Shown: positions 1-64,000 of the stretch, piece by piece
Numbering within the stretch: the first letter of the stretch is position 1
Layout: every line of letters begins with the position of its first letter
Origin: an uncultured Clostridia bacterium
Lineage (GTDB): Bacteria > Bacillota > Clostridia > Oscillospirales > Ruminococcaceae
Direction of reading: 5' to 3'
Length of the DNA stretch: 64,000 nucleotides
NCBI GenBank assembly: GCA_947627465.1
Contig: CANQWD010000002.1
Location: 62,001 to 126,000 of the forward strand
Made by a program: the position numbers and the translations under genes
The notes under the pieces: generated by a model
What the model saw: only the letters and a program-made list of their open reading frames with translations
The model's database searches: none
What the model was told of the DNA's origin: nothing

Positions 1-921
1 GCCGAAAAGCGGCTTTTGCCTATCTACTCGACCGAATGCGATGAGAAGAAGATCGCCGTGACGTTCGACGTGGCTTGGGAAAACTCCAATACCGATCAGC
101 TTATCAGTATTCTTAAAGACAACGACGCGAAAGCCACGTTTTTCATCACGGGCGATTGGTGCGACCGCTATCCGGACGACGTGAAAAAATTCTTCGACGC
201 GGGTCACGAGATCGAGAACCACTCGGATAAGCACCCGCACGTTCTCGGCGCGAACGTCAACGACCTTATCGCCGACACCCGCGAATGCAGCCGCAAAATA
301 AAAATGCTGACGGGCGAGGAACCCTCGCTTTACCGCGCCCCCTACGGCGAGTACGACGACAGCCTTATCACCACGCTCGACGGTATGGGAATGAAAGTTA
401 TTCAATGGGACGTGGACAGCGTGGACTGGAAAAAGAACTCAGCCGCCGATATCAAGAAAAAAGTGCTTAAAGGCGTAAAACCCGGCTCTATACTGCTGTT
501 CCACAACGATCTGGAAAACACTACGGAAGCGCTCCCCGAGATACTTTCCGAGCTTAAGAGCCAAGGCTACGAGTTAGTCGCCGTAAAAGACCTTATTCTA
601 CAAGACAACTACACGATAGACTCCAACGGAAAGCAAATTCCCGCACCCGCCGAGGACGCTGTGAAGATATCCGACGAGAAAGTCGAGGAAGTCATGGCGC
701 AGTACTCCGACCTGATGAAGTCCTACAACCTCTCCGACGAGCAAATAGCACAGTCTCGCGAGGCTCTTAAAAACGGCGACGCGTCCGCGCTTCCCAAGGA
801 GCTTCAGCCGTTCGCGAAAGAGGTTATGGCTAGAATTACCGAGGAAAATTCCAACACGTCAAACGCCTTGTCGACCTCGGACAGCAATTCGCAGATAACC
901 GAATCCGTTCCGCAGAAATAA
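1..921 (+). CDS. Polysaccharide deacetylase (CE4/NodB fold), 5' end outside window
   Basis: The frame is open to the left edge, so the N-terminus (probably a signal or membrane anchor) is missing. The visible part starts with the strand typical of sporulation-type deacetylases (KRLLPIYSTE..KKIAVTFDVAWEN). The NodB motifs follow: the TFD metal/catalytic Asp region, the HSDKHPH metal-binding His pair, RAPYGEYD, and a C-terminal LLFHND catalytic His. Metal-dependent removal of N-acetyl groups from peptidoglycan or related glycans is the family role; clostridial relatives act in cortex or wall modification. A tail of about 100 residues rich in Glu, Ser and Asn follows the catalytic domain. The exact substrate cannot be read from sequence. 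It converges on the ABC transporter genes with a shared terminator. Confidence 0.85.
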   Translation, partial: AEKRLLPIYSTECDEKKIAVTFDVAWENSNTDQLISILKDNDAKATFFITGDWCDRYPDDVKKFFDAGHEIENHSDKHPHVLGANVNDLIADTRECSRKIKMLTGEEPSLYRAPYGEYDDSLITTLDGMGMKVIQWDVDSVDWKKNSAADIKKKVLKGVKPGSILLFHNDLENTTEALPEILSELKSQGYELVAVKDLILQDNYTIDSNGKQIPAPAEDAVKISDEKVEEVMAQYSDLMKSYNLSDEQIAQSREALKNGDASALPKELQPFAKEVMARITEENSNTSNALSTSDSNSQITESVPQK

Positions 922-926
922 AAAAC

Positions 927-952
927 AGCCGCGAATTACGCAATTCGCGGCT
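927..952. terminator. Bidirectional intrinsic terminator
   Basis: An 11-bp perfect stem (927-937 with 942-952) has a 4-nt loop. A-rich sequence precedes it and TGTTTATT follows, so it can terminate both the deacetylase (+) and the ABC operon (-), where the minus strand reads TGTTTTTT. Confidence 0.85.
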
Positions 953-982
953 TGTTTATTAAATTTTAGCGTACTAAACGCC

Positions 983-1789
983 TTAAGCGTCGCCCTTTGA
1001 AAGCAGCATACGGTCGTTATCAAGTTTCGCGCCGCTTGCTTCCTCGAACTTCTGAAGCAGCATATCAACTGTAAGTTTTTTCTTTTCCTCGCCCTTAACG
1101 TCGTAAATAATGCGTCCGTTGCTCATCATGATTAGGCGGTTTCCGTGCTTTATTGCCGCCGCCATATTGTGAGTTACCATCATCGCGGTGAGGTGGTTTT
1201 CCTCTATTATTTTATCGGAAAGCTCCAGAACCTTTGCCGCCGTTTTCGGGTCGAGAGCGGCGGTGTGCTCGTCAAGAAGCAGAATATCGGGCTTTTTCAG
1301 CGTTGCCATAAGCAGCGTAAGCGCTTGTCTCTGTCCGCCCGAAAGCAAACCGACCTTGGAAGTCATACGATCCTCCAGCCCCAGATCGAGCATTTTCAGC
1401 AGCTCGTGATATTCCTCGCGTTCTTTTTTCGTAATGCCCCAGCGAAGTCCGCGCATTTGTCCGCGGCGTTTGGCTAAAGCAAGGTTCTCCTGAATTTCCA
1501 TAGTCGCCGCCGTACCCGTCATTGGGTCTTGAAACACGCGCCCGATAAACGCCGCGCGCTTGTGTTCGGGCAGACCAACAACGTTCTTGCCGTTTATCTC
1601 GATAATGCCGCCGTCAACGGGCCACACGCCCGCAATGGCGTTCAGGGTCGTCGATTTTCCCGCGCCGTTTCCGCCGATTATCGTCACGAAATCTCCGTCG
1701 TCAAGCGAGAGCGAAACGCCGTTCAAAGCCTTTCTCTCGTTGATTGTGCCGGGGTTAAAGGTTTTTCTAACATCAGTCAGCGTCAGCAT
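983..1789 (-). CDS. ABC transporter ATP-binding protein (TrpZ-like)
   Basis: 268-residue ATPase of the importer whose permease and binding protein lie upstream. Walker A is GGNGAGKST, the signature is LLSGGQRQAL and Walker B is ILLLDEHTAALD, followed by the switch His in VTHN. Note that the usual Walker B Glu sits in DEHTAALDP, as in the LivF/Trp-type family. I chose ATG at 1789 because AGGAGCTGTCGAAA precedes it; a longer frame to 1825 has no ribosome site. The start lies inside the permease gene (17-bp overlap), implying translational coupling. Energises uptake of a small, probably aromatic or amino-acid-like ligand; the ligand is inferred only from the PF04392-type partner. Confidence 0.88.
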   Translation of the reverse strand: MLTLTDVRKTFNPGTINERKALNGVSLSLDDGDFVTIIGGNGAGKSTTLNAIAGVWPVDGGIIEINGKNVVGLPEHKRAAFIGRVFQDPMTGTAATMEIQENLALAKRRGQMRGLRWGITKKEREEYHELLKMLDLGLEDRMTSKVGLLSGGQRQALTLLMATLKKPDILLLDEHTAALDPKTAAKVLELSDKIIEENHLTAMMVTHNMAAAIKHGNRLIMMSNGRIIYDVKGEEKKKLTVDMLLQKFEEASGAKLDNDRMLLSKGDA

Positions 1790-2795
1790 TTTCGACAGCT
1801 CCTTCCTCTTCCGAATTTTCCGCACCGAGCAGCTTTGCTTTCGCGGAGTTCCTCGCGGCTCGTCTGTAAGAGTTTTTGGAAGTCTTTTTGATATACGGCA
1901 CGGCGAGGAATATAGCTACGATGACTGCCGAGAACAGCTTGTTGAACGTTGAGGGAAGCCCCGTAAGCATAACGATCTGCAATACCAAAAAGTATATTAT
2001 CGCGCCTATCGCCGTGAACGTGAGCCGCGCCACAAAGTTAAAGTGTTTTCCGAAAATCGCGCGTCCGAGCACATCGCCTATAATGACCGCCGCCAGACCG
2101 ATAACGATCGCGCCGCGCCCCATATTTACATCGACGTTGCCCGAGTACTGCGCGAGGATACCGCCCGCAAATCCCACTATGCCGTTCGACAGCACAAGAG
2201 CTATAAGCGTGGACTTTTTGGTGTTGATGCCCTGTGCGCGAGCCATATTCGCGTTGCAGCCCGTAGCTCTTATTGTGAAGCCGTATTCCGTGCCGAAGAA
2301 CCAATACAGCAAAGCTATCAGCAGACCCACGACCAAAATTATTTTGCCCATTTCAAAGATAACGCTCTGCGGTCCGTTCGCGACGGCAGTAAATCTCTGC
2401 GAAACGAACAGCGGGAATTTATCGACGGATACCGGAAGATTAGCCTGACCCATTACCGCCAAATTTACGGAATACAAAGCGATCTGCGTTAAAATACTCG
2501 CGAGTATCCCCGGTATTCCGAGCAGCGTATTCATCAGCCCCGTGGCAAGCCCCGCCAGACATCCCGCCAAAAACGAGCAGATCATAGCGACTGGTACCGG
2601 CACGCCATGAAGTATCAGCACGACCGCGACCGCGCCGCCCGTCGTTATCGAGCCGTCGACGGTGAGGTCGGCGAAGTCGAGTATTTTATAGGTGATATAT
2701 ACGCCTATCGCCAAAACTCCCCATATCAGCCCCTGCGAAACGTTGCCGGGAAGCGCGCTCGCGAATTGACTCAATTTGCCCAGCAGAATGTCCAT
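1773..2795 (-). CDS. ABC transporter permease (PF02653/BPD_transp_2 type)
   Basis: 340-residue integral membrane protein with about nine hydrophobic segments and the conserved cytoplasmic loop of the family (GTEYGFTIRATGCNANMARAQGIN), which contacts the ATPase. Start at 2795 follows ATAGGAGAATACAAA. It belongs to the branched-chain-amino-acid/ribose-like permease superfamily and, with its neighbours, to the TrpXYZ-like layout (binding protein, permease, ATPase) common in clostridia. It lies 97 bp downstream of the binding-protein gene; a stem-loop sits in that gap. The ligand is not determinable from sequence. Confidence 0.88.
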   Translation of the reverse strand: MDILLGKLSQFASALPGNVSQGLIWGVLAIGVYITYKILDFADLTVDGSITTGGAVAVVLILHGVPVPVAMICSFLAGCLAGLATGLMNTLLGIPGILASILTQIALYSVNLAVMGQANLPVSVDKFPLFVSQRFTAVANGPQSVIFEMGKIILVVGLLIALLYWFFGTEYGFTIRATGCNANMARAQGINTKKSTLIALVLSNGIVGFAGGILAQYSGNVDVNMGRGAIVIGLAAVIIGDVLGRAIFGKHFNFVARLTFTAIGAIIYFLVLQIVMLTGLPSTFNKLFSAVIVAIFLAVPYIKKTSKNSYRRAARNSAKAKLLGAENSEEEGAVENADAD

Positions 2796-2840
2796 TTTGT
2801 ATTCTCCTATTCGTTTTGCTAATTGTTTTACCGTTTAAAT

Positions 2841-2870
2841 CAACGGGGAACAGAAATCCGCTCCCCGCTG
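2841..2870 (-). other. Stem-loop between binding-protein and permease genes
   Basis: CAACGGGGA and TCCCCGCTG (9 bp with one wobble) flank a 12-nt loop. No T-run follows. Such hairpins after the binding-protein gene commonly stabilise the 5' mRNA and lower permease expression; that role is inferred. Confidence 0.55.
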
Positions 2871-2892
2871 ATAAGATGTTTATATTTTATGA

Positions 2893-3990
2893 TTACTCGT
2901 CAATAGCCGTGTAATCATCGGGAACCTTGATGTTCATCTCATCGCAGATAGCCTTGTTGTACTTTTTCGTAACGGGAGAGTAACCAATCTCAAGATCACC
3001 GGCTTTCTTGCCGTTAGCAAGAATATCCGCTGCCATTTCGCCCGCCTTGTAGCCCATATCGTGATAGCTGATAGTGAGCGTTACGGTGCCGCAGCCCTTG
3101 CAGATACCCTCTTCGGAAGCTACAACGGGCTTCTTTGCGGGAAGCGCCACATTCTTGATAGTCTCAGCGGCAGCCGCAAATGTGTTATCTGTCGGAATGT
3201 AAAGCAGATCGTTCTCGCCGACAGCCGCCTGCGTCTGCGCCTGGATCTCATTGGAATCCGCAACGGTATATTCCTTAACTTCAACGCCCTTTTCTTTCAG
3301 ATAAGTTGTGATGTTCTCCGCCTGATACTTGGAGTTCGGCTCGGAGGAGCAGTACAAAATGCCGACTTTCTTAGCGTCGGGGAAAATCGTCGTGAGCATA
3401 TCCGCCTGCTGGTCGAGCGGAGCCAGATCGGAAGCGCCCGTGATGTTCTTTCCTTTCCAATCATCGCCGCCAAAAGTGACATCATAAGATGTGATAGATG
3501 TGCCGACAACGGGAATAGAATCCGTAGCGGAAGCCGCCGCCATCAGTGCGGGCGTAGCGTTCGCCATAATCAGATCGACGCCCGCCGCAACGAAGTTCGT
3601 GGTTATGGTCGTGCAGTTTGTAACCTCGTTATTCGCGTTCTGCTCGTCAAACTCAACGTGATCCTCGCCGAGCTTGTCTATGAGAGCCTCCTTAAAGCCT
3701 TTCGTAGCCGCGTCGAGCGCGTCGTGCTCAACCAATTGGCAAATACCCACCTTGAACTTCTTATCGCCGAGGTCGGGCATGCTTACCGTATCGCTATTTG
3801 CTGTGCTCGATTCGGACGAGGAAGCCGAAACGTCAGCGCTTGTATCGGAAGCTGCCTCGGAAGCAGCCGATTCCGTCTTGGAAGCCGCGCTGTCGTTAGC
3901 CGCGGTACTTGAGGTGTTTTCTCCGCACGCCGTCATCGTACAGAGCATTACCGAAGCGGCAGCAGCCGCCATAATTTTTTTAAGTCTCAT
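2893..3990 (-). CDS. ABC transporter substrate-binding lipoprotein (PF04392, TrpX-like)
   Basis: 365 residues. A lipoprotein signal ends in MTAC (Cys about residue 22), then a Ser/Ala/Glu-rich linker of about 50 residues leads to a periplasmic-binding-like fold beginning FKVGICQLVEHDALDAATKG, the characteristic opening of PF04392 proteins. It captures substrate outside the membrane for the permease/ATPase pair. Start at 3990 follows GGAGAAGAAA. It is the first gene of the minus-strand operon and has a strong promoter about 85 bp upstream. Related TrpX proteins bind tryptophan or tyrosine, but no T-box was seen in the short leader, so the ligand remains open. Confidence 0.88.
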   Translation of the reverse strand: MRLKKIMAAAAASVMLCTMTACGENTSSTAANDSAASKTESAASEAASDTSADVSASSSESSTANSDTVSMPDLGDKKFKVGICQLVEHDALDAATKGFKEALIDKLGEDHVEFDEQNANNEVTNCTTITTNFVAAGVDLIMANATPALMAAASATDSIPVVGTSITSYDVTFGGDDWKGKNITGASDLAPLDQQADMLTTIFPDAKKVGILYCSSEPNSKYQAENITTYLKEKGVEVKEYTVADSNEIQAQTQAAVGENDLLYIPTDNTFAAAAETIKNVALPAKKPVVASEEGICKGCGTVTLTISYHDMGYKAGEMAADILANGKKAGDLEIGYSPVTKKYNKAICDEMNIKVPDDYTAIDE

Positions 3991-4072
3991 TTTCTTCTCC
4001 TTTTGTTCTGCTTATCTGTAATTTTATAAAGTAAATCAATTTACCGCCCAAAAGCAGTAAACCACAATTTAA

Positions 4073-4101
4073 ATTATAACACAAAAAGCCGAATTTGGCA
4101 A
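4073..4101 (-). promoter_or_regulatory. SigA promoter of ABC operon
   Basis: On the minus strand, TTGCCA (4096-4101), a 17-nt spacer and TATAAT (4073-4078). The predicted leader is about 75 nt. Confidence 0.8.
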
Positions 4102-4192
4102 CGGAATTTTGTGCTATAATACGAAAATCCGCGATTTTTTGTGAAATGTGCAACATTTTCACAACTCCAATTTGTGAAAATCAGCCTGTTTC

Positions 4193-4224
4193 ACAAAAAA
4201 ACGCGCCGCATAAGCGACGCGTTT
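4193..4224 (-). terminator. Intrinsic terminator of zinc-ribbon gene
   Basis: On the minus strand, AAACGCGTCGC pairs with GCGGCGCGTTT (one wobble) around TTAT and runs into seven or more T residues. Confidence 0.85.
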
Positions 4225-4238
4225 GGTATCAAATTACA

Positions 4239-4652
4239 TTACTCGCCCTTGTCCTCATCGATAGTAACCTCGGGTTCAGGCTCTGCCGGCTTTTCGGGAA
4301 GCTTCGCGCCGCACTTGGGGCAGAAAGTATTGTCGTCGTCGGTTTTTGTGCCGCAAGACGGACAAGCCACAACGCCTTTCAAACCGTCAAGCTGTTTGTC
4401 GATGTCGGTAAGCTCGGCGTTTATCGCGTCAAGCTCCGCAATAAGAACGTCAAAAGCCTCGGTGTCTTTCTCGCCCGATTTTGCCATCTCGTAAACCAAT
4501 GCGCCAAGCTTTTCGTTTTTTGCCTTGATATCGCCGGTAAGCTGAGTCGCTTTGAACTTCAGCTTAGAAACGCGGATAGCCTCGTCTGTCTTTTTTCCCG
4601 CTGTTGCCGCAACATTTTTGGTGGTGTTGATAACGTTGTCTACAAAACTCAT
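4239..4652 (-). CDS. Coiled-coil zinc-ribbon protein
   Basis: 137 residues. Residues 1-100 are helical and charged, with heptad-like spacing (long stretch of KxxxLG..VYEMAKSGEKD). A C-terminal zinc ribbon has two Cys-x2-Cys knuckles (CPSCG and CPKCG), then an acidic Pro/Glu tail. No signal peptide or membrane segment is evident, so it is probably cytoplasmic. ATG at 4652 was chosen because AAAGGAGTATTTTACG precedes it; the longer frame runs into the promoter. It is a single-gene unit with its own promoter and terminator, back to back with the pseudokinase operon, whose first protein also opens with a zinc ribbon. No function can be named. Confidence 0.8.
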   Translation of the reverse strand: MSFVDNVINTTKNVAATAGKKTDEAIRVSKLKFKATQLTGDIKAKNEKLGALVYEMAKSGEKDTEAFDVLIAELDAINAELTDIDKQLDGLKGVVACPSCGTKTDDDNTFCPKCGAKLPEKPAEPEPEVTIDEDKGE

Positions 4653-4698
4653 CGTAAAATACTCCTTTCGACACAGGACCTTGTCGTCCTTTGTATCT

Positions 4699-4727
4699 AT
4701 TATATCATGCTTTTGTGTTTTTTTCAA
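4699..4727 (-). promoter_or_regulatory. SigA promoter of zinc-ribbon gene
   Basis: Minus strand TTGAAA (4722-4727), 17-nt spacer, TATAAT (4699-4704). The rest of the 443-bp gap 4653-5095 holds the repeats, promoter and hairpin listed next. Confidence 0.8.
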
Positions 4728-4835
4728 GTGCTTTTGGAGAATTTTTATAGAACAAAACGGATATATTTTTCTTTGTCTCGGGCACAATGCACAAAAAACG
4801 GCTGTTTTGAAATGCCCAAGGTGTGAAAAAGGGCA

Positions 4836-4890
4836 AAAAAGGTTACAAAATTGTAACATTTTCGGCGAAAAAGGTTACAATGACGTTACA
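4836..4890 (+). promoter_or_regulatory. Two tandem GGTTACAA..TTACATT direct repeats
   Basis: AAAAAGGTTACAAAATTGTAACATT is followed after a short gap by AAAAAGGTTACAATGACGTTACATT. The first copy is also an inverted repeat (GTTACAA/TTGTAAC, 4842-4857). The second copy ends 5 bp before the -35 box of the pseudokinase promoter, an activator-like position. The binding protein is unknown. Confidence 0.5.
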
Positions 4891-4894
4891 TTCC

Positions 4895-4923
4895 TTGACA
4901 ATTTGGATTTTTTGTTGTATTAT
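4895..4923 (+). promoter_or_regulatory. SigA promoter of pseudokinase-pheA-ispDF operon
   Basis: TTGACA (4895-4900), 17-nt spacer, TATTAT (4918-4923). The leader to ATG 5096 is about 165 nt. Confidence 0.8.
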
Positions 4924-4995
4924 TGTATAAGTATAAATTACGGCTTCTATTATCAAATTACAAATTTTTATTGAAAATATTATGATTGGGATAGG

Positions 4996-5027
4996 TCTCC
5001 GCCGTTCCGCTCACAGAACGGCGGAGA
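4996..5027 (+). other. 12-bp leader stem-loop
   Basis: TCTCCGCCGTTC (4996-5007) pairs perfectly with GAACGGCGGAGA (5016-5027) around an 8-nt loop in the operon leader. No T-run follows, so it is not an obvious terminator. Confidence 0.6.
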
Positions 5028-5095
5028 TTTGTCCGCGGACTTTAAGAGATGTATGCCGAAAACATGCATTTTGTATCAAAAATGAGGAGAACTCT

Positions 5096-6802
5096 ATGCT
5101 TACGGAAACAACACTTTGTATGGGCTGTATGAACGAAAAGACCTACGACGGTCCGTGCAAGCTTTGCGGATACAGCGATCTCGACCCGTATATCCCGACC
5201 TATCTCGCGCCGAAAACGGTTTTAAACGACCGCTACATTGTCGGACGTCTGCTTTCCTACAACGGCGAAGGCGCGGTCTACATCGGCTACGACAAAATTG
5301 CGGGCGCTAAGGTAACGATAAAGGAGTTTATGCCCGACACGCTCTGCACGCGCAGAAAGGGCGAAACCCTTATCGCGGTAAATTCCAGAAACAGCCCCCT
5401 TTACAAAACGAACATGTCCGAATTTGAGGACTTGAACCGCACCCTGATGAAGCTTCGCGGCATGACGCACATTCAAGCGGTTTTGGACGTTTTCTGCGAG
5501 AACAACACCTGCTATGCCGTATTTGAGTTTATAAACGGCATTTCGCTTAAAACCTTTCTCGCAAATTCCTCCGGCGGTTTGACGTGGGATCAGGTAAAGG
5601 AACTTTTCCCGCCTATTTTCACCACGCTTTCCGTGGTTCACCAAGCCGGGATAATCCACCGCGGAATTTCTCCGCAGACTATCTTTGTTACCGATAAAAT
5701 GGAACTGAAGCTCACAAGCTTCTGCATTTCCGCGGCGCGCACCGCCAACACCGAAATAGCCTGCGAGATTTTTAACGGTTATGCCGCGCCCGAGCAGTAC
5801 ACAAGCGATGAAATGAACGGCACCTGGACGGACGTTTACGGAATTGCGGCGGTGCTGTACCGCGTTTTGACAGGCACCGCGCCCGCGGGAGCAAACTCCG
5901 CCGGAGCCGCGGAATTTCCCGAGCCTATGCTCGTAAACCGAAACATTCCGTCGAACGTTTCAAAGATCATTATGCGCGGTATCGCGTTTTCTCCCGAGCA
6001 AAGAATACGCGATATAGGCGATTTTGTAAGCCGCCTGTTTGCCCCGCCGAAATACGCGGGGATGAACGGAACGAACCCGCGCGGCTCGGAGGACGTTACG
6101 CAAAATCTTTCCGCCAAAACGCAGCGCAGACTGGAAAAGCAGCGCAAGGAACGCAAAAAAACGATCGCCGTTATGATAATTTGCGGCGTGGTTCTGATAA
6201 TTTTCGCGATCGTGTTCGCGCTGGCAATGTCGGGAAAACTTACCCCCGAGCCGCTGCCGGACTCGGTTCAGAGCAGCGTTTCGGGCGAGAACATTTCGTC
6301 GGAAAGCGGAACGGCTTCGGAAACCTCCGACGCGGCGGCAAATTCGGACGCTTCGGAAAGCGAAGTCTCCGAAACTTCCTCGCCCTCCGATCTTGGGGAA
6401 CTCATCAAAGTCCCCGATTTTACCGACCGCCGCTATGACAGCACCGTAACGCGCTTCGGCGATATGTTTACGTTCGTTCCCACCTACGACTATTCCGAGG
6501 AACATAAGGCAGGCTTTATGTACGACCAATCCGTTGCTGCGGATACGATGGTGGAAAAGGGTGCCGAAATAAAGGTAAAAGTAAGCAAGGGCAGCAGCAC
6601 GGTAGTGCTTCCCGATTATACGGACAAAAAGAGCGCGGATTACGTCGCGGAGCTTACGGCGCTTAATATAAAATACTCTATTGAGACCGTCATCGCCGAG
6701 GGCATTGATTACGGCATCGTAGCATATTGCAGCAAAGAGGTCGGCGACCTTATCGACGTGAGCGACGGCGAGACGGTAATAGTATATGTTTCGGGGGTAT
6801 GA
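5096..6802 (+). CDS. Zinc-ribbon pseudokinase with membrane segment and PASTA-like domains
   Basis: 568 residues. An N-terminal zinc knuckle pair (Cys8, 11, 21, 24) precedes a PrkC/StkP-type kinase fold (about 42-345) with a partial Gly loop (54-59), the VAIK-type Lys76 and an APEQY activation-end motif. The catalytic core is lost: HRD is HRG (Gly190), the metal-binding Asn is Thr195, and DFG is SFC (208-210). A basic stretch, one membrane helix (about 360-385) and a Ser/Glu linker follow, then two PASTA-like repeats (VPDF.. and LPDY..) outside the cell. ATG 5096 follows AGGAGAACTCT. PASTA kinases sense muropeptides; this one is probably a sensor or scaffold without phosphotransfer. It overlaps the pheA start region. 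Confidence 0.85.
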   Translation: MLTETTLCMGCMNEKTYDGPCKLCGYSDLDPYIPTYLAPKTVLNDRYIVGRLLSYNGEGAVYIGYDKIAGAKVTIKEFMPDTLCTRRKGETLIAVNSRNSPLYKTNMSEFEDLNRTLMKLRGMTHIQAVLDVFCENNTCYAVFEFINGISLKTFLANSSGGLTWDQVKELFPPIFTTLSVVHQAGIIHRGISPQTIFVTDKMELKLTSFCISAARTANTEIACEIFNGYAAPEQYTSDEMNGTWTDVYGIAAVLYRVLTGTAPAGANSAGAAEFPEPMLVNRNIPSNVSKIIMRGIAFSPEQRIRDIGDFVSRLFAPPKYAGMNGTNPRGSEDVTQNLSAKTQRRLEKQRKERKKTIAVMIICGVVLIIFAIVFALAMSGKLTPEPLPDSVQSSVSGENISSESGTASETSDAAANSDASESEVSETSSPSDLGELIKVPDFTDRRYDSTVTRFGDMFTFVPTYDYSEEHKAGFMYDQSVAADTMVEKGAEIKVKVSKGSSTVVLPDYTDKKSADYVAELTALNIKYSIETVIAEGIDYGIVAYCSKEVGDLIDVSDGETVIVYVSGV

Positions 6803-6804
6803 TA

Positions 6805-7929
6805 ATGGATCTGAGTAATATCCGAGCGAAAATCGATAAAATAGACGACCAAATCCTCGACCTGTTTTTGGAGCGCATGGAGCTTGCGTCGGACGTGGCG
6901 AAATACAAAGCCGCGAACAATATGGTGGTTTTCCAAAGCGACCGCGAGAAGTTCATAATAGACAACGTTAAAAGCAACTCTCCCGAGGCAATGCGGAAAA
7001 GCGCGGCGTTCCTGTTTATGAACATCATGGACATTTCCAAGGTCTCGCAAATAAACGAAATAACGCCCGAAGCGGATATCCCGCACACCACGCAGGCGAA
7101 ACGTCAGCCGTCCGTGGCGGTGCAGGGCGTCGAAGGCTCTTACGGGCACGCGGCGGCAAAGCAGCTTTTTAAAAGCGGGAGCGTCAGCTACTACGCGGCG
7201 TTCCGCGAAGTTTTTGAAGCGGTGGAAAACGGCGACGCGGATTACGGCATAATTCCCGTGGAAAACTCCACGGCGGGCGAAGTTGCCGTGAATATGGAGC
7301 TTCTGGAGAGCCACGGCGTTTACATCTGCCAAACGACCACGGTGGAGTGTGCGCATGTTCTGGCGGCAAAACGAGGCGTTTCGGAGGACGATATCAAGAT
7401 ACTTTTCGGACACGAACAGGCTATTCGCCAATGCGCCGATTATATAAACAAACGCGGCGGTCTGACCGTTATCCCATATCACAACAACGCGGCGGCGGCG
7501 CAAATGATAGCGGAAAATCCGAGCGCGAAGCTTGGCTGTATCTGTTCGGCGGAATGCGCCGAGATGCACGGCTTGGACATAGTACGCAAGCACATCGCGA
7601 CAGACCCGAACAACTGTACGCGCTTCATCTGCATTTCCAAAAACGTCGAGGTCTACGACGGCGCGGACACGGTCGCGGTGTCGGTGTCTATACCGAATAT
7701 CGCGGGTTCGCTTTACAGACTGCTTACAAAATTCGCGGTAAACGGAATGTCAATGACGAAGATACAGTCGAAGCCGCTTCCCATGGATATACGGCTTAAA
7801 TTCCCGAACGACTATATGTTCTATATAGAATTTACCGGAAATATCGAAAGCCCCGCGGTACGCAAGCTGTTAAAGAATTTCGGGGACGAGCTGAATTACT
7901 TTAAATTCCACGGAAATTTCAAGGGGTGA
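6805..7929 (+). CDS. pheA: Bifunctional chorismate mutase / prephenate dehydratase
   Basis: 374 residues catalysing chorismate to prephenate to phenylpyruvate, the committed steps to phenylalanine. Residues 1-85 form an AroQ-type mutase (IRAKIDKIDDQILDLFLERM). The dehydratase domain (about 100-280) has VAVQGVEGSYGHAAA, PVENSTAGEV and the catalytic NNCTRF motif. A C-terminal ACT domain follows (IPNIAGSLYRLLTKFAVNG). The usual Phe-binding ESRP motif reads QSKP here, so feedback control may be altered. ATG 6805 has GGGGG about 7 nt upstream; ATG 6799 overlaps the pseudokinase stop and is too close to the ribosome site. Confidence 0.92.
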   Translation: MDLSNIRAKIDKIDDQILDLFLERMELASDVAKYKAANNMVVFQSDREKFIIDNVKSNSPEAMRKSAAFLFMNIMDISKVSQINEITPEADIPHTTQAKRQPSVAVQGVEGSYGHAAAKQLFKSGSVSYYAAFREVFEAVENGDADYGIIPVENSTAGEVAVNMELLESHGVYICQTTTVECAHVLAAKRGVSEDDIKILFGHEQAIRQCADYINKRGGLTVIPYHNNAAAAQMIAENPSAKLGCICSAECAEMHGLDIVRKHIATDPNNCTRFICISKNVEVYDGADTVAVSVSIPNIAGSLYRLLTKFAVNGMSMTKIQSKPLPMDIRLKFPNDYMFYIEFTGNIESPAVRKLLKNFGDELNYFKFHGNFKG

Positions 7930-7932
7930 ATT

Positions 7933-8631
7933 ATGGTTTCTGCGATAATAGTTGCGGCGGGAGCGTCGGCGCGAATGAACGGCGTGAACAAGCAGCTTGA
8001 AAAGATAGCTGACACGCCCGTTTTTGTAATGAGTGCGCTGAAATTCGATAAATCGGAAAAGATAGACGAGATAATCATAGCGGCTCCGGCGAACGATACC
8101 GAACGTTATGAAAAAATTGCGCGTAATTATGAGGTGACGAAGCTTGCGGCGGTAGTCGCGGGCGGCGAAACCCGTATGAAATCGGTTCGGAACGCGCTTG
8201 CGGCGGTCTCGGCAAAAGCGGATTACATAGCTATACACGACGGCGCGAGACCCCTTATCGAGACAGCGGAGATAGATAAAGTGATAGCGGACGCGGAAAA
8301 ATACAACGCGGCGATCGCCGCAGTTCCCGCCGTGGACACGATAAAAACGGTTGGCAGCAACGGCTTTGTCGAAAACACTCCGCCGCGGGAAAATCTTTAT
8401 TACGCGCAAACTCCGCAGGTGTTTCAAAAGAAGCTGTATCTATCCTGTCTTGAAAAAGCCGACCAAACGGCTTTGAAAACGATCACCGACGACAGCTCCG
8501 TTTTGGAGCTTTGCGGAGAGTACGTCAAAATAACCGAGATCGAGGGTTGCAATATGAAAATAACGCGCCCCGAGGATCTGATCGCCGCGGAAGCGATCTA
8601 CCGCAACAAACGGACGGTGAACGTGATATGA
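7933..8631 (+). CDS. ispD: 2-C-methyl-D-erythritol 4-phosphate cytidylyltransferase
   Basis: 232 residues, normal for the family. It transfers CMP to MEP in the non-mevalonate isoprenoid pathway. The N-terminal nucleotide-binding motif is [12 protein letters not shown], followed by KQ at 17-18. Also seen are [13 protein letters not shown], the DGARPLI metal-site motif and a C-terminal PEDL. AAGGGG just before the pheA stop serves as its ribosome site, with 3 bp between the genes. The order ispD-ispF with a 4-bp overlap supports the assignment. Confidence 0.95.
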
Positions 8632-9095
8632 GGATAGGATTTGGATATGACGTTCACAGGCTTGCCGAGAACAGGCGCTTGATATTATGCGGCGCGGAGA
8701 TACCGTATGAGTTGGGGCTTCTTGGACACTCGGACGCGGACGTTGCCGTTCATGCGCTTATGGACGCGGTTTTGGGAGCGTTGGTTCTCGGCGATATCGG
8801 GCATTTGTTTCCCGACAGCGACCCGCGTTTCAAGGACGCGGACAGCATGAAGCTTTTAAAACAAGTCATTGGAAAAATGACGAACAGCGGATACGCGCTC
8901 GGAAACCTTGATGTCACGATAATCGCGGAACGCCCGAAGCTTGCTCCGCACATTATCAAAATGCGCGAAAACCTCGCGGCGGCGTTTAATTGCGATTTAA
9001 GCCGCGTCTCCGTAAAGGCGACGACCGAGGAGGGCTTGGGACTGGGCGGCGCGGGTATCGGCGCACACGCGGTCGTGCTTCTCGAGAAAATTTAA
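8628..9095 (+). CDS. ispF: 2-C-methyl-D-erythritol 2,4-cyclodiphosphate synthase
   Basis: 155 residues, full length. It cyclises CDP-ME 2-phosphate to MEcPP, two steps after IspD. The signature is clear: GYDVHR at the N-terminus, [15 protein letters not shown] (zinc His/Asp), [11 protein letters not shown] and the C-terminal KATTEEGLG. Its ATG overlaps the ispD stop (ATGA). It is the last gene of the pseudokinase-pheA-ispD-ispF operon; a terminator follows. Confidence 0.96.
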
Positions 9096-9147
9096 ACAAA
9101 ATTGCGTGAAACAAAACCACGGGTTTTGTTGAAACAGTACATTGAAA

Positions 9148-9187
9148 CGCCTCCCGCGTTTGGCAAAAACGAACGCGAGGGCTTTTT
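9148..9187 (+). terminator. Intrinsic terminator after ispF
   Basis: CTCCCGCGTT pairs with AACGCGAGGG (one mismatch and one wobble) and is followed by CTTTTTT. Confidence 0.75.
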
Positions 9188-9279
9188 TATGCGGAATTTC
9201 ACAATGTAAGCATTTACACAGCTTCGGCGCATTTTTGTTTCATTTTTGTGGTAATTTTAAGAAAAAAGAACAAAAACTA

Positions 9280-9308
9280 TTGACAAACAGCTAAAAAGGT
9301 GATATAAT
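9280..9308 (+). promoter_or_regulatory. Consensus SigA promoter of nucleotidyltransferase/transport operon
   Basis: Perfect TTGACA (9280-9285), 17-nt spacer, perfect TATAAT (9303-9308). Confidence 0.85.
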
Positions 9309-9310
9309 AT

Positions 9311-9337
9311 GTTTCGTTGAAACGGAATTGTACAATT
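9311..9337 (+). promoter_or_regulatory. Two palindromes at the transcription start
   Basis: GTTTCGTTGAAAC (9311-9323) and AATTGTACAATT (9326-9337) sit between the -10 box and the start codon, where a repressor would block transcription. The operon's first protein carries a winged-helix domain that might bind here. Confidence 0.45.
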
Positions 9338-9358
9338 TTGAAACAAAAAGGTGATAAA

Positions 9359-10249
9359 ATGAAACTCAGTCATAAAGAATTTGACGTTCTGGCGGCGCTC
9401 GCGCAAACAGACGGCGCAATAACTCAGCGCAAGCTTGAGGAAACAACAAGACATTCGCTGTCCACGATAAACCGCGTGTGCAAAACTCTTTCCGAAAACG
9501 GATTTATCAAGGACGGCAAAATAACCGACTCGGGACTTGAAGCGCTGGAGCCTTACAGAGCGAAACGCGCGATATTCATTGCGGCGGGGTTCGGTTCGCG
9601 GCTCGTACCCATCACGCTGAACACTCCGAAGCCGCTTGTGCGCGTAAACGGCAAGCGCCTTATCGACACAATGCTCGACGCGTGTCTTGAAGCGGGGATA
9701 AGCGAGATATACATAGTGCGTGGATATCTCGCCGAGCAGTTCGATCAGCTTCTTTATAAGTATCCGATGATAAAATTTATCGAAAACCCTTCTTATAATG
9801 AAGCGAACAACATCTCCTCGGCAATGGCGGCGCGTTTTCTCATGCAGGACGCGTATGTTCTTGAAAGCGACTTGCTTGTTTCAAATCCGAAGATCATACG
9901 CAAGTATAACTACAGCTCGAACGTTCTGGGCATCTGGAAAGACCGCACGGACGACTGGTGCGTTACCGAAAAGGACGGCTGTATCGACGAACAGAAGCTC
10001 GGCGGTTTGAGCTGCTATCAAATGTACGGCGTTTACTACCTTAAATCCTCGGACGGCGCACGGCTTTCCGAGGACATCAAAACGGCGTTTGAAGCTCCGG
10101 GCGGCAAGGAAATGTATTGGGAGCAGGTGCCGAACGTGATGTTCCGCGGCAAGTATAAAATAGAGATCGTGGAATGCGACGAAGCGGATATTGTTGAAAT
10201 AGACACGTTCCGCGAGCTTAAAGCAATAGACAAAACTTATAACGTTTAA
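9359..10249 (+). CDS. Winged-helix domain fused to LicC-like nucleotidyltransferase
   Basis: 296 residues. Residues 1-60 form a MarR/IclR-like winged helix (EFDVLAALAQTDGAITQRKLEETTRHSLSTINRVCKTL). Residues 68-290 form an NTP-transferase of the phosphocholine/phosphonate cytidylyltransferase kind: AIFIAAGFGSRLVPITLNTPKPLV carries the nucleotide-binding loop and Lys, and LESDLLV the metal Asp. LicC enzymes make CDP-choline, and PntC enzymes make CMP-2-aminoethylphosphonate. No choline kinase or LicD transferase is in the window. ATG 9359 follows AAAAAGGTGATAAA. The downstream transporter suggests its ligand is imported; the ligand is inference. Confidence 0.82.
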   Translation: MKLSHKEFDVLAALAQTDGAITQRKLEETTRHSLSTINRVCKTLSENGFIKDGKITDSGLEALEPYRAKRAIFIAAGFGSRLVPITLNTPKPLVRVNGKRLIDTMLDACLEAGISEIYIVRGYLAEQFDQLLYKYPMIKFIENPSYNEANNISSAMAARFLMQDAYVLESDLLVSNPKIIRKYNYSSNVLGIWKDRTDDWCVTEKDGCIDEQKLGGLSCYQMYGVYYLKSSDGARLSEDIKTAFEAPGGKEMYWEQVPNVMFRGKYKIEIVECDEADIVEIDTFRELKAIDKTYNV

Positions 10250-10252
10250 TGC

Positions 10253-10308
10253 CAATTGACAATTTCGATACGCGCGAAGCGCGCTCCGAAATTATACATT
10301 GTCAATTG
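10253..10308. repeat. Small palindromic intergenic element
   Basis: CAATTGACAAT (10253-10263) and ATTGTCAATTG (10298-10308) are perfect 11-bp inverted repeats. They enclose a second pair (TTTCG/CGAAA) and a central GCGCGAAGCGCGC. A looser relative lies at 30934-30986, suggesting a dispersed family. Confidence 0.5.
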
Positions 10309-10343
10309 TACATTCTCCATTTTAAAAAGGAAGGAAACTATTT

Positions 10344-11339
10344 ATGAAACTGAAAAAACGTATTTTATCGGGAATTATGGCGGCTGTAATGTGCTGCGGA
10401 GCGCTCACGGGCTGCGGCAAAAAGGAGGAAAAGTCGATAACTATCTATTCTTCCGCCGAGGACTACAGAAACGAAAACGCGCGCAAAATGCTCACGGAGA
10501 AATTTCCCGAGTATAAGATAAACCTTGTGGATATCGACACGGGCGCGCTTGCGGCGAAAGTTGCCGCCGAGGGCAGGGACAGTGATATCGACATTATTAT
10601 GGAACTTGAAACGACCTATCTTGAAAAGTGCAAGGACAACCTCGCGACGCTCGACGATGTTGATTTTAGCGTGTTTGAGGACAATCTGGTGCCCGAGGAC
10701 AAGAAATACACACCGTGGCTTTTGATGAGCGGATGTGTGATTTTGAACAAGAAAATGCTCGACGAGAAAAAAATCGCGGTGCCGACCTCTTACGACGACC
10801 TGCTCAAACCCGAATACAAGGGGCTTATCTCAATGCCGAACCCGAAAAGCTCCGGCACGGGCTACATTTTCCTGCTGAATATGGTGAACGAGCGCGGCGA
10901 GGATAAAGCTTTCGAGTATTTTGACAAGCTCGCCGAGAATATGTCCGGACAGGGCTTCACGACTTCCGGATCGGGTCCCGTTAAGGCTCTGCTTCAGGGC
11001 GAAGCCGCTATCGGTCTTGGAATGACGTTCCAAGCGGCGGAGGAGATCGAAAAAGGCTCCGACCTTGAAATTACATGGTTCAACGAGGGCGCTCCCTACA
11101 CCACCTACTCCAGCGCGGTAATCGCGGGCAAGGAAAAGGACGAGGACGTTATGAAAGTGTTCAAATACATTGTAAGCGACGTTTCTCCCAAGGACAAAGA
11201 GCTTTACAATCCCGAAAAGGTGTTCAAGAACCAGAAGTCCGAGATGAAGAGCTTCCCCGAGAGCGTACCCTACGGTAAAATGGACGGCATACGCGACGTT
11301 GCCAAAAAGGACGCGCTGCTTGACAAGTGGACGCACTAA
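10344..11339 (+). CDS. ABC transporter substrate-binding lipoprotein, copy 1
   Basis: 331 residues with a lipoprotein signal ending LTGC. The body is an iron/spermidine/phosphonate-type binding protein (SBP_bac_6-like): SITIYSSAEDYRNEN opens the first lobe, and GLISMPNPKSSGTGY and FTTSGSGPVKALLQGEAAIGLG line the cleft in this family. AAGGAAGGAAAC precedes ATG 10344. It is strongly similar to the next gene, which lacks nothing this one has. It delivers ligand to the ATPase and fused permease downstream. Iron-type members use paired Tyr ligands; I cannot assign the ligand from the residues alone. Confidence 0.85.
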   Translation: MKLKKRILSGIMAAVMCCGALTGCGKKEEKSITIYSSAEDYRNENARKMLTEKFPEYKINLVDIDTGALAAKVAAEGRDSDIDIIMELETTYLEKCKDNLATLDDVDFSVFEDNLVPEDKKYTPWLLMSGCVILNKKMLDEKKIAVPTSYDDLLKPEYKGLISMPNPKSSGTGYIFLLNMVNERGEDKAFEYFDKLAENMSGQGFTTSGSGPVKALLQGEAAIGLGMTFQAAEEIEKGSDLEITWFNEGAPYTTYSSAVIAGKEKDEDVMKVFKYIVSDVSPKDKELYNPEKVFKNQKSEMKSFPESVPYGKMDGIRDVAKKDALLDKWTH

Positions 11340-11427
11340 TAAAGGCATAAATTATCTGTAAAAGCAATAAATTCACAGCGTTTTTCCAATATTTACCAAA
11401 AGAATTTTCTATTGTGAGGTACTAATT

Positions 11428-12501
11428 ATGAAAAAAAGAATTTTAACCGGAATAATCTCCGCGGTAATGTGCTGCGGAATGCTCGCGGGCTGCGGAAACA
11501 ACAACGAAGCTTCAACGAGTGTGGGCGTTTCGTCCGAAAATAACAGCGGCGAGAGCGGCAGCACAAGCGACAGTAAAAGCAGCGGCAAAAAGAAAACCGT
11601 GACGATCTACTCAGCGGGTGAGGATTACAGAAACGAAAATATGCGCAAAATGCTCAAGGAAAAGTTCCCCGAGTACGATATTCAGCTTAACGACATCGAC
11701 ACGGGATCTTTCGCGGCAAAGGTAGCCGCCGAGGGCAAGGACAGCGATATCGACATCATTCTCGAACTTGAAACGACCTATCTTGAGAAGTGCAAGGATA
11801 GTCTCGCAGAGCTTACCGACATTGATTTCAGCCCGTATGTTGAGGAGTACGTTCCCGCGGACAAGAAATTTGTTCCCGAGCTGCTGCTCAGCGGTTCTAT
11901 GATCATCAACAAAAAGGTGCTCGACGAAAAAGGCGCTGCCGTTCCCGAAACCTACGACGACCTCCTTAAACCCGAATATAAGGGGCTTATTTCAATGCCG
12001 AACCCCAAAAGCTCGGGCACGGGCTACATTTTCCTGCTGAATTTGGTAAACGAGCGCGGCGAGGACAAGGCTTTCGAGTATTTTGACAAGCTCGCCGAAA
12101 ACATAAGCGGCGGCGGTTTCACAACAAGCGGCTCCGGACCCGTCAAGGCGCTCATTCAAGGCGAAGCGGCGATCGGTCTGGGCATTACATATCAAGCCGC
12201 CGAGGAGATAGACAAGGGCGCGGAGCTTGAAATCAAAATACCGGCCGAGGGCGCTCCTTACACCACCTATTCAAGCGCTGTGATAGCGGGCAAGGAAAAG
12301 GACGAGGACATTATGAAGGTGTTCAAGTACCTTATAAGCGATGTATCGCGCGAGGACAAGCGGCTTTACAGCCCCGAAAAGGTGTTTAAAGAGCAGGAAA
12401 CAGCTATGAAGAGTTTCCCCAAGGACATTAAGTACGGAAACATGGACGGAATAGACAATATCGAAACTAAGGAAAGATTGTTGGATAAATGGAATCATTA
12501 A
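11428..12501 (+). CDS. ABC transporter substrate-binding lipoprotein, copy 2
   Basis: 357 residues, a tandem paralogue of the previous gene. They share long identical blocks such as YDDLLKPEYKGLISMPNPK and EGAPYTTYSSAVIAGKEKDED. The lipobox is LAGC, followed by a Ser/Gly/Asn linker of about 30 residues that copy 1 lacks. Differences cluster in the first lobe and around residue 265 (EIKIPAEGAPYT against EITWFNEGAPYT), near the likely ligand cleft, so the copies may differ in specificity. The ribosome site is GTGAGGTACTAATT. The ATPase start lies inside its last codons. Confidence 0.85.
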   Translation: MKKRILTGIISAVMCCGMLAGCGNNNEASTSVGVSSENNSGESGSTSDSKSSGKKKTVTIYSAGEDYRNENMRKMLKEKFPEYDIQLNDIDTGSFAAKVAAEGKDSDIDIILELETTYLEKCKDSLAELTDIDFSPYVEEYVPADKKFVPELLLSGSMIINKKVLDEKGAAVPETYDDLLKPEYKGLISMPNPKSSGTGYIFLLNLVNERGEDKAFEYFDKLAENISGGGFTTSGSGPVKALIQGEAAIGLGITYQAAEEIDKGAELEIKIPAEGAPYTTYSSAVIAGKEKDEDIMKVFKYLISDVSREDKRLYSPEKVFKEQETAMKSFPKDIKYGNMDGIDNIETKERLLDKWNH

Positions 12502-13250
12502 AGGTTACGGCGTTAAACAAGAAATTCGACGGCAAGAACGCGCTCTGCGATGTTGATTTTGAAGCGGCGGGCGGCGAGTTTTTGTCGATACTCGGTCCGT
12601 CGGGCTGCGGCAAGACAACGCTTTTGCGTATTTTGATAGGTCTTGTTAAAGCGGACAGCGGTTCGATCACGCTTGACGGCAAGGATATCACGAACGCTTC
12701 TCCCGACAAGCGCGAAATGGGAATTGTTTTCCAGAACTACGCGCTTTTCGAGAACATGACGGTGCGGCGCAACGTTGAATACGCTATGCGTTTTCGCCCC
12801 GAATTAAAGGCGAGCGCCGGCAAAACAGCGGCGCGTCTTATAGAACAAGTAGGACTTTCGGAACACGCGGATAAATTCCCGAACGAACTTTCGGGCGGAC
12901 AAATGCAGCGCGTGGCTATCGCCCGTACTCTCGCGCTGTCTCCGAAGATAATACTGCTTGACGAGCCGATGAGCGCGCTCGACGCTGCGACAAGGCTTTC
13001 TCTCCGCGAAGAGCTTAAGCGAATTCAAGCGGAAATGCACACGACTATGATATACATAACCCACGACCAAGAGGAAGCGTTCGCGATGAGCGACCGCATA
13101 ATGGTTATGGGCGAGGCTCACATTCATCAGATCGGCACGCCGCAGGAAATTCTCGCGAACCCCGCCGACAATTACGTCAAGAGCTTCGTTATCGATAATC
13201 TCAATAAAAAGATAGCGTCGCTGATGAAATTTGCCGGGGGTGCGCAATGA
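12489..13250 (+). CDS. ABC transporter ATP-binding protein (FbpC/PotA type)
   Basis: 253 residues. Walker A GPSGCGKTT, Q-loop FQNYALFENMTV, signature LSGGQMQRVAIAR, Walker B ILLDEPMSALD and the switch His in ITHDQEEAFAMSD are all intact. The C-terminal regulatory beta-domain of PotA or FbpC is essentially absent. The start overlaps the stop of the second binding protein by 13 bp. It powers import through the fused permease encoded next, whose ATG overlaps its stop by 4 bp. Confidence 0.92.
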   Translation: MESLKVTALNKKFDGKNALCDVDFEAAGGEFLSILGPSGCGKTTLLRILIGLVKADSGSITLDGKDITNASPDKREMGIVFQNYALFENMTVRRNVEYAMRFRPELKASAGKTAARLIEQVGLSEHADKFPNELSGGQMQRVAIARTLALSPKIILLDEPMSALDAATRLSLREELKRIQAEMHTTMIYITHDQEEAFAMSDRIMVMGEAHIHQIGTPQEILANPADNYVKSFVIDNLNKKIASLMKFAGGAQ

Positions 13251-14839
13251 TAAAGAAACGTTCTCCGGGCTTAAGCGCGGCAAAGATACTCGTCGGCATA
13301 TTTTTTGTGACGGCGGTGCTTTACCCGCTTTGCAATCTGCTGATAAGACTTAAGGACGCGAATTTCAATAAAATATTTTCAAATCCGCTTGTCAGCAGAA
13401 GCGTTCTGCATTCGATTTTGGTATCTCTGACGGCGACGGTGATCTCCGTAACGCTCGCCTTTATCATCGCTTGGTGTATGTCAAGAACCCGCGCGAAGCT
13501 GAAACCGCTGTTTAGAGTTTTGCTTACTTTGCCGATGCTTGTGCCGTCCATTTCGCACGGAATGGGCTTGGTGATACTGTTCGGCTCGAACGGCAAGATA
13601 ACGCGGTTTCTGGGGCTTTCGCAAGGCATTTACGGATTTTGGGGAATTGTAGTGGGAAGCGTGATGTACTCGTTCCCCGTGGCGTATCTGATGATCTACG
13701 ACATTCTGCAATACGAAAACGCCGCGCCCTATGAAGCGGCGGCAGTGCTGGGTATTCCGAAAATGAACCGTCTCACGGCTATCACGCTTCCTTATCTCAG
13801 GAAGCCGCTGTTAAACGTCATTTTCGCGACATTCACAATGATAGTGACCGACTACGGCGTTCCGATAATGGTTGGCGGCACGTACAAAACGCTCCCAGTG
13901 CTGATGTACGAGGAGGTTATCGGACGGCTCGACTTCAATCAAGGCGCTGTTTTCGGCACAATGCTGCTTATTCCCGCCATACTTGCGTTTTTCGCGGATA
14001 TGTTCTGCAAAAACCGCGCGAATTCCGTTGTGACAAAGCCCTTTCTAATTCAAAAAAGTCCGCTTCGGGACGCGCTTTCAACGGTATTTCTCGCGCTTGT
14101 GTCGGTTTTCGTCGTTTACCCGATCGTATCGTTTATACAGCTTACTTTCGCGCAAAAATACCCAATCGATATGACGTTTACTATGCACAATATTGAAAGC
14201 ACGGTAGATAAAGGCGCGCTCGGGTATCTGCAAAACTCCGTGATTATCGCGTTTCTGGTAGCGGTTATCGGCACGGTTATCGCGTTTGTCAGCGCGTATC
14301 TCACCTCGCGTTCCCCGTCGAAAAGTTCTCGGGTGCTTCACCTGTTGTCCATTACTTCGCTTGCCATTCCCGGTATAGTGCTGGGTCTTTCATACGTGCT
14401 TGCGTTCAAAGGTTCGTTTATTTACGGAACGTTCGCGATACTGATACTTGTGAACTCCATCCACTTCTTCAGTTCGCCCTATTTAATGTTCTACAACAGT
14501 ATGGGCAAGCTTTCGGGAGACTTGGAAGCCGTCGGCGCGACGCTCGGCATAGGACGCTTTAGAATGATACGCGACGTGTTTATTCCGACGCTTCGTTCCA
14601 CGATTTTGGAGAGTTTTTCGTACTTCTTCGTAAACTCGATGATGACTATCTCCGCGGTGGCATTCCTTGCCAACGCGAATACGAAGCCCGTTGCTTTGAT
14701 GATAAACCAGTTTGAAGCGCAGGTGCTTCTTGAAGCTGCGGCGTTCGTATCGCTTACGATACTTGCGGTAAATCTGATACTGAAAGGCATAATCGCGCTT
14801 ATCAAAAAACTCGCGGACAAAAGAAAACGCCGTGCTTAA
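13247..14839 (+). CDS. Fused two-domain ABC permease (FbpB/phosphonate-type)
   Basis: 530 residues with about twelve membrane segments and two BPD_transp_1 halves. The coupling loops are EAAAVLGIPKMNRLTAITLP in the first half and EAVGATLGIGRFRMIRDVFIP in the second, each the EAA motif that docks on the ATPase. A fused permease is typical of iron(III) and 2-aminoethylphosphonate importers. It ends the operon; a hairpin lies 45 bp downstream. With the LicC/PntC-like enzyme at the operon head, a phosphonate or choline-type ligand is a reasonable alternative to iron. Confidence 0.9.
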   Translation: MIKKRSPGLSAAKILVGIFFVTAVLYPLCNLLIRLKDANFNKIFSNPLVSRSVLHSILVSLTATVISVTLAFIIAWCMSRTRAKLKPLFRVLLTLPMLVPSISHGMGLVILFGSNGKITRFLGLSQGIYGFWGIVVGSVMYSFPVAYLMIYDILQYENAAPYEAAAVLGIPKMNRLTAITLPYLRKPLLNVIFATFTMIVTDYGVPIMVGGTYKTLPVLMYEEVIGRLDFNQGAVFGTMLLIPAILAFFADMFCKNRANSVVTKPFLIQKSPLRDALSTVFLALVSVFVVYPIVSFIQLTFAQKYPIDMTFTMHNIESTVDKGALGYLQNSVIIAFLVAVIGTVIAFVSAYLTSRSPSKSSRVLHLLSITSLAIPGIVLGLSYVLAFKGSFIYGTFAILILVNSIHFFSSPYLMFYNSMGKLSGDLEAVGATLGIGRFRMIRDVFIPTLRSTILESFSYFFVNSMMTISAVAFLANANTKPVALMINQFEAQVLLEAAAFVSLTILAVNLILKGIIALIKKLADKRKRRA

Positions 14840-14883
14840 TCAAACCCCAAACGGCGTTTCAGAACTAGATTTAACAATAACAA

Positions 14884-14910
14884 AACCGCCCTCTTACACG
14901 GAGGGCGGTT
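14884..14910 (+). terminator. Intrinsic terminator after permease
   Basis: AACCGCCCTC (14884-14893) pairs perfectly with GAGGGCGGTT (14901-14910); the T-tract is weak on both strands. It lies between convergent units. Confidence 0.65.
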
Positions 14911-14978
14911 CGGTTTGCGAAAAATCTTTTTTAAACTTCCAAAATGCCTAACAATAAGCAAAGGCAGTTCAAATTCAA

Positions 14979-15209
14979 TCAGTCAACGATGTAGTCCTTG
15001 ATCTCATCGAGGAACTCGCCGCAGTCATCGGAGTGAATGCGAAGCTCCAACTCCTTGGAGAGATCGAGCGAGAAGATACCCATAATGGACTTAGCGTCGA
15101 TTGCGTATCTGCCGCTTACGATATCAACGTCGAAATCAACGCCGGTAACGAGACCTACGAAATTCTTTACATCATCGATTGTGTTTATACGGATCTTTGC
15201 GGTTGTCAT
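14979..15209 (-). CDS. HPr-like protein without active-site His, copy 1
   Basis: 76 residues, HPr-sized. The region around regulatory Ser46 is well kept (DAKSIMGIFSLDL against LKSIMGVMSLG of HPr), while the N-terminal GxHARP phosphorylation loop is absent: the segment reads INTIDDVKNFVGL, with no His. It therefore cannot carry phosphate from enzyme I but might still be a target of HPr kinase, like Bacillus Crh. Start 15209 follows AAAGGAAGTATTGTT. It is followed on the same strand by a paralogue with its own promoter. No PTS genes are in the window. The acidic C-terminal helix is diverged. Confidence 0.8.
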   Translation of the reverse strand: MTTAKIRINTIDDVKNFVGLVTGVDFDVDIVSGRYAIDAKSIMGIFSLDLSKELELRIHSDDCGEFLDEIKDYIVD

Positions 15210-15286
15210 AACAATACTTCCTTTCGTTAAACGGGCGCGGCGGTCAAGCCGCGGCTCTTATGTTTTTGGTTAAACCTGATACTTAT

Positions 15287-15315
15287 AATTTACCACAAAT
15301 TTCCTCTCCTGTCAA
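15287..15315 (-). promoter_or_regulatory. Promoter of HPr-like copy 1 with overlapping inverted repeat
   Basis: Minus strand TTGACA (15310-15315), 17-nt spacer, TAAATT (15287-15292). TTTCCTCT/AGAGGAAA inverted repeats span the -35 box, and part of the motif (TTTCCTCTCCT) recurs upstream of copy 2. Confidence 0.65.
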
Positions 15316-15355
15316 GAGGAAACTTGATGGATTTTGCAAAAAAAACATAATTTTG

Positions 15356-15592
15356 TTAATCTGTAATAAATTTTTCGGCTTCTTCAATGAAATCTTTGCA
15401 CTCCTTATCCTGTCCGTGAAGCGCAAGCGTCAGCGTTTTGGTAAGGTCGAGGCTGAAAATGCCCATAATGGACTTCGCGTCCACCGCGTATCTGCCCGAA
15501 ATAAGATCAACGTCAAACGAAGCCGCCAAAGCCAGCGCGTTGAACTCTTTTACGTCGGCAATGGAATTCAGTTTGCATTTACATTCTATCAT
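15356..15592 (-). CDS. HPr-like protein without active-site His, copy 2
   Basis: 78 residues, paralogous to copy 1. They share SGRYA.DAKSIMGIFSLDL, containing the Ser46 equivalent. Again there is no HARP motif; the corresponding segment is SIADVKEFNALAL. ATG 15592 has AAAGGCGGCGATTTT upstream; the longer frame begins upstream of the predicted promoter and is rejected. Retention of the Ser46 patch in both copies and loss of His15 in both points to a regulatory rather than phosphotransfer role (inference). The C-terminus is charged (CKDFIEEAEKFITD). Confidence 0.8.
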   Translation of the reverse strand: MIECKCKLNSIADVKEFNALALAASFDVDLISGRYAVDAKSIMGIFSLDLTKTLTLALHGQDKECKDFIEEAEKFITD

Positions 15593-15650
15593 AAAATCGC
15601 CGCCTTTCTTTGTTCTGCGTATTATCGGAGAATTTCCTCTCCTATAAATA

Positions 15651-15679
15651 AATATAGCAATTTTTTGCAAAATAGTCAA
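15651..15679 (-). promoter_or_regulatory. SigA promoter of HPr-like copy 2
   Basis: Minus strand TTGACT (15674-15679), 17-nt spacer, TATATT (15651-15656). Confidence 0.7.
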
Positions 15680-15686
15680 TAGGTTA

Positions 15687-15715
15687 TTGCAAATTTCGGA
15701 AAATTCGAGTATAAT
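15687..15715 (+). promoter_or_regulatory. SigA promoter of metallophosphoesterase gene
   Basis: TTGCAA (15687-15692), 17-nt spacer, TATAAT (15710-15715); leader about 100 nt. Confidence 0.7.
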
Positions 15716-15823
15716 ATAAATGTAGAACATTACTGCTTTGTGAAGATTGCATAAATTTTTGCGGTAAAATTTGACATATTACACTAATTTACAATTAAGT
15801 GCAGATAATGGAGATGATAGATC

Positions 15824-16654
15824 GTGAGTTTGAAAATCGCCGCGGCGTTTGCTTTGACGGCGGCAGCGGCGGGAATATGCGCTTGGGACAATGTGCGGCT
15901 TACCGTGTCACGCTATACGACGGAATTTGACAAGCTCCCCGAGAGTTTTGACGGCTTCACTATTGTTCAGGTCTCCGATCTGCACAATCAACGGTTCGGG
16001 GAAAATCAAAGCAAATTGATATCGTCAATCAAAGCCGCAAAACCCGATATGATAGCGATAACCGGAGATCTGTTCCACACCGAGCATCGAGGGCGGGCAT
16101 ACCGCTTTTTGGAGCAAGCCGCAAAGCTCGCGCCGTGCTATTATGTTAGCGGAAATCATGAACAGAGGTTCGCGGACTATTTCACAAATATCAAACCGAA
16201 GCTGGAAAACTTGGGAGCGCGAGTTCTCGATGATGAGCGCGTTACGCTGTCGCGAAACGGCGAATGTATCTCGATAATCGGACTGTCCGACCCTAGCTTC
16301 AAACGCACCGTGCCGCCCGACCAGCTTACGGAGGACAAGCTTTCTCGTTTGGAGACCGAGGGTTTCACGATACTGCTGTCGCACCGCCCGGAATTGTTTC
16401 ACGTTTACGCGCGGCACAACGTCTCACTTGCTCTTACGGGGCACGCGCACGGCGGACAAATTCGTTTCCGTAAACGGGGGCTGTTCGCGGTTCATCAAGG
16501 GTGGCTGCCGAAATATACCGAGGGTATAGTTGTCGAAAATAATACCAAAATGTTGATTTCGCGGGGCTTGGGCAACAGCACTTACTACCCAAAAATCAAC
16601 AACCCGCCCGAACTTGTTGTGGCAGAGCTTCGGCGAAAATCCGCGTTGACTTGA
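15824..16654 (+). CDS. Membrane-anchored metallophosphoesterase (YaeI/YkuE-like)
   Basis: 276 residues. A hydrophobic N-terminus (about residues 3-20) anchors or exports the protein. The calcineurin-like metal motifs are complete: VSDLHNQRFG, ITGDLFH, SGNHEQR, LSHRPE and TGHAHGGQIR. The YaeI/YkuE group hydrolyses phosphodiesters, in some cases lipid headgroups such as UDP-diacylglucosamine. The start is GTG at 15824, with GGAGATGATAGATC upstream. No partner gene is adjacent, so the substrate is open. Confidence 0.85.
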   Translation: MSLKIAAAFALTAAAAGICAWDNVRLTVSRYTTEFDKLPESFDGFTIVQVSDLHNQRFGENQSKLISSIKAAKPDMIAITGDLFHTEHRGRAYRFLEQAAKLAPCYYVSGNHEQRFADYFTNIKPKLENLGARVLDDERVTLSRNGECISIIGLSDPSFKRTVPPDQLTEDKLSRLETEGFTILLSHRPELFHVYARHNVSLALTGHAHGGQIRFRKRGLFAVHQGWLPKYTEGIVVENNTKMLISRGLGNSTYYPKINNPPELVVAELRRKSALT

Positions 16655-16845
16655 ACACTTTTTAATACTTTTTGTATATTTTCGCCGTTATATTGTAAAT
16701 TAAAAAAATAGCGATTATACAAAAGGTATATTCGACAGTAAAGATTACTTTTCGACAAGATACGAGCCTTTTATTTCTCGTCTGCGGCAGACAAACCGCA
16801 AACATAAAATTCCCAATCTCATGTAAAGAGGTGACATCAAATTCA

Positions 16846-18117
16846 ATGACATATAAAGTTATAACTTTAGGCTGCAAGCTGAACTTCTGCGAAAGCGCGG
16901 CAATTGAAAAAGCGTTTGAAGAAAACGGTTTTACGAGGTCCGAGGACAAGGCGAATGTTGTTGTCGTCAATTCCTGCGCCGTGACGAGCGTGGCAGTTGC
17001 GAAAGCCCGGCATACGCTCTCGCGGATAAAGCGCGAAAACCCGAACTGCGTCGCGGTGCTTTGCGGGTGTTTTCCGCAAAGCTACTCCGAGGACGCGAGT
17101 TTGAATTTCGCCGCGGATATCGTTACGGGAAACGCGGATAAATCCAAACTCCCCGAGCTTGTTAAAGAGTTTCTGAAAACGCGCGTTAAAACCGTGAAAA
17201 TAAAGCCGCTTTCACGGGAATACGACGTGGAAAGCGCCGTTCCCGACGAGGACAGGACCCGCGCGTTCATCAAGATAGAGGACGGCTGCGACCGCTTTTG
17301 TTCTTACTGCATTATCCCGACGGCTCGCGGACGGGTGCGCTCTCTGCCGCTCGAGCTTGTTGAAGAACAGGCGCGGAAATGCGTTGCGGACGGTCACCAC
17401 GAGATAGTCCTCACAGGCATAAACCTCGGCTGTTACGGACAAGATCTCGGTTTGCGGCTCTCCGACGCGGTGAGCGCCGTTTCAAAATCGGGAGTGGAAC
17501 GTATACGTCTAAGCTCCCTTGAACCGGAAATGATGACCGATGATGAAATAACGCGGCTCGGCGAGATAAAAAGCCTTTGTCCGCATTTTCATCTGTCGCT
17601 TCAGTCGGGCAGCGACACGGTTTTGAAGCGGATGAACAGAAAGTATAATTCCGAACAATATATACATGTTGTCGAATTTCTGCGAAAAAAATTCCCGACC
17701 TGCGCGATAACCACGGATATAATAGTGGGATTTCCCGGCGAAACGGACGAGGAATTTATACAAAGCGTAGAATTTGCTCGAAATATGCGGTTTGCGAAAA
17801 TTCATGTTTTTCCGTATTCTTTAAGAAAAGGCACCGTCGCCGCCGAAATGCAGCAGGTGCACCCAAGCATAAAAAGCGAGCGAGTTGAAGTTCTCACGGC
17901 GGCGGCAAAAAAACTCGAGCGGGAGTTTTACGAAAGCCAAATCGGTACAAAACACACGGTTCTTATCGAAAAACCGCAGTCTAAGGATTATTCGCACGGA
18001 TTTACGGAGAGTTATATTCCTGTTAGAATATACAAAGAGGAATTGCCGAGACACACGCTCGCGGACGTTAAAATAACGGAATGCCGAGACGGATATTGTA
18101 TTGGTAAAATTGATTGA
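16846..18117 (+). CDS. mtaB: tRNA (N6-threonylcarbamoyladenosine-C2)-methylthiotransferase
   Basis: 423 residues, the size of MtaB rather than MiaB. The N-terminal UPF0004 domain has cluster ligands in GCKLNFCES, NSCAV and CGCFPQ. The radical-SAM core has CDRFCSYCIIPTARG (CxxxCxxC) and LSLQSGSD. A TRAM-like C-terminal domain starts near TVLIEKP. It adds the methylthio group to t6A37 of tRNAs reading ANN codons. ATG 16846 is preceded by AGAGGTGA; GTG 16831 lies inside that ribosome site. The final codons overlap the -35 box of purL. Confidence 0.9.
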   Translation: MTYKVITLGCKLNFCESAAIEKAFEENGFTRSEDKANVVVVNSCAVTSVAVAKARHTLSRIKRENPNCVAVLCGCFPQSYSEDASLNFAADIVTGNADKSKLPELVKEFLKTRVKTVKIKPLSREYDVESAVPDEDRTRAFIKIEDGCDRFCSYCIIPTARGRVRSLPLELVEEQARKCVADGHHEIVLTGINLGCYGQDLGLRLSDAVSAVSKSGVERIRLSSLEPEMMTDDEITRLGEIKSLCPHFHLSLQSGSDTVLKRMNRKYNSEQYIHVVEFLRKKFPTCAITTDIIVGFPGETDEEFIQSVEFARNMRFAKIHVFPYSLRKGTVAAEMQQVHPSIKSERVEVLTAAAKKLEREFYESQIGTKHTVLIEKPQSKDYSHGFTESYIPVRIYKEELPRHTLADVKITECRDGYCIGKID

Positions 18118-18142
18118 CAAAAGCCGAGTCTTGTGCTATAAT
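18114..18142 (+). promoter_or_regulatory. Consensus SigA promoter of purL
   Basis: TTGACA (18114-18119) overlaps the mtaB stop codon; 17-nt spacer; TATAAT (18137-18142). The 55-nt leader holds an imperfect GCCGC..GCGGC hairpin that I could not match to a known riboswitch. Confidence 0.85.
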
Positions 18143-18203
18143 TATGATAAGATTGCCGCATTGTTGTCTAAACAACGGCGGCTTGAATAAAAGGAGACAA
18201 AAA

Positions 18204-21200
18204 ATGGTTTATCGAATTTATGTGGAAAAGAAGAAACTTTACGCGGTGGACGGCGCGGCAGTGCTTGCCGACCTCAACACCTCGCTGGGCATCAAGTCGG
18301 TGGAGAGCGTGCGCGTAGTCAACCGCTACGACGTTGAGGGGCTTTCGCAGATGAATTTCGACAGCGCGGTGCCCGTCGTTTTCTCGGAGCCGCCTGTTGA
18401 CGACGTTTATTACGATTTGCCTTCTATCGGCGGAGAGGGCAGAATGTTTGCCGTGGAATTTCTTCCCGGACAGTTCGACCAGAGAGCCGATTCGGCGGCG
18501 CAGTGCATACAAATGCTCTGCAAGGGCGACCGCCCCGACGTTAAATACGCGAAGATCTACATCTTAAAGGGCAAGATCTCCGACGAGGATTTTGCGCGTA
18601 TCAAGAAATACCTTATCAACGCCGTTGAGGCGCGCGAATGCGGCTTCGAGAAGAAAGATACGCTTAAAGTCAGCTACACGATACCGACTTCCGTTGAAAC
18701 TTTAAGCGGCTTTACAGCCAAAACCGATGAGGAACTTGCCGAGTTCGTGAAAAGCTACGGGCTTGCAATGGACAACGACGACATTAAGTTCTGTCAGGAC
18801 TACTTCAAGAGCGAGCACCGCGACCCGACTATCACGGAAATTCGCATGATAGATACTTATTGGAGCGACCACTGCCGCCACACCACGTTCGGCACGATTA
18901 TCGATAAAGCCGACATCAAAACTCCGTATATAGAAAATACCTATGCCGAATACCGTGCCGACCGTATGGAATTGGGGCGCGGCAACAAGCCGATATGCCT
19001 TATGGATATAGCGACCTTGGCGGCAAAAAAGCTTAAAAAGGACGGGCTTTTGAAAGACTTGGACGAGAGCGAGGAGATAAACGCCTGCTCCGTGAAGATA
19101 ACCGTGGACGTTGACGGCAAAGACGAGGAATGGCTGTTGATGTTCAAGAACGAAACGCACAACCATCCCACCGAAATAGAGCCGTTCGGCGGCGCGGCGA
19201 CCTGTCTGGGCGGCGCGATACGCGACCCGCTCTCGGGGCGCTCCTACGTTTATCAGGCAATGCGCGTAACGGGCGCTTCGGATCCGCTGCTCCCCGTTGA
19301 AAAAACGCTTGAGGGCAAGCTGCCTCCGCGCAAGATAACCACGACGGCGGCGGCGGGATATTCCTCTTACGGAAACCAGATAGGCTTGGCGACGGGACAC
19401 GTTGCCGAGATTTACGACCCCGGATATATGGCGAAGCGTATGGAAATAGGCGCGGTAGTCGGTGCGGCTCCCGCTGAAAATGTCCGCCGCGAACGCCCCG
19501 CACCCGACGACGTGATAATCCTGTTGGGCGGCAGAACGGGACGCGACGGCTGCGGCGGCGCTACGGGTTCTTCAAAGGCGCACTCCGTTCAATCGCTCGA
19601 TACTTGCGGCGCGGAAGTCCAAAAGGGCAACGCTCCCGAAGAACGCAAATTGCAGAGATTATTCAGAAATCCAGAAGCCGCGAAACTTATCAAGCGCTGC
19701 AACGACTTTGGCGCGGGCGGCGTTTCCGTGGCTATCGGCGAACTCGCGGACGGTCTGGAAATAGATCTCGATAAAGTTCCGAAGAAGTACGACGGACTTG
19801 ACGGCACAGAGCTTGCGATCTCCGAAAGTCAAGAGAGAATGGCGGTCGTTGTCGCTCCCGAGGACGTTGAGAAGTTCCGTGCGCTGGCTTCCAAAGAAAA
19901 TCTGGAAAGCACGGCTGTCGCTGTTGTTAAAGAGGAGCCTCGCCTTAAAATGACGTGGAACGGCGTTACCATAGTTAATATCTCGCGCGAGTTTTTAAAT
20001 TCCAACGGTGCGGAGAAGCACACCAATGTTTTTGTTCCCGAAGTGAACGTCAATTATTCTACGGGCAGGCACAACACTTTCGAGGATTGGGAAAATCTGG
20101 TTTCCGATCTGAACGTATGTTCTCAAAGAGGACTTGTTCAGCGTTTCGACAGCACCATAGGCGCGAACAGTGTTCTTATGCCGTTTTCCGGAAGATATCA
20201 GCAAACGCCCGTACAAGCTATGGCGGCGAAGCTGCCCGTGCTTGGCGGCAAAACCACGACCGCTTCCATTATGGGCTGGGGCTTCAATCCCGCCGTTTCA
20301 AAGCAGTCGCCGTATCACGGAGCAGTCTGCGCGGTGGTCGAGAGTATCGCTAAAGTAGTCGCGGCGGGCGGTTCTTACGAAAAATGCTGGCTGACTTTCC
20401 AAGAGTATTTTGAGAGAACTCTCGGCAAGCCCGAACGCTGGGGCAAGCCGTTCGCGGCGCTGCTCGGCGCGTATAAGGCGCAGATAGAAATGGGCTGCGG
20501 CGCGATAGGCGGCAAGGACAGTATGAGCGGAACGTTCGGCGAGGCGGACGGCGAACTTATTGACGTTCCTCCGACGCTTGTTTCGTTCGCGGTTTCCACC
20601 GCAAAAGCGGAGAACATCATCTCCGCCGAGTTCAAGTGCCCGTACAGCAAGATAGGCTACATCGCACCGCGCTACGACAAGAACGGGCTGCCCGACTTTA
20701 CAAGCGTTAAAGAAGTTTTCAAAACCGTGGAACGCCTTATCAAAAACGGCAAGGCTTTGTCCGTTTGGAGCGTGGCGAACGGCGGTTTGGCAGAGGGCTT
20801 GTTCAAAATGGGTCTTGGAAACAAGATAGGCGCGAACATTATAGAAGATTTGTCGGACGAGGAGCTTTTCACGCCCGTTTACGGAGCGTTTGTCATAGAG
20901 CTTGACCGCGAGGACGACATCGGCGGCGTTCGCATAATCGGCGAGACCGTACCCGAATACGAGATAACCTGCGGCGGCGTGAAACTTGACATGGCAAAGC
21001 TCGAGGAGAAGTGGGACGGCGTTTTGGAGCCGATATTCAAGCAGAAAACCACCTACGCGCCCGCACCCGAAAAAGTGGCTTACACGAAAGGCTGCGAGCT
21101 GCTTCAAAATCACAAATCTCCGAAGATCGCCAAGCCGCGCGTACTTATCCCCGTGTTCCCCGGCACGAACTGCGAATACGATATGGCGCGCGCGTTTGAG

Positions 21201-21929
21201 GACTATGGAGCTAAATCCGATATCTTCGTTATTAAAAACCTTTCGGCGGCGGACATAGAGGACAGCGTGAACGAATTCGCTAAACTTATCGAGCGTTCGC
21301 AGATGATCGCAATTCCGGGCGGCTTTTCGGGCGGCGACGAACCGGAAGGCTCCGCGAAGTTCATCAACGCGTTCTTCCGCAACCCGAAGATCGCCGAGGG
21401 AGTGGAAAATCTGCTCCACACGCGCGACGGCTTGATGATAGGCATCTGCAACGGCTTCCAGGCGCTGATAAAGCTCGGGCTTGTTCCGTTCGGGCACATT
21501 CAGCCGCTCACAGCGGAAAGCCCCACGCTTACCTACAACGAGATAGGACGTCACCAGTCGCAGCTTGTTTATACGAAGATCTGCACGAACAAGTCTCCGT
21601 GGCTCTCAAACTGCAAGGTGGGCGATATCCACGCTATTCCGATCTCTCACGGCGAGGGACGCTTTGCCGCAAACGGCGAAGTCATGCGCAAACTTATCGC
21701 AAACGGACAGATACTCACCCAATATGTAGACTTGAACGGCAACCCCACAATGGACACGATGTTCAACCCGAACGGCTCCATGTGCGCGGTCGAGGGCATA
21801 ATCTCCCCGGACGGCAGAGTGCTCGGCAAAATGGGACATACGGAACGCCTTACCGAGTATGTTGCGAAAAACATCGACGGAAACAAGGAACAACTGCTAT
21901 TCAAGAGCGGAGTGGAATATTTCCTGTAA
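18204..21929 (+). CDS. purL: Phosphoribosylformylglycinamidine synthase (large, fused form)
   Basis: 1241 residues, ATP-dependent conversion of FGAR to FGAM with glutamine in purine synthesis. It is the one-chain type: a PurS-like N-terminus, two synthetase halves (HNHPTEIEPFGGAATCLGG; IGGKDSMSG) and a C-terminal class I glutaminase from about residue 1000. The glutaminase has VFPGTNCEYD, nucleophile Cys in GICNGFQAL and the His-Glu pair in ISHGEGRF. ATG 18204 follows AAAGGAGACAAAAA. It is monocistronic with its own promoter and terminator; no other pur genes are close, although guaB lies 15 kb away. Confidence 0.95.
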   Translation: MVYRIYVEKKKLYAVDGAAVLADLNTSLGIKSVESVRVVNRYDVEGLSQMNFDSAVPVVFSEPPVDDVYYDLPSIGGEGRMFAVEFLPGQFDQRADSAAQCIQMLCKGDRPDVKYAKIYILKGKISDEDFARIKKYLINAVEARECGFEKKDTLKVSYTIPTSVETLSGFTAKTDEELAEFVKSYGLAMDNDDIKFCQDYFKSEHRDPTITEIRMIDTYWSDHCRHTTFGTIIDKADIKTPYIENTYAEYRADRMELGRGNKPICLMDIATLAAKKLKKDGLLKDLDESEEINACSVKITVDVDGKDEEWLLMFKNETHNHPTEIEPFGGAATCLGGAIRDPLSGRSYVYQAMRVTGASDPLLPVEKTLEGKLPPRKITTTAAAGYSSYGNQIGLATGHVAEIYDPGYMAKRMEIGAVVGAAPAENVRRERPAPDDVIILLGGRTGRDGCGGATGSSKAHSVQSLDTCGAEVQKGNAPEERKLQRLFRNPEAAKLIKRCNDFGAGGVSVAIGELADGLEIDLDKVPKKYDGLDGTELAISESQERMAVVVAPEDVEKFRALASKENLESTAVAVVKEEPRLKMTWNGVTIVNISREFLNSNGAEKHTNVFVPEVNVNYSTGRHNTFEDWENLVSDLNVCSQRGLVQRFDSTIGANSVLMPFSGRYQQTPVQAMAAKLPVLGGKTTTASIMGWGFNPAVSKQSPYHGAVCAVVESIAKVVAAGGSYEKCWLTFQEYFERTLGKPERWGKPFAALLGAYKAQIEMGCGAIGGKDSMSGTFGEADGELIDVPPTLVSFAVSTAKAENIISAEFKCPYSKIGYIAPRYDKNGLPDFTSVKEVFKTVERLIKNGKALSVWSVANGGLAEGLFKMGLGNKIGANIIEDLSDEELFTPVYGAFVIELDREDDIGGVRIIGETVPEYEITCGGVKLDMAKLEEKWDGVLEPIFKQKTTYAPAPEKVAYTKGCELLQNHKSPKIAKPRVLIPVFPGTNCEYDMARAFEDYGAKSDIFVIKNLSAADIEDSVNEFAKLIERSQMIAIPGGFSGGDEPEGSAKFINAFFRNPKIAEGVENLLHTRDGLMIGICNGFQALIKLGLVPFGHIQPLTAESPTLTYNEIGRHQSQLVYTKICTNKSPWLSNCKVGDIHAIPISHGEGRFAANGEVMRKLIANGQILTQYVDLNGNPTMDTMFNPNGSMCAVEGIISPDGRVLGKMGHTERLTEYVAKNIDGNKEQLLFKSGVEYFL

Positions 21930-21971
21930 TTCGGAGAATGCGAAACTAAGGCGATATTTTTCAAAATCAAA

Positions 21972-21999
21972 CCGCGATCCTTTTGGTCGCGGCTTTTTC
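21972..21999 (+). terminator. Intrinsic terminator after purL
   Basis: CCGCGAtCC pairs with GGtCGCGG around TTTT and runs into CTTTTTCTTTT. Confidence 0.8.
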
Positions 22000-22040
22000 T
22001 TTTATTTCCGATTTATATATAGCAATTGCGAAAGCTGCGG

Positions 22041-22048
22041 CATATAAT
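22041..22048 (+). promoter_or_regulatory. Possible mother-cell sigma (E/K) -10 element
   Basis: CATATAAT lies 30 nt before dpaA and resembles the CATA-type -10 of sporulation sigma factors. A -35-like ATATAG lies at suitable spacing. This is a weak call, supported mainly by the sporulation role of the gene. Confidence 0.35.
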
Positions 22049-22077
22049 GAAGTATCAAACGTTAAGGAGGCGAGATT

Positions 22078-22911
22078 ATGAGAGTGCTGTTTATAGGCGG
22101 CGACAAGCGTATGGAATACGCGGCGCAAAAGCTTTCGGAGCACTTTGAGGTATCGGTTTATGGTGAGGGAGCGTCCGGGGTTTACAGCGCGGTGATATTT
22201 CCGCTGCCGCTTACTAAGGACGGCAAAAACGTATTTTCGCCAAATTCGGAAAAACCTGTCGCGTTTGAAGAATTGTTTGAAAAAACAACCGAATTGTTTG
22301 ATATGAACACAACGGTTTTCGCGGGCGGCGAGTGCCCCGCGCTTACCGAATTTTGCGGCAAACACGGCTTGCGCCTCATAAACTACTTCGCGTTTGAGCC
22401 GCTGACGCTGCAAAACGCCGCTCTCACCGCTGAAGCCGCGCTGTGTCTGCTGTCACAAAGCACGGACGGCGCATTGCTCGGTTCGCGGACGCTTGTTTTG
22501 GGCAGCGGCAGGATAGCCGTTTTTTTGGCGGAACGTTTACGCGCCTGCGGTTCAAATGTCACGATAGCCGCTCGAAATTCCGCTAAGCGCGAGCTGCTGC
22601 GGCTGAACGGCTTTGAGACGATCACTTTGGAAATGATGTCGCCAAGCGTTCTTAAATCGTTCGATTATGTTTCAAATACAATTCCCGCGCCGCTGTTTGA
22701 CGAAAAGCTGTTTTCAAAAATGAAATCCGGCGGCGTTTATCAGGAACTTGCGACTTTATCGACCGAGCGGCAGCTTTCCATGGCTTCGGCAGCTGAGCAC
22801 TGCGGTATAAAATATATCAATGCGGGCGGGCTTCCGGGGAAATTTTTCCCAAAAGCCGCGGGAGAATTTATCTCCGCAGCTCTGAAAACAGAGTTAAACT
22901 TGAAAGGATAA
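22078..22911 (+). CDS. dpaA: Dipicolinate synthase subunit A
   Basis: 277 residues, SpoVFA family. With subunit B it oxidises dihydrodipicolinate to dipicolinic acid in the mother cell, the spore-core Ca chelate. The N-terminus MRVLFIGGDKRMEYAAQKL is diagnostic, and a Rossmann segment LVLGSGRIAVFLAERLRACGSNVTIAARN (about 142-170) binds NADP. TAAGGAGGCGAGATT gives a strong ribosome site. It overlaps the start of dpaB by one base. Its presence implies endospore formation; the other SpoVF-type neighbours (asd, dapG, dapA) are not here. Confidence 0.93.
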   Translation: MRVLFIGGDKRMEYAAQKLSEHFEVSVYGEGASGVYSAVIFPLPLTKDGKNVFSPNSEKPVAFEELFEKTTELFDMNTTVFAGGECPALTEFCGKHGLRLINYFAFEPLTLQNAALTAEAALCLLSQSTDGALLGSRTLVLGSGRIAVFLAERLRACGSNVTIAARNSAKRELLRLNGFETITLEMMSPSVLKSFDYVSNTIPAPLFDEKLFSKMKSGGVYQELATLSTERQLSMASAAEHCGIKYINAGGLPGKFFPKAAGEFISAALKTELNLKG

Positions 22912-23516
22912 TGCGTATGAATGATATAGAAAAGCTGTCGGGGCTTCGGGTGGGGTTTGCGGTGTGCGGCTCGTTCTGCACGTTCGCAAAAGCTTTCGCG
23001 GCGCTTGAGGAACTTGTCTCCTTAGGCTGCGAGGTAACGCCCATAATGTCCCAAAACGCGTATTCCTTGGATACGCGCTTCGGCACGGCGCAGCAGCACG
23101 CCGCGCGGCTGTACGAGATAACGGGAAAGACCGTGCTTCACGATATTGCCGCGGCAGAGCCGATTGGTCCCAAAAAGATGTTTGATGTGCTTTGCGTGGC
23201 TCCATGCACAGGAAACACGCTGGCAAAACTTGCCCTGGGTATCGTGGATTCGCCGGTTTGTATGGCTGTAAAGAGCCATTTGCGAAACGAACGCCCCGTA
23301 GTGCTTGCCGTTTCCACAAACGACGCGCTTTCCGGAGCGGCAAAGAATATCGGTATTCTCCGAAACTACAAGAACTTCTACTTTGTGCCGCTTTATCAAG
23401 ACGATTGTCTTGCAAAACCGTTCTCGCTGGTAGCCGACTTTAAACAGCTTCCGAGAACTATTCTGGCGGCATTGGACGGACGTCAAATACAGCCTGTTTT
23501 TTCCTCCGCGTCTTGA
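22911..23516 (+). CDS. dpaB: Dipicolinate synthase subunit B
   Basis: 201 residues, SpoVFB, a flavoprotein of the Dfp/LpxF-like decarboxylase fold. The opening GLRVGFAVCGSFCTFAKA and the central VAPCTGNTLAKLALGIVDSPVCMA are typical. ATG 22911 overlaps the dpaA stop (TAATG); ATG 22917, with AAAGG 10 nt upstream, is an equally plausible start and removes two residues. The order A then B with coupling matches other spore formers. Confidence 0.92.
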   Translation: MRMNDIEKLSGLRVGFAVCGSFCTFAKAFAALEELVSLGCEVTPIMSQNAYSLDTRFGTAQQHAARLYEITGKTVLHDIAAAEPIGPKKMFDVLCVAPCTGNTLAKLALGIVDSPVCMAVKSHLRNERPVVLAVSTNDALSGAAKNIGILRNYKNFYFVPLYQDDCLAKPFSLVADFKQLPRTILAALDGRQIQPVFSSAS

Positions 23517-23549
23517 TTTTAACTATCCCTTTTTCGGAACACTAAACCG

Positions 23550-23578
23550 TAGACATTTTTTGATCGCTGTGCTATAAT
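23550..23578 (+). promoter_or_regulatory. Orphan promoter-like sequence downstream of dpaB
   Basis: TAGACA (23550-23555), 17-nt spacer, TATAAT (23573-23578). No coding gene follows on the plus strand before the terminator at 23660. A short ACAAGCG/CGCTTGT hairpin lies at 23589-23604, followed by TTTTATTT. Confidence 0.5.
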
Positions 23579-23659
23579 ATATACAGAAACAAGCGAACGC
23601 TTGTTTTATTTCCCCAATTTTTATACCCCTTTCAATTATTTTGTGTTATCCATAATTTT

Positions 23660-23694
23660 TGCGCCTCGTACAGAAGTACAAGGCGCATTTTTTT
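23660..23694 (+). terminator. Intrinsic terminator
   Basis: TGCGCCTCGTAC (23660-23671) pairs with GTACAAGGCGCA (23676-23687) with one mismatch around AGAA; seven T residues follow on the plus strand. It abuts the 3' end of the convergent helicase gene. Confidence 0.85.
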
Positions 23695-25975
23695 ATCTTT
23701 CTACCGTTCCGAAGCCGCTTATTTCCACGCCCAGCCAGAACTTCTTCTTGCGGAATTCGGGCGGCACATCTTCGCTGTCTTTATATGATACGAACGTTAT
23801 GACGTTCGTCACAAAAAGCTGCGATATCGTTTTGGGCAGGTCGCTCAAATATCTGCGCCCGCCGAATTCGTCCAAAAGGTTTTCGGAATATGAAGCGGAC
23901 ATCCGCCCGATAACGTTGTTCTTGTGAATGATATCATAAAGTGCGCCGTTCAATTTAAGGGTTATTTCATCGCCGCACTTGACGTTCATTGATATGTAAG
24001 CCTGCCGCCGCACAGCCTCGGCGATATCTCCCCCGACAAACGAGAATTCGTCCACATCGTCGGCGTTGCCCGTCGCAAAGCCCACGCACTCGGCCTGCGC
24101 CTTGTACGTTTCACGAACCGTGCGTATCCAGCGGTCGTTTTTGTTGCGGCGAAACGTGTTTCTGCCGCTCTGACTTAGTATGCCCAATTCGCTTTTCGGG
24201 AGAGTTTCCGCGAAATACAGCGCCTTGCCCTCGTTTTCGGCAACGTCCCCGCCAAGCAGATAAACCTTATCGAACTCGCTGCCCTGCGCTTTACCGATAG
24301 TCGAAACAGTGAGCATATTATTTCGCGCGTTAAGTATCGCCGACGGAATTTCACCGCCGAGCAGAATTTTATCCGCAAGCGCGGCGCAGTCCAAAACGTC
24401 CTTGTTTCCGCCGATATACTCGCACAGCGCGTTAAAATAAGCCGACGCGTGCTCGGGATCGTTCTCGCACCGCGCCGTATAACGCTTCACGAACATCTCG
24501 CGCTTTATTGCGCTTTCCCGATGATCCCACAGGATATCGGCGAGATATCGTCCGATCGAAATACCCTGTTCGTTCTCACGAATAAGCGTGTGGGGTATCT
24601 TGTTTTTGTGAAGCAGCCAGCTTACATACTCCGCGTCTCCGCTTCTGCGGCAGAGAATAGCCGCCGTGCCCGACTTCTCGTCAATTTTTAAGTCCTCAAC
24701 AGCCGAGGTTTTCGGAAGCTCCGAAAGCTGTTTCCTGCATATTTCCGAAACAGACGCGCTTTCCGAGCTTTCCGTTTTTCCCGACTTGGTCGATTTGGCA
24801 AGCAGCGCTTCGCGGAGCATTTCCGTCATTTTTTCAAGGTTCTCCGATTGACGGCGGTTTCCCTCCAGTAAATATTTCTTAACGTCCTTTGAAAGCGCTG
24901 CGCGTATCTCTCGGTACAAGTCAACGCAGTTTACCGAACAGCCGCTCTGCGAACCGTAGGAAAGCGCGGCGCGTTCCTTATCGGCAAGCAGCAGATAGCC
25001 GCCCTTTGACGCCTTGAGAATATTCACCGCGGCTGTCGCTCGTTCGTTGGTGAGGTAGTGAAGCTCGTCGATAACCAACACGTCGAAGTCCGCGAACCGC
25101 GCTGCTTCAAATTTTTCGTTAAAGAGTTCCACGCGCTGCGTGTAGGGAATTTCGTGCAGTTCATCGGCGGTCATTCCGACGTCCGAAAGAAACTTGGTCG
25201 CCAAAATATCAAACGTCCCCAACGTAACGCCCGAAAGATCCGCTTTTGACGCGATAAGACGCGCCTTTATCTCCTCGTAAGCCGAATCGGTCCTGCAAGC
25301 CGCGAGTATCTTCGCGCCTTTTTTTGCCGCGAACAGAATACGCTCCGACGCCGTGTAGGTCTTGCCCGCTCCGGGTGCGGCGTTCACGACGATCTTCATA
25401 TTCAGTTCAGCTTCAATAATCTTCACGCGTGAGTCATCGCCCGAAAGCCGCTCAAATTCTCCGTCGTCGGAACGCAGATTTTCCATTGCTTCTATCTCCT
25501 CGTCGGAGAAAACGTCGGTATCTTCCGTCAAATCGCTGTCAGGTTCGCGGAAAATATCCGTTTTATCGTCAATTCCGAGCGAGGAAAGCGGCTTGTCCGA
25601 CGGCTCGTCCTCGCCGAGATAATCAAGATCTCTTTTGGGGATAAAGGGCTTGCACTTGGAAAAATCCGGGCACTTTTCGTTTTCGCAGCGGCACTGATAC
25701 TCGATTTTGCCGTTTACCAAAGCCACTCCGTGAGTTAATTCGCCCGTGGCGTTTTTGCCGCAGTCCTTTTTGGAGAGTATCTGCTTTTGCAGCTCCGTTA
25801 GGGTAAGCTCCGTCATATTGTAGCCCGCGTGTTTTTGCAGAAGCGTCAATGCTTCGCCGTCAATGACGCGCGCCACGAACGCCGCGTCCTTTTCGGGGAG
25901 ATCTTCTTTTTCGGAAAAGCTTTTCTCGTGCCTTATGTAAATGTTGCTTTTCTGATCTATGTTTGACTTATACAT
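23693..25975 (-). CDS. UvrD/Rep-like superfamily 1 helicase with N-terminal Cys cluster
   Basis: 760 residues, last gene of a four-gene cassette. An N-terminal region (1-120) contains CRCENEKCPDFSKC (Cys95, 97, 102, 108), a possible zinc or Fe-S site; an acidic linker follows. The ATPase core has Walker A NAAPGAGKTYTAS (about 198-210), Walker B VLVIDELHYL, a motif III-like LLLADKE, motif IV-like EGNRRQ and motif V VSTIGKAQGSEFDKVYLLGG. The usual motif VI arginine (TRA) is not obvious; the segment reads YKAQAECVGFATG. ATG 25975, preceded by GAGGTGCGGA, lies within the Hsp70-like gene end (8-bp overlap). No nuclease domain was seen. The substrate is unknown. Confidence 0.8.
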   Translation of the reverse strand: MYKSNIDQKSNIYIRHEKSFSEKEDLPEKDAAFVARVIDGEALTLLQKHAGYNMTELTLTELQKQILSKKDCGKNATGELTHGVALVNGKIEYQCRCENEKCPDFSKCKPFIPKRDLDYLGEDEPSDKPLSSLGIDDKTDIFREPDSDLTEDTDVFSDEEIEAMENLRSDDGEFERLSGDDSRVKIIEAELNMKIVVNAAPGAGKTYTASERILFAAKKGAKILAACRTDSAYEEIKARLIASKADLSGVTLGTFDILATKFLSDVGMTADELHEIPYTQRVELFNEKFEAARFADFDVLVIDELHYLTNERATAAVNILKASKGGYLLLADKERAALSYGSQSGCSVNCVDLYREIRAALSKDVKKYLLEGNRRQSENLEKMTEMLREALLAKSTKSGKTESSESASVSEICRKQLSELPKTSAVEDLKIDEKSGTAAILCRRSGDAEYVSWLLHKNKIPHTLIRENEQGISIGRYLADILWDHRESAIKREMFVKRYTARCENDPEHASAYFNALCEYIGGNKDVLDCAALADKILLGGEIPSAILNARNNMLTVSTIGKAQGSEFDKVYLLGGDVAENEGKALYFAETLPKSELGILSQSGRNTFRRNKNDRWIRTVRETYKAQAECVGFATGNADDVDEFSFVGGDIAEAVRRQAYISMNVKCGDEITLKLNGALYDIIHKNNVIGRMSASYSENLLDEFGGRRYLSDLPKTISQLFVTNVITFVSYKDSEDVPPEFRKKKFWLGVEISGFGTVER

Positions 25976-27467
25976 TCCGCACCTCGGTTTCCGATTTTTC
26001 CGAAGCCTCGGCATTTTCCGCGCCCGAAAGATCATAGTAGAATGTAAGTCCGCCTACGCGCGCGACCGTGTCCTTAAGATCGTCGGGAACGGCTGTGGAA
26101 TGCAAAGTTATCTTCGCCGTTTGAGTTTCGTCAATTCGCGCCGATATTTCAATGCGATCGTTCAAAAATCCCTTTGTGGGAACGTTTATCTTCTTCAAAA
26201 CAGTCTTGCTGCCGCCGCCGACTATGATAACGTGCGCTTCGGCGGAATTATCCACGACGGAAAACGCGTGCGTTCCGCTTTTGGAGCCTACTCCGTCCTC
26301 GTCCTTTTTCAGCAGCTCGAACACCGTATCGTCGCTCATCATTACGCCAAGGCTCTCGCCAAGCTTGCTTTTTCCTCCGACAAGCGGCATCATTGCCGCG
26401 CCCTTCGCGGAAACGAACTGGCTCTTCTCGGGCAGAATAAGATTTTCCTCGCCGAAAAGATTGAGCATAGCGTTCGCGAACGGTCTCAAATTCGCCGAGC
26501 CGCCCGCAACTATAACAGCGTCAATTCCTGCGACGGACAGCCCCGCGCGTTCCATCGCGGAGTTTATTGAGGACAATACCCGATCTTTAATAATGGGCTT
26601 TATCATATCCTCAAACAAGGCGTTGTTTATAGTCACGGTTTTAGTACCCAATTCGCCGTAATCGCGTATCGTGAGCGGATAATCCTCGCCGTCCTCGGAA
26701 AGCTGTATTTTGGCGCGCTCGCACGCGAAAATCAGCTTGTCGCGCTGTTCCGACGGCATTTCGTCAAAATCGGTGACCTTGGATTTATCCTCCGTGCGTT
26801 CGCACATCATTGCGTGAACGCGCCGCGCAAGCTCGCGGTCGATGTCGTCGCCGCCTATCTTTTCTCCGTAGACCGAAAGCTCGCGCACTTTGCCGCCCTT
26901 TGCTTCGAGAATACTGATATCAAGCGTGCCGCCGCCCCAATCCACGACCATCACGCGTTCCTTGCCCTTAAGCTTGCCGCTTTCCGAAAGATACGCCGCC
27001 GTAGACTCCGAAACAAATCCGTTTACTCGAATATCCGCGCGGATAGCCGCTTCAATGAGGTCGCGGCGCGCTTCCGCCGAAAAGTCAACGGGAAACGAGA
27101 ACGCCGCTTCGGTGATATCTATGTTGTATTTCTTCGCTACAACGCGCTTTAAGCACTTGAAGTATTCAGCCGCGATCTGCTTAGGCGGGCAGGGCTTGCC
27201 GTTGATCTCCACGGCTTCCCCCGTGCCAAGCAGCGACTTGAACGACGATACAAGTCGATAGTTTTCGGAAAAGGAATCGTGGTTTTTACGAACCTTGTTT
27301 CCGAAGAATACCCTGTTATCCTCGGAGATCGCCAGCAGCGACGCAAACGGAAACTCGCCGTCCTCACCCAAAACGACGCATTTTTCTCCCAGCTCGTCGC
27401 GCATAAGACTTACGATCGACGTATTTGTTGTACCGAAATCTATGCCGACAACGTTACCTGTTTTCAT
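25968..27467 (-). CDS. Hsp70/DnaK-like ATPase
   Basis: 499 residues, shorter than DnaK (about 610). The nucleotide-binding domain is complete: phosphate-1 GIDFGTTNTSIV, phosphate-2 VVDWGGGTLDISIL (Trp in place of Leu), and adenosine motif VIVAGGSANLRPF. The substrate-binding part is reduced to one beta-rich stretch (about 385-480), with no helical lid or EEVD-like tail. No DnaJ or GrpE gene is nearby, so it is not a housekeeping DnaK. GGGGAGAATTAAA precedes ATG 27467. It is tightly coupled to the helicase gene, suggesting a joint complex or ATP-driven remodelling of it (inference). Confidence 0.85.
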   Translation of the reverse strand: MKTGNVVGIDFGTTNTSIVSLMRDELGEKCVVLGEDGEFPFASLLAISEDNRVFFGNKVRKNHDSFSENYRLVSSFKSLLGTGEAVEINGKPCPPKQIAAEYFKCLKRVVAKKYNIDITEAAFSFPVDFSAEARRDLIEAAIRADIRVNGFVSESTAAYLSESGKLKGKERVMVVDWGGGTLDISILEAKGGKVRELSVYGEKIGGDDIDRELARRVHAMMCERTEDKSKVTDFDEMPSEQRDKLIFACERAKIQLSEDGEDYPLTIRDYGELGTKTVTINNALFEDMIKPIIKDRVLSSINSAMERAGLSVAGIDAVIVAGGSANLRPFANAMLNLFGEENLILPEKSQFVSAKGAAMMPLVGGKSKLGESLGVMMSDDTVFELLKKDEDGVGSKSGTHAFSVVDNSAEAHVIIVGGGSKTVLKKINVPTKGFLNDRIEISARIDETQTAKITLHSTAVPDDLKDTVARVGGLTFYYDLSGAENAEASEKSETEVRNV

Positions 27468-27518
27468 TTTAATTCTCCCCTTTTATGTTTGTCTGTACTC
27501 TGTTCTATTCACCTGTTT

Positions 27519-27549
27519 CTCCCCGCCGGTAAGCAAACGCGGCGGGGAG
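27519..27549 (-). other. GC-rich stem-loop between coiled-coil and Hsp70-like genes
   Basis: CTCCCCGCC (27519-27527) pairs perfectly with GGCGGGGAG (27541-27549). The minus strand continues AAACAGG, so there is no T-run. It probably tunes expression inside the operon (inference). Confidence 0.55.
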
Positions 27550-27566
27550 ATAATTATTTATGCGTG

Positions 27567-27869
27567 TTATTCCAGCGCAAAGCCGAACCTTTTCAAAATT
27601 TTGAAGATCCGCACAAGCCCCGCGTAATTCGCTTCAAAATTATCTTTGTTAAACGTTTTATCGCTTGAAGTGAAATCGTGGTACTCGGCGCTTAAAGCGT
27701 CGCCGAGATTTTTGCGCAAGGTCTCAAGCTCCGCGTTACCGCCCAGCTCGTTCATTTTAAACGCCTGTTCCAAGCGTTCACGAAGCTCCGCGTTTTCGGT
27801 GCGCGCTTCCGAAAGCTCTTTTTCAAGCTTTGAATTCTGTTCGGTCAAACGTTTCAGCTTGTCCGCCAT
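27567..27869 (-). CDS. Small coiled-coil protein of the Hsp70/helicase cassette
   Basis: 100 residues. Residues 1-45 form a strong coiled coil (LTEQNSKLEKELSEARTENAEL), followed by a charged globular tail ending NYAGLVRIFKILKRFGFALE. A coiled coil followed by a small domain resembles nucleotide-exchange factor GrpE in outline, which would suit an Hsp70 partner, but I see no GrpE signature and the protein is much shorter than GrpE. Start 27869 follows GAGGTGATGAT. It lies 53 bp after the linker-protein gene and 99 bp before the Hsp70-like gene. Confidence 0.7.
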   Translation of the reverse strand: MADKLKRLTEQNSKLEKELSEARTENAELRERLEQAFKMNELGGNAELETLRKNLGDALSAEYHDFTSSDKTFNKDNFEANYAGLVRIFKILKRFGFALE

Positions 27870-27922
27870 ATCATCACCTCGGCATTTTCAGGCAGCCGCG
27901 CGGATTTCACGCGGCGCTGACT

Positions 27923-28669
27923 TTACATATTCACGGATTCTTCGCAATAGCGAGTGATACCGCGGATAAAGCTCTGCACCCTTTCTTCGGGAACGTTGGT
28001 TTCTACCCACAAACCGTTGCTGAGCTGTTTGGGCTTGCTCATATCGTTTTCGGCAATAACGTCGTCCGACGTGAAGAACTTGCCGATCTTCGCGTTGGAA
28101 TATATAAGCTTCATTGAGAACGGGAACTTGATTATCAAGCTTTCGCACGCTTCAACGATAGGATCTGCCGCCTCGGGTTCCGGCTCGGGATCGAAGTCCG
28201 ACATTTCCATATCGAGTATTTCCGATTTGGCCTCGGAGCTTGGTTTTATGACAATTTTTTCGGGTTCCGGTTTTGGTTCGGGCTTGGGTTCCGGTTTTGG
28301 CTCGGGCTTGGGTTCCGGCTTAGGTTCGGATTTTGGCTCGGGCTTAGGCGCCGGCTTCTGCTCAGGTTTAGGTTCGGGTTTAACCTCGCTTTTGGGAACT
28401 TCAACAGCAGTTTTTTCAGCCGTTTTGTTTCCTGGCAAAAAACCCAGTTTCACTGCTTCCCCCTTAAATTCAGCGAACTTGGTTTTTAAACTTTCAATGC
28501 TCTTAATGTTCTTCTTGGTCTCTGCGAGAATTTCTTCCGCCTTGTTCCAATCGTCCATATCAATTGCGTTGTGTGCGGTTTTGCGCTGTTCAGAAAGCAT
28601 TGTTTCGATACACTTCTCCATTAACACGATGCCTTCGGACAATGCCGTATTTTGAATGTTGTTTGCCAT
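27923..28669 (-). CDS. Two-domain protein with Lys-Pro-Glu-Pro linker, first gene of cassette
   Basis: 248 residues of unknown function. A helical N-terminal domain (1-80; LSEGIVLMEKCIETMLSEQRK..) is joined by a linker of about 45 residues made of KPEP/KPEPKSEP units to an acidic stretch and a C-terminal domain of about 65 residues (FSMKLIYSNAKIGKFFTSDD...SNGLWVETNVPEE). Such rigid linkers hold two domains apart. The N-terminal helices might pair with the coiled-coil protein encoded next. ATG 28669 is 10 nt after AAAGG; GTG 28678 is too close. It has a strong promoter about 100 bp upstream. Confidence 0.75.
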   Translation of the reverse strand: MANNIQNTALSEGIVLMEKCIETMLSEQRKTAHNAIDMDDWNKAEEILAETKKNIKSIESLKTKFAEFKGEAVKLGFLPGNKTAEKTAVEVPKSEVKPEPKPEQKPAPKPEPKSEPKPEPKPEPKPEPKPEPKPEPEKIVIKPSSEAKSEILDMEMSDFDPEPEPEAADPIVEACESLIIKFPFSMKLIYSNAKIGKFFTSDDVIAENDMSKPKQLSNGLWVETNVPEERVQSFIRGITRYCEESVNM

Positions 28670-28768
28670 AATATTCACAGCCTTTCTCTTAAGAAATTCC
28701 CCTTTAAATCGTATGCGCGTGCCCCGATTTAATATGTCCTTTCTTAAAAATTTAATTTCTCAATTATT

Positions 28769-28797
28769 ATTATAGCACATTTGTTGTGAAATTGCAA
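28769..28797 (-). promoter_or_regulatory. SigA promoter of the Hsp70/helicase cassette
   Basis: Minus strand TTGCAA (28792-28797), 17-nt spacer, TATAAT (28769-28774). The adjoining gap 28800-29364 contains the sRNA and its promoter; I saw nothing else supportable there. Confidence 0.8.
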
Positions 28798-29038
28798 GAA
28801 TATTTCAACATTTTTTATCAACTTTTGTCAATGTAGCGACACACTTTGAGGATTTGGCGTCTGCTTACCCGCGTTTTCCGTCATCTTGCACAAAAATTGT
28901 CTTGACATGCTTTAGTCTGCCTGCATTGATTTTGTACAATTTGCCGAAAGAATTGCAGCTGTCTAAAAACGTTTTAAGCAGTTCAACAATGCGTTTTTGG
29001 TTAAAGGGAAATGTCACTCGTAAAATCCATGATCGGAT

Positions 29039-29189
29039 AAAAAAATCCCGCAGACAAGGGGGTGTCTGCGGTAACTGAAATCAAATGCCGCCTGTTTGGG
29101 GAAAACAGATAATCGGCTGAAAATAATTGGGGAAAATATATTAAGAAGTACGCGGCAAAAACCGCAATACTATCTCACACATATCTTAC
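29039..29189 (-). ncRNA. Candidate small RNA with C-rich loops
   Basis: A promoter (29196-29224) and an intrinsic terminator bracket about 150 nt with no open frame. The terminator is an 8-bp stem, CCGCAGAC/GTCTGCGG, at 29048-29071, followed by seven T on the minus strand. The RNA can form a GCGG/CCGC hairpin and CTGTTT-TCCCC-AAACAG (29092-29108). It also has an unpaired UUUUCCCCAA and a CCCCC-containing terminator loop. C-rich single-stranded loops are the hallmark of Firmicute sRNAs such as RsaE/RoxS that pair with ribosome-binding sites. No homology search was possible. Confidence 0.65.
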
Positions 29190-29195
29190 AGTATA

Positions 29196-29224
29196 ATTAT
29201 ACCATTTTATTCGCAGATTTGCAA
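29196..29224 (-). promoter_or_regulatory. SigA promoter of candidate sRNA
   Basis: Minus strand TTGCAA (29219-29224), 17-nt spacer, TATAAT (29196-29201). Confidence 0.8.
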
Positions 29225-29364
29225 CACTATTTTTTAACAAAATTTAGTCACATTTTTTTTGCACTTTGCACAATATGACGAAATATCAGAACAAAAAATG
29301 CATAGATTTGCTGTCAATGTATATGTTATTGCAAGGCATTGAAGCTTTGCACATTGAAAGAAAA

Positions 29365-30321
29365 TCAGTACAAGCTGTTAAAAATACCCGAAAGCGTCAA
29401 AATCAAGGGAATTGTGATAATGCTTGCAATGGTAGAAAGCGCAAAGTGGTTTGAAGCGCGCTTCTCGTCCCTGCCGAATTTATAAGCAAACATTATCGTC
29501 GCCGAAGCCGTAGGAGCCGCCGCGGCTATCAAGACAGTATTCACAATTGAAGCGTCAATGCCGAAAATCCGCATGGGAACAAACAGCGCTGCCAGCAAAA
29601 TGGGCACGATCAACAGCTTTACGCTTTGCAAAAGGTAAACGCGGCGGCTTTTGAAGCAGTCGGAAAGCCCCGCTCCGGCTATCGTGGCGCCCGAAACGAT
29701 CATCGCAAGCGGCGTATTCATTGAGCCGAGATAATTCAGCGGCTGCTGAATAACTTCGGGAAGCCGAAAGCCTGTGAAAAAGAAAATCAGACCTAACACT
29801 ATAGAAAGGATCGCGGGTGAAACAAGTATCTTCAGCAGCGCGTTCAAACGCTCTTTGGCGGTTTTTTGTCCGCTTCCGCCCATCAAAACAACGCCGTGCG
29901 TCCACATAAACACATTGAACGCCGTGATAAACGCGGTAAGATACAACACTCCGTCCGAACCGAATGTCGCTTCTACAAGCGGAATTCCCATAAACGCGCA
30001 GTTTGAGTATGAAAGCGCAAAGCGTTCCGTTTCGTAACCGTCGTGGTTCGCGCGGACGATTATTGTCGCCGCACCGACCAATATTCCCTGTGCCGCAAAC
30101 GATAAAATAAGCGCCACAAGGAGACCCCGAAGCTTTTCGGGGTCGAATTCGGTTTGATAAGAATTAAAAATAACAATAGGATTTATTATTGATATCGTAA
30201 TATTCGATAACTGCTTGGCTGCTTCGTCGCCGAGGAGTTTTCCCTTGTACAGTCCATAGCCGACGCTTAAAAGTATCAGCATTATAACAGCCTGAACCGC
30301 AACAATTAACGCCGATTCCAT
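29365..30321 (-). CDS. AEC (auxin efflux carrier) family transporter
   Basis: 318 residues with about ten hydrophobic segments in two five-helix halves, the PF03547 layout. NITISIINPIVIFNSYQ near residue 40 and NCAFMGIPLVEATFG near residue 108 are the crossing-helix motifs of this family. Bacterial AEC proteins export or exchange organic acids such as malate, or other small anions. It starts 3 bp after the bioY stop, so the two are cotranscribed; whether the substrate relates to biotin is unclear. Confidence 0.88.
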   Translation of the reverse strand: MESALIVAVQAVIMLILLSVGYGLYKGKLLGDEAAKQLSNITISIINPIVIFNSYQTEFDPEKLRGLLVALILSFAAQGILVGAATIIVRANHDGYETERFALSYSNCAFMGIPLVEATFGSDGVLYLTAFITAFNVFMWTHGVVLMGGSGQKTAKERLNALLKILVSPAILSIVLGLIFFFTGFRLPEVIQQPLNYLGSMNTPLAMIVSGATIAGAGLSDCFKSRRVYLLQSVKLLIVPILLAALFVPMRIFGIDASIVNTVLIAAAAPTASATIMFAYKFGRDEKRASNHFALSTIASIITIPLILTLSGIFNSLY

Positions 30322-30324
30322 AAT

Positions 30325-30900
30325 TTATTTCTTCACCGTATTAAACATTATGTGATTAAGCTTATTTTTCAGCGGAACAGATACTGCAGCCGTGCACGCG
30401 ATTTTAATGCTGTCTCCGGGCAAAAACGGCAGCACGCACAGGTTAAGCGACGAGAGAAGATCTTTACCGGTAAGTATCATAAACCACGCCGTGCCAAACG
30501 CGTAAAGAACAGCGGTTGCGGCTATCATTCCGATAACTGTTGTGACCGCGCGCGGAATCTTGTTTACTTTCATTTCCGCGAACAGTCCCGCTATAATAAC
30601 AAGCGGAACATATCCGATTATGTAGCCGCCAGTAGGTCCGAGCAATTTTGCGAAGCCGCCCGTAAATCCCGAGAAAACGGGAAGCCCGACCGCGCCCAAA
30701 AGAATGTACACGATAACGGCAATCATTCCGCGCTTAGCGCCCAGCACCGTGCCCGCAAGATAGATAGCGAACGTCGCGAGCGTTATCGGGATAGGTCCCA
30801 CCTGTATCGAGAACGGCGCGGCAAAGCAGATAAGCGCGGCAAACAGCGCCATAAACACCATACTTCTTGTTGAAAACAGCTTTCCTTTTTCGTCTGTCAT
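30325..30900 (-). CDS. bioY: Biotin transporter S-component BioY
   Basis: 191 residues with six hydrophobic helices. The BioY motifs are plain: GPIPITLATFAIYLAGTVLG, VYILLGAVGLPVFSGFTGG and LLGPTGGYIIGY, with a C-terminal FLPGDSIKI. It binds biotin in the membrane and normally uses the shared ECF module (not in this window). ATG 30900 follows AAGGTGGGATTTATT; GTG 30912 lies within that site. It sits 78 bp downstream of tetR on the same strand. No bio biosynthetic genes are present, consistent with dependence on uptake. Confidence 0.95.
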   Translation of the reverse strand: MTDEKGKLFSTRSMVFMALFAALICFAAPFSIQVGPIPITLATFAIYLAGTVLGAKRGMIAVIVYILLGAVGLPVFSGFTGGFAKLLGPTGGYIIGYVPLVIIAGLFAEMKVNKIPRAVTTVIGMIAATAVLYAFGTAWFMILTGKDLLSSLNLCVLPFLPGDSIKIACTAAVSVPLKNKLNHIMFNTVKK

Positions 30901-30933
30901 AATAAATCCCACCTTTTTGGTTTATTGTTTGCG

Positions 30934-30986
30934 GTTGACAAATTCGCATTTAAACTGTCAACTGTCAACTTTTCAATGTCAATTGA
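30934..30986. repeat. TTGACA/TGTCAA-rich intergenic repeat
   Basis: GTTGAC, two GTCAAC units and TGTCAATTGA form nested inverted repeats between bioY and tetR, and the last part overlaps the tetR stop. It resembles the element at 10253-10308. Confidence 0.4.
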
Positions 30987-31575
30987 GTTTCATCGCCGAG
31001 AGCTTTTCCTCGGAAACGTATGCCGAAAGTCCGCGCGTTACCATATTCACCGCCGTTTCCGTGATGAACGAAAGTTCCTCGCGGCAGTCGCCGTCAAACC
31101 ACGCGGAATACAGCGACAGCACTCCGGAGATCGAAAATTCCGCCGCGGCGTTCAGCGCTGCTTCGTTGTCCGTAAGCGCGCCCGCGTTTTTCAGCGACAC
31201 CGTAATAACTCTGCACAGCATTGCTTTTATCTTGCCGTTGTTGAACAAATCGGGATTTTGACGCATTAGCTGCTTAAAAAAATCGCTTCGCTGCTCAATA
31301 GTCGCACTAATATCGCGGATCGCCGCGCCGATGTCCAGAATGCTGTCGCCGCCGCGTCTCAGAATAGCTGAAAATTCGCCCAAAACCTCGTTTTCAAGTT
31401 CTTCTATAACGTCTGTTGTGGAGCGGTAGTGGCTGTAAAACGTTTTGCGGTTTATTTTTGCGCGGGCGCAGACCTCCGAAACGGTTATCTTTTCGAGCCG
31501 CTTTTCGCCCATTAGTTCAAACAGCGCGTTGCGGATAAAGGTTTTGGTTTTGACTACGCGTAAATCCTCGCCCAT
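30979..31575 (-). CDS. TetR-family transcriptional regulator
   Basis: 198 residues. The N-terminal helix-turn-helix (about 10-58) reads FIRNALFELMGEKRLEKITV then ARAKINRKTFYSHYRS, the typical recognition helix. The C-terminal ligand domain is not informative. Its ATG overlaps the yajC stop (TAATG), so it is translated from the long rpe-rnf-yajC transcript, unlike most TetR genes. Targets may include bioY and the AEC gene just downstream; no operator was identified. Confidence 0.88.
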   Translation of the reverse strand: MGEDLRVVKTKTFIRNALFELMGEKRLEKITVSEVCARAKINRKTFYSHYRSTTDVIEELENEVLGEFSAILRRGGDSILDIGAAIRDISATIEQRSDFFKQLMRQNPDLFNNGKIKAMLCRVITVSLKNAGALTDNEAALNAAAEFSISGVLSLYSAWFDGDCREELSFITETAVNMVTRGLSAYVSEEKLSAMKLN

Positions 31576-31979
31576 TACTTGATCTCTGTCTTCCCCTTTT
31601 TGTTTTTCTTTGCCTTTGCGGTATCCTCAACATCCGCGGGAGCCTCGTGCTCCGTGTTGCACTTCGCGATCGCCGATTTCAGCACGCGTATCTTAGTGCG
31701 GTCCGAGCCTGTTTCGATAAGCACGGTATCCTTGTTTACGGAAACCACAAGCCCGATAATGCCGCCGTTTGTTACGACTTCATCGGCAACCTGCAAGGAA
31801 TTGAGCATATTCTGCATTTCCTTGGAGCGCTTTTTTTCGGGGCGTATGATAAGCAGCCAGAACACCAGCACCATAAGCGCCAGCGGCACGATCATCGTCA
31901 ACATTCCCAACACTCCGCCCGTTGTTCCGTTGGCAGTCGTTTGCGCCGCGCTTGACGTCATAATAATAAAATGGTTCAT
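31575..31979 (-). CDS. yajC: Sec translocase accessory subunit YajC
   Basis: 134 residues. One membrane helix (about 24-45, LTMIVPLALMVLVFWLLIIRP) is followed by the YajC soluble domain: RPEKKRSKEMQNMLNSLQVADEV, TNGGIIGLVVSV and a charged Lys-rich tail. It associates with SecDF/YidC in membrane-protein insertion. Start 31979 follows GGAGGAATTT. The gene usually sits near tgt/secDF; here it is inside an operon with Rnf-like genes. Confidence 0.92.
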   Translation of the reverse strand: MNHFIIMTSSAAQTTANGTTGGVLGMLTMIVPLALMVLVFWLLIIRPEKKRSKEMQNMLNSLQVADEVVTNGGIIGLVVSVNKDTVLIETGSDRTKIRVLKSAIAKCNTEHEAPADVEDTAKAKKNKKGKTEIK

Positions 31980-32045
31980 AAATTCCTCCTATGTTCTTTT
32001 GTTCCTAATGTGATGTGTTTATAAATTACCGCTTAAGGCGGATTT

Positions 32046-33335
32046 TTACAGTATTGCAATACCCGCTTCGGAAAGCGCCTTTGTAACGTCCTCGAGCGCC
32101 TGCCCCGAAAGCGCGGTCGGCAGACGAACGGCGAACTGCGCGCCGCCCAATGCCGAATTTGCCTTTTCTATAAACCTCTTGGCAGTTCGGTATTCCACGG
32201 AGCCTTCTTCAGCCGCGTTGGATGTTGCGGAAGCGTTTGCAGAGGAACTCGAAGTACTCGAGGTTTCCGCGTTTTTCAGAATTTCCTCGGTCACGTCGTA
32301 ATTGACCGCGATTTTGACTGTCGAAAGTTTCTCCCCATTAAGGATAAGCTCCGCGTCGGTGCAGTCGCGCGTTTCGGCAACAACGCCGGCTCCGCTCATT
32401 TCAAGCCAAAGCTCCGCGCCGCCGTTTTCGGCGTTTTCCTTTGCGGAATTTACAACGTTCCACAAGGCTTCCGCGCGTTTTGCGCTGTCGTTCAGCGGAA
32501 GATCGTTGAGGTAGGTGGAAATGTCCACGCCGTGGAACGCGGGATAGCGGGTATTAACGCAGATTATCTGCTTAAAGCCCGCTTTGGAAAGCTCTGCGGA
32601 GACATTCCCGATATAGCCTACGGTCTTTTCTTTAAACGGCGAAAGCCACGGCTTGCCGCCCTTGCTTTGCGCGTTGTCAAGCCAACAGCCGCCGCCCTGA
32701 GCACCCGCAAGCTCGTAGTTACCCTCGGTGTAGACCGCGCCTATCTTATCCATAAGAGTGTTTATTCTCGCCGCGGGAGTTAGCCCCGCAGCGCTTATTT
32801 TCTCGGCGATCTGCGCCGCCGTGAGAGTTCCCGTCACGATCTCGGTATCCTTGACGCCCGCTATTTCGGTTTTATAGAGCATATAGCCGTCGGCATTCTT
32901 TAAAGTTACCGCCGCGACGGAACAGCCCGAGTTTTTGGCTTCCTCAACGGCAGCCGAAAGACTTGCCTCGCTTAAAGCCGCGTCCTCCGCGAGATAATAT
33001 ACCTTGTCGGTCGTCAGAGGTGCGGGCGGCTCGCTTTCTTCAACGCTTTCGGTACTGGAGACATTCTCTGAAACTGTCTGTTCGCTTGTAGTTTGCTCGA
33101 TTTGAGAGTTTATAATGGCGGTGATCGCCGAGGAGACGTCAGATTCCGTATTGGAGCCTTTTTCTTGAATATACTTGATAAGCGGCTTGCCAAGTCCATA
33201 GCCCAGCACGCCCAAGCCGCACACGACAATTATCGTGATTATCACGCGCAAAACACGCTGCGCCTTGCTTTTCTTTTTGTTGTAGAGATTAAATTTGCTG
33301 CGTTTTATTTTGATGTTTGTTTTCTTTGGTGGCAT
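32046..33335 (-). CDS. Membrane-anchored protein, possible DUF4015-like glycosidase fold
   Basis: 429 residues. A basic N-terminus and single membrane helix (about 28-50) are followed by a Ser/Glu linker. The extracellular domain (about 110-350) begins KVYYLAEDAALSEASLSAAVEEAKNSG and contains AVTLKNADGYMLYKTE, WLDNAQSKGGKPWLSPF and INTRYP-like blocks. This recalls the TIM-barrel putative glycosyl hydrolases of PF13200 (DUF4015), though no catalytic residues can be assigned. A Ser/Ala-rich insert sits near residue 365. ATG 33335 has AAGGAG 12 nt upstream. It is located between the Rnf-like genes and yajC. Confidence 0.6.
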   Translation of the reverse strand: MPPKKTNIKIKRSKFNLYNKKKSKAQRVLRVIITIIVVCGLGVLGYGLGKPLIKYIQEKGSNTESDVSSAITAIINSQIEQTTSEQTVSENVSSTESVEESEPPAPLTTDKVYYLAEDAALSEASLSAAVEEAKNSGCSVAAVTLKNADGYMLYKTEIAGVKDTEIVTGTLTAAQIAEKISAAGLTPAARINTLMDKIGAVYTEGNYELAGAQGGGCWLDNAQSKGGKPWLSPFKEKTVGYIGNVSAELSKAGFKQIICVNTRYPAFHGVDISTYLNDLPLNDSAKRAEALWNVVNSAKENAENGGAELWLEMSGAGVVAETRDCTDAELILNGEKLSTVKIAVNYDVTEEILKNAETSSTSSSSANASATSNAAEEGSVEYRTAKRFIEKANSALGGAQFAVRLPTALSGQALEDVTKALSEAGIAIL

Positions 33336-33361
33336 TATACGGAAACTCTCCTTTCAAATCG

Positions 33362-33964
33362 TTAAAAATCGGCCGTGTATCCGATGAGTATGTTAAGCGC
33401 GAGAGACATTATACCTATATAAATAAGCATTATCGGATATCCTCGAAAAATACGCGGAATTTTATCGCTGTCAAGCCGCTCGTGCGCTATGTTCAGCAAA
33501 AAGCACGCGAGAAAGAAACCGACACCCGAACCGAAGCCGTAGCCGATATAGCTCGGCAGGTCGCTGCCGTAGTTGGAGTTCAGAAACAGCGCGCCTATGA
33601 CCGCGCAGTTGAATATCGCGAGATGCGCGTATTTTCTTACGTTTTTGTAGGTCTTATGAAAGAATTTCCACAGCACGAACAGCCCCGCAACATACAGCAC
33701 GCCGATAACGCCTATATATATCAGCGGCATAAAATAATATCCGTTTGGCAGAGCCAGCATCGGCTTATCTATGAAATAAGTGACGACAGACGCTATTGTC
33801 GTCATCGCGGTAACGCCGAACGTAAAGCCCGTGACGTGCCTGTCGTTTCGCGAAGCGTAGATCGCCACGTTCGCGCCGAAAGCTCTGTCAAAGATAGCGT
33901 TTTGCGTAAAAATGGAGATCATCGCGAGACTTATAATTTTTGCGATAACGCCGCTTAACGTCAT
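33362..33964 (-). CDS. RnfA-like membrane protein, partly Cys-depleted
   Basis: 200 residues with six membrane segments, RnfA/NqrE family. Canonical RnfA has NNFVLSRFLGLCPFLG; here the segment is FTQNAIFDRAFGANVAIYA, so the first cluster-ligand Cys is gone, whereas NCAVIGALFLN keeps the second. In canonical complexes the RnfA and RnfE cysteines hold a [2Fe-2S] cluster within the membrane. Its ATG overlaps the RnfE-like stop by 4 bp. No RnfB, C or G gene is in the window, so an ordinary ferredoxin:NAD role is doubtful. Confidence 0.8.
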   Translation of the reverse strand: MTLSGVIAKIISLAMISIFTQNAIFDRAFGANVAIYASRNDRHVTGFTFGVTAMTTIASVVTYFIDKPMLALPNGYYFMPLIYIGVIGVLYVAGLFVLWKFFHKTYKNVRKYAHLAIFNCAVIGALFLNSNYGSDLPSYIGYGFGSGVGFFLACFLLNIAHERLDSDKIPRIFRGYPIMLIYIGIMSLALNILIGYTADF

Positions 33965-34599
33965 ATCGTGCCCTCCCCTCGTCTGTCACGGGAGAGCTTC
34001 TTTTTCGCGCTGACGCGTTTTCCCGTAACGGCGCGGCACACCGCCGCCAATATCCCGACGAGCATAAAACCGAAGAACGGCGATTTCGCGGCGGGCATGA
34101 GCGGATCAAACCAGCGCATTCCGAAAAACGTTCCAAACGCCAACAGTTCGCGGATAATCCCCACGATAAACGCCGCCAAAGCGTAACCCAGAACATATAT
34201 AAACGCATCGACCGCCATTGCGCCGTAGGGCTTCAAATAGAAGCGCGTCTCGGTCTTGGCGAGCAGCAGGGAATTTACGGTAAGCAGTTCTATATAAAGC
34301 ATAACGTTTTTTGTCGTTTCGGGAAACCATTTTTCCAACAAAACGACCGTGGGTATAAACAATCCCGCCGCGACCACGGCATAAAGCATCGTTCTTACCG
34401 AATAGACTATCTTTCGCGGAATGAAGCGGCACAGCAAAATGCTCGTGTAGCTCATCATAAAGAAACTCAGCACCAGCACCAGCGCGCGTTCTCCGGATGT
34501 CGCAGCAACGATGATCGGCGCGGTGACAAGCCCGCTCATCAAAACTATGTTCTGCCTGAGCAGCCCGTCAAGGCTCACGGAGCGTTTACTTTTGTTCAT
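33961..34599 (-). CDS. RnfE-like membrane protein lacking both ligand cysteines
   Basis: 212 residues with six membrane segments, Rnf/Nqr D-E family. The canonical NPVLVQLLGLCPLLAVT region reads NIVLMSGLVTAPIIVAAT, and the canonical NCIILGRAEA reads NSLLLAKTET, so both cluster-ligand cysteines are replaced. A basic C-terminal tail (KRVSAKKKLSRDRRG) is cytoplasmic. The start overlaps the RnfD-like gene by 14 bp. Fold assignment rests on order, size and residual motif similarity. Confidence 0.78.
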   Translation of the reverse strand: MNKSKRSVSLDGLLRQNIVLMSGLVTAPIIVAATSGERALVLVLSFFMMSYTSILLCRFIPRKIVYSVRTMLYAVVAAGLFIPTVVLLEKWFPETTKNVMLYIELLTVNSLLLAKTETRFYLKPYGAMAVDAFIYVLGYALAAFIVGIIRELLAFGTFFGMRWFDPLMPAAKSPFFGFMLVGILAAVCRAVTGKRVSAKKKLSRDRRGEGTI

Positions 34600-35737
34600 T
34601 CTCGTTATCCTCCTCCGCGGGCTTTGAGCCGTTTTGCGCGGCTTTGTCTTTTCTTCTGCGGGAACGGCGCATCTTAGTAACCTTGCCGTCGATGGGCGGC
34701 ATATTGTAGCGGTACTTTTCGGGAAGCTCTATCTCCTGCGTGTCGGTAAGCTTCATGGAACCGCCCTGTATCTGTGTTTTTGATTTCTCGAACATATTAA
34801 GATAGGTTCTTTTGAGATACACCACGTTCTCCACTATTCTGTCAAAGCTCGAACACAGCGCACAGGTAATAAGCAGCGCGAAAACAAAGCTGCCCTCCGT
34901 TTTTCCGAACGCTCTGAATATCATCGCGGTGCAGCCGAGCATAACCCCGTAAAGTATTTTGCCCGCCGTTCGCTTTGGTATTCTGTAAGGCTCTGCGGCA
35001 AGAAAGACCGTTCCGAAAACCAGATAGCCCGATGAAAACTCATACGCCACCGACTGCAGCCCGTTAATTCCCGCTCTCGGGAAAAAGAACGCGAGCAGTC
35101 CCGCCGTCAAGAGACACGGAAAAGTCACAAAAAAGCTGCTGCTTCTGCGGAACGCCATACACAAACCGCACACCAGAATAAGTCCCGTAAAGACCGCGCC
35201 TATGGGTCCTGATACAAGCCCCATCAAGGTGTCGCCGACGCTTTGCGAGGGGACGCTGTGAATGTACAGCGAGTAATCTATCGAGCGGCTGACCGTGCCC
35301 GAATATTGCTCGAATACCGAGATCTTATCGCCGAATTTCGGGAAATACAGCATATCGGCGGGGTAACAGACGATAAGAAAAGCCGTTGAAATAGCGGTCG
35401 GGCTAAAAATTATATTGTCCGAACCGCCGAAAAGATGCTTGCCTATCACAACGCTCAGCAGCGCCGACATAACGATAAGCCAAACCGGGACGGTCACCGG
35501 CATCATCAGCGCGGAAGCCAATCCCCAAAACGGCACAGCAGAGTCCTTAACATCATATTTTATTTTTCTGAACAGACAGCATAACGCGTCCGTTATCATA
35601 TATATCAAAACGCTCATCACCGCGACGAAAGCGGCGCGCGCGCCCTGCAAAAACACAGCGGGGATCAGCAAAAGCGCCATTATCATGGTTCTTTCAAGAT
35701 ACACGCGGCGCGGTTCACGCTCGGCGAGTTTTATCAT
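34586..35737 (-). CDS. RnfD-like membrane protein without FMN-attachment motif
   Basis: 383 residues with about ten membrane segments. The NqrB/RnfD hallmark GKHLFGG..NIIFSPTA is present, and SSGYLVFGTVFLAAEPYR corresponds to the usual GAFFIATDPVT. The periplasmic SGAT site, to which FMN is covalently bound in RnfD, is not seen; the segment reads SVPSQSVGDTLMG. A charged C-terminal extension of about 85 residues (PEKYRYNMPPIDG.., RRSRRRKD) is unusual for the family. It starts 5 bp after rpe, so the rpe-D-E-A genes are cotranscribed. Confidence 0.78.
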   Translation of the reverse strand: MIKLAEREPRRVYLERTMIMALLLIPAVFLQGARAAFVAVMSVLIYMITDALCCLFRKIKYDVKDSAVPFWGLASALMMPVTVPVWLIVMSALLSVVIGKHLFGGSDNIIFSPTAISTAFLIVCYPADMLYFPKFGDKISVFEQYSGTVSRSIDYSLYIHSVPSQSVGDTLMGLVSGPIGAVFTGLILVCGLCMAFRRSSSFFVTFPCLLTAGLLAFFFPRAGINGLQSVAYEFSSGYLVFGTVFLAAEPYRIPKRTAGKILYGVMLGCTAMIFRAFGKTEGSFVFALLITCALCSSFDRIVENVVYLKRTYLNMFEKSKTQIQGGSMKLTDTQEIELPEKYRYNMPPIDGKVTKMRRSRRRKDKAAQNGSKPAEEDNENEQK

Positions 35738-35742
35738 TATTG

Positions 35743-36393
35743 TTATCCTTTCAGCGCGGCGTTAAGCTCACGCATATTCTTTGCTTTAAACAGGCTGGTT
35801 CCCGCGACAAGCACGTTTGCGCCCGCGGCAATGGCTGTTTTGGCGGTTTCGGAGTTTATACCGCCGTCCACTTGAATGTCAATTGAACAGCCATGCTCGT
35901 CGGCATAGCGGCGAATCTTTTCGACCTTCGGCATCATATCCGCCATAAAGCCCTGTCCGCCGTAACCCGGCTCCACGGTCATCACCAATATCATATCGCA
36001 CTGTTCCATAAAATCCAAAGCGCGTTCGGCAGGGGTAGCGGGCTTTATCGCCACCGACGCTTTCAAGCCGCGCTCGTGTATTTTCTCCAAACACAACGGC
36101 ACATCGCAGCCGCTTTCCGCGTGGATAGTTATGATGTCCGCGCCCGCGTCGGCGAAAAGATCTATCTGCTTTGTCGGGTCTTCCACCATAAGGTGAACGT
36201 CCAACGGCATTGAGGTCGTTTTTTTTATGCACTTAAGCACGGGCGAACCATAGGTTATCTGCTCCACGAACCGTCCGTCCATAACATCAAAATGTATCCA
36301 ATCAACGCCCGCGCTCTCACAGCGGCGAACCTCGCCCGCGATATTGCCGAGATCGCATGAAAGCAGCGAAGCGGAGGTGATTATATTTTTCAT
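35743..36393 (-). CDS. rpe: Ribulose-phosphate 3-epimerase
   Basis: 216 residues, full length. It interconverts ribulose 5-phosphate and xylulose 5-phosphate in the pentose phosphate pathway. It has the opening SASLLSCDLGN, WIHFDVMDGRF (metal His and catalytic Asp), DVHLMVEDP, TVEPGYGGQGF and IQVDGGIN (catalytic Asp). It heads the minus-strand operon running through the Rnf-like genes to tetR. In many clostridia rpe follows rsgA/prkC; that context is not seen here. Confidence 0.95.
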   Translation of the reverse strand: MKNIITSASLLSCDLGNIAGEVRRCESAGVDWIHFDVMDGRFVEQITYGSPVLKCIKKTTSMPLDVHLMVEDPTKQIDLFADAGADIITIHAESGCDVPLCLEKIHERGLKASVAIKPATPAERALDFMEQCDMILVMTVEPGYGGQGFMADMMPKVEKIRRYADEHGCSIDIQVDGGINSETAKTAIAAGANVLVAGTSLFKAKNMRELNAALKG

Positions 36394-36473
36394 TACAATC
36401 GTACCCTTTCCAATTCAAAAGCCGCAGTGATCTATCATAAGGCAAACCGCCGCTTTTACTCCATACAATATAT

Positions 36474-38158
<1,685 letters not shown>

Positions 38159-38185
38159 GGCGTACTGCATAAATGAATACATAAG

Positions 38186-38225
38186 CCGTGCTTTCCGTTT
38201 TTATTGGCAAGCGCGGTCTTTTTTT
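38186..38225 (+). terminator. Intrinsic terminator after guaB
   Basis: CCGTGCTT pairs with AAGCGCGG (one wobble) across a 15-nt loop; TCTTTTTTT follows. Confidence 0.7.
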
Positions 38226-38265
38226 GCCAAATGTGCGGTTGCCATAAATTGAATTGTTCCGCAAA

Positions 38266-38291
38266 AACCGCTCCAAGCATTTGGAGCGGTT
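38266..38291 (-). terminator. Intrinsic terminator after alcohol dehydrogenase gene
   Basis: AACCGCTCCAA (38266-38276) pairs perfectly with TTGGAGCGGTT (38281-38291) around GCAT; the minus strand runs into TTTTT. Confidence 0.85.
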
Positions 38292-38327
38292 TAATAAATT
38301 AACGAATACCCCGATCAAATCGAGTTA

Positions 38328-39545
38328 TCAGAAATCAACCTCGGTGTCGTAGTAGCAGCACTTAAGCAGTTTCTCCATCTCCTCCTGAGAGGGCTGTCTC
38401 GGGTTGGAGCCTGTGCATGCGTCTCCGATAGCGTTCTTAGCTATTTCGGGCAGTCTTTCAAGGAACACGTTCTCGGGAACGAAGCCCTGGTCGCAGGGAT
38501 AACTGTCCGCGCCGTAGTTCTTAATGCAGTGCGGGATCTTAAGCTGATCGTTCATACCGCGCAGGTACTTGATAAGCAGCTCTACCTTTTCATCGTCATT
38601 GCTTCCGCCGAGGTGCATATAGTCCGCGATAACGCCATAACGCTTTTTAGCCGCGGGATCTTTGGCGTTGAACGCGATAACTTTCGGCAAGTACATTGCG
38701 TTTGCCGCGCCGTGAATGATATGCGCGCCGTAGTCGGCGAACGCAGCGCCGGTCTTGTGCGCCATGGAGTGCACGATGCCGAGCAGCGCGTTCGAGAACG
38801 CCATGCCCGCGAGACACTGTGCATTGTGCATATTCGCACGGCTGTCTGTGTCGCCGTTGTAGGACTTGATAAGGTCAGCCTGTATCATCTCGATAGCGTG
38901 AATGGCAAGAGCGTCCGTGTAGTCGCAATTAGCAGTGGAAACATATGCCTCGATCGCATGAGTTATTGCGTCCATGCCCGTATGAGCGCAGAGCTTCTGC
39001 GGCATTGTCTGGGCAAGATCGGGATCGACGATCGCCACATCGGGCGTGATCTCAAAGTCGGCAATCGGATATTTTATGCCCTTATCGTAGTCCGTGATTA
39101 TCGAAAACGCGGTAACTTCCGTAGCCGTGCCGGAAGTCGAGGAAATAGCGCAGAAGTGCGCTTTTTTGCGCAGTTCGGGAATTCCGAATACCTTGCACAT
39201 ATCCTCGAACGTGCAGTCGGGATACTCGTACTTTATCCACATTGCCTTAGCCGCGTCGATAGGCGAACCGCCGCCCATTGCAACTATCCAATCCGGCTCA
39301 AACTCCAGCATTTTTTGAGCGCCGTTCATAACGGTGGTTACGGACGGATCGGGTTCAACTCCCTCAATGAGCGATACCTCCATACCCGCAGCCTTTAAGT
39401 AATCCTCGGCTTTCTGCAAAAAGCCAAACTTCTTCATTGAGCCGCCTCCGACAACAATGACAGCTTTTTTACCCTTAAGATTTTTCAAATTCTCAAGAGC
39501 GCCCTTTCCATGATACACATCACGCGGTAAACAAAATCTAGCCAT
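38328..39545 (-). CDS. Iron-containing alcohol dehydrogenase
   Basis: 405 residues, group III Fe-ADH, close in outline to clostridial butanol/ethanol dehydrogenases. The nucleotide site is MGGGSPIDAAKAMWI. The metal site comprises HTGMDAITHAIEAYVS and GIVHSMAHKTGAAFADYGAHIIHGAANA with its His residues. It reduces aldehydes with NAD(P)H in fermentation; substrate and cofactor preference cannot be read. GGAGGGTATAATT gives the ribosome site. Monocistronic with a good terminator; the upstream gap 39546-39784 holds only a TAAAAT -10-like box with a poor -35. Confidence 0.92.
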   Translation of the reverse strand: MARFCLPRDVYHGKGALENLKNLKGKKAVIVVGGGSMKKFGFLQKAEDYLKAAGMEVSLIEGVEPDPSVTTVMNGAQKMLEFEPDWIVAMGGGSPIDAAKAMWIKYEYPDCTFEDMCKVFGIPELRKKAHFCAISSTSGTATEVTAFSIITDYDKGIKYPIADFEITPDVAIVDPDLAQTMPQKLCAHTGMDAITHAIEAYVSTANCDYTDALAIHAIEMIQADLIKSYNGDTDSRANMHNAQCLAGMAFSNALLGIVHSMAHKTGAAFADYGAHIIHGAANAMYLPKVIAFNAKDPAAKKRYGVIADYMHLGGSNDDEKVELLIKYLRGMNDQLKIPHCIKNYGADSYPCDQGFVPENVFLERLPEIAKNAIGDACTGSNPRQPSQEEMEKLLKCCYYDTEVDF

Positions 39546-39784
39546 AATTATACCCTCCTAAATCTCTTTGTGAAAATTTGTTGAAAACTACCAATTATTT
39601 TCACCTTGCACTTTAATTTTACCACACTTTTTAAAATTTTTAAATGATTATTTTCGCATACTCATATATGTTTTTTGATATAAACAAAAGTGCTGCAACA
39701 CAACGAAAGATCCCGCCGATTTTCGACGAGATCTTTCGCTGTGTGTTTTTATATTAGAAGAAAATTTTCTGATGTCCTACATTG

Positions 39785-42700
39785 TTACGAGGGGTAGCAG
39801 TAGCATACAGAGTAAACCGTGATGCTGCCGTTCTTTGCGCTGACGTGAATTTGATCCAGCTTGCCGAAGTCGCTGCCGAAAGCATTCACGATTTTGTCGT
39901 ATCTGAACTTCGCGAAGCAGTGACCGTTGGCAGAACCATATTCATTAGCGTCTACCTTTGCCCAATTTGCGCCGCCGCTCCAGCTTTGCAGAACAAGTTC
40001 AAGTTCACGCTCGGTTCCCGAATACTCAACATAGAAGTAACCGTTGCGCTTGATGTTGTTCGCGTCGAATTGACCGCCGTTCTTTTTAGTCATTACGGAA
40101 ACTGCCTGATTCCACCAGCTTGCGCTTGAATTGCCCCAGAACGCCGATACGTAAGCGTCGCCGCTCGAGCTGCCGGTGTTGCCTGTATTACCCGTGTTAC
40201 CTGTGTTGCCTGTGTTGCCTGTGTTGCCGGAAGAATTTCCGAAATCATAGCAAAGAGAGTAAACGGTAACGGATTTGTTAGTAGAGCCTACATAGATCTT
40301 GTCAAGCAGACCGGCAAAGTTGTTGGAACCGAACGCCTTTACACAGTTGTCATAAGAGTACTTTGCGTAGCTGTGACCGTTCGCCTTGCCTGTTTCGCTT
40401 GCTTTGACCTTAGCCCAGCTTGCGCCGCCGCTCATGCTCTGCAAAATAAGTTCGCCGCGCGTGCCGCTGTACTCAACGTAGAAATGTCCGCCTGCCTTGA
40501 TGTTGTTTGCGTCGAATTTGCCGCCAAATCTCGTTGTTGCAACGTCGACAGCCTGACCCCAGTTAGACGAGGATGATTTGCCGTAGAACAGCGAAATGTA
40601 CTGATCGGTTGCACCGCTGCCCGTGTTGCCCGTGTTGCCTGTGTTGCCTGTGTTGCCTGTGTTGCCCGTGTTGCCCGTGTTACCCGTGTCGCCTGTGTCG
40701 CCTGTGTCACCCGTGTTTCCGGTGCTGCCGCTTGTGCCGCCGGGGTAAACGGAACAGATCTTAGAGGTATTCTTGATGCCGTTGGTATCATTAACCAGTG
40801 TGTTGCCCCATTCGGTGAGGGAGGTGCCGTTCCAATTGTTTGCAATGTCAAGATAAGCGAGATCGCTGTTGTTGCCCTTCCAAGACCAGCCGAGATAGCC
40901 GACGTTCTTTTCGCGGCAGTAGCTCATAATGGTGTATTCGTCAACGTCGCCGTTGGAGTGACGTCCGCCGAACTCGCCGATAATAACGGGAACACCCGTG
41001 CCAAGCGCGTTGTTGATGTTGGTCTTAACGGTGTTTGCGTCGCCTCCCGCGTATTCATACATGTGAATGGAGAACGCGAGGTTCTTGTTGGGATCCGCCT
41101 GATAAACAGACTTGCCGTAGTCCTTGATGGAATCGGGATACTGACCCCAGCCCGCGCAGTCAACGATGAGCATGTTCTCGATGCCCGCGCTTCTGAGAGA
41201 CTTAACGGCTTTTTTGTTGCCTTCCGCCCACTCGTAACCGTTCCAAGTGCCATACCATTCGTTTGCTATGTTGACTATAACGTATTCCTTGTTCGCGTTA
41301 AGGACATCCTTGATCTCTTTCCAGTAATCTACCGCACGATCGAGAGAATAGGTGTCGTCCTTGCCCGTCGCGTCGTGCACTTCAAGTATGCACACCAGCT
41401 TGTTGTTCTTGCAGAGATCGATTATCTTCTTGACCTCGGAAACGGAGGTCTTTGTGTATTGCTGACCGTTGGAGAGCACCACGCGCACGGTGTTCGCTCC
41501 TGTTGCCGCAGCGCCCTTGATGGATTCTTCGGTGTTGTTCGGGAACCAAGCGTGAGAAACATTCACGCCTCTCATAACGAACTCGTTGCCGTTCGCGTCG
41601 AGTATCTTGGTGCCGTTGGTGCGGAAGCCGTCCGAAGTCGTTGTGCCGCCCGTGTTGCCCGAGTCGCCTGTATTGCCCGTGTTGCCCGAATCGCCCGTGT
41701 TACCCGAGCTGCCCGAGGATTTGCCGAAATCATAGCAAAGAGAGTAAACGGTAACGGATTTGCTCGTAGCGCCTACATAGATCTTGTCGAGCAGTCCGCT
41801 GAAGTTGTTGGAGCCGAACGCCTTTACACAGTTGTCGTAAGAATATTTCGCGAAATAATGACCGTTTGCACTGCCTTGTTCACTCGGAGATACTTTCGCC
41901 CAGCCCGCGCCGCCGCTCATACTTTGAAGAATAAGCTCCAGTTCGCCCTTAGTGCCACTGTATTCAACATAGAAGTGACCGCCGCTCTTAATGTTGTTCG
42001 CGTCGAATTTGCCGCCAAATCTCGTTGTAGCAACATCGACAGCCTGACCCCAGTTGGAGGCGCTTGCGTTGCCGTAGAACAGAGAAACGTAATCGGAGGA
42101 AGAACTGCTGCCCGTGTTGCCGGTATCGCCCGTGTTGCCGCCGCTATTGCCGCCGCTTGAGCTTTTACCGTAAACCTTTATCATCGCGTTGGCGATATCG
42201 GGATAAGTAAACGAGTTGGAATTTCTGTTGAAGATACCGAAATGTTCGCCGCCGTAGCCCGTTGCGTTGTTATCCCACCAAACGCACGCCATTCCGCGGT
42301 CTTTAGCCATTTGCGCGTAGATCTCCGCGTACTTTGCTCTGGCTGAGTAGTTGTTCTTGTCGGTCGCGCCGAATTCGCCGATAACAACGGGGATTCCCTT
42401 GCTTACGAACGCGGAATTAAGCTCGTCGAAAATGCCTTTAAGCTCGTTGTAGTCGCTGTCGCGCCAGTCGTTATGACCGTTGCCCTCGTAAGCGAAATCC
42501 CAAGGCTTGTAAGCGTGAATGGATACCGCTACCATATCGTCGTTAGCGAGCTTCTTCCAGCCCCATACCTTGGGCGAATCCGCGGAAGCGCAGTAGGTAG
42601 GCATCATAACAAGACGCTTGGAGTTGTTGCCGCCTGTCGCTCTGATAGCGGCTCTCGCGGCTTCGTTGGTCGTGTTCACCGCGTTATAGAACGTCTCGTT

Positions 42701-43309
42701 GCCGCCCCAGTCGTCGCCGCAGCGCGGTTCGTTGTTGACCTCGAACACCAGTTTGTCGCCGTAGTTCTTAAAGCGGTTGCCGACTTGCGTCCAGATAGCT
42801 TTAAGCTCGTTTGCGATACGCTGATTCTGCCAATCGTCGTAGGAGATCATAGTCTGGAGATCGTTGTGATGAACGTTGATGATAACGTACATACCCGCGT
42901 CCAGACCGTAGTTTACGACTTTCTCAACTCTATTTAAATAAGAAGAGTTTATCGTGTAGTTTGACGGGTTCGAATAGTTGTCGTCCCACCTTACGGGAAT
43001 TCTGATAGTGGAGTAGCCCTGCTTTGCAATGGCGTTCACCATATCTTTGGTGATACGCGGATTGCCCCAACCCGTCTCGTTGTTTTCGGATTCAAGCGAG
43101 TTGCCCATATTCCAGCCCGCGCCCATATCGGCAACTATCTGCGCCGCGGACATTCCGCGCATAGAACCTGCCGCATCCGCAACCGTGTTAGTTGCCGAGA
43201 AGTACGTTCCAACAACGCCTAACAGCATCGACAACGCGAGCACCACGCCAAGTAACGGATTACATTTTTTAAGTAACGGATTACATTTCCGAGGATTCGA
43301 CTGTGTCAT
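39785..43309 (-). CDS. Secreted GH5 cellulase - CBM - GH5 mannanase - CBM - CBM
   Basis: 1174 residues. A signal peptide ends near VADAAG. The first GH5 domain (about 50-390) is GH5_4-like: MGAGWNMGNSLES, acid/base Glu in VFEVNNEPR, nucleophile in VVIGEFGA. The second (about 565-860) is GH5_8/mannanase-like: RTNGTKILDANGNEFVMRGV, acid/base in NIANEW, nucleophile in VIIGEFGG. Three related binding-type domains of about 105 residues (YVSLFYGNASASNWGQAVDV..) follow the catalytic domains; the family number is uncertain, CBM80-like being one possibility. Linkers are GNTG repeats. There is no dockerin, so it is free or CBM-tethered. ATG 43309 follows AAGGAAATGTGCT; a TTG at 43339 lacks a ribosome site. 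Confidence 0.9.
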   Translation of the reverse strand: MTQSNPRKCNPLLKKCNPLLGVVLALSMLLGVVGTYFSATNTVADAAGSMRGMSAAQIVADMGAGWNMGNSLESENNETGWGNPRITKDMVNAIAKQGYSTIRIPVRWDDNYSNPSNYTINSSYLNRVEKVVNYGLDAGMYVIINVHHNDLQTMISYDDWQNQRIANELKAIWTQVGNRFKNYGDKLVFEVNNEPRCGDDWGGNETFYNAVNTTNEAARAAIRATGGNNSKRLVMMPTYCASADSPKVWGWKKLANDDMVAVSIHAYKPWDFAYEGNGHNDWRDSDYNELKGIFDELNSAFVSKGIPVVIGEFGATDKNNYSARAKYAEIYAQMAKDRGMACVWWDNNATGYGGEHFGIFNRNSNSFTYPDIANAMIKVYGKSSSGGNSGGNTGDTGNTGSSSSSDYVSLFYGNASASNWGQAVDVATTRFGGKFDANNIKSGGHFYVEYSGTKGELELILQSMSGGAGWAKVSPSEQGSANGHYFAKYSYDNCVKAFGSNNFSGLLDKIYVGATSKSVTVYSLCYDFGKSSGSSGNTGDSGNTGNTGDSGNTGGTTTSDGFRTNGTKILDANGNEFVMRGVNVSHAWFPNNTEESIKGAAATGANTVRVVLSNGQQYTKTSVSEVKKIIDLCKNNKLVCILEVHDATGKDDTYSLDRAVDYWKEIKDVLNANKEYVIVNIANEWYGTWNGYEWAEGNKKAVKSLRSAGIENMLIVDCAGWGQYPDSIKDYGKSVYQADPNKNLAFSIHMYEYAGGDANTVKTNINNALGTGVPVIIGEFGGRHSNGDVDEYTIMSYCREKNVGYLGWSWKGNNSDLAYLDIANNWNGTSLTEWGNTLVNDTNGIKNTSKICSVYPGGTSGSTGNTGDTGDTGDTGNTGNTGNTGNTGNTGNTGNTGSGATDQYISLFYGKSSSSNWGQAVDVATTRFGGKFDANNIKAGGHFYVEYSGTRGELILQSMSGGASWAKVKASETGKANGHSYAKYSYDNCVKAFGSNNFAGLLDKIYVGSTNKSVTVYSLCYDFGNSSGNTGNTGNTGNTGNTGNTGSSSGDAYVSAFWGNSSASWWNQAVSVMTKKNGGQFDANNIKRNGYFYVEYSGTERELELVLQSWSGGANWAKVDANEYGSANGHCFAKFRYDKIVNAFGSDFGKLDQIHVSAKNGSITVYSVCYCYPS
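40618..40720 (-). repeat. 9-bp minisatellite encoding the Gly-Asn-Thr linker
   Basis: About eleven tandem units related to GTGTTGCCC/T (plus-strand reading) encode GNTGNTGDT. Shorter runs recur at 40171-40232 and 41650-41708. Slippage here would change linker length in frame. Confidence 0.85.
43250..43291 (-). repeat. 21-bp tandem duplication in the signal-peptide region
   Basis: AAGTAACGGATTACATTT occurs at 43250 and again at 43271, giving KCNPLLK-KCNPLLG in the protein. The duplication keeps frame and extends the n-region. Confidence 0.85.
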
Positions 43310-43505
43310 AGCACATTTCCTTTCTTCAACATTATGCAAATGTATTTTAGTGAACTTGCTGCCCGCAAAGCAAATATTGCGTATTAAATCCCCCTTTCAA
43401 CCGTTCGAGAAAGTATGCCGTCGATCAAAAACATAAATTTGATTTTGATGACAAGCTTTATAAATCTGTTATGCAAAATCAGCATACATCTATGTCGTTG
43501 AATAC

Positions 43506-43534
43506 ATTATAGCACATGTAATCGTTTTTGTCAA
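43506..43534 (-). promoter_or_regulatory. SigA promoter of the GH5 enzyme gene
   Basis: Minus strand TTGACA (43529-43534), 17-nt spacer, TATAAT (43506-43511). The leader is about 190 nt. The rest of gap 43310-43792 is AT-rich with only the hairpin at 43738. Confidence 0.85.
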
Positions 43535-43737
43535 CATTTTTTCACAAAAAACTTTAAAATTTTTAAAAAATTTTCCTAAAAGTTTAGCTAAATTACTTAA
43601 ATAATGGATTACGCAACAAATTTTATCAAACTGCTTTATTTATGTAGAGTGTATTATTAAACGACTTTACATTTTTATAAAATCTGTGTTGGCGCACGGA
43701 TTTTTTATAGGTAAAATAAAAGCAACACCGCACAAAG

Positions 43738-43772
43738 AACGCGAGTGTTGACGTTCCGTCAACCTGCGCGTT
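43738..43772. terminator. Terminator-like hairpin after lysR
   Basis: AACGCG/CGCGTT and GTTGAC/GTCAAC stack with a 3/3 internal loop; T-tracts on either side are short. Confidence 0.5.
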
Positions 43773-43792
43773 TTGTACGGTATTGCCTAAAG

Positions 43793-44692
43793 TTAGCCGC
43801 CGGCGGCGCGATTTTTCCTCACGCACTCTATAAATCTCAAAATATCGTCGGACGGGTCAAGCGGGTACAATATCCCGTATGGTATGCTGCGCTCCCATTC
43901 AACGGGTATCGAAACGAGCGCCGGATGAACCTCGCGCCAGCATTCCAAAGTAAGCAGGGCGCTGCCCGTTTGCACGGCGCGGTTGAATACGTCAAGATCG
44001 TAAAACTGAGGTGCGTCCTCTATTTTTATTTGCGGGTGATTTTTTTCAAGATAGGCGCGGATATCATCGTTCACCTCGGAATCGCCGCGCTTTACCATTA
44101 TGAGCGTCTCGCCGTAAAGATCTTCAAGCTTCACGGAGCTTTTGTGCGTCAACGGGTGTTCGCGCGGCACGGCTATCATTTTCTTGTATTGACCGAGCGG
44201 CTCGAAATTACACAGCGACAGCCACTGCTTTGAATCGCATACGCCTATCAGAAAATCTAATTTCTCGCCCAACTTCCCTATTTCGGAGAGAATACCCTCG
44301 TGGTCGTCCTCAAACGGCACAAGGTGCAGTTTGTAGTCTGGAAATTCGCCGTTCAGCTTGTACCACAAGTCCATAAACGGTTTGGCGGGATTTAAAAGCG
44401 ACGTTCCCACACAAAAAGTCGTGTTGTAAGCCTCGGTCGCCGCCTGCGCTTCGGCGACGGCTTTTTTTGAGTATTCGATAATGCGCTTTGCAGTTTTGTA
44501 AATAATTTCGCCCGCGGGCGTAAGCTTAACGCCGCTTGAATTTCGCTTAAAAAGCTTCAATTCAAGTCGGCTTTCGAGAGCGTTTATCTGCTTCATTACA
44601 GCGGTCGGTGAAATAAACAGCCGCTCCGCCGTCTTTGTAAAGCTGCCGCAGTCAGCCGCCGTAATAAATGTTTCAAGCGTTATGTCATACAT
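43793..44692 (-). CDS. LysR-family transcriptional regulator
   Basis: 299 residues. The N-terminal winged helix (1-60) is classic: LETFITAADCGSFTKTAERLFISPTAVMKQINALESRL. The C-terminal periplasmic-binding-like effector domain begins near FCVGTSLLNPAKP. ATG 44692 follows AAAAGAGGTGCCATAGT. It is divergent from the flavodoxin operon, which is the expected target. The promoters share a dyad, ATTCC-N7-GGAAT, consistent with autoregulation and activation. Confidence 0.9.
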   Translation of the reverse strand: MYDITLETFITAADCGSFTKTAERLFISPTAVMKQINALESRLELKLFKRNSSGVKLTPAGEIIYKTAKRIIEYSKKAVAEAQAATEAYNTTFCVGTSLLNPAKPFMDLWYKLNGEFPDYKLHLVPFEDDHEGILSEIGKLGEKLDFLIGVCDSKQWLSLCNFEPLGQYKKMIAVPREHPLTHKSSVKLEDLYGETLIMVKRGDSEVNDDIRAYLEKNHPQIKIEDAPQFYDLDVFNRAVQTGSALLTLECWREVHPALVSIPVEWERSIPYGILYPLDPSDDILRFIECVRKNRAAGG

Positions 44693-44731
44693 ACTATGGC
44701 ACCTCTTTTCTATAAACTTTAGGTTAATACC

Positions 44732-44778
44732 ATTATAACACATCGGATATTCCGTGTCAAGGAATTCTGTGGTATAAT
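44732..44778. promoter_or_regulatory. Divergent lysR / flavodoxin-operon promoters with LysR-type dyad
   Basis: lysR (minus): TTGACA (44755-44760), 17 nt, TATAAT (44732-44737). Flavodoxin operon (plus): TATAAT (44773-44778) with a poor -35 (TTCCGT), as expected for an activated promoter. ATTCC-N7-GGAAT (44749-44765) overlaps both -35 regions. Confidence 0.7.
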
Positions 44779-44852
44779 AAAGACAACAAACTTACAGCGA
44801 AAACGCCGCAAGTTTAATTTATCTATTATTAGTGATAAAAAGGGGTGAAATA

Positions 44853-45362
44853 ATGTCAAAGATATTGATAGCGTATTATTCAAGAGCCGACGAGAATTAC
44901 GTAAACGGCGAGATCAAAGATCTGCCGGTCGGGAACACGGAGCTGGTAGCTCGGAAGATCGCGGAATATACGGGCGGCGAGCTTTTTAAGGTGGAGCAGA
45001 GCGTGCCGTATTCAAAAAACTATAATGAATGTATCGCCGAAGCGCAAGCCGATCAAAAGCGAAACGCGCGTCCCGAGCTTAAAAGATGTCCCGAAAGCAT
45101 TGCGGAGTTTGATACGATCTATCTCGGCTTTCCGAATTATTGGAGCACGATGCCTATGGCGATGTTCACGTTTTTGGAAAGGTTCGATCTTTCGGGAAAG
45201 ACTATCAAACCGTTCTGTACTCATGAGGGCAGCGGTATGGGAAAAAGCGAGAGCGACATCGCAAGGCTCTGCCCGAATGCCACGCTGAAAAAAGGCTTGG
45301 CGATACACGGCGGAAGCGTGGAACGTTCAGTAAGGGAAATCAAGAAATGGTGTAAACTTTAA
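44853..45362 (+). CDS. Flavodoxin
   Basis: 169 residues. FMN-binding flavodoxin fold: ILIAYYSRADEN (phosphate loop) at the N-terminus, FPNYWSTMPMAMFTFLE around the isoalloxazine, and CTHEGSGMGKSESD near the C-terminus. This is the type found beside aldehyde/ketone reductase operons rather than nitrogen-fixation flavodoxins. ATG 44853 follows AAAGGGGTGAAATA. It is the first gene of the LysR-controlled operon. Confidence 0.9.
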   Translation: MSKILIAYYSRADENYVNGEIKDLPVGNTELVARKIAEYTGGELFKVEQSVPYSKNYNECIAEAQADQKRNARPELKRCPESIAEFDTIYLGFPNYWSTMPMAMFTFLERFDLSGKTIKPFCTHEGSGMGKSESDIARLCPNATLKKGLAIHGGSVERSVREIKKWCKL

Positions 45363-45375
45363 GGAGGATGTAACT

Positions 45376-45789
45376 ATGGAAGAATTAAGCGTTTTCAAGA
45401 TCGGCGGGAAGAACGATGCGTTTGCAAAATATTTTGTTGGTCAAAGCTATCTTAATATGCTTTCGACCGAGCAGGTGCCCATTGGAAACGTGACATTTGA
45501 GCCTCGCTGCCGCAACAACTGGCATATTCACCACGCGGATAAGGGCGGCGGACAAATGCTTCTTGTGACAGCGGGAGAGGGCTGGTATCAGGAATGGGGA
45601 AAAGCTCCTCGAAAGCTGAAAGCGGGCGATGTGGTGAACATTCCCGCGAACGTTAAGCACTGGCACGGCGCGGCGAACGGCTCGTGGTTTTAGCACCTTG
45701 CCGTTGAAGTGCCGGGAGAGAACTGCAAAACCGAATGGTGCGAACCCGTAACGGACGAAGAATACAATAATTTGGAGGCGGCGAAATGA
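45376..45789 (+). pseudogene. Cupin-domain protein interrupted by in-frame amber codon
   Basis: The frame from ATG 45376 (ribosome site AAGGAGGATGTAACT) encodes a small cupin: NWHIHHADKGGGQMLLV.. carries the metal His residues and VKHWHGAA the last one. At 45691-45693 a TAG follows GSWF. The same frame continues 31 codons with family-like sequence (HLAVEVPGENCKTEWCEPVTDEEY) to TGA 45787-45789, which overlaps the next ATG by 4 bp. The stop looks like a recent nonsense change or a read-through site; the 105-residue product would keep most metal ligands and might still fold. Cupins of this type accompany ADH/CMD genes. Confidence 0.8.
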
Positions 45790-46955
45790 TCGGAAATTTT
45801 ACTTACTGCAACCCCACAAAGCTCTATTTCGGAGAGAATTCTCTTGAGAATTTAAGCGGAGAGCTTGCAAAATACGGCAAAAACGTCGTGCTTATCTATG
45901 GCAAGGAGTCTATAAAGAAAAACGGTATTTACGATAAGGTTATGAATATTCTTAAGGAAAGCGGCAAGAGCGTCGCGGAGATCTCGGGCGTTATGCCGAA
46001 TCCCACGCTCGACAAGCTATACGAGGGAATTGAGATTGCGAAGTCTCACAAGGCGGATCTGTTGCTTGCCGTTGGCGGCGGTTCGGTTTGCGATTACGCG
46101 AAAGCCGTGTCGGTTTCCGTAAACTGCGAAAAAGACCCGTGGCAAAAGTACTATGTAGACTTTGAAGAACCGACTTGCGAAACGATACCCGTGGGCTGCG
46201 TTCTTACAATGGTTGGCACGGGCAGCGAGATGAATGCGGGTTCGGTTATTACGAACACAAAGGAGAAAGTCAAGGTCGGTCACGTTTTCGCTGATGAAAA
46301 AATTATGCCGCGCTTTTCTATCCTAAATCCGAAATACACGCTTACTCTGCCGCATTATCAAATGGTTTCGGGAATTTACGATATCTTCAACCATATCTGC
46401 GAACAGTATTTTTCGGGCGAGGACGACAACACAAGCGATTATTTAAGCGAGGGTCTTATGAGGTCGCTTATTCACTCAAGCCACATAGCCAATAAAGAGC
46501 CTAACGACTACGAAGCGCGAAGCAACATTATGTGGACGGCGACTTGGGCGCTCAACACGCTTGTGGCAAAGGGCAAAACCACCGACTGGAACGTTCACAT
46601 GCTGGGACAGGCGGTCGGCGCTTACACAAACGCAACTCACGGAATGACGCTTGCCGCCGTTTCTCTCCCCTACTACAAGCACATTATGCCTTACGGTTTG
46701 GCGAAATTCAAGCGCTTTGCCGAAAACGTCTGGGGAGTAAACGCGGACGGCAAGTCCGATGAACAGACGGTTCTCGACGGTCTTTCTGCTATGGAAAGCT
46801 GGATGAAAGAGCTTGGTCTTGTTATGAATATCGGCGAGCTTGGCGCAGACGAGAGTATGATCGACGGCATCGCTTCGACGGTATTTCCGATGAGCGGAGG
46901 TTACAAACAGCTCGGCGAAGATGATATCAAGGCAATTCTTAAGGCAAGTTTATGA
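45786..46955 (+). CDS. Iron-containing alcohol dehydrogenase (YqhD/BdhA-like)
   Basis: 389 residues. It opens NFTYCNPTKLYFGENSLENL, the YqhD/butanol-dehydrogenase form. The nucleotide site is AVGGGSVCDYAKAVS. Metal-site residues are in IYDIFNHICEQYFSG and HMLGQAVGAYTNATHGMTLA. It is likely an NADPH-dependent aldehyde reductase removing toxic aldehydes. Its ATG overlaps the end of the extended cupin frame (ATGA). The fermentative ADH at 38328 is only distantly similar. Confidence 0.92.
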   Translation: MIGNFTYCNPTKLYFGENSLENLSGELAKYGKNVVLIYGKESIKKNGIYDKVMNILKESGKSVAEISGVMPNPTLDKLYEGIEIAKSHKADLLLAVGGGSVCDYAKAVSVSVNCEKDPWQKYYVDFEEPTCETIPVGCVLTMVGTGSEMNAGSVITNTKEKVKVGHVFADEKIMPRFSILNPKYTLTLPHYQMVSGIYDIFNHICEQYFSGEDDNTSDYLSEGLMRSLIHSSHIANKEPNDYEARSNIMWTATWALNTLVAKGKTTDWNVHMLGQAVGAYTNATHGMTLAAVSLPYYKHIMPYGLAKFKRFAENVWGVNADGKSDEQTVLDGLSAMESWMKELGLVMNIGELGADESMIDGIASTVFPMSGGYKQLGEDDIKAILKASL

Positions 46956-46968
46956 AAGGAGCGATTTT

Positions 46969-47289
46969 ATGAAAAAACAAACAGCGGGCAGAGATAATTT
47001 GGGCAAACTCGCTCCGAAATTCGCGGAGCTTAACGACGACGTTTTATTCGGAGAGGTATGGTCGCGCGAGGACAAACTCTCGGCGCGTGACAGAAGTATG
47101 GTGACTATCGCCGCGTTGTTTTCGGCGGGGCTTTTCCCTCAGCTTAAAGCGCATATCGCCATAGGCAAAGAGCACGGCATTACCAAAGAGGAGCTTGTTG
47201 AAGTTGTAACTCAACTCGCGTTTTACTGCGGCTGGCCTAAGGCTTGGAGCACTTTTCCGATAATCGAGGAAATTTACGGGGAGGAATGA
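46969..47289 (+). CDS. Carboxymuconolactone-decarboxylase-family protein
   Basis: 106 residues, one CMD/AhpD-like domain (LSARDRSMVTIAALFSAGLFPQLKAHI). The AhpD redox CxxC is not present; only a single Cys in FYCGWPKAWS remains, so a peroxidase role is unsupported. ATG 46969 follows GAAAGGAGCGATTTT. Members lie beside cupin and ADH genes in many Firmicutes; function unknown. Confidence 0.88.
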   Translation: MKKQTAGRDNLGKLAPKFAELNDDVLFGEVWSREDKLSARDRSMVTIAALFSAGLFPQLKAHIAIGKEHGITKEELVEVVTQLAFYCGWPKAWSTFPIIEEIYGEE

Positions 47290-47291
47290 TC

Positions 47292-47831
47292 ATGGGCAAA
47301 AGAGTGTTGATCTTATCGGGAAGTCCCAGAAAAGGAGGAAATTCCGATCTGCTTTGCGATGAATTTATGAAGGGCGCTTTGGAATCGGGGAACGAGGTTG
47401 AAAAGATACGCGTATCCGAAAAGAAGATCGGGTATTGCCGCGCGTGCTATTACTGCACCTCGCACGGCGGCGAGTGCGCCGTAAAAGACGATATGTCGGA
47501 GATCATGCAGAAAATTATTGACTGCGACGTTATTGTTCTTGCAAGTCCAGTGTATTTTTATTCGATCGACGCACAGCTTAAAACTCTTATAGACCGCACC
47601 GTAGCGCGATGGACAGAGGTAAAGAACAAGGAGTTTTATTACATAGCTGCTGCCGCCGACAAAGAACAAAGCTCTCTTGAATGCACCGTTCAATGCATGC
47701 GCGGATACGCGGACTGCGTTGAGGGCGCTGAGGAAAAGGGCGTTATCTGCGCGGGCGGTTTTTACGAGCCGGGCGCAATTAAAAATTCCGAATATATGAA
47801 AACCGCTTATGATATGGGAAAGCGCGTGTGA
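47292..47831 (+). CDS. NADPH-dependent FMN reductase-like flavoprotein
   Basis: 179 residues. The flavodoxin-like fold opens VLILSGSPRKGGNSDLL (FMN phosphate loop). CRACYYCTSHGGECAVKDDM is the Cys-rich segment of the iron-sulfur flavoprotein/reductase group, although the spacing for a cluster is incomplete. ASPVYFYSIDAQLKTLIDR contacts flavin. GGGGAGG gives 7-nt spacing to ATG 47292; ATG 47286 overlaps the CMD stop and is too close. It ends the LysR-linked operon. Confidence 0.88.
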   Translation: MGKRVLILSGSPRKGGNSDLLCDEFMKGALESGNEVEKIRVSEKKIGYCRACYYCTSHGGECAVKDDMSEIMQKIIDCDVIVLASPVYFYSIDAQLKTLIDRTVARWTEVKNKEFYYIAAAADKEQSSLECTVQCMRGYADCVEGAEEKGVICAGGFYEPGAIKNSEYMKTAYDMGKRV

Positions 47832-47911
47832 AAAAGCGCTTGACAATTGGGTTTGCAGCGATATCCGAAATCAGCGCGTTTTCAAGCTTTGATTAAAAAC
47901 AACATATTTTT

Positions 47912-47940
47912 GCGTTCCCCCGCCTGCAACGGGGGAACGC
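47912..47940 (+). terminator. Intrinsic terminator of the flavodoxin operon
   Basis: GCGTTCCCCC pairs with GGGGGAACGC; AGCGTTTT follows. Confidence 0.75.
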
Positions 47941-47987
47941 AGCGTTTTATGCAAAGCAAATCCAACACGGTATTTTTATAAATACTC

Positions 47988-48016
47988 TTGACAGCCATTT
48001 TCCTATATATTATAAT
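47988..48016 (+). promoter_or_regulatory. Consensus SigA promoter of MBL-sbcDC operon
   Basis: TTGACA (47988-47993), 17-nt spacer, TATAAT (48011-48016). Confidence 0.85.
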
Positions 48017-48122
48017 ATAAACAGAACAGAAAATAACGCTTTCGGCAAACGTTCCGCACAGCTATCGGAACAATCACGGAGATCTATACGCTGTTTACAA
48101 TATTTTATTAAGGAGAAACATA

Positions 48123-49004
48123 ATGTACGAATTGATACAAGTCGGCGCGCACACCTATTATATAGACAGCCCCGTAAAGGCGGGAGTATATCTTGCGGAA
48201 AACGGCGCGTACCTGATAGACAGCGGCAGCGACAAGGACGCGGGGCGCAGACTGCGAAAGATACTCGATGAAAACGGTTGGAAGCTTTGCGGAATACTAA
48301 ACACGCATTCCAACGCCGATCACATTGGCGGAAACCGCCATTTACAGCAGCAAACCGGCTGCAAAATATTTTCAAGCGGCATTGAAAAGGCGTTCACGGA
48401 GTACCCGGTTTTGGAGCCGTCGTTTTTGTACGGCGGTTATCCCTGCGCGGAATTGCGCCACAAGTTCCTGCTCGCGCAGTCAAGCGATGTGACGGATTTT
48501 TCCGACGCGGATTTTCCGAAAGAGATCGAGATCGTTCCGCTGCCGGGGCACTTTTTCAATATGATGGGATTTCGCACTCCCGACGACGTAGTGTTTTTGG
48601 CGGACTGCCTGTCGAGCCGCGAAACGATTGAAAAATACAAAATAAGTTTTATTTACGACGTTGCCGAGTATCTGAAAACCTTGGAAAGCGTCGAAAAAAT
48701 GAACGCGAAAATGTTCGTTCCGTCGCACGCGGCGGCGACGGACAATATCGCGGAGCTTGCGCGGTTCAATATCGAAACGGTGCGGTCGGTTGCCGATAAG
48801 ATCGAGGAAATTTGTGCAAAACCGCTCTGCTTCGAGCAGATTTTGCAAACGCTGTTTTCGGATTTCGGGCTTAAAATGACGTTTGAACAGTATGTTTTGG
48901 TCGGCAGCACAGTACGCTCGTATTTGTCGTGGCTGCACGATACGGGACGTGTTGAAGCGTTCTTTGAGGACAATAAGCTGCTTTGGCTTACCAATTTATC
49001 TTGA
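48123..49004 (+). CDS. Metallo-beta-lactamase-fold hydrolase
   Basis: 293 residues. The metal motif is THSNADHIGGN (HxNxDH in place of HxHxDH, so the first motif His is Asn), followed by PLPGHFFNMMGF, LADCL and PSHAA. A C-terminal helical region of about 80 residues (from IAELARFNIETV) is a winged-helix-like extension seen in some members. The changed metal ligand makes activity uncertain. Start follows AAGGAGAAACATA. It is 15 bp from sbcD, so one operon is likely, but the role there is unknown. Confidence 0.82.
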   Translation: MYELIQVGAHTYYIDSPVKAGVYLAENGAYLIDSGSDKDAGRRLRKILDENGWKLCGILNTHSNADHIGGNRHLQQQTGCKIFSSGIEKAFTEYPVLEPSFLYGGYPCAELRHKFLLAQSSDVTDFSDADFPKEIEIVPLPGHFFNMMGFRTPDDVVFLADCLSSRETIEKYKISFIYDVAEYLKTLESVEKMNAKMFVPSHAAATDNIAELARFNIETVRSVADKIEEICAKPLCFEQILQTLFSDFGLKMTFEQYVLVGSTVRSYLSWLHDTGRVEAFFEDNKLLWLTNLS

Positions 49005-49019
49005 TTGAGGGGAAAATTT

Positions 49020-50156
49020 ATGAAGCTGTTTCATTTATCGGATCTGCATTTGGGAAAGCGCTTTTTTGAGCGTTCTCTGATAGACGACCAAAGGGTCGTT
49101 TTGGCGCAAATTCTGAAAGCGGCGGAAACCGAAAAACCGGACGCGGTCATGATAGCGGGCGACGTTTACGATCGCTCCGTGCCGTGCGAAGAAGCCGTGG
49201 CGCTGTTCGATGATTTTTTGTATGCGCTGTCAATCATGAATACCGCCGTGCTGATCATCAGCGGAAATCACGACTCGGCTGAGCGTTTGAGTTTCGGCAG
49301 AGAGATAATGGTTCGCGGAAAAGTCTATATTTCTCCTGACATCAACGAAAAAAACTACGAAAAGCTGCTGAAGCCCGTCGTGTTAAACGATGAATTCGGC
49401 GAGGTGAATTTTTGGCTTTTGCCTTATTTAACGCCGTCTTCCGTGAGAACCGCACGCGGCGGCGAAATTTCCGACTGGACAAGCGCGGTGAGCGCGGTCG
49501 TCTCTGATATGAGTATCGACGTTTCAAAACGCAACGTCATCATAGCTCACCAATTCGTAACGGGAGCGGAGACCTGCGAATCCGAGACGTTTTCCGTGGG
49601 CGGCACGGACAATGTGAACGCGGACGTTTTTGCGGACTTTGACTACGCGGCGCTGGGACATCTTCACGGAAAACAATGCGTCTCAAAAGAAACCGTGAGA
49701 TACTGCGGTTCGCCGCTTAAATACTCGTTCTCCGAGGTAAATCATCATAAGAGCGTAACGGTGGTAACGCTTGGGAAAAAGGGCGACGCGTCCATGTCGG
49801 AAATACATCTCGACAAACCGCTCCATGAATGGCGCACGCTTCGCGGGAAATTCGCGGAAATTACGGAGAACGGACGTTCCGATGATTATATAGAAGCCGT
49901 GCTCACCGACGAGCAGGAGCTTCCGAACGCGATGAGCCGTTTGCGCGAATTTTTTCCGAATATTATGAAGATGAGTTTCGAGAATTCGCAAACCGCGGAG
50001 AGCGGCAATACCGAATTTACCGCGAATGTCAAGGAGCTTCGCCCCGAGGACGTTTTTTCGGAGTTTTACAGTCTACAGCGCGGCTCGAAGCTTACCGAGG
50101 AGCAAATGGAAATAGTGCGCGAGATATTTGAAAGCGTTTCGGGAGGACAAAAATGA
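49020..50156 (+). CDS. sbcD: Nuclease SbcCD subunit D
   Basis: 378 residues, Mre11-type nuclease. Phosphoesterase motifs: FHLSDLHLGKRFFE, MIAGDVYDRS, ISGNHDSAERL, IIAHQFV and ALGHLHGKQ. The C-terminal capping domain ends with coiled sequence that docks on SbcC. With SbcC it opens hairpins and processes DNA ends. ATG 49020 follows GAGGGGAAAATTT. It overlaps sbcC by 4 bp. Confidence 0.95.
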   Translation: MKLFHLSDLHLGKRFFERSLIDDQRVVLAQILKAAETEKPDAVMIAGDVYDRSVPCEEAVALFDDFLYALSIMNTAVLIISGNHDSAERLSFGREIMVRGKVYISPDINEKNYEKLLKPVVLNDEFGEVNFWLLPYLTPSSVRTARGGEISDWTSAVSAVVSDMSIDVSKRNVIIAHQFVTGAETCESETFSVGGTDNVNADVFADFDYAALGHLHGKQCVSKETVRYCGSPLKYSFSEVNHHKSVTVVTLGKKGDASMSEIHLDKPLHEWRTLRGKFAEITENGRSDDYIEAVLTDEQELPNAMSRLREFFPNIMKMSFENSQTAESGNTEFTANVKELRPEDVFSEFYSLQRGSKLTEEQMEIVREIFESVSGGQK

Positions 50157-52942
50157 GACCTATAAATCTTAAAATGACAGCCTTCGGCTCCTACGCGGGC
50201 GAGACCGAAATAGACTTTGAGCTTCTCGGAAAGGAGGGCTTGTATCTTATCACGGGCGACACGGGCGCGGGAAAGACCACGATATTTGACGCTATTACTT
50301 TCGCGCTTTACGGCGAACCTTCGGGCGAATACAGAAGCGAGAAAATGCTCCGTTCGCGCTACGCCGCGGATACAGAACCCACCTCCGTAACGCTTAGGTT
50401 TGAATGCATGGGACGGGAATACACCGTGTCGCGCACGCTTGCTTACAAACGTCCTAAGCAGCGCGGCGACGGCACAGTAAACGTAGGCGCTTCATGTATT
50501 TTGTATTTTCCCGAAAGCGACGGCAGAAATCCGCTTGAAAAGGAAAACGAGGTTACAGCCGCTATAACGGAGATGCTTGGGATAAACCGCAGCCAATTTA
50601 AGCAGATAATAATGCTCGCGCAGGGCGATTTTCGCAAAATGCTGTTTGCGAAATCAAGCGAGAGGCAGGATATCTTGCGTAAAATTCTCAACACGGAGGT
50701 TTATCGGCGTTTTCAAGAGACGATAAAGCTCCGCGCCGACGACGCCGAAAAAGATCTGAACGTGGAAAAGATCGGCGCTCTCCACGATGTTGATTTGATA
50801 AAATGCGCCGATGACAGCGCACTTTTTGCCGCGAAGACGAATACCGCGGAACATTCGCTCGCGAATTTGTCCGATTTGGACGAGCTTTGCGAATTGCTGA
50901 AAGACGAGTGCTCAAATGACGAGGAAGCAAAGAACGCTCTAAATCTCAAACTTGAAAATGTAAGGAAAAAGTATGAAACAATAACGGGTGAGATATCCGC
51001 GGCTCAAAAAAACAACACAATGCTAGAGGAGATAACCGTGCTCAAATCGCGGCTTCCCGAGTTTGAAAACGCCGCGGACAAATCCAAAAAAGCAGCCGCA
51101 GAAGTACGCGCGAAAAACGCTCCCGAGATCGAGCAATGCGGCAAAAGCTTTACGCTGCTCGAAAACAGTCTCGCCGATTACGACAGGCTAGAGGAAATGA
51201 ACCTTGAACTTGACAGGCTGACGCGTGAAATAATATCAAATCAAAACGCGCTTTCCGAAAAAAACGGCGAATGCGTACATATTTTTGAAAATACAGAGAA
51301 ACTTAAAGCCGAATACGAACTTTACAAAAATACCAACGAAAATATTGCGAAGCTGCAAAGCGCAAAGGAAAAAGCCGTTCGCGAACGCGCCGACATATCC
51401 GCGCTGATAAGCCGCATTGAAGATCTTCGTTCAGCGGCGGATAGCCTTGAAGCGGCGCAGAAGAACTACATAGCCGCCGCTGAACGGGCGCGTTCTCAAA
51501 AAGAGACCGCCGCGATTATGCGGCGGCAGTACAACAACGAACAGGCGGGCATTCTCGCGGAGACTCTTGAGGAGGGTGCTGCCTGTCCTGTCTGCGGTTC
51601 GCTTCATCACCCGAAATTGGCGGTTAAATCGCCGAACGCTCCCGAAAAAAGCGAGGTCGAAGCAGCCGAGGCTTCGGCGGAAAAAGCGCTGGACAACACG
51701 AATAAATTAAGCGCGGTATGTGCGGAACTTAAAGGCAAAGCGGATGAAAGCCGGCGTTTTGTCGAAAATGCGCTTTCGGCTTCGGGGCTTGAATGCGGTA
51801 TCGAAAACGCTTCCGAAAAAGCGACTGAGCGGCTTTCCGAAATAGAAGATCGGCTTAGCAAGATCGACGGAGATCTTCGCGCTGAAGCCGCAAATCAAAA
51901 ACGCCGTGAGATAATCGAAACGCAGATACCCGAGCTTTCCGAGAAGCTGGAAACGTTAAAAGCGGAGTGCGCGCAGCTCGAAAAAAATCTGACCGCCGGC
52001 GAGACAAGTAAAAGCGAGCGTCAAAATCAACTCAACGACCTTAAAAACTCGCTGCGTTTTGAAAGCAAGACCGCTGTGAAATCGGAGCTTGACAAGATAT
52101 CTTCGCATATCACCGAGCTTCAAAACGAGTGTTCTAAGGCGGACGAGATTGCCGACGGGTGCGCTAAAACTCTGAACGACGCAAACACTCAAATATCCAC
52201 GATAAGCGCTCAAATTCCAAAAGATTACGTAATGACCGACATTGACGAAATGAACGCGCGGCAAGCGCAAATTCTCGGCGAGGAAAAAGCGCTGTCCGAA
52301 AAGCTGAAACAAATCGAATTTAAGCTGACGGGAAATTTTCAAAGCTTGCGGGCTATTGAGGAAAAAGCCCCTCGGCTTAAAGAGCTTGAGCGCCGCTTTG
52401 AACTTTTGTATGGGATATCGGCGGCGGCAAACGGAAAAACGAGCAGCAAAATGACGCTCGAATCCTTTGTGCAGGTGGAGTTTTTCAGGGATATTCTGCG
52501 GCGCGCTAACGTTCAATTCGGCAAAATGTCGGGCGGCAGATACAGGCTTGTTGTAAAGGAAGTTCCCGATGACAACCGTGCCGACCGAACGCTCGATATT
52601 GACGTTTTCGACCACTATACGGGCAAGACGAGCGATGTGAAGTCGCTGTCGGGCGGCGAGAGCTTCATAGCTTCTTTGTCGCTTGCTCTCGGGTTGTCCG
52701 AAGCGGTTCAGCAAAACGCGGGCGGGATACAGTTGGAAACTATGTTCGTCGACGAGGGCTTCGGTTCGCTTGATGCGGAAACATTGCAGCTCGCGATGAA
52801 CGCCCTGAACGGTCTCACCGAATCGGGAAGACTTATCGGAATGATCTCCCACGTTGAAGAACTCAAACGGCGCATTCCAAAGCAGATCGTGGTTCACAAG
52901 GCGGGCGGCAGCGGCAGTACGGCTGAAATAATCATAGATTGA
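50153..52942 (+). CDS. sbcC: Nuclease SbcCD subunit C
   Basis: 929 residues, Rad50-type SMC ATPase. Walker A TGDTGAGKTTIFDA near residue 37, long coiled coils (about 190-770) with a central zinc hook CPVCGSLHHP (about 482), signature SLSGGESFIASLSLALGLSE and Walker B ETMFVDEGFGSLDAET. It is somewhat shorter than E. coli SbcC (1048). It provides ATP-driven DNA tethering to SbcD. The next gene has its own promoter 9 bp after the stop. Confidence 0.95.
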   Translation: MRPINLKMTAFGSYAGETEIDFELLGKEGLYLITGDTGAGKTTIFDAITFALYGEPSGEYRSEKMLRSRYAADTEPTSVTLRFECMGREYTVSRTLAYKRPKQRGDGTVNVGASCILYFPESDGRNPLEKENEVTAAITEMLGINRSQFKQIIMLAQGDFRKMLFAKSSERQDILRKILNTEVYRRFQETIKLRADDAEKDLNVEKIGALHDVDLIKCADDSALFAAKTNTAEHSLANLSDLDELCELLKDECSNDEEAKNALNLKLENVRKKYETITGEISAAQKNNTMLEEITVLKSRLPEFENAADKSKKAAAEVRAKNAPEIEQCGKSFTLLENSLADYDRLEEMNLELDRLTREIISNQNALSEKNGECVHIFENTEKLKAEYELYKNTNENIAKLQSAKEKAVRERADISALISRIEDLRSAADSLEAAQKNYIAAAERARSQKETAAIMRRQYNNEQAGILAETLEEGAACPVCGSLHHPKLAVKSPNAPEKSEVEAAEASAEKALDNTNKLSAVCAELKGKADESRRFVENALSASGLECGIENASEKATERLSEIEDRLSKIDGDLRAEAANQKRREIIETQIPELSEKLETLKAECAQLEKNLTAGETSKSERQNQLNDLKNSLRFESKTAVKSELDKISSHITELQNECSKADEIADGCAKTLNDANTQISTISAQIPKDYVMTDIDEMNARQAQILGEEKALSEKLKQIEFKLTGNFQSLRAIEEKAPRLKELERRFELLYGISAAANGKTSSKMTLESFVQVEFFRDILRRANVQFGKMSGGRYRLVVKEVPDDNRADRTLDIDVFDHYTGKTSDVKSLSGGESFIASLSLALGLSEAVQQNAGGIQLETMFVDEGFGSLDAETLQLAMNALNGLTESGRLIGMISHVEELKRRIPKQIVVHKAGGSGSTAEIIID

Positions 52943-52950
52943 ACCGCTTA

Positions 52951-52979
52951 TTGACAAACCGCGCCGAATTTGTTATAAT
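52951..52979 (+). promoter_or_regulatory. Consensus SigA promoter of MetH genes
   Basis: TTGACA (52951-52956), 17-nt spacer, TATAAT (52974-52979). The expected start is near 52986, leaving a leader of 4-10 nt. Confidence 0.8.
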
Positions 52980-52989
52980 ATCTTTGGTG

Positions 52990-53667
52990 ATGAAAATGGA
53001 ATTGGAAAAGCTTGACCGCGCCGAAGCGTTCCGTTATATGGGACACAAAGGCGGAGAAATTCCCGAAAACATAACCGCTCTCGCCGACGAGTGCGAGGAA
53101 CGGCTGTTAAAAAACGCCGCGCCGAAATTCGTATGGCGCGTATTCGACATCGAAAAAACCGCCGAGGGCGTTTTGGTAAAAGGCACGCCGCTCGTTTTAA
53201 AGGGACGGAGCATAGCTTCGCATTTGCGCGTTTGCGAAAAGTGCGTTTTGATGGCGGCAACGCTCGGTACGAGCGCGGACGCGGTCATTCGCGGTTATGA
53301 AAGCGGCGAAATGGAAAAGGCGGTTATCGCGGACTGCTTAGCAAGCGCCGCGATAGAACAGGTGTGCGACCTCGCCGAAGCGGAAATTCAAACAGCGCTT
53401 TCGGGAATGCACTTCACGTGGCGGTTTTCTCCGGGCTACGGCGATCTGCCTTTGGATATTCAAAGCGATTTTCTGAACGTTCTGAACGCTCAAAAGCGCA
53501 TTGGACTTACCGCTACGGAAAATCTGATACTCGTGCCGCGAAAATCCGTGACGGCGATCTTGGGCGTTTCCGAAAACAAACTGCCGAAAGGACGGCGAGG
53601 GTGCGCCGCCTGTAATTTAAAGGAAACTTGCGCGTTCAGAAAGAGCGGCAAGCATTGCGGAGGTTAG
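52990..53667 (+). CDS. Stand-alone methionine synthase reactivation-domain protein
   Basis: 225 residues (223 if ATG 52996 is used). It corresponds to the C-terminal activation domain of MetH (Met_synt_B12): RFSPGYGDLPLDIQ is the signature that binds SAM, and CAACNLKETCAFR is a C-terminal Cys cluster found in stand-alone forms. It would reductively methylate oxidised cob(II)alamin on the adjacent MetH, which lacks this domain. Both candidate starts are within about 10 nt of the predicted transcription start; GGTG before ATG 52996 is the better ribosome site. It is 7 bp from metH. Confidence 0.9.
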   Translation: MKMELEKLDRAEAFRYMGHKGGEIPENITALADECEERLLKNAAPKFVWRVFDIEKTAEGVLVKGTPLVLKGRSIASHLRVCEKCVLMAATLGTSADAVIRGYESGEMEKAVIADCLASAAIEQVCDLAEAEIQTALSGMHFTWRFSPGYGDLPLDIQSDFLNVLNAQKRIGLTATENLILVPRKSVTAILGVSENKLPKGRRGCAACNLKETCAFRKSGKHCGG

Positions 53668-53674
53668 CAGCAAA

Positions 53675-56089
53675 ATGGACTTTAAAACCTTACTGAACAA
53701 AGAATTTATCTCGCTTGACGGCGGCATGGGAACAATGCTTCAGGCACGCGGACTTAAACCGGGCGAAACGCCCGAAGCGCTGAATTTGGAGAAACCGCAG
53801 ATACTTATCGACATTCATAAAGAGTACATTGCGGCGGGCGCGGATATCGTTTACGCGAACACGTTCGGCGCAAACCGCTATAAGCTGGAGCACTGCGGCT
53901 ATACCGTCGACCGCGTTATCCGCGCGGGTATTTTGAACGCGAAAAAAGCCGTCGCCGAAAGCGAAAACCCCGAGGCTCTTGTGGCTCTCGATATCGGTCC
54001 TATCGGGCAGCTTTTGGAGCCTACCGGCACGCTGACTTTTGAAGAAGCCTATGATATTTATAAAGAACAAGTCGAAGCGGGCGGTGAAGCGGACGTTATC
54101 GTTTTTGAAACAATGACGGATCTGTACGAGCTGAAAGCTGCCGTTTTAGCCGCCAAAGAAAACTCCAACTTGCCTATAATCTGCACTATGACGTTCGAGG
54201 AAAATATGCGAACGTTCACGGGGTGCGCATTATCCTCAATGGCTCTGACATTAGAGGGCTTGGGCGTTGACGCTGTCGGCGTGAACTGTTCTCTCGGTCC
54301 CGCGGAGCTTTACCCCGTCGCCGAGGAGCTGTGCAAATGGACAAATCTTCCCGTGGTTTTGAAGCCCAACGCGGGACTTCCCGACCCCGTCACCAACGAA
54401 TATAACGTATCTCCGAAGCAGTTCGCCGAGCTTATGGAAAAGATCGTGCCGCTCGGCGTGAAGATATTCGGCGGATGCTGCGGCACAAATCCCGAGTTTA
54501 TCAAAGAACTTAATTTAATGCTGAAAACGCAGAAATTCAATAAAATCAATCACGAAATACCCGCCGCTTGCTGTTCGGCAAGCAAAACGGTCGTGATAGA
54601 CAGACCGAGAATTATCGGCGAACGCATAAACCCCACGGGCAAAAAGCGCTTTAAGGAAGCGCTTCTCGCGGGCGATATTGACTACATTATCGGACAGGCT
54701 ATCGAGCAAGTCCACGGCGGCCAGAGCCCGGCTGGTGGCGCCGATATTCTGGACGTAAACGTCGGACTTCCCGGCATCGACGAGGGCGAGATGATGATAC
54801 GCGCCGTGAAAGCCGTTCAAGGCGTGGTGGACGTGCCGTTACAGGTTGACAGCACAATTCCCGAGGTCCTCGAGAAGGCGCTCAGAGTATACAACGGCAA
54901 GCCGATAGTAAACTCGGTAAACGGCGAGGAAAAGAGCCTGCAAACGGTTTTGCCGCTTGTTAAAAAATATGGCGCGTGCGTTGTGGGCTTAACACTCGAC
55001 GAAAACGGAATACCCAAAACCGCCGAGGGACGTTTCCAAATCGCGGAGCGTATTCTTGAACGTGCCATGGCTTTGGGAATACCGAAAGAGAACGTGTTCA
55101 TCGACTGTTTAACGCTCACCGTTTCCGCCGAACAGGACGCGGCAATGGTGACGCTTGAAGCCGTCCGCCGAGTTAAAACGGAGCTTGGACTGAAAACGGT
55201 TTTGGGAGTATCGAACATCAGCTTCGGACTTCCCGAGCGCGTTATCGTCACGCATAACTTTCTCACAATGGCGCTGCAAAGCGGGCTCGATCTGCCCATC
55301 ATCAACCCCAACGTCGCGGATATGACAGGCTCGGTGAGAGCGTTCAACGTGTTGGCGGGCTATGACAAAAACTCGCTTGAATACGTGGCGGCTTACGGCG
55401 CGAAAAAGGACGCTCCCGTTTCGGCTAACGCCGCAAACGCTCCGAAACAGGATATAGACTTAAATTACGCGATTGAAAACGGAATGAAAGCCGAGGGCGC
55501 GAAAATCACCGAGGAGCTTCTGAAAACCACCGACCCAATGGAGATAATCAACGGGCTTTTGATACCCGCGCTTGACAAAACGGGATCGGAATTTGAAAGC
55601 GGCAAAATTTTCCTGCCGCAGCTTATCCTAAGCGCGGGGGTCGCTCAATCGTGCTTTGAAGTGATAAAAAATCACTTCGCGAAAACAGGCGCGAAATCCG
55701 TATCAAAAGGCAAGATAATTCTGGCTACCGTAAAGGGCGATATTCACGATATCGGGAAGAATATCGTGAAGGTGCTGTTGGAAAATTACGGATACGACGT
55801 GATAGACCTCGGAAAGGACGTGCCATACGAAGCGGTCTTAAACACCGCCGTTGAACAGAACGTGCATTTGATAGGGCTTTCCGCGCTTATGACCACCACT
55901 CTCGCGAGTATGGAAAAAACCATTGCTTTGCTGCATGAAAATAACGTTGACTGCAAAATAATGGTTGGCGGCGCGGTGCTTACTCCCGAATACGCCGAGA
56001 AAATCGGCGCGGATTACTACGCCAAGGACGCTAAAGAGAGCTGCGATATTGCGAAACGCGTCTTTGAGGAGTTTTACCCGCACGGATAA
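53675..56089 (+). CDS. metH: Cobalamin-dependent methionine synthase, short form
   Basis: 804 residues against about 1230 for E. coli MetH. Homocysteine domain (1-300) has GGMGTMLQARG and zinc Cys in GVNCSLGP and GGCCGTNP. Pterin domain (about 310-590) has IIGERINPTGKKRFKEAL and VNVGLPG. The cap and B12 domains (about 610-804) have GDIHDIGKNIVKVLLENYG with the axial His. The activation domain is absent and is supplied by the preceding gene. It transfers methyl from methyl-THF to homocysteine. GGAGGTTAGCAGCAAA precedes the ATG. Confidence 0.95.
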   Translation: MDFKTLLNKEFISLDGGMGTMLQARGLKPGETPEALNLEKPQILIDIHKEYIAAGADIVYANTFGANRYKLEHCGYTVDRVIRAGILNAKKAVAESENPEALVALDIGPIGQLLEPTGTLTFEEAYDIYKEQVEAGGEADVIVFETMTDLYELKAAVLAAKENSNLPIICTMTFEENMRTFTGCALSSMALTLEGLGVDAVGVNCSLGPAELYPVAEELCKWTNLPVVLKPNAGLPDPVTNEYNVSPKQFAELMEKIVPLGVKIFGGCCGTNPEFIKELNLMLKTQKFNKINHEIPAACCSASKTVVIDRPRIIGERINPTGKKRFKEALLAGDIDYIIGQAIEQVHGGQSPAGGADILDVNVGLPGIDEGEMMIRAVKAVQGVVDVPLQVDSTIPEVLEKALRVYNGKPIVNSVNGEEKSLQTVLPLVKKYGACVVGLTLDENGIPKTAEGRFQIAERILERAMALGIPKENVFIDCLTLTVSAEQDAAMVTLEAVRRVKTELGLKTVLGVSNISFGLPERVIVTHNFLTMALQSGLDLPIINPNVADMTGSVRAFNVLAGYDKNSLEYVAAYGAKKDAPVSANAANAPKQDIDLNYAIENGMKAEGAKITEELLKTTDPMEIINGLLIPALDKTGSEFESGKIFLPQLILSAGVAQSCFEVIKNHFAKTGAKSVSKGKIILATVKGDIHDIGKNIVKVLLENYGYDVIDLGKDVPYEAVLNTAVEQNVHLIGLSALMTTTLASMEKTIALLHENNVDCKIMVGGAVLTPEYAEKIGADYYAKDAKESCDIAKRVFEEFYPHG

Positions 56090-56110
56090 ATATTTTACGA
56101 TCAAGTTTTT

Positions 56111-56142
56111 CCCCGAATTGCTTCGTGCTTCGGGGGATTTTT
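56111..56142 (+). terminator. Intrinsic terminator after metH
   Basis: CCCCGAA (56111-56117) pairs with TTCGGGG (56129-56135); GATTTTTTT follows. Confidence 0.75.
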
Positions 56143-56154
56143 TTGTCGATAATA

Positions 56155-56183
56155 TTGACATCTCCGACAATTTGTGATATAAT
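56155..56183 (+). promoter_or_regulatory. Consensus SigA promoter of the riboswitch unit
   Basis: TTGACA (56155-56160), 17-nt spacer, TATAAT (56178-56183). Confidence 0.85.
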
Positions 56184-56199
56184 AATGAAGTTCATGAGA

Positions 56200-56502
56200 A
56201 ACGCGGCGGATCGCTTTTATAGGCGTTGCTGAACGGGAAACCGGGAGGCGGCAAGGGAACAGGAGTGAAATTCTTCGGCAGCAGCCACTATCGTTTAATA
56301 CTAATTCATGATCGGAGTATAGACAAGATTTGCTGCGAGACCGTACCTAGCGCGAGGAAAAGCTCCTTGGCGTACTGTATGTACGCCAAAGGAGCTTTGA
56401 CGAAGCGATAGGTGCGGGATTGCTGCAAAGATGTCTATACGTAGATTATGAATTAGTATAAGCCTTAACACAGGCTTTAAAGTCGGAATGCTTGCCCCGC
56501 CG
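56200..56502 (+). promoter_or_regulatory. Cobalamin riboswitch, interrupted by a MITE
   Basis: The 5' half has the core AAGGGAACAGGAGTGAAATTC then GGCAGCAGCCACTATCG, matching the AGGGAA..GGUGAAA..GC.GC..CCACUGU core of cobalamin riboswitches. The 3' half, AAAGTCGGAATGCTTGCC (56479-56496), matches the closing GUCAGGA..CUUGCC. Outer stem P1 can form from CGGCGG (56204-56209) and CCGCCG (56497-56502). A 160-bp palindrome (56299-56458) separates the halves. Without it the aptamer would be about 140 nt with a short peripheral arm. Further hairpins at 56508-56531 and 56575-56599, near the next start codon, could form the expression platform. Confidence 0.75.
56299..56458. mobile_element. 160-bp palindromic MITE with TAA target duplication
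   Basis: The ends TACTAATTCAT (56299-56309) and ATGAATTAGTA (56448-56458) are perfect inverted repeats. GTATAGACA and TGTCTATAC, and AAAGCTCCTTGGCGTAC and its near-complement, continue the palindrome to a 5-nt centre. TAA (56296-56298 and 56459-56461) flanks both ends, the 3-bp duplication expected from IS5-type (TNA) insertion. It carries no open frame. I saw no second copy in the window. Confidence 0.8.
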
Positions 56503-56609
56503 TGAACGTTTTTTCGCGAACGCGAAAAAACTCGCGAAAAGGCTCTTGGGCGAATGAAGAGCTGCTTTCGCTTTCTTTTCGGACAAATAAAACGAAAAGA
56601 GGACAAACA

Positions 56610-57296
56610 ATGAAAAGAACAACAAAAATGCTCGCGGCGGCGGTGCTTGCCATGACATTGGCTCTGACGGGCTGCGGCGAAAAGACAACGTCTACGTCCG
56701 CTCCGACAGGCTCCGCGACAAATTCTTCGGCAAGTTCGATTGAAAATTCAACGTCAAACTCGACCGAGAATTCAACGGCAAGTTCGACGGAAAATTCCGC
56801 GGAAAGTTCAGCGGAAAATTCCGCGGCAAGTTCGACCGAAAATTCCGCGGCAAACTCGGAAGAAAATTCGGAAACAGGCGCAGTTTCCAATATCTGGGCG
56901 AACGCGCAGTACACCGAGGACACTGAGCTTGGCGAGGGCGCGCACACGATCAAGCTTGAAGTCAAAGCGCTTGACAAGAGCGTAACGCTTACCGTGCACA
57001 GCGAAAACGACAATCTTGAAAAGATACTTGTTGAGAACAAGCTGGTTGAGGGCGATAACAGCGAGTACGGTTTGTATATCAAAAAGGTTATCGGTATCTC
57101 GGCGGATTACGACGCGGACGGCGCTTATTGGGCGCTTTGCAAGGACGGCGAGATGACCGCGACGGGCGCTTCGGGCATAACGATAGCGGACAACGATCAC
57201 TATGAGCTTGTCTACACGCCCGCAGATAATTCGGCGAACACAGGCAGCGCCGCTTCCGACGCGGCAAGCTCCGAGGCTGTTGACGCCGCCGCTTAA
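56610..57296 (+). CDS. DUF4430/transcobalamin-like lipoprotein
   Basis: 228 residues. The lipoprotein signal ends LTGC. A linker of about 70 residues repeats Asn-Ser-(Thr/Ala)-(Ala/Ser)-Ser-Ser-(Thr/Ala)-Glu units. The domain at about 105-205 (HTIKLEVKALDKSVTLTVHS..NLEKILVENKLVEGD, then DADGAYWALCKDGEMT) matches the DUF4430 fold related to the cobalamin-binding C-terminal part of intrinsic factor/transcobalamin. Position behind a cobalamin riboswitch and in front of an ECF S-component supports a surface corrinoid-binding role (inference). ATG 56610 follows GAGGACAAACA. Confidence 0.8.
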   Translation: MKRTTKMLAAAVLAMTLALTGCGEKTTSTSAPTGSATNSSASSIENSTSNSTENSTASSTENSAESSAENSAASSTENSAANSEENSETGAVSNIWANAQYTEDTELGEGAHTIKLEVKALDKSVTLTVHSENDNLEKILVENKLVEGDNSEYGLYIKKVIGISADYDADGAYWALCKDGEMTATGASGITIADNDHYELVYTPADNSANTGSAASDAASSEAVDAAA

Positions 57297-57829
57297 TGAA
57301 CGAGCCGAAAAAGCGCAAAAAGCCGCTTATCACTGTTCGTGAAACGGTGGTTTTCGCGATGTTGGGGTCTATAATGTACTGCTCCAAAATAATGATGGAA
57401 TGGGCGCCGAACATTCATCTTCTGGGAATGTTCACGATAACGTTCACGATATGCTACCGCGTAAAGGCTCTTATCCCGATCTACATATACGTTTTGCTGA
57501 ACGGTGTGTTTTCGGGGTTCGCGATGTGGTGGATTCCGTATCTGTACATTTGGACGATACTGTGGGGTGTTACAATGCTGCTCCCGAAAGATCTTCCCGA
57601 CAAATTCGCGTGGATCTATCCGATTATATGCGGACTTCACGGGCTGGCGTTCGGGACGCTCTACGCGCCCGCGCAGGCGATAATGTTTCATTTGAATTTC
57701 AAGCAGACTGTCGCTTGGATTGCGGCGGGGCTTCCGTTTGACGCGGTTCACGCCGTTGGAAATTTCGCCGCGGGTTTTTTGATTTTCCCCTTGGTGAAGC
57801 TGATACGCAAGATCGAAAAGCTCAGCTGA
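57296..57829 (+). CDS. ECF transporter S-component, probably for cobalamin
   Basis: 177 residues with about six hydrophobic helices. The N-terminal ITVRETVVFAMLGSIMYCSKIMM is the basic/helix-1 pattern of S-components, which dock on shared EcfT. The substrate is not readable from sequence, but the gene overlaps the DUF4430 lipoprotein gene by one base under a cobalamin riboswitch, so corrinoid uptake is the likeliest role. ECF A/A'/T genes are not in the window. It ends the operon. Confidence 0.8.
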   Translation: MNEPKKRKKPLITVRETVVFAMLGSIMYCSKIMMEWAPNIHLLGMFTITFTICYRVKALIPIYIYVLLNGVFSGFAMWWIPYLYIWTILWGVTMLLPKDLPDKFAWIYPIICGLHGLAFGTLYAPAQAIMFHLNFKQTVAWIAAGLPFDAVHAVGNFAAGFLIFPLVKLIRKIEKLS

Positions 57830-57844
57830 CAATCAAATAAAAAA

Positions 57845-57873
57845 CGCGCCGTATGTTTATCGCATACGGCGCG
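57845..57873. terminator. Bidirectional intrinsic terminator
   Basis: CGCGCCGTATG (57845-57855) pairs perfectly with CATACGGCGCG (57863-57873). The minus strand then has TTTTTTATTTG and the plus strand GTTTCGTT, so it serves the S-component gene and the hydrogenase operon. Confidence 0.85.
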
Positions 57874-57894
57874 GTTTCGTTAATTATTCAATAA

Positions 57895-59640
57895 TTATTT
57901 ATACAAGTTCTGTGCGCTATAGCTTGTGTGGAGAATTTCGTGTGCCTTGTGGGAATTAGGTTCGCCGAAGAACTCTTTATAGAGCGTTTGAATGTCGGGG
58001 TTCTCGTGAGAACGGCGGAGCTTCGCGTTTTCGTCGATACCGTAAAGCACCTTAGCGCGTTCGGCTCTGATATCCGTGAAGTTGCGCACGCTTGCGGGCT
58101 GGATTATCTGTCCGCCGCCGTTTACGCAGCCGCCGGGACACGCCATGATCTCGATGAAATCAACGTTTATCTCACCCGCCTTGACTTTCTTCAAAAGCTC
58201 CTTTGCGTTCGCAAGTCCGCTTGCCACGGCAACCTTTACGGTCTTGTCGCCGACGGTGTACTCGGCGGTCTTGATACCCTCAACGCCGCGCACTTCCTTA
58301 AATTCGATAGGCGCGTCGTTGTTTTCACCGGAGAGCTTCCAAGCCGCTGTACGCAGAGCCGCTTCCATAACGCCGCCCGTCGCGCCGAAGATAGCTCCCG
58401 CGCCGGTATAGCTGCCGAGCGGGCTGTCTGGCTGCTCGTCGGGAAGATCGCGGAACATAATGCCCTCTTTCTCGATAAGACGCGCAAGCTCACGTGTGGT
58501 TATCGAAATGTCCACGTCGGGGATACCCGCCGCCGACTGGTCTTTTCTGATCTTCTCGAACTTTTTCGCGGTACACGGCATTACCGATACGGAAACTATG
58601 TCCTCGGGGTTTTTGCCGAGCTTCTGCGCGTAATAGGTCTTTACGACCGCGCCGAACATCTGCTGCGGCGATTTACACGTTGACAGGTTCGGGATAAACT
58701 CGGGGAAGTAGTTCTCGCAGTAGCGTACCCAGCCCGGAGAGCAGGACGTTATCATCGGCAAAGTGCCGCCGTTCTGAACTCTGTCAAGGAACTCGTGCGC
58801 TTCTTCCATAATGGTGAGGTCAGCCGAGAAGTTGGTGTCGAACACTTTATCGAAGCCCAATCTCCGTAAAGCCGCGTACATTTTGCCCTCAACATTCGTT
58901 CCGATGGGATATCCGAACGCTTCTCCCAAGGACGCGCGAACAGCGGGCGCTGGCTGAACAACGACCGTCTTTGTCGGATCGGCGATAGCGTCCAATATCT
59001 TGTCGGTATCGTCCTTTTCGGTGAGCGCTCCCGTAGGACAAGCGATTATGCACTGTCCGCAAGATACGCAAGCCGTTTCCGCAAGGGTCATATCAAACGG
59101 CGAAGCGATCTGCGTAGCAAAACCGCGCTCGTTCGCGCCGATAACGCCGATACCCTGAGTAATTCCGCAAGCCGCAACGCAGCGGCGGCAGAGAATGCAC
59201 TTCGAGTTATCGCGAACCATGTGCGCCGCGCTGTCGTCTATTTCAACGGCGGGGTTTTCGCCCGCGAATTTGTTCTCGTCAATGCCGTATTCATTGCATA
59301 GCGCTTGAAGTTCGCATGTACCGCTTCTCTTACAGGAAAGGCACTCTTTCTTGTGGTTTGAGATGATAAGCTCCAATGTGGTCTTGCGGCTTTCCAGAAC
59401 TTTCGGAGAGTTGGTAATTATCTCCATTCCCTCGTTTACGGGATAAACGCAAGACGCAACGAGCGTTCTCGCGCCCTTAACTTCAACAACGCAGATACGG
59501 CACGCGCCTATCGCGTTGATGTCCTTTAAATAGCACAGTGTAGGTATTTTTATTCCCGCATATCTCGCGGCTTCAAGAATGGTAGAGCCTTCGGGAACGG
59601 AATAATCCACACCGTTGATCTTGATGTTTACATTAGCCAT
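57895..59640 (-). CDS. hydA: [FeFe] hydrogenase catalytic subunit (HydA/HndD type)
   Basis: 581 residues, group A3/A4-like modular hydrogenase. N-terminal [2Fe-2S] domain (CYLKDINAIGACRICVVEVKG), a His-ligated [4Fe-4S] site (HKKECLSCKRSGTCELQALC) and two 4Fe-4S motifs (CILCRRCVAACG; CVSCGQCIIACP). The H-cluster motifs TSCSPGWVRYCE, MPCTAKKFE and ACPGGCVNGGGQ are all intact. A C-terminal small-subunit domain follows. With HydB and HydC it couples NADH and reduced ferredoxin to H2. Last gene of the hydCBA operon. Confidence 0.95.
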   Translation of the reverse strand: MANVNIKINGVDYSVPEGSTILEAARYAGIKIPTLCYLKDINAIGACRICVVEVKGARTLVASCVYPVNEGMEIITNSPKVLESRKTTLELIISNHKKECLSCKRSGTCELQALCNEYGIDENKFAGENPAVEIDDSAAHMVRDNSKCILCRRCVAACGITQGIGVIGANERGFATQIASPFDMTLAETACVSCGQCIIACPTGALTEKDDTDKILDAIADPTKTVVVQPAPAVRASLGEAFGYPIGTNVEGKMYAALRRLGFDKVFDTNFSADLTIMEEAHEFLDRVQNGGTLPMITSCSPGWVRYCENYFPEFIPNLSTCKSPQQMFGAVVKTYYAQKLGKNPEDIVSVSVMPCTAKKFEKIRKDQSAAGIPDVDISITTRELARLIEKEGIMFRDLPDEQPDSPLGSYTGAGAIFGATGGVMEAALRTAAWKLSGENNDAPIEFKEVRGVEGIKTAEYTVGDKTVKVAVASGLANAKELLKKVKAGEINVDFIEIMACPGGCVNGGGQIIQPASVRNFTDIRAERAKVLYGIDENAKLRRSHENPDIQTLYKEFFGEPNSHKAHEILHTSYSAQNLYK

Positions 59641-59663
59641 AATTCTTTATTCCTCCCAAATTC

Positions 59664-61538
59664 TCATATCTTCTGAATTGCGCCGAACTTGCAGTTGGAC
59701 GCGCAGACGCCGCACTTTATGCACTTGTCGGTGTCGATAGTGAACGGGCTTCTCAGCTCGCCGCTGATAGCTCCGACGGGACACTTCTTCGCGCACAGCG
59801 AACAGCCCTTGCAGAGGTCGGTGCGGATATAGTACGCAAGCAGACTCTTGCACACGCCCGCGGGACATCTCTTGTCCTTAACGTGAGCAACATACTCGTC
59901 GCGGAAGTAGCGCAAAGTCGACAAAACGGGGTTGGGAGCCGTCTGTCCGAGACCGCACAGCGCGTTATCCTTGATGTAATAGCACAGCTTTTCGAGTTTG
60001 TCAAGATCCTCCATAGTCGCCTTGCCCTCGGTGATCTTCGTGAGAATTTCGTACATTCTCTTTGTACCGATACGACACGGCGTGCACTTTCCGCAAGATT
60101 CATCGACGGTGAATTCCAAGAAGAACTTCGCGATATCCACCATACAGTTGTCCTCGTCCATTACGATAAGTCCGCCCGAGCCCATCATTGAACCTATCGA
60201 GATGAGGTTGTCGTAATCTATCGGGATATCCAAATGCTGGGGAGGTATGCAGCCGCCCGACGGTCCGCCCGTCTGAGCCGCCTTGAACTTCTTGCCGTTG
60301 GGTATGCCGCCGCCGATGTCCTCAATTACCGTGCGAAGCGTCGTACCCATAGGAACTTCGACAAGACCCGTGTTGTGTATTTTTCCGCCGAGCGCGAATA
60401 CTTTCGTGCCCTTGGATTTCTCCGTACCCATTGAAGCGAACCAATCCGCGCCGTTCAGAATTATCTGACAGACGTTCGCGTAAGTTTCAACGTTGTTGAG
60501 TACGGTGGGTTTTCCGAACAGACCCTTGACCGCGGGGAACGGCGGACGGCATCTCGGCTCGCCGCGCTTGCCCTCGATAGAAGTCATAAGCGCTGTCTCC
60601 TCGCCGCAGACGAACGCGCCCGCGCCAAGTCTTAAGCCAAGTCTGAAGCTAAAGCCCGTGCCGAAAATGTTGTCGCCAAGCATTCCCGCTTCTTCCGCCT
60701 GCTTTATCGCTATCTCCAAACGTTCAACCGCTATCGGGTATTCCGCTCTTACGTAAATGTAACCTTGATTAGCGCCTATCGTATAGCCCGCTATCGCCAT
60801 TGCCTCGATAACGCTGTGCGGGTCGCCCTCCAAAACGGAACGATCCATAAACGCGCCGGGGTCGCCCTCGTCGGCGTTGCAGCAAACATATTTCTGCTCG
60901 TTCTGTGAAGCCTTTGCGAACTGCCACTTTCTGCCCGTCGGGAAGCCCGCGCCGCCGCGTCCGCGAAGTCCGCTTTTAAGCATTACGTCTATAACGTCGT
61001 CGGGAGACATTGTGGTAAGCACCTTATGTAGCGCCTGATATCCGTCTCTCGCTATGTATTCCTCAATGTGCTCGGGAGAAATAAGTCCGCAGTTGCGCAG
61101 AGCCACACGATGCTGGTGCGCATAGAACGAGGTCTCGTTAAGCGATTTTATAGTATCGCCGTCTACGGTCTCCGCGTAGAGATACTTCTTTACGGGAACA
61201 CCGTTTTTAAGGTGGCTTTCAACTATCTCGGGAATATGCGAAAGCTCGGTCTTGGAATAAAACGTACCCTCGGGATATACTATCATAATAGGACCGAGCG
61301 CGCAAAGACCGAAGCAGCCCGTTTTGATAACGTTCACCTTTCCCTCAAGACCTTGAAGCTTTATCTCCTCCTCCAATTTCTCAATTATCTTCATAGAGCC
61401 GGACGACGTACAGCCCGTACCGCCGCAGACCAAAACGTCCTTAACGCCGTTGTCCTTGCCCTCAACGCGGACGTTTACGACCTCCGCGGCTTTGGCTTTA
61501 ACGGCGTTAAGCTCGTCAATAGTGTTAATTCTATCCAT
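59664..61538 (-). CDS. hydB: Hydrogenase NADH-binding subunit (HydB/NuoF type)
   Basis: 624 residues. An N-terminal thioredoxin-like [2Fe-2S] domain (VLVCGGTGCTSSGS..CFGLCALGP) is fused to a NuoF core. The core has the NADH/FMN site GLRGRGGAGFPTGRKW, ADEGDPGAFMDR and a 4Fe-4S site ESCGKCTPCRIGTKRM. A C-terminal ferredoxin domain has two CxxCxxCxxxCP clusters. This fusion replaces the separate HndB subunit. It carries the flavin where electron bifurcation is thought to occur. It lies 23 bp from both neighbours. Confidence 0.95.
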   Translation of the reverse strand: MDRINTIDELNAVKAKAAEVVNVRVEGKDNGVKDVLVCGGTGCTSSGSMKIIEKLEEEIKLQGLEGKVNVIKTGCFGLCALGPIMIVYPEGTFYSKTELSHIPEIVESHLKNGVPVKKYLYAETVDGDTIKSLNETSFYAHQHRVALRNCGLISPEHIEEYIARDGYQALHKVLTTMSPDDVIDVMLKSGLRGRGGAGFPTGRKWQFAKASQNEQKYVCCNADEGDPGAFMDRSVLEGDPHSVIEAMAIAGYTIGANQGYIYVRAEYPIAVERLEIAIKQAEEAGMLGDNIFGTGFSFRLGLRLGAGAFVCGEETALMTSIEGKRGEPRCRPPFPAVKGLFGKPTVLNNVETYANVCQIILNGADWFASMGTEKSKGTKVFALGGKIHNTGLVEVPMGTTLRTVIEDIGGGIPNGKKFKAAQTGGPSGGCIPPQHLDIPIDYDNLISIGSMMGSGGLIVMDEDNCMVDIAKFFLEFTVDESCGKCTPCRIGTKRMYEILTKITEGKATMEDLDKLEKLCYYIKDNALCGLGQTAPNPVLSTLRYFRDEYVAHVKDKRCPAGVCKSLLAYYIRTDLCKGCSLCAKKCPVGAISGELRSPFTIDTDKCIKCGVCASNCKFGAIQKI

Positions 61539-61561
61539 AGTCGGATTTTCCTTTCTATGTA

Positions 61562-62056
61562 TCAGTTGTATTTTTCAAGTATCTTGTCCACATCGTCCAC
61601 GGTAAGTCTGCCGTAAACGTCCTCGTTGACCGTGAGTACGGGAGCCAGTCCGCACGCGCCTATGCAGCGGCACGCGTCCAGCGAGAATTTTCCGTCGGGA
61701 GTTATCTCTCCGCTGCCTATGCCGAGCTTTTCCTGAAGCTTATTGAAAATGTCGCCCGACCCCTTGACATAGCAAGCCGTGCCCAGGCACACGGATATCT
61801 TGTACTGACCTTTGGGATTTATCGAGAACTGTGCATAGAACGTTACCACGCCGTATACCTTTTCAAGCGGTATATCCATAGCTTCCGCTATCATAGTCTG
61901 TACTTCGATGGGAAGATAGCCGTAGATGTCCTGTGCTTTTTGGAGTATCGGCATAAGCGCGCCCGGGTCGTCCTTATGTTCGGCGATCACCGCGCGCAGC
62001 CGCTGCTCCTGTTCGGGCGTTCCCGAAAAGGGAACCGCGCTCTTTTTTAAAGCCAT
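61562..62056 (-). CDS. hydC: Hydrogenase NuoE-like subunit (HydC/HndA type)
   Basis: 164 residues, thioredoxin-like [2Fe-2S] protein. The ligand pattern CLGTACYVKGS..DACRCIGACGLAPVLTV is complete. The N-terminal helical part (LMPILQKAQDIYGYLPIEVQ) is typical of NuoE. It passes electrons between the HydB flavin and the hydrogenase. Start 62056 follows GTAGGAGGCTACATTCAT. First gene of the operon. Confidence 0.93.
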   Translation of the reverse strand: MALKKSAVPFSGTPEQEQRLRAVIAEHKDDPGALMPILQKAQDIYGYLPIEVQTMIAEAMDIPLEKVYGVVTFYAQFSINPKGQYKISVCLGTACYVKGSGDIFNKLQEKLGIGSGEITPDGKFSLDACRCIGACGLAPVLTVNEDVYGRLTVDDVDKILEKYN

Positions 62057-62120
62057 ATGAATGTAGCCTCCTACTGTATGTGGATTTATCGCATATATAA
62101 AACACGATATGTTACTATAT

Positions 62121-62154
62121 ATTATAACATATAAGCCACAAAAAATCTAGATTT
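62121..62154 (-). promoter_or_regulatory. Hydrogenase-operon promoter region with palindrome
   Basis: On the minus strand there is an extended -10 (TGTTATAAT; 62121-62126 is the TATAAT) with no good -35. AAATCTAGATTT, a perfect 12-bp palindrome (62143-62154), takes the -35 position. It does not match the Rex consensus. The remaining gap to 62284 shows nothing else clear. Confidence 0.5.
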
Positions 62155-62283
62155 AAGTATCTAAATGTGAAATATTTCCTTGTAGAATTTACAGTATTTT
62201 TTTTGTAGATTTTGCACAAAACTTGCTAAAATATAGCAGTTCGATTGGTTATATTAGTCAAAGCTAACTCTGTTTGACCAAAA

Positions 62284-62311
62284 AGCCCCGCGTCAAATTG
62301 ACAACGGAGCC
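62284..62311 (-). terminator. Intrinsic terminator after queH
   Basis: Minus strand GCTCCG..CGGGGC (one wobble) with inner TTGTCAA/TTGAC pairing, followed by TTTTT. Confidence 0.65.
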
Positions 62312-62358
62312 GTTTAATTATTTTGCTTGAAACCAAAGTTTCTTTGACGTAATCGCAT

Positions 62359-62973
62359 TCACACGTCACTTGTGTTCCTTTTTGAAAAAACGCACCCGCA
62401 GTAATTCTGCCTATACAACCCGTATTCGCGCGAAAGCTCGATAGAACGCAGATATCCGCCCTTTTTCTTAAAATCGTTCGGGAGGTTTTTCACATTGTAT
62501 ATTTCCGATAATTCCTCGCCTATTTCATTCAGCTTTTGCGCGTTTTTAAGCGGGCTTATCGAGAGCGTGGAGCAGAAATAATCAAAGTCGTGCTCCGCGG
62601 CGTATTTCGCGGCGCGTTCCAGCCGCAGACGGTAACACACAAAGCACCGCTCGCCGCCCTCGGGTTCGTTTTCAAGACCTTTAACCGCATTAAAAAATTC
62701 GCTCGGTTCGTAATCATCAACGACGAGCGTCACGGGATTTTTTACGGGAAGCTCCGAGACGAGCCGCCGCAGTTCCTCGGCGCGTTTTGCAAATTCCTCG
62801 GTGGGAGAGATGTTCGGGTTATAGTACAGCACCGTTATTTCAAAGTATTGCGAAAGGTACTCCAAGCAATAGCTCGAACACGGTGCGCAGCAAGCATGCA
62901 GCAACAATTTCGGAGCGTCCTTAAAAGATGAGATGAGCGCGTCCAGTTCGCGCTGATAGTTTACATTCTGCAT
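62359..62973 (-). CDS. queH: Epoxyqueuosine reductase QueH
   Basis: 204 residues, DUF208 family, the B12-independent alternative to QueG for the last step of queuosine synthesis in tRNA. Diagnostic cysteines: LLHACCAPCSSYCLEYL at the N-terminus, GERCFVCYRLRLERAA in the middle and NYCGCVFS at the C-terminus, binding a [4Fe-4S] cluster and a nearby metal. ATG 62973 has GGGGCGG upstream and is one base after the rnhA stop. Confidence 0.93.
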   Translation of the reverse strand: MQNVNYQRELDALISSFKDAPKLLLHACCAPCSSYCLEYLSQYFEITVLYYNPNISPTEEFAKRAEELRRLVSELPVKNPVTLVVDDYEPSEFFNAVKGLENEPEGGERCFVCYRLRLERAAKYAAEHDFDYFCSTLSISPLKNAQKLNEIGEELSEIYNVKNLPNDFKKKGGYLRSIELSREYGLYRQNYCGCVFSKRNTSDV

Positions 62974-62974
62974 A

Positions 62975-63418
62975 TTACCGCCCCGCAAATTTATCGCGCT
63001 GTTCCACAGCGAGCCTGTCACAGCGCTCGTTTTCCGCGTGCCCCGCGTGTCCCTTTATCCAACAAAATTCCACCTTGTGAACGTCCAGCAAATTCAGCAG
63101 ACGCTCCCACAGATCGGGATTGAGCGCGGGTTTGCCGTCCGATTTTTTCCACCCGCGTTTGCGCCAGCCTGCCGCCCAGTTTTTCGTAATTCCGTCCACG
63201 ACGTACTTGCTGTCGGTCGTCAAGCGTACCTCGCACGGGTATTTCAGAGCCTCAAGCGCCGTGATAACGCCCATAAGCTCCATACGGTTGTTGGTCGTAT
63301 GCGCCTCGCCGCCCGAAAGCTCCTTTTCATAGCCGTCGCAGCGGAGTATCGCCCCAAAGCCGCCGGGACCCGGATTTCCGCTGCACGCGCCGTCTGTAAA
63401 TATCTCCACAAATCTCAT
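62975..63418 (-). CDS. rnhA: Ribonuclease HI
   Basis: 147 residues, normal length. The catalytic carboxylates are visible: [15 protein letters not shown] (Asp8), [13 protein letters not shown] (Glu), [11 protein letters not shown] (Asp) and [15 protein letters not shown] (His/Asp). The basic handle [13 protein letters not shown] is present. It removes RNA from RNA-DNA hybrids. It forms a pair with queH. Confidence 0.95.
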
Positions 63419-63429
63419 AATAACTCCGT

Positions 63430-63828
63430 TTAAATGTAATCTCCGCAGCCGACGATCTCGATAAATTTCTCAAACGAGCCGCACAAGATCTTGATCTCGT
63501 CCTTGTTTAAGTCCATATCGTCGGGTATGGAAAAGAATTCGCCGCCGACGGTCACTCCGAATTTCGAGCCGCTGAGATCCGTGCCGATAAGCGCACAGCG
63601 CGGCAGCTTTTGGCGTGTCTCGTAAAAGTCGTTTAATTCCGTCAATTTCTCAAAAGACCACAACTGCAAATAACCCTCGTTCCCAACGGAACCCTCGCCT
63701 CCGTTATATTCGCCGAGAAATTGCAGGTAATCGTTCGGCAGCTTTACTCCGTTTACTTCGGCTATGGACGTTTCGGAGCTTTCATTGAACTCAAAATCCT
63801 TAAAATATCCCGAAAGCTTTTCTTTCAT
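63430..63828 (-). CDS. SMI1/KNR4-family protein
   Basis: 132 residues. SMI1/KNR4 fold: [34 protein letters not shown] is the characteristic turn, followed by [13 protein letters not shown] and FEKFIEIVG. Bacterial members are often immunity proteins to polymorphic toxins, but no toxin is adjacent here and the gene heads the rnhA-queH unit. ATG 63828 follows GGGGGATTAAAAAT. Confidence 0.85.
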
Positions 63829-63856
63829 ATTTTTAATCCCCCACTGTATGTTAATT

Positions 63857-63885
63857 ATTATACACCTTTTTCTCCGAAAAGTCAA
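63857..63885 (-). promoter_or_regulatory. SigA promoter of SMI1-rnhA-queH unit
   Basis: Minus strand TTGACT (63880-63885), 17-nt spacer, TATAAT (63857-63862). Confidence 0.8.
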
Positions 63886-63953
63886 TATCAAGGCAAAATA
63901 ACCAATCGGCGCACAATGCCTTTGTTAAAATTTCACAAAAAGCAATTTATGCC

Positions 63954-63982
63954 TTGCAAATCTCTGAATAACATTGTATAAT
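63954..63982 (+). promoter_or_regulatory. SigA promoter of a gene beyond the right edge
   Basis: TTGCAA (63954-63959), 17-nt spacer, TATAAT (63977-63982), reading out of the window. Confidence 0.75.
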
Positions 63983-64000
63983 ATATATGTATGCCGCAGT

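Follow-up and report, generated by a model that had tools for sequence, protein, structure and literature searches.

Judged from its sequence, the region 56201-56504 of the window (the whole analyzed stretch of 64,000 nucleotides) is a cobalamin aptamer of class II (RF01689, AdoCbl-II), carrying a MITE in the apical extension of P6. The insert is a hairpin in itself, which in folding calculations makes it nearly neutral for the aptamer, and we consider it rather probable that the switch still works, or largely works, despite the element. The element, its target duplication, empty sites in relatives, covarying helices and a near-neutral folding cost are shown by computation.

The interrupting element and its target duplication are:

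56299..56458, strandless entry: palindromic MITE of 160 bp with TIRs TACTAATTC/GAATTAGTA, no ORF being reported for its matches
56296..56298, + strand: TAA target duplication, left copy
56459..56461, + strand: TAA target duplication, right copy

The palindrome is imperfect, and its RNA folds at -97.4 kcal/mol, with a long duplex at the tip, compared to a mean of -38.1 kcal/mol (sd 3.6) for 200 shuffles (z -16.7, none of the 200 being as good). The element is short and non-coding, has TIRs and a target duplication, and occurs in several genomic places. In particular, the repeat family is matched in 18 of the 43 genomes of the genus at E <= 0.001, and among the 12 other distinct copies with both flanks readable, eight are flanked by identical TNA triplets and four are not. 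The 2.5-Mb draft genome from which the window comes (G000:C2:62001-126000) holds seven further matches, all of them partial. Ten copies are full-length (160-162 bp); the one in the window shares 78.6-85.5% identity with the other nine. None of the ten is more completely paired than this copy, and one is more stable. Its terminal branch in the ten-copy tree is 0.10 substitutions per site, including the time before insertion, so that the insertion age is only bounded.

The 3-bp TNA duplication, short TIRs and lack of coding capacity are shared with TNA-targeting MITEs of the IS5 type and others. A difference is that no transposase with these TIRs was found in a PF01609 search: the 43 genus genomes yielded 32 matches, and of the 30 loci examined none is flanked, at IS distance, by both TIRs with no more than one mismatch each. 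At one of them (L161) weak TIR-like strings with one mismatch lie 2.2 kb apart and do not read TACTAATT.

The aptamer consists of the following parts, the MITE lying between the two strands of P1, of P3 and of P6:

56202..56209, + strand: P1, 5' strand CGCGGCGG, formed in the unconstrained fold whether or not the MITE is included
56250..56255, + strand: P3, 5' strand GGCAAG, covarying with 56491-56496 among relatives
56260..56277, + strand: first junction hairpin, presumably P4
56280..56289, + strand: P5, second junction hairpin, with L5 GCC at 56284-56286
56291..56293, + strand: P6, 5' strand UCG, 97.5% of cells paired, middle pair CG/UA/GC
56459..56479, + strand: remaining hairpin of the P6 extension, UAAGCC..GGCUUUA (counterpart AUGAGCC..GGCUUUA in L105 and L107)
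56484..56490, + strand: P6, 3' strand CGG, and J6/3 AAUG
56491..56496, + strand: P3, 3' strand CUUGCC, with covariation
56497..56504, + strand: P1, 3' strand CCGCCGUG, in the unconstrained fold

In the five-row alignment of four relatives with the joined flanks of the window, pairing extends to 97% of the helix cells, a level reached by 0 of 500 shuffles, six pairs change on both sides, and the covariation score is above all 500 shuffles; further pair types show no excess there (10, the shuffles having 11.3, with 466 of the 500 as high). The alignment of 69 matches, which is fitted to the model and contains related rows, some weak class-I-like rows and a misplaced 3' half in the window row, has 90% of cells paired (0 of 500 shuffles; 97.5% in P6, 92-100% in P3), with 278 double-sided changes compared to 84 in shuffles. 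Among relatives, then, covariation is seen in both P3 and P6, the two strands of each being separated by the MITE in the window.

Leaders that have this core in uninterrupted form precede the orthologous lipoprotein gene in genus relatives, one of which, L107 (CANRFR010000015.1), is syntenic with the window, having metH upstream (92% identical over 220 aa) and the DUF4430 lipoprotein and ECF S-component genes downstream (the S-component being 85% identical over 175 aa). Its leader aligns through the insertion point, reading CGUAUGAGCC..GGCUUUAAAG; once the MITE and one TAA are removed, the window reads CGUUUAAGCC..GGCUUUAAAG at this place. The original prediction that the core motifs of an aptamer flank the 160-bp palindrome thus holds: both halves are present, and the core aligns to intact relatives. 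The continuous aptamer expected on removal of the element with one TAA has a natural syntenic counterpart in L107, the empty site that was to be sought in relatives, with the core aligning to four of them. Likewise, the TAA copy that was supposed to restore the peripheral hairpin on the 3' side does complete UAAGCC..GGCUUUA. In L098 and L017 the extension hairpin is absent altogether (CGUAACAGUCGG, CGUGAAAGUCGG).

The segment that received the insert is the variable one. Length differences of no more than 0-2 nt are seen across 35 copies in J3/4, in the first hairpin, in the P5 stretch and in J6/3, while the P6 apical segment ranges from 7 to 31 nt; among the 68 copies other than the window it is 7-32 nt in 67, the remaining one (L137, a weak class-I-like match) having 81 nt. 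In the window this segment is 190 nt, or 27 nt without the MITE and one TAA. The insertion site was also considered as proof of selection, an argument that was dropped, as six of the ten TNA sites of the aptamer fall in the same P6 loop.

As to the family, RF00174 (class I) had been proposed, and this assignment has to be replaced by RF01689, since intact genus relatives match the latter. RF00174 has no match in the window and none above the cut-off in the whole genome (the best, elsewhere, scores 14 bits), and it is not among the matches listed for the intact relatives L016-L019, L096, L098 and L105, in which lower-scoring overlapping matches of the same clan are omitted. The Rfam scan of the window gave no family above cut-off, and with RF01689 the 5' half of the interrupted window alone scores 14.1 bits (cut-off 36.5); natural uninterrupted relatives stand in for a scan of the joined flanks of the window. 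Among the intact genus relatives L098 exceeds the cut-off (42.4 bits), and L019 (35.1), L017 (33.0), L096 (31.5), L105 (24.8), L016 (24.3) and L018 (23.5) remain below it. L098 coincides with the window at 74 of 75 positions outside the P6 extension. In total, the cut-off is reached by three of the 27 scanned loci of intact relatives (L066, L071 and L098). RF01689 under-calls this group: two of the 20 R1-matching loci L063-L082 reach its cut-off.

The architecture agrees with class II. The P3-P6 four-way junction with its conserved helices, J3/4 GGGAA, J6/3 ending in GGAAUGC and a short P6 region (the 27-nt apical segment counted without the insert) are present, and the P7-P11 domain is absent; unlike known members, the window has the 190-nt apical segment, owing to the MITE. 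R1, a covariance model of the relatives, matches the 5' half of the window with 36.7 bits; this match ends on its 3' side inside the MITE, so that the true 3' half is not joined. R1 has matches in 58 of the 295 genomes of the order, which is no count of class-II switches, since low-scoring matches include class-I-like RNAs (L101, L104, L137).

A 33-base aptamer motif is common to seven named contigs, all of them gut-type Clostridia/Oscillospiraceae/Ruminococcaceae MAGs. Two successive class-II-like leaders occur in L016 (G011:C189, 782-865 and 1334-1416), and behind each of them lies a small lipoprotein-like reading frame; P3 and J3/4 bases are diverged in the first copy.

The surroundings of the aptamer contain the following features:

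53675-56089, upstream of the aptamer: metH-like gene with homocysteine S-methyltransferase, pterin and B12 domains
56121..56144, + strand: terminator-like hairpin with a T run, closing the metH-like gene
56155..56183, + strand: sigma-70 type promoter TTGACA-17-TATAAT, 12/12 match
56534..56571, + strand: P13-like hairpin, L13 GGC at 56549-56551 being complementary to L5 GCC
56574..56602, + strand: hairpin over the Shine-Dalgarno region, found in 8 of 10 leader copies
56610..57296, + strand: DUF4430 lipoprotein gene, intact, 228 aa (PF14478, 28.3 bits, cut-off 23.8)
57296..57829, + strand: ECF-transporter S-component-like gene for a 177-aa membrane protein (6fnp_A, E 1.9e-6)

Terminator-like sites number two in the region, counting both strands, at 0.6 expected, and a similar TTGACA..TATAAT stretch lies upstream of the leaders of relatives. 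Both downstream genes are open. The 177-aa protein has no Pfam or NCBIfam match; its only solved relative by sequence is 6fnp_A, presumably the cobalamin transporter ECF-CbrT. At more distant DUF4430 genes of the order, class-I RF00174 switches are found at 7 of 16 loci, which fits cobalamin as the ligand. The Ser/Asn-rich linker of the lipoprotein contains a 12-bp coding repeat (56712-56869).

L5 (GYC) and the downstream hairpin (GRC, located in the loop or at it) are complementary in all ten leader copies, a count that comes from nine sources and concerns three bases with no shuffle control. Five copies, including the window, have GCC/GGC, three GUC/GAC and two GUC/GGC. GRC is also found in other unpaired stretches of seven of the ten copies, and the complementarity is supportive of a kissing loop rather than conclusive. 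Moreover, L13 of the window is one base longer than in the nearest relatives (GGGCGAAUG vs GGGCAAUG or GGGCAAUUG). An L5-L13 kissing loop and translational OFF control are described in PMC11260477, and by analogy with these the switch would repress translation in a ligand-dependent manner.

From these data we infer the ligand, the OFF direction and the survival of function. The class-II switch would control translation of a B12-uptake operon composed of the DUF4430 lipoprotein and ECF S-component genes. A TNA-targeting MITE inserted at a TAA of the P6 apical extension, outside the four-way-junction core. Transcription would start near 56190, the 5' half being made first, followed by the MITE hairpin, then by the extension hairpin and finally by the 3' half. 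The MITE may close on itself as a 160-nt hairpin next to what remains of the extension, a hairpin of 6 bp, after which P6, P3 and P1 would form across it, with P4, P5, J6/3 and the L5-L13 contact still possible. Cobalamin would bind the junction and L5 would dock on L13, so that the Shine-Dalgarno region stays covered and translation is most likely lowered.

The folding calculations, made for RNA alone (ligand, tertiary contacts and co-transcriptional folding being outside the model), show the cost of this arrangement. The unconstrained optimum of the leader lacks P3, both with the MITE and without it. With the aptamer helices forced, the leader lies 10.7 kcal/mol above the optimum when empty and 12.3 kcal/mol with the MITE, a difference of 1.6 kcal/mol. 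For 200 shuffled inserts the cost is 16.4 kcal/mol (sd 2.7), or about 5.7 kcal/mol above the empty site, and five of the 200 are as low as the MITE and one as low as the empty site. When only P3, P5 and P6 are forced, the cost is 9.5 kcal/mol empty and 11.1 kcal/mol with the MITE, and 60 of 60 random perfect palindromes also give 11.1 kcal/mol. Since random palindromes cost the same as the MITE, and shuffles more, it is the self-pairing of the insert that is predicted to protect the aptamer. Thus, the suggestion that the aptamer might still be foldable is borne out as a computed cost, and the element, which was expected to stack as an added arm, is placed in the predicted fold beside the extension hairpin above P6. 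In five relatives the same P3, P5 and P6 pairs cost 2.6-8.6 kcal/mol, below both values for the window, so the window aptamer, even when empty, is predicted to dominate less than theirs do.

The loop that took up the insert is probably one that tolerates extra length, around which the switch can still fold. As the MITE folds on itself within it, the core helices and the L5-L13 contact can still form in the model, and the switch most likely still binds cobalamin. Against a working switch we count the optimum without P3, the high folding cost and the extra L13 base.

The insertion may instead have broken the switch, the long hairpin mis-folding, delaying or sterically blocking the junction or the kissing loop and leaving the operon without B12 control, in which case the core would look intact merely because the insertion is recent. 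This is a serious if unlikely possibility. It is consistent with the excess of the window's folding cost over the five relatives and with the additional base in L13. Moreover, B12 control is lost in selected M. tuberculosis mutants with transposon insertions in the metE B12 riboswitch: according to PMC3603451, a screen for loss of this control gave mutants of which 20 were examined, and all 20 had insertions in the riboswitch region. Both cases concern an insertion in a B12 riboswitch, but those are selected laboratory mutants with control lost and a much larger transposon, and that case involves no natural element in a tolerated loop. A broken switch is also disfavored by the position of the insert in a naturally length-variable segment and by its small cost of 1.6 kcal/mol. 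Finally, the MITE has no near-identical sibling (at most 85.5% over the full length; 91% over 55 bp for the closest match in its own genome), a pattern that hardly points to a very recent burst, though a donor may be missing.

Alternatively, the MITE hairpin could be a processing or stability element, with RNase III cutting the duplex and P3, P6 and P1 keeping the two pieces of the leader together; such cutting would set the mRNA level or would make RNase III, besides B12, a determinant of the response. RNase III is likely to accept a duplex of 160 nt as a substrate, which counts against a working switch. Processing is favored by the long duplex at the MITE tip and by the cleavage of MITE-bearing transcripts (Correia elements) by RNase III, reviewed in PMC10969869. 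Still, nothing in the sequence requires processing and a single such insertion is seen, so we hold this explanation to be improbable. The reading of the palindrome as a native oversized P6 arm, for which the 81-nt segment of the single weak class-I-like match L137 could be cited, is ruled out for practical purposes by the syntenic L107 copy without the palindrome (unless L107 lost it precisely with one TAA) and by the occurrence of this element, with TNA duplications, at other places in the genus.

The nearest published case comes from the pneumococcal trp operon, in which a BOX element separates two T-box leaders (PMC3049150). There too a MITE-like repeat lies in a riboswitch leader, the pieces are said to fold largely independently and control is apparently kept; in contrast, BOX is situated between two complete T boxes, while here the MITE interrupts a single aptamer and parts the strands of its helices. 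PMC10969869 calls MITEs forming riboswitches conceivable. Searches of open-access literature gave no report of a transposable element that sits within a natural riboswitch aptamer and has been kept there.

If the switch works, it would be a natural ligand-binding RNA that keeps its function with a mobile element between the strands of its core helices, the two halves of the aptamer meeting again because the insert pairs with itself. The idea that peripheral riboswitch domains grow when hairpins insert could then be tested directly. A broader proposal is that a natural riboswitch has retained a transposable element as one of its structural arms, with B12 sensed across a 160-nt mobile hairpin, and that palindromic mobile elements are inserts structurally compatible with RNA aptamers and can remodel peripheral domains. 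This proposal is a doubtful one; if true, large P6 extensions, the class-I domain among them, might have originated in this way. Split aptamers of this kind are missed by standard covariance searches, and similar cases may be hidden.

The scan for promoters and terminators found neither an outward promoter nor a + strand terminator inside the MITE; a terminator-like site is present there on the - strand (56391-56365). The same genome also carries an internally deleted relative of the element, 101 bp long and with a TTA/TTA duplication (G000:C11:44125-44227; L002/L003). At L101 (G033:C8), where R1 matches a class-I-like cobalamin riboswitch (AGCCGGGAGACCTGCC) on the - strand, the inverted pair TACTAATCCCACT...AGTGGGATAAGTA is found within about 50 nt downstream, apparently a related MITE adjoining a second B12 switch.
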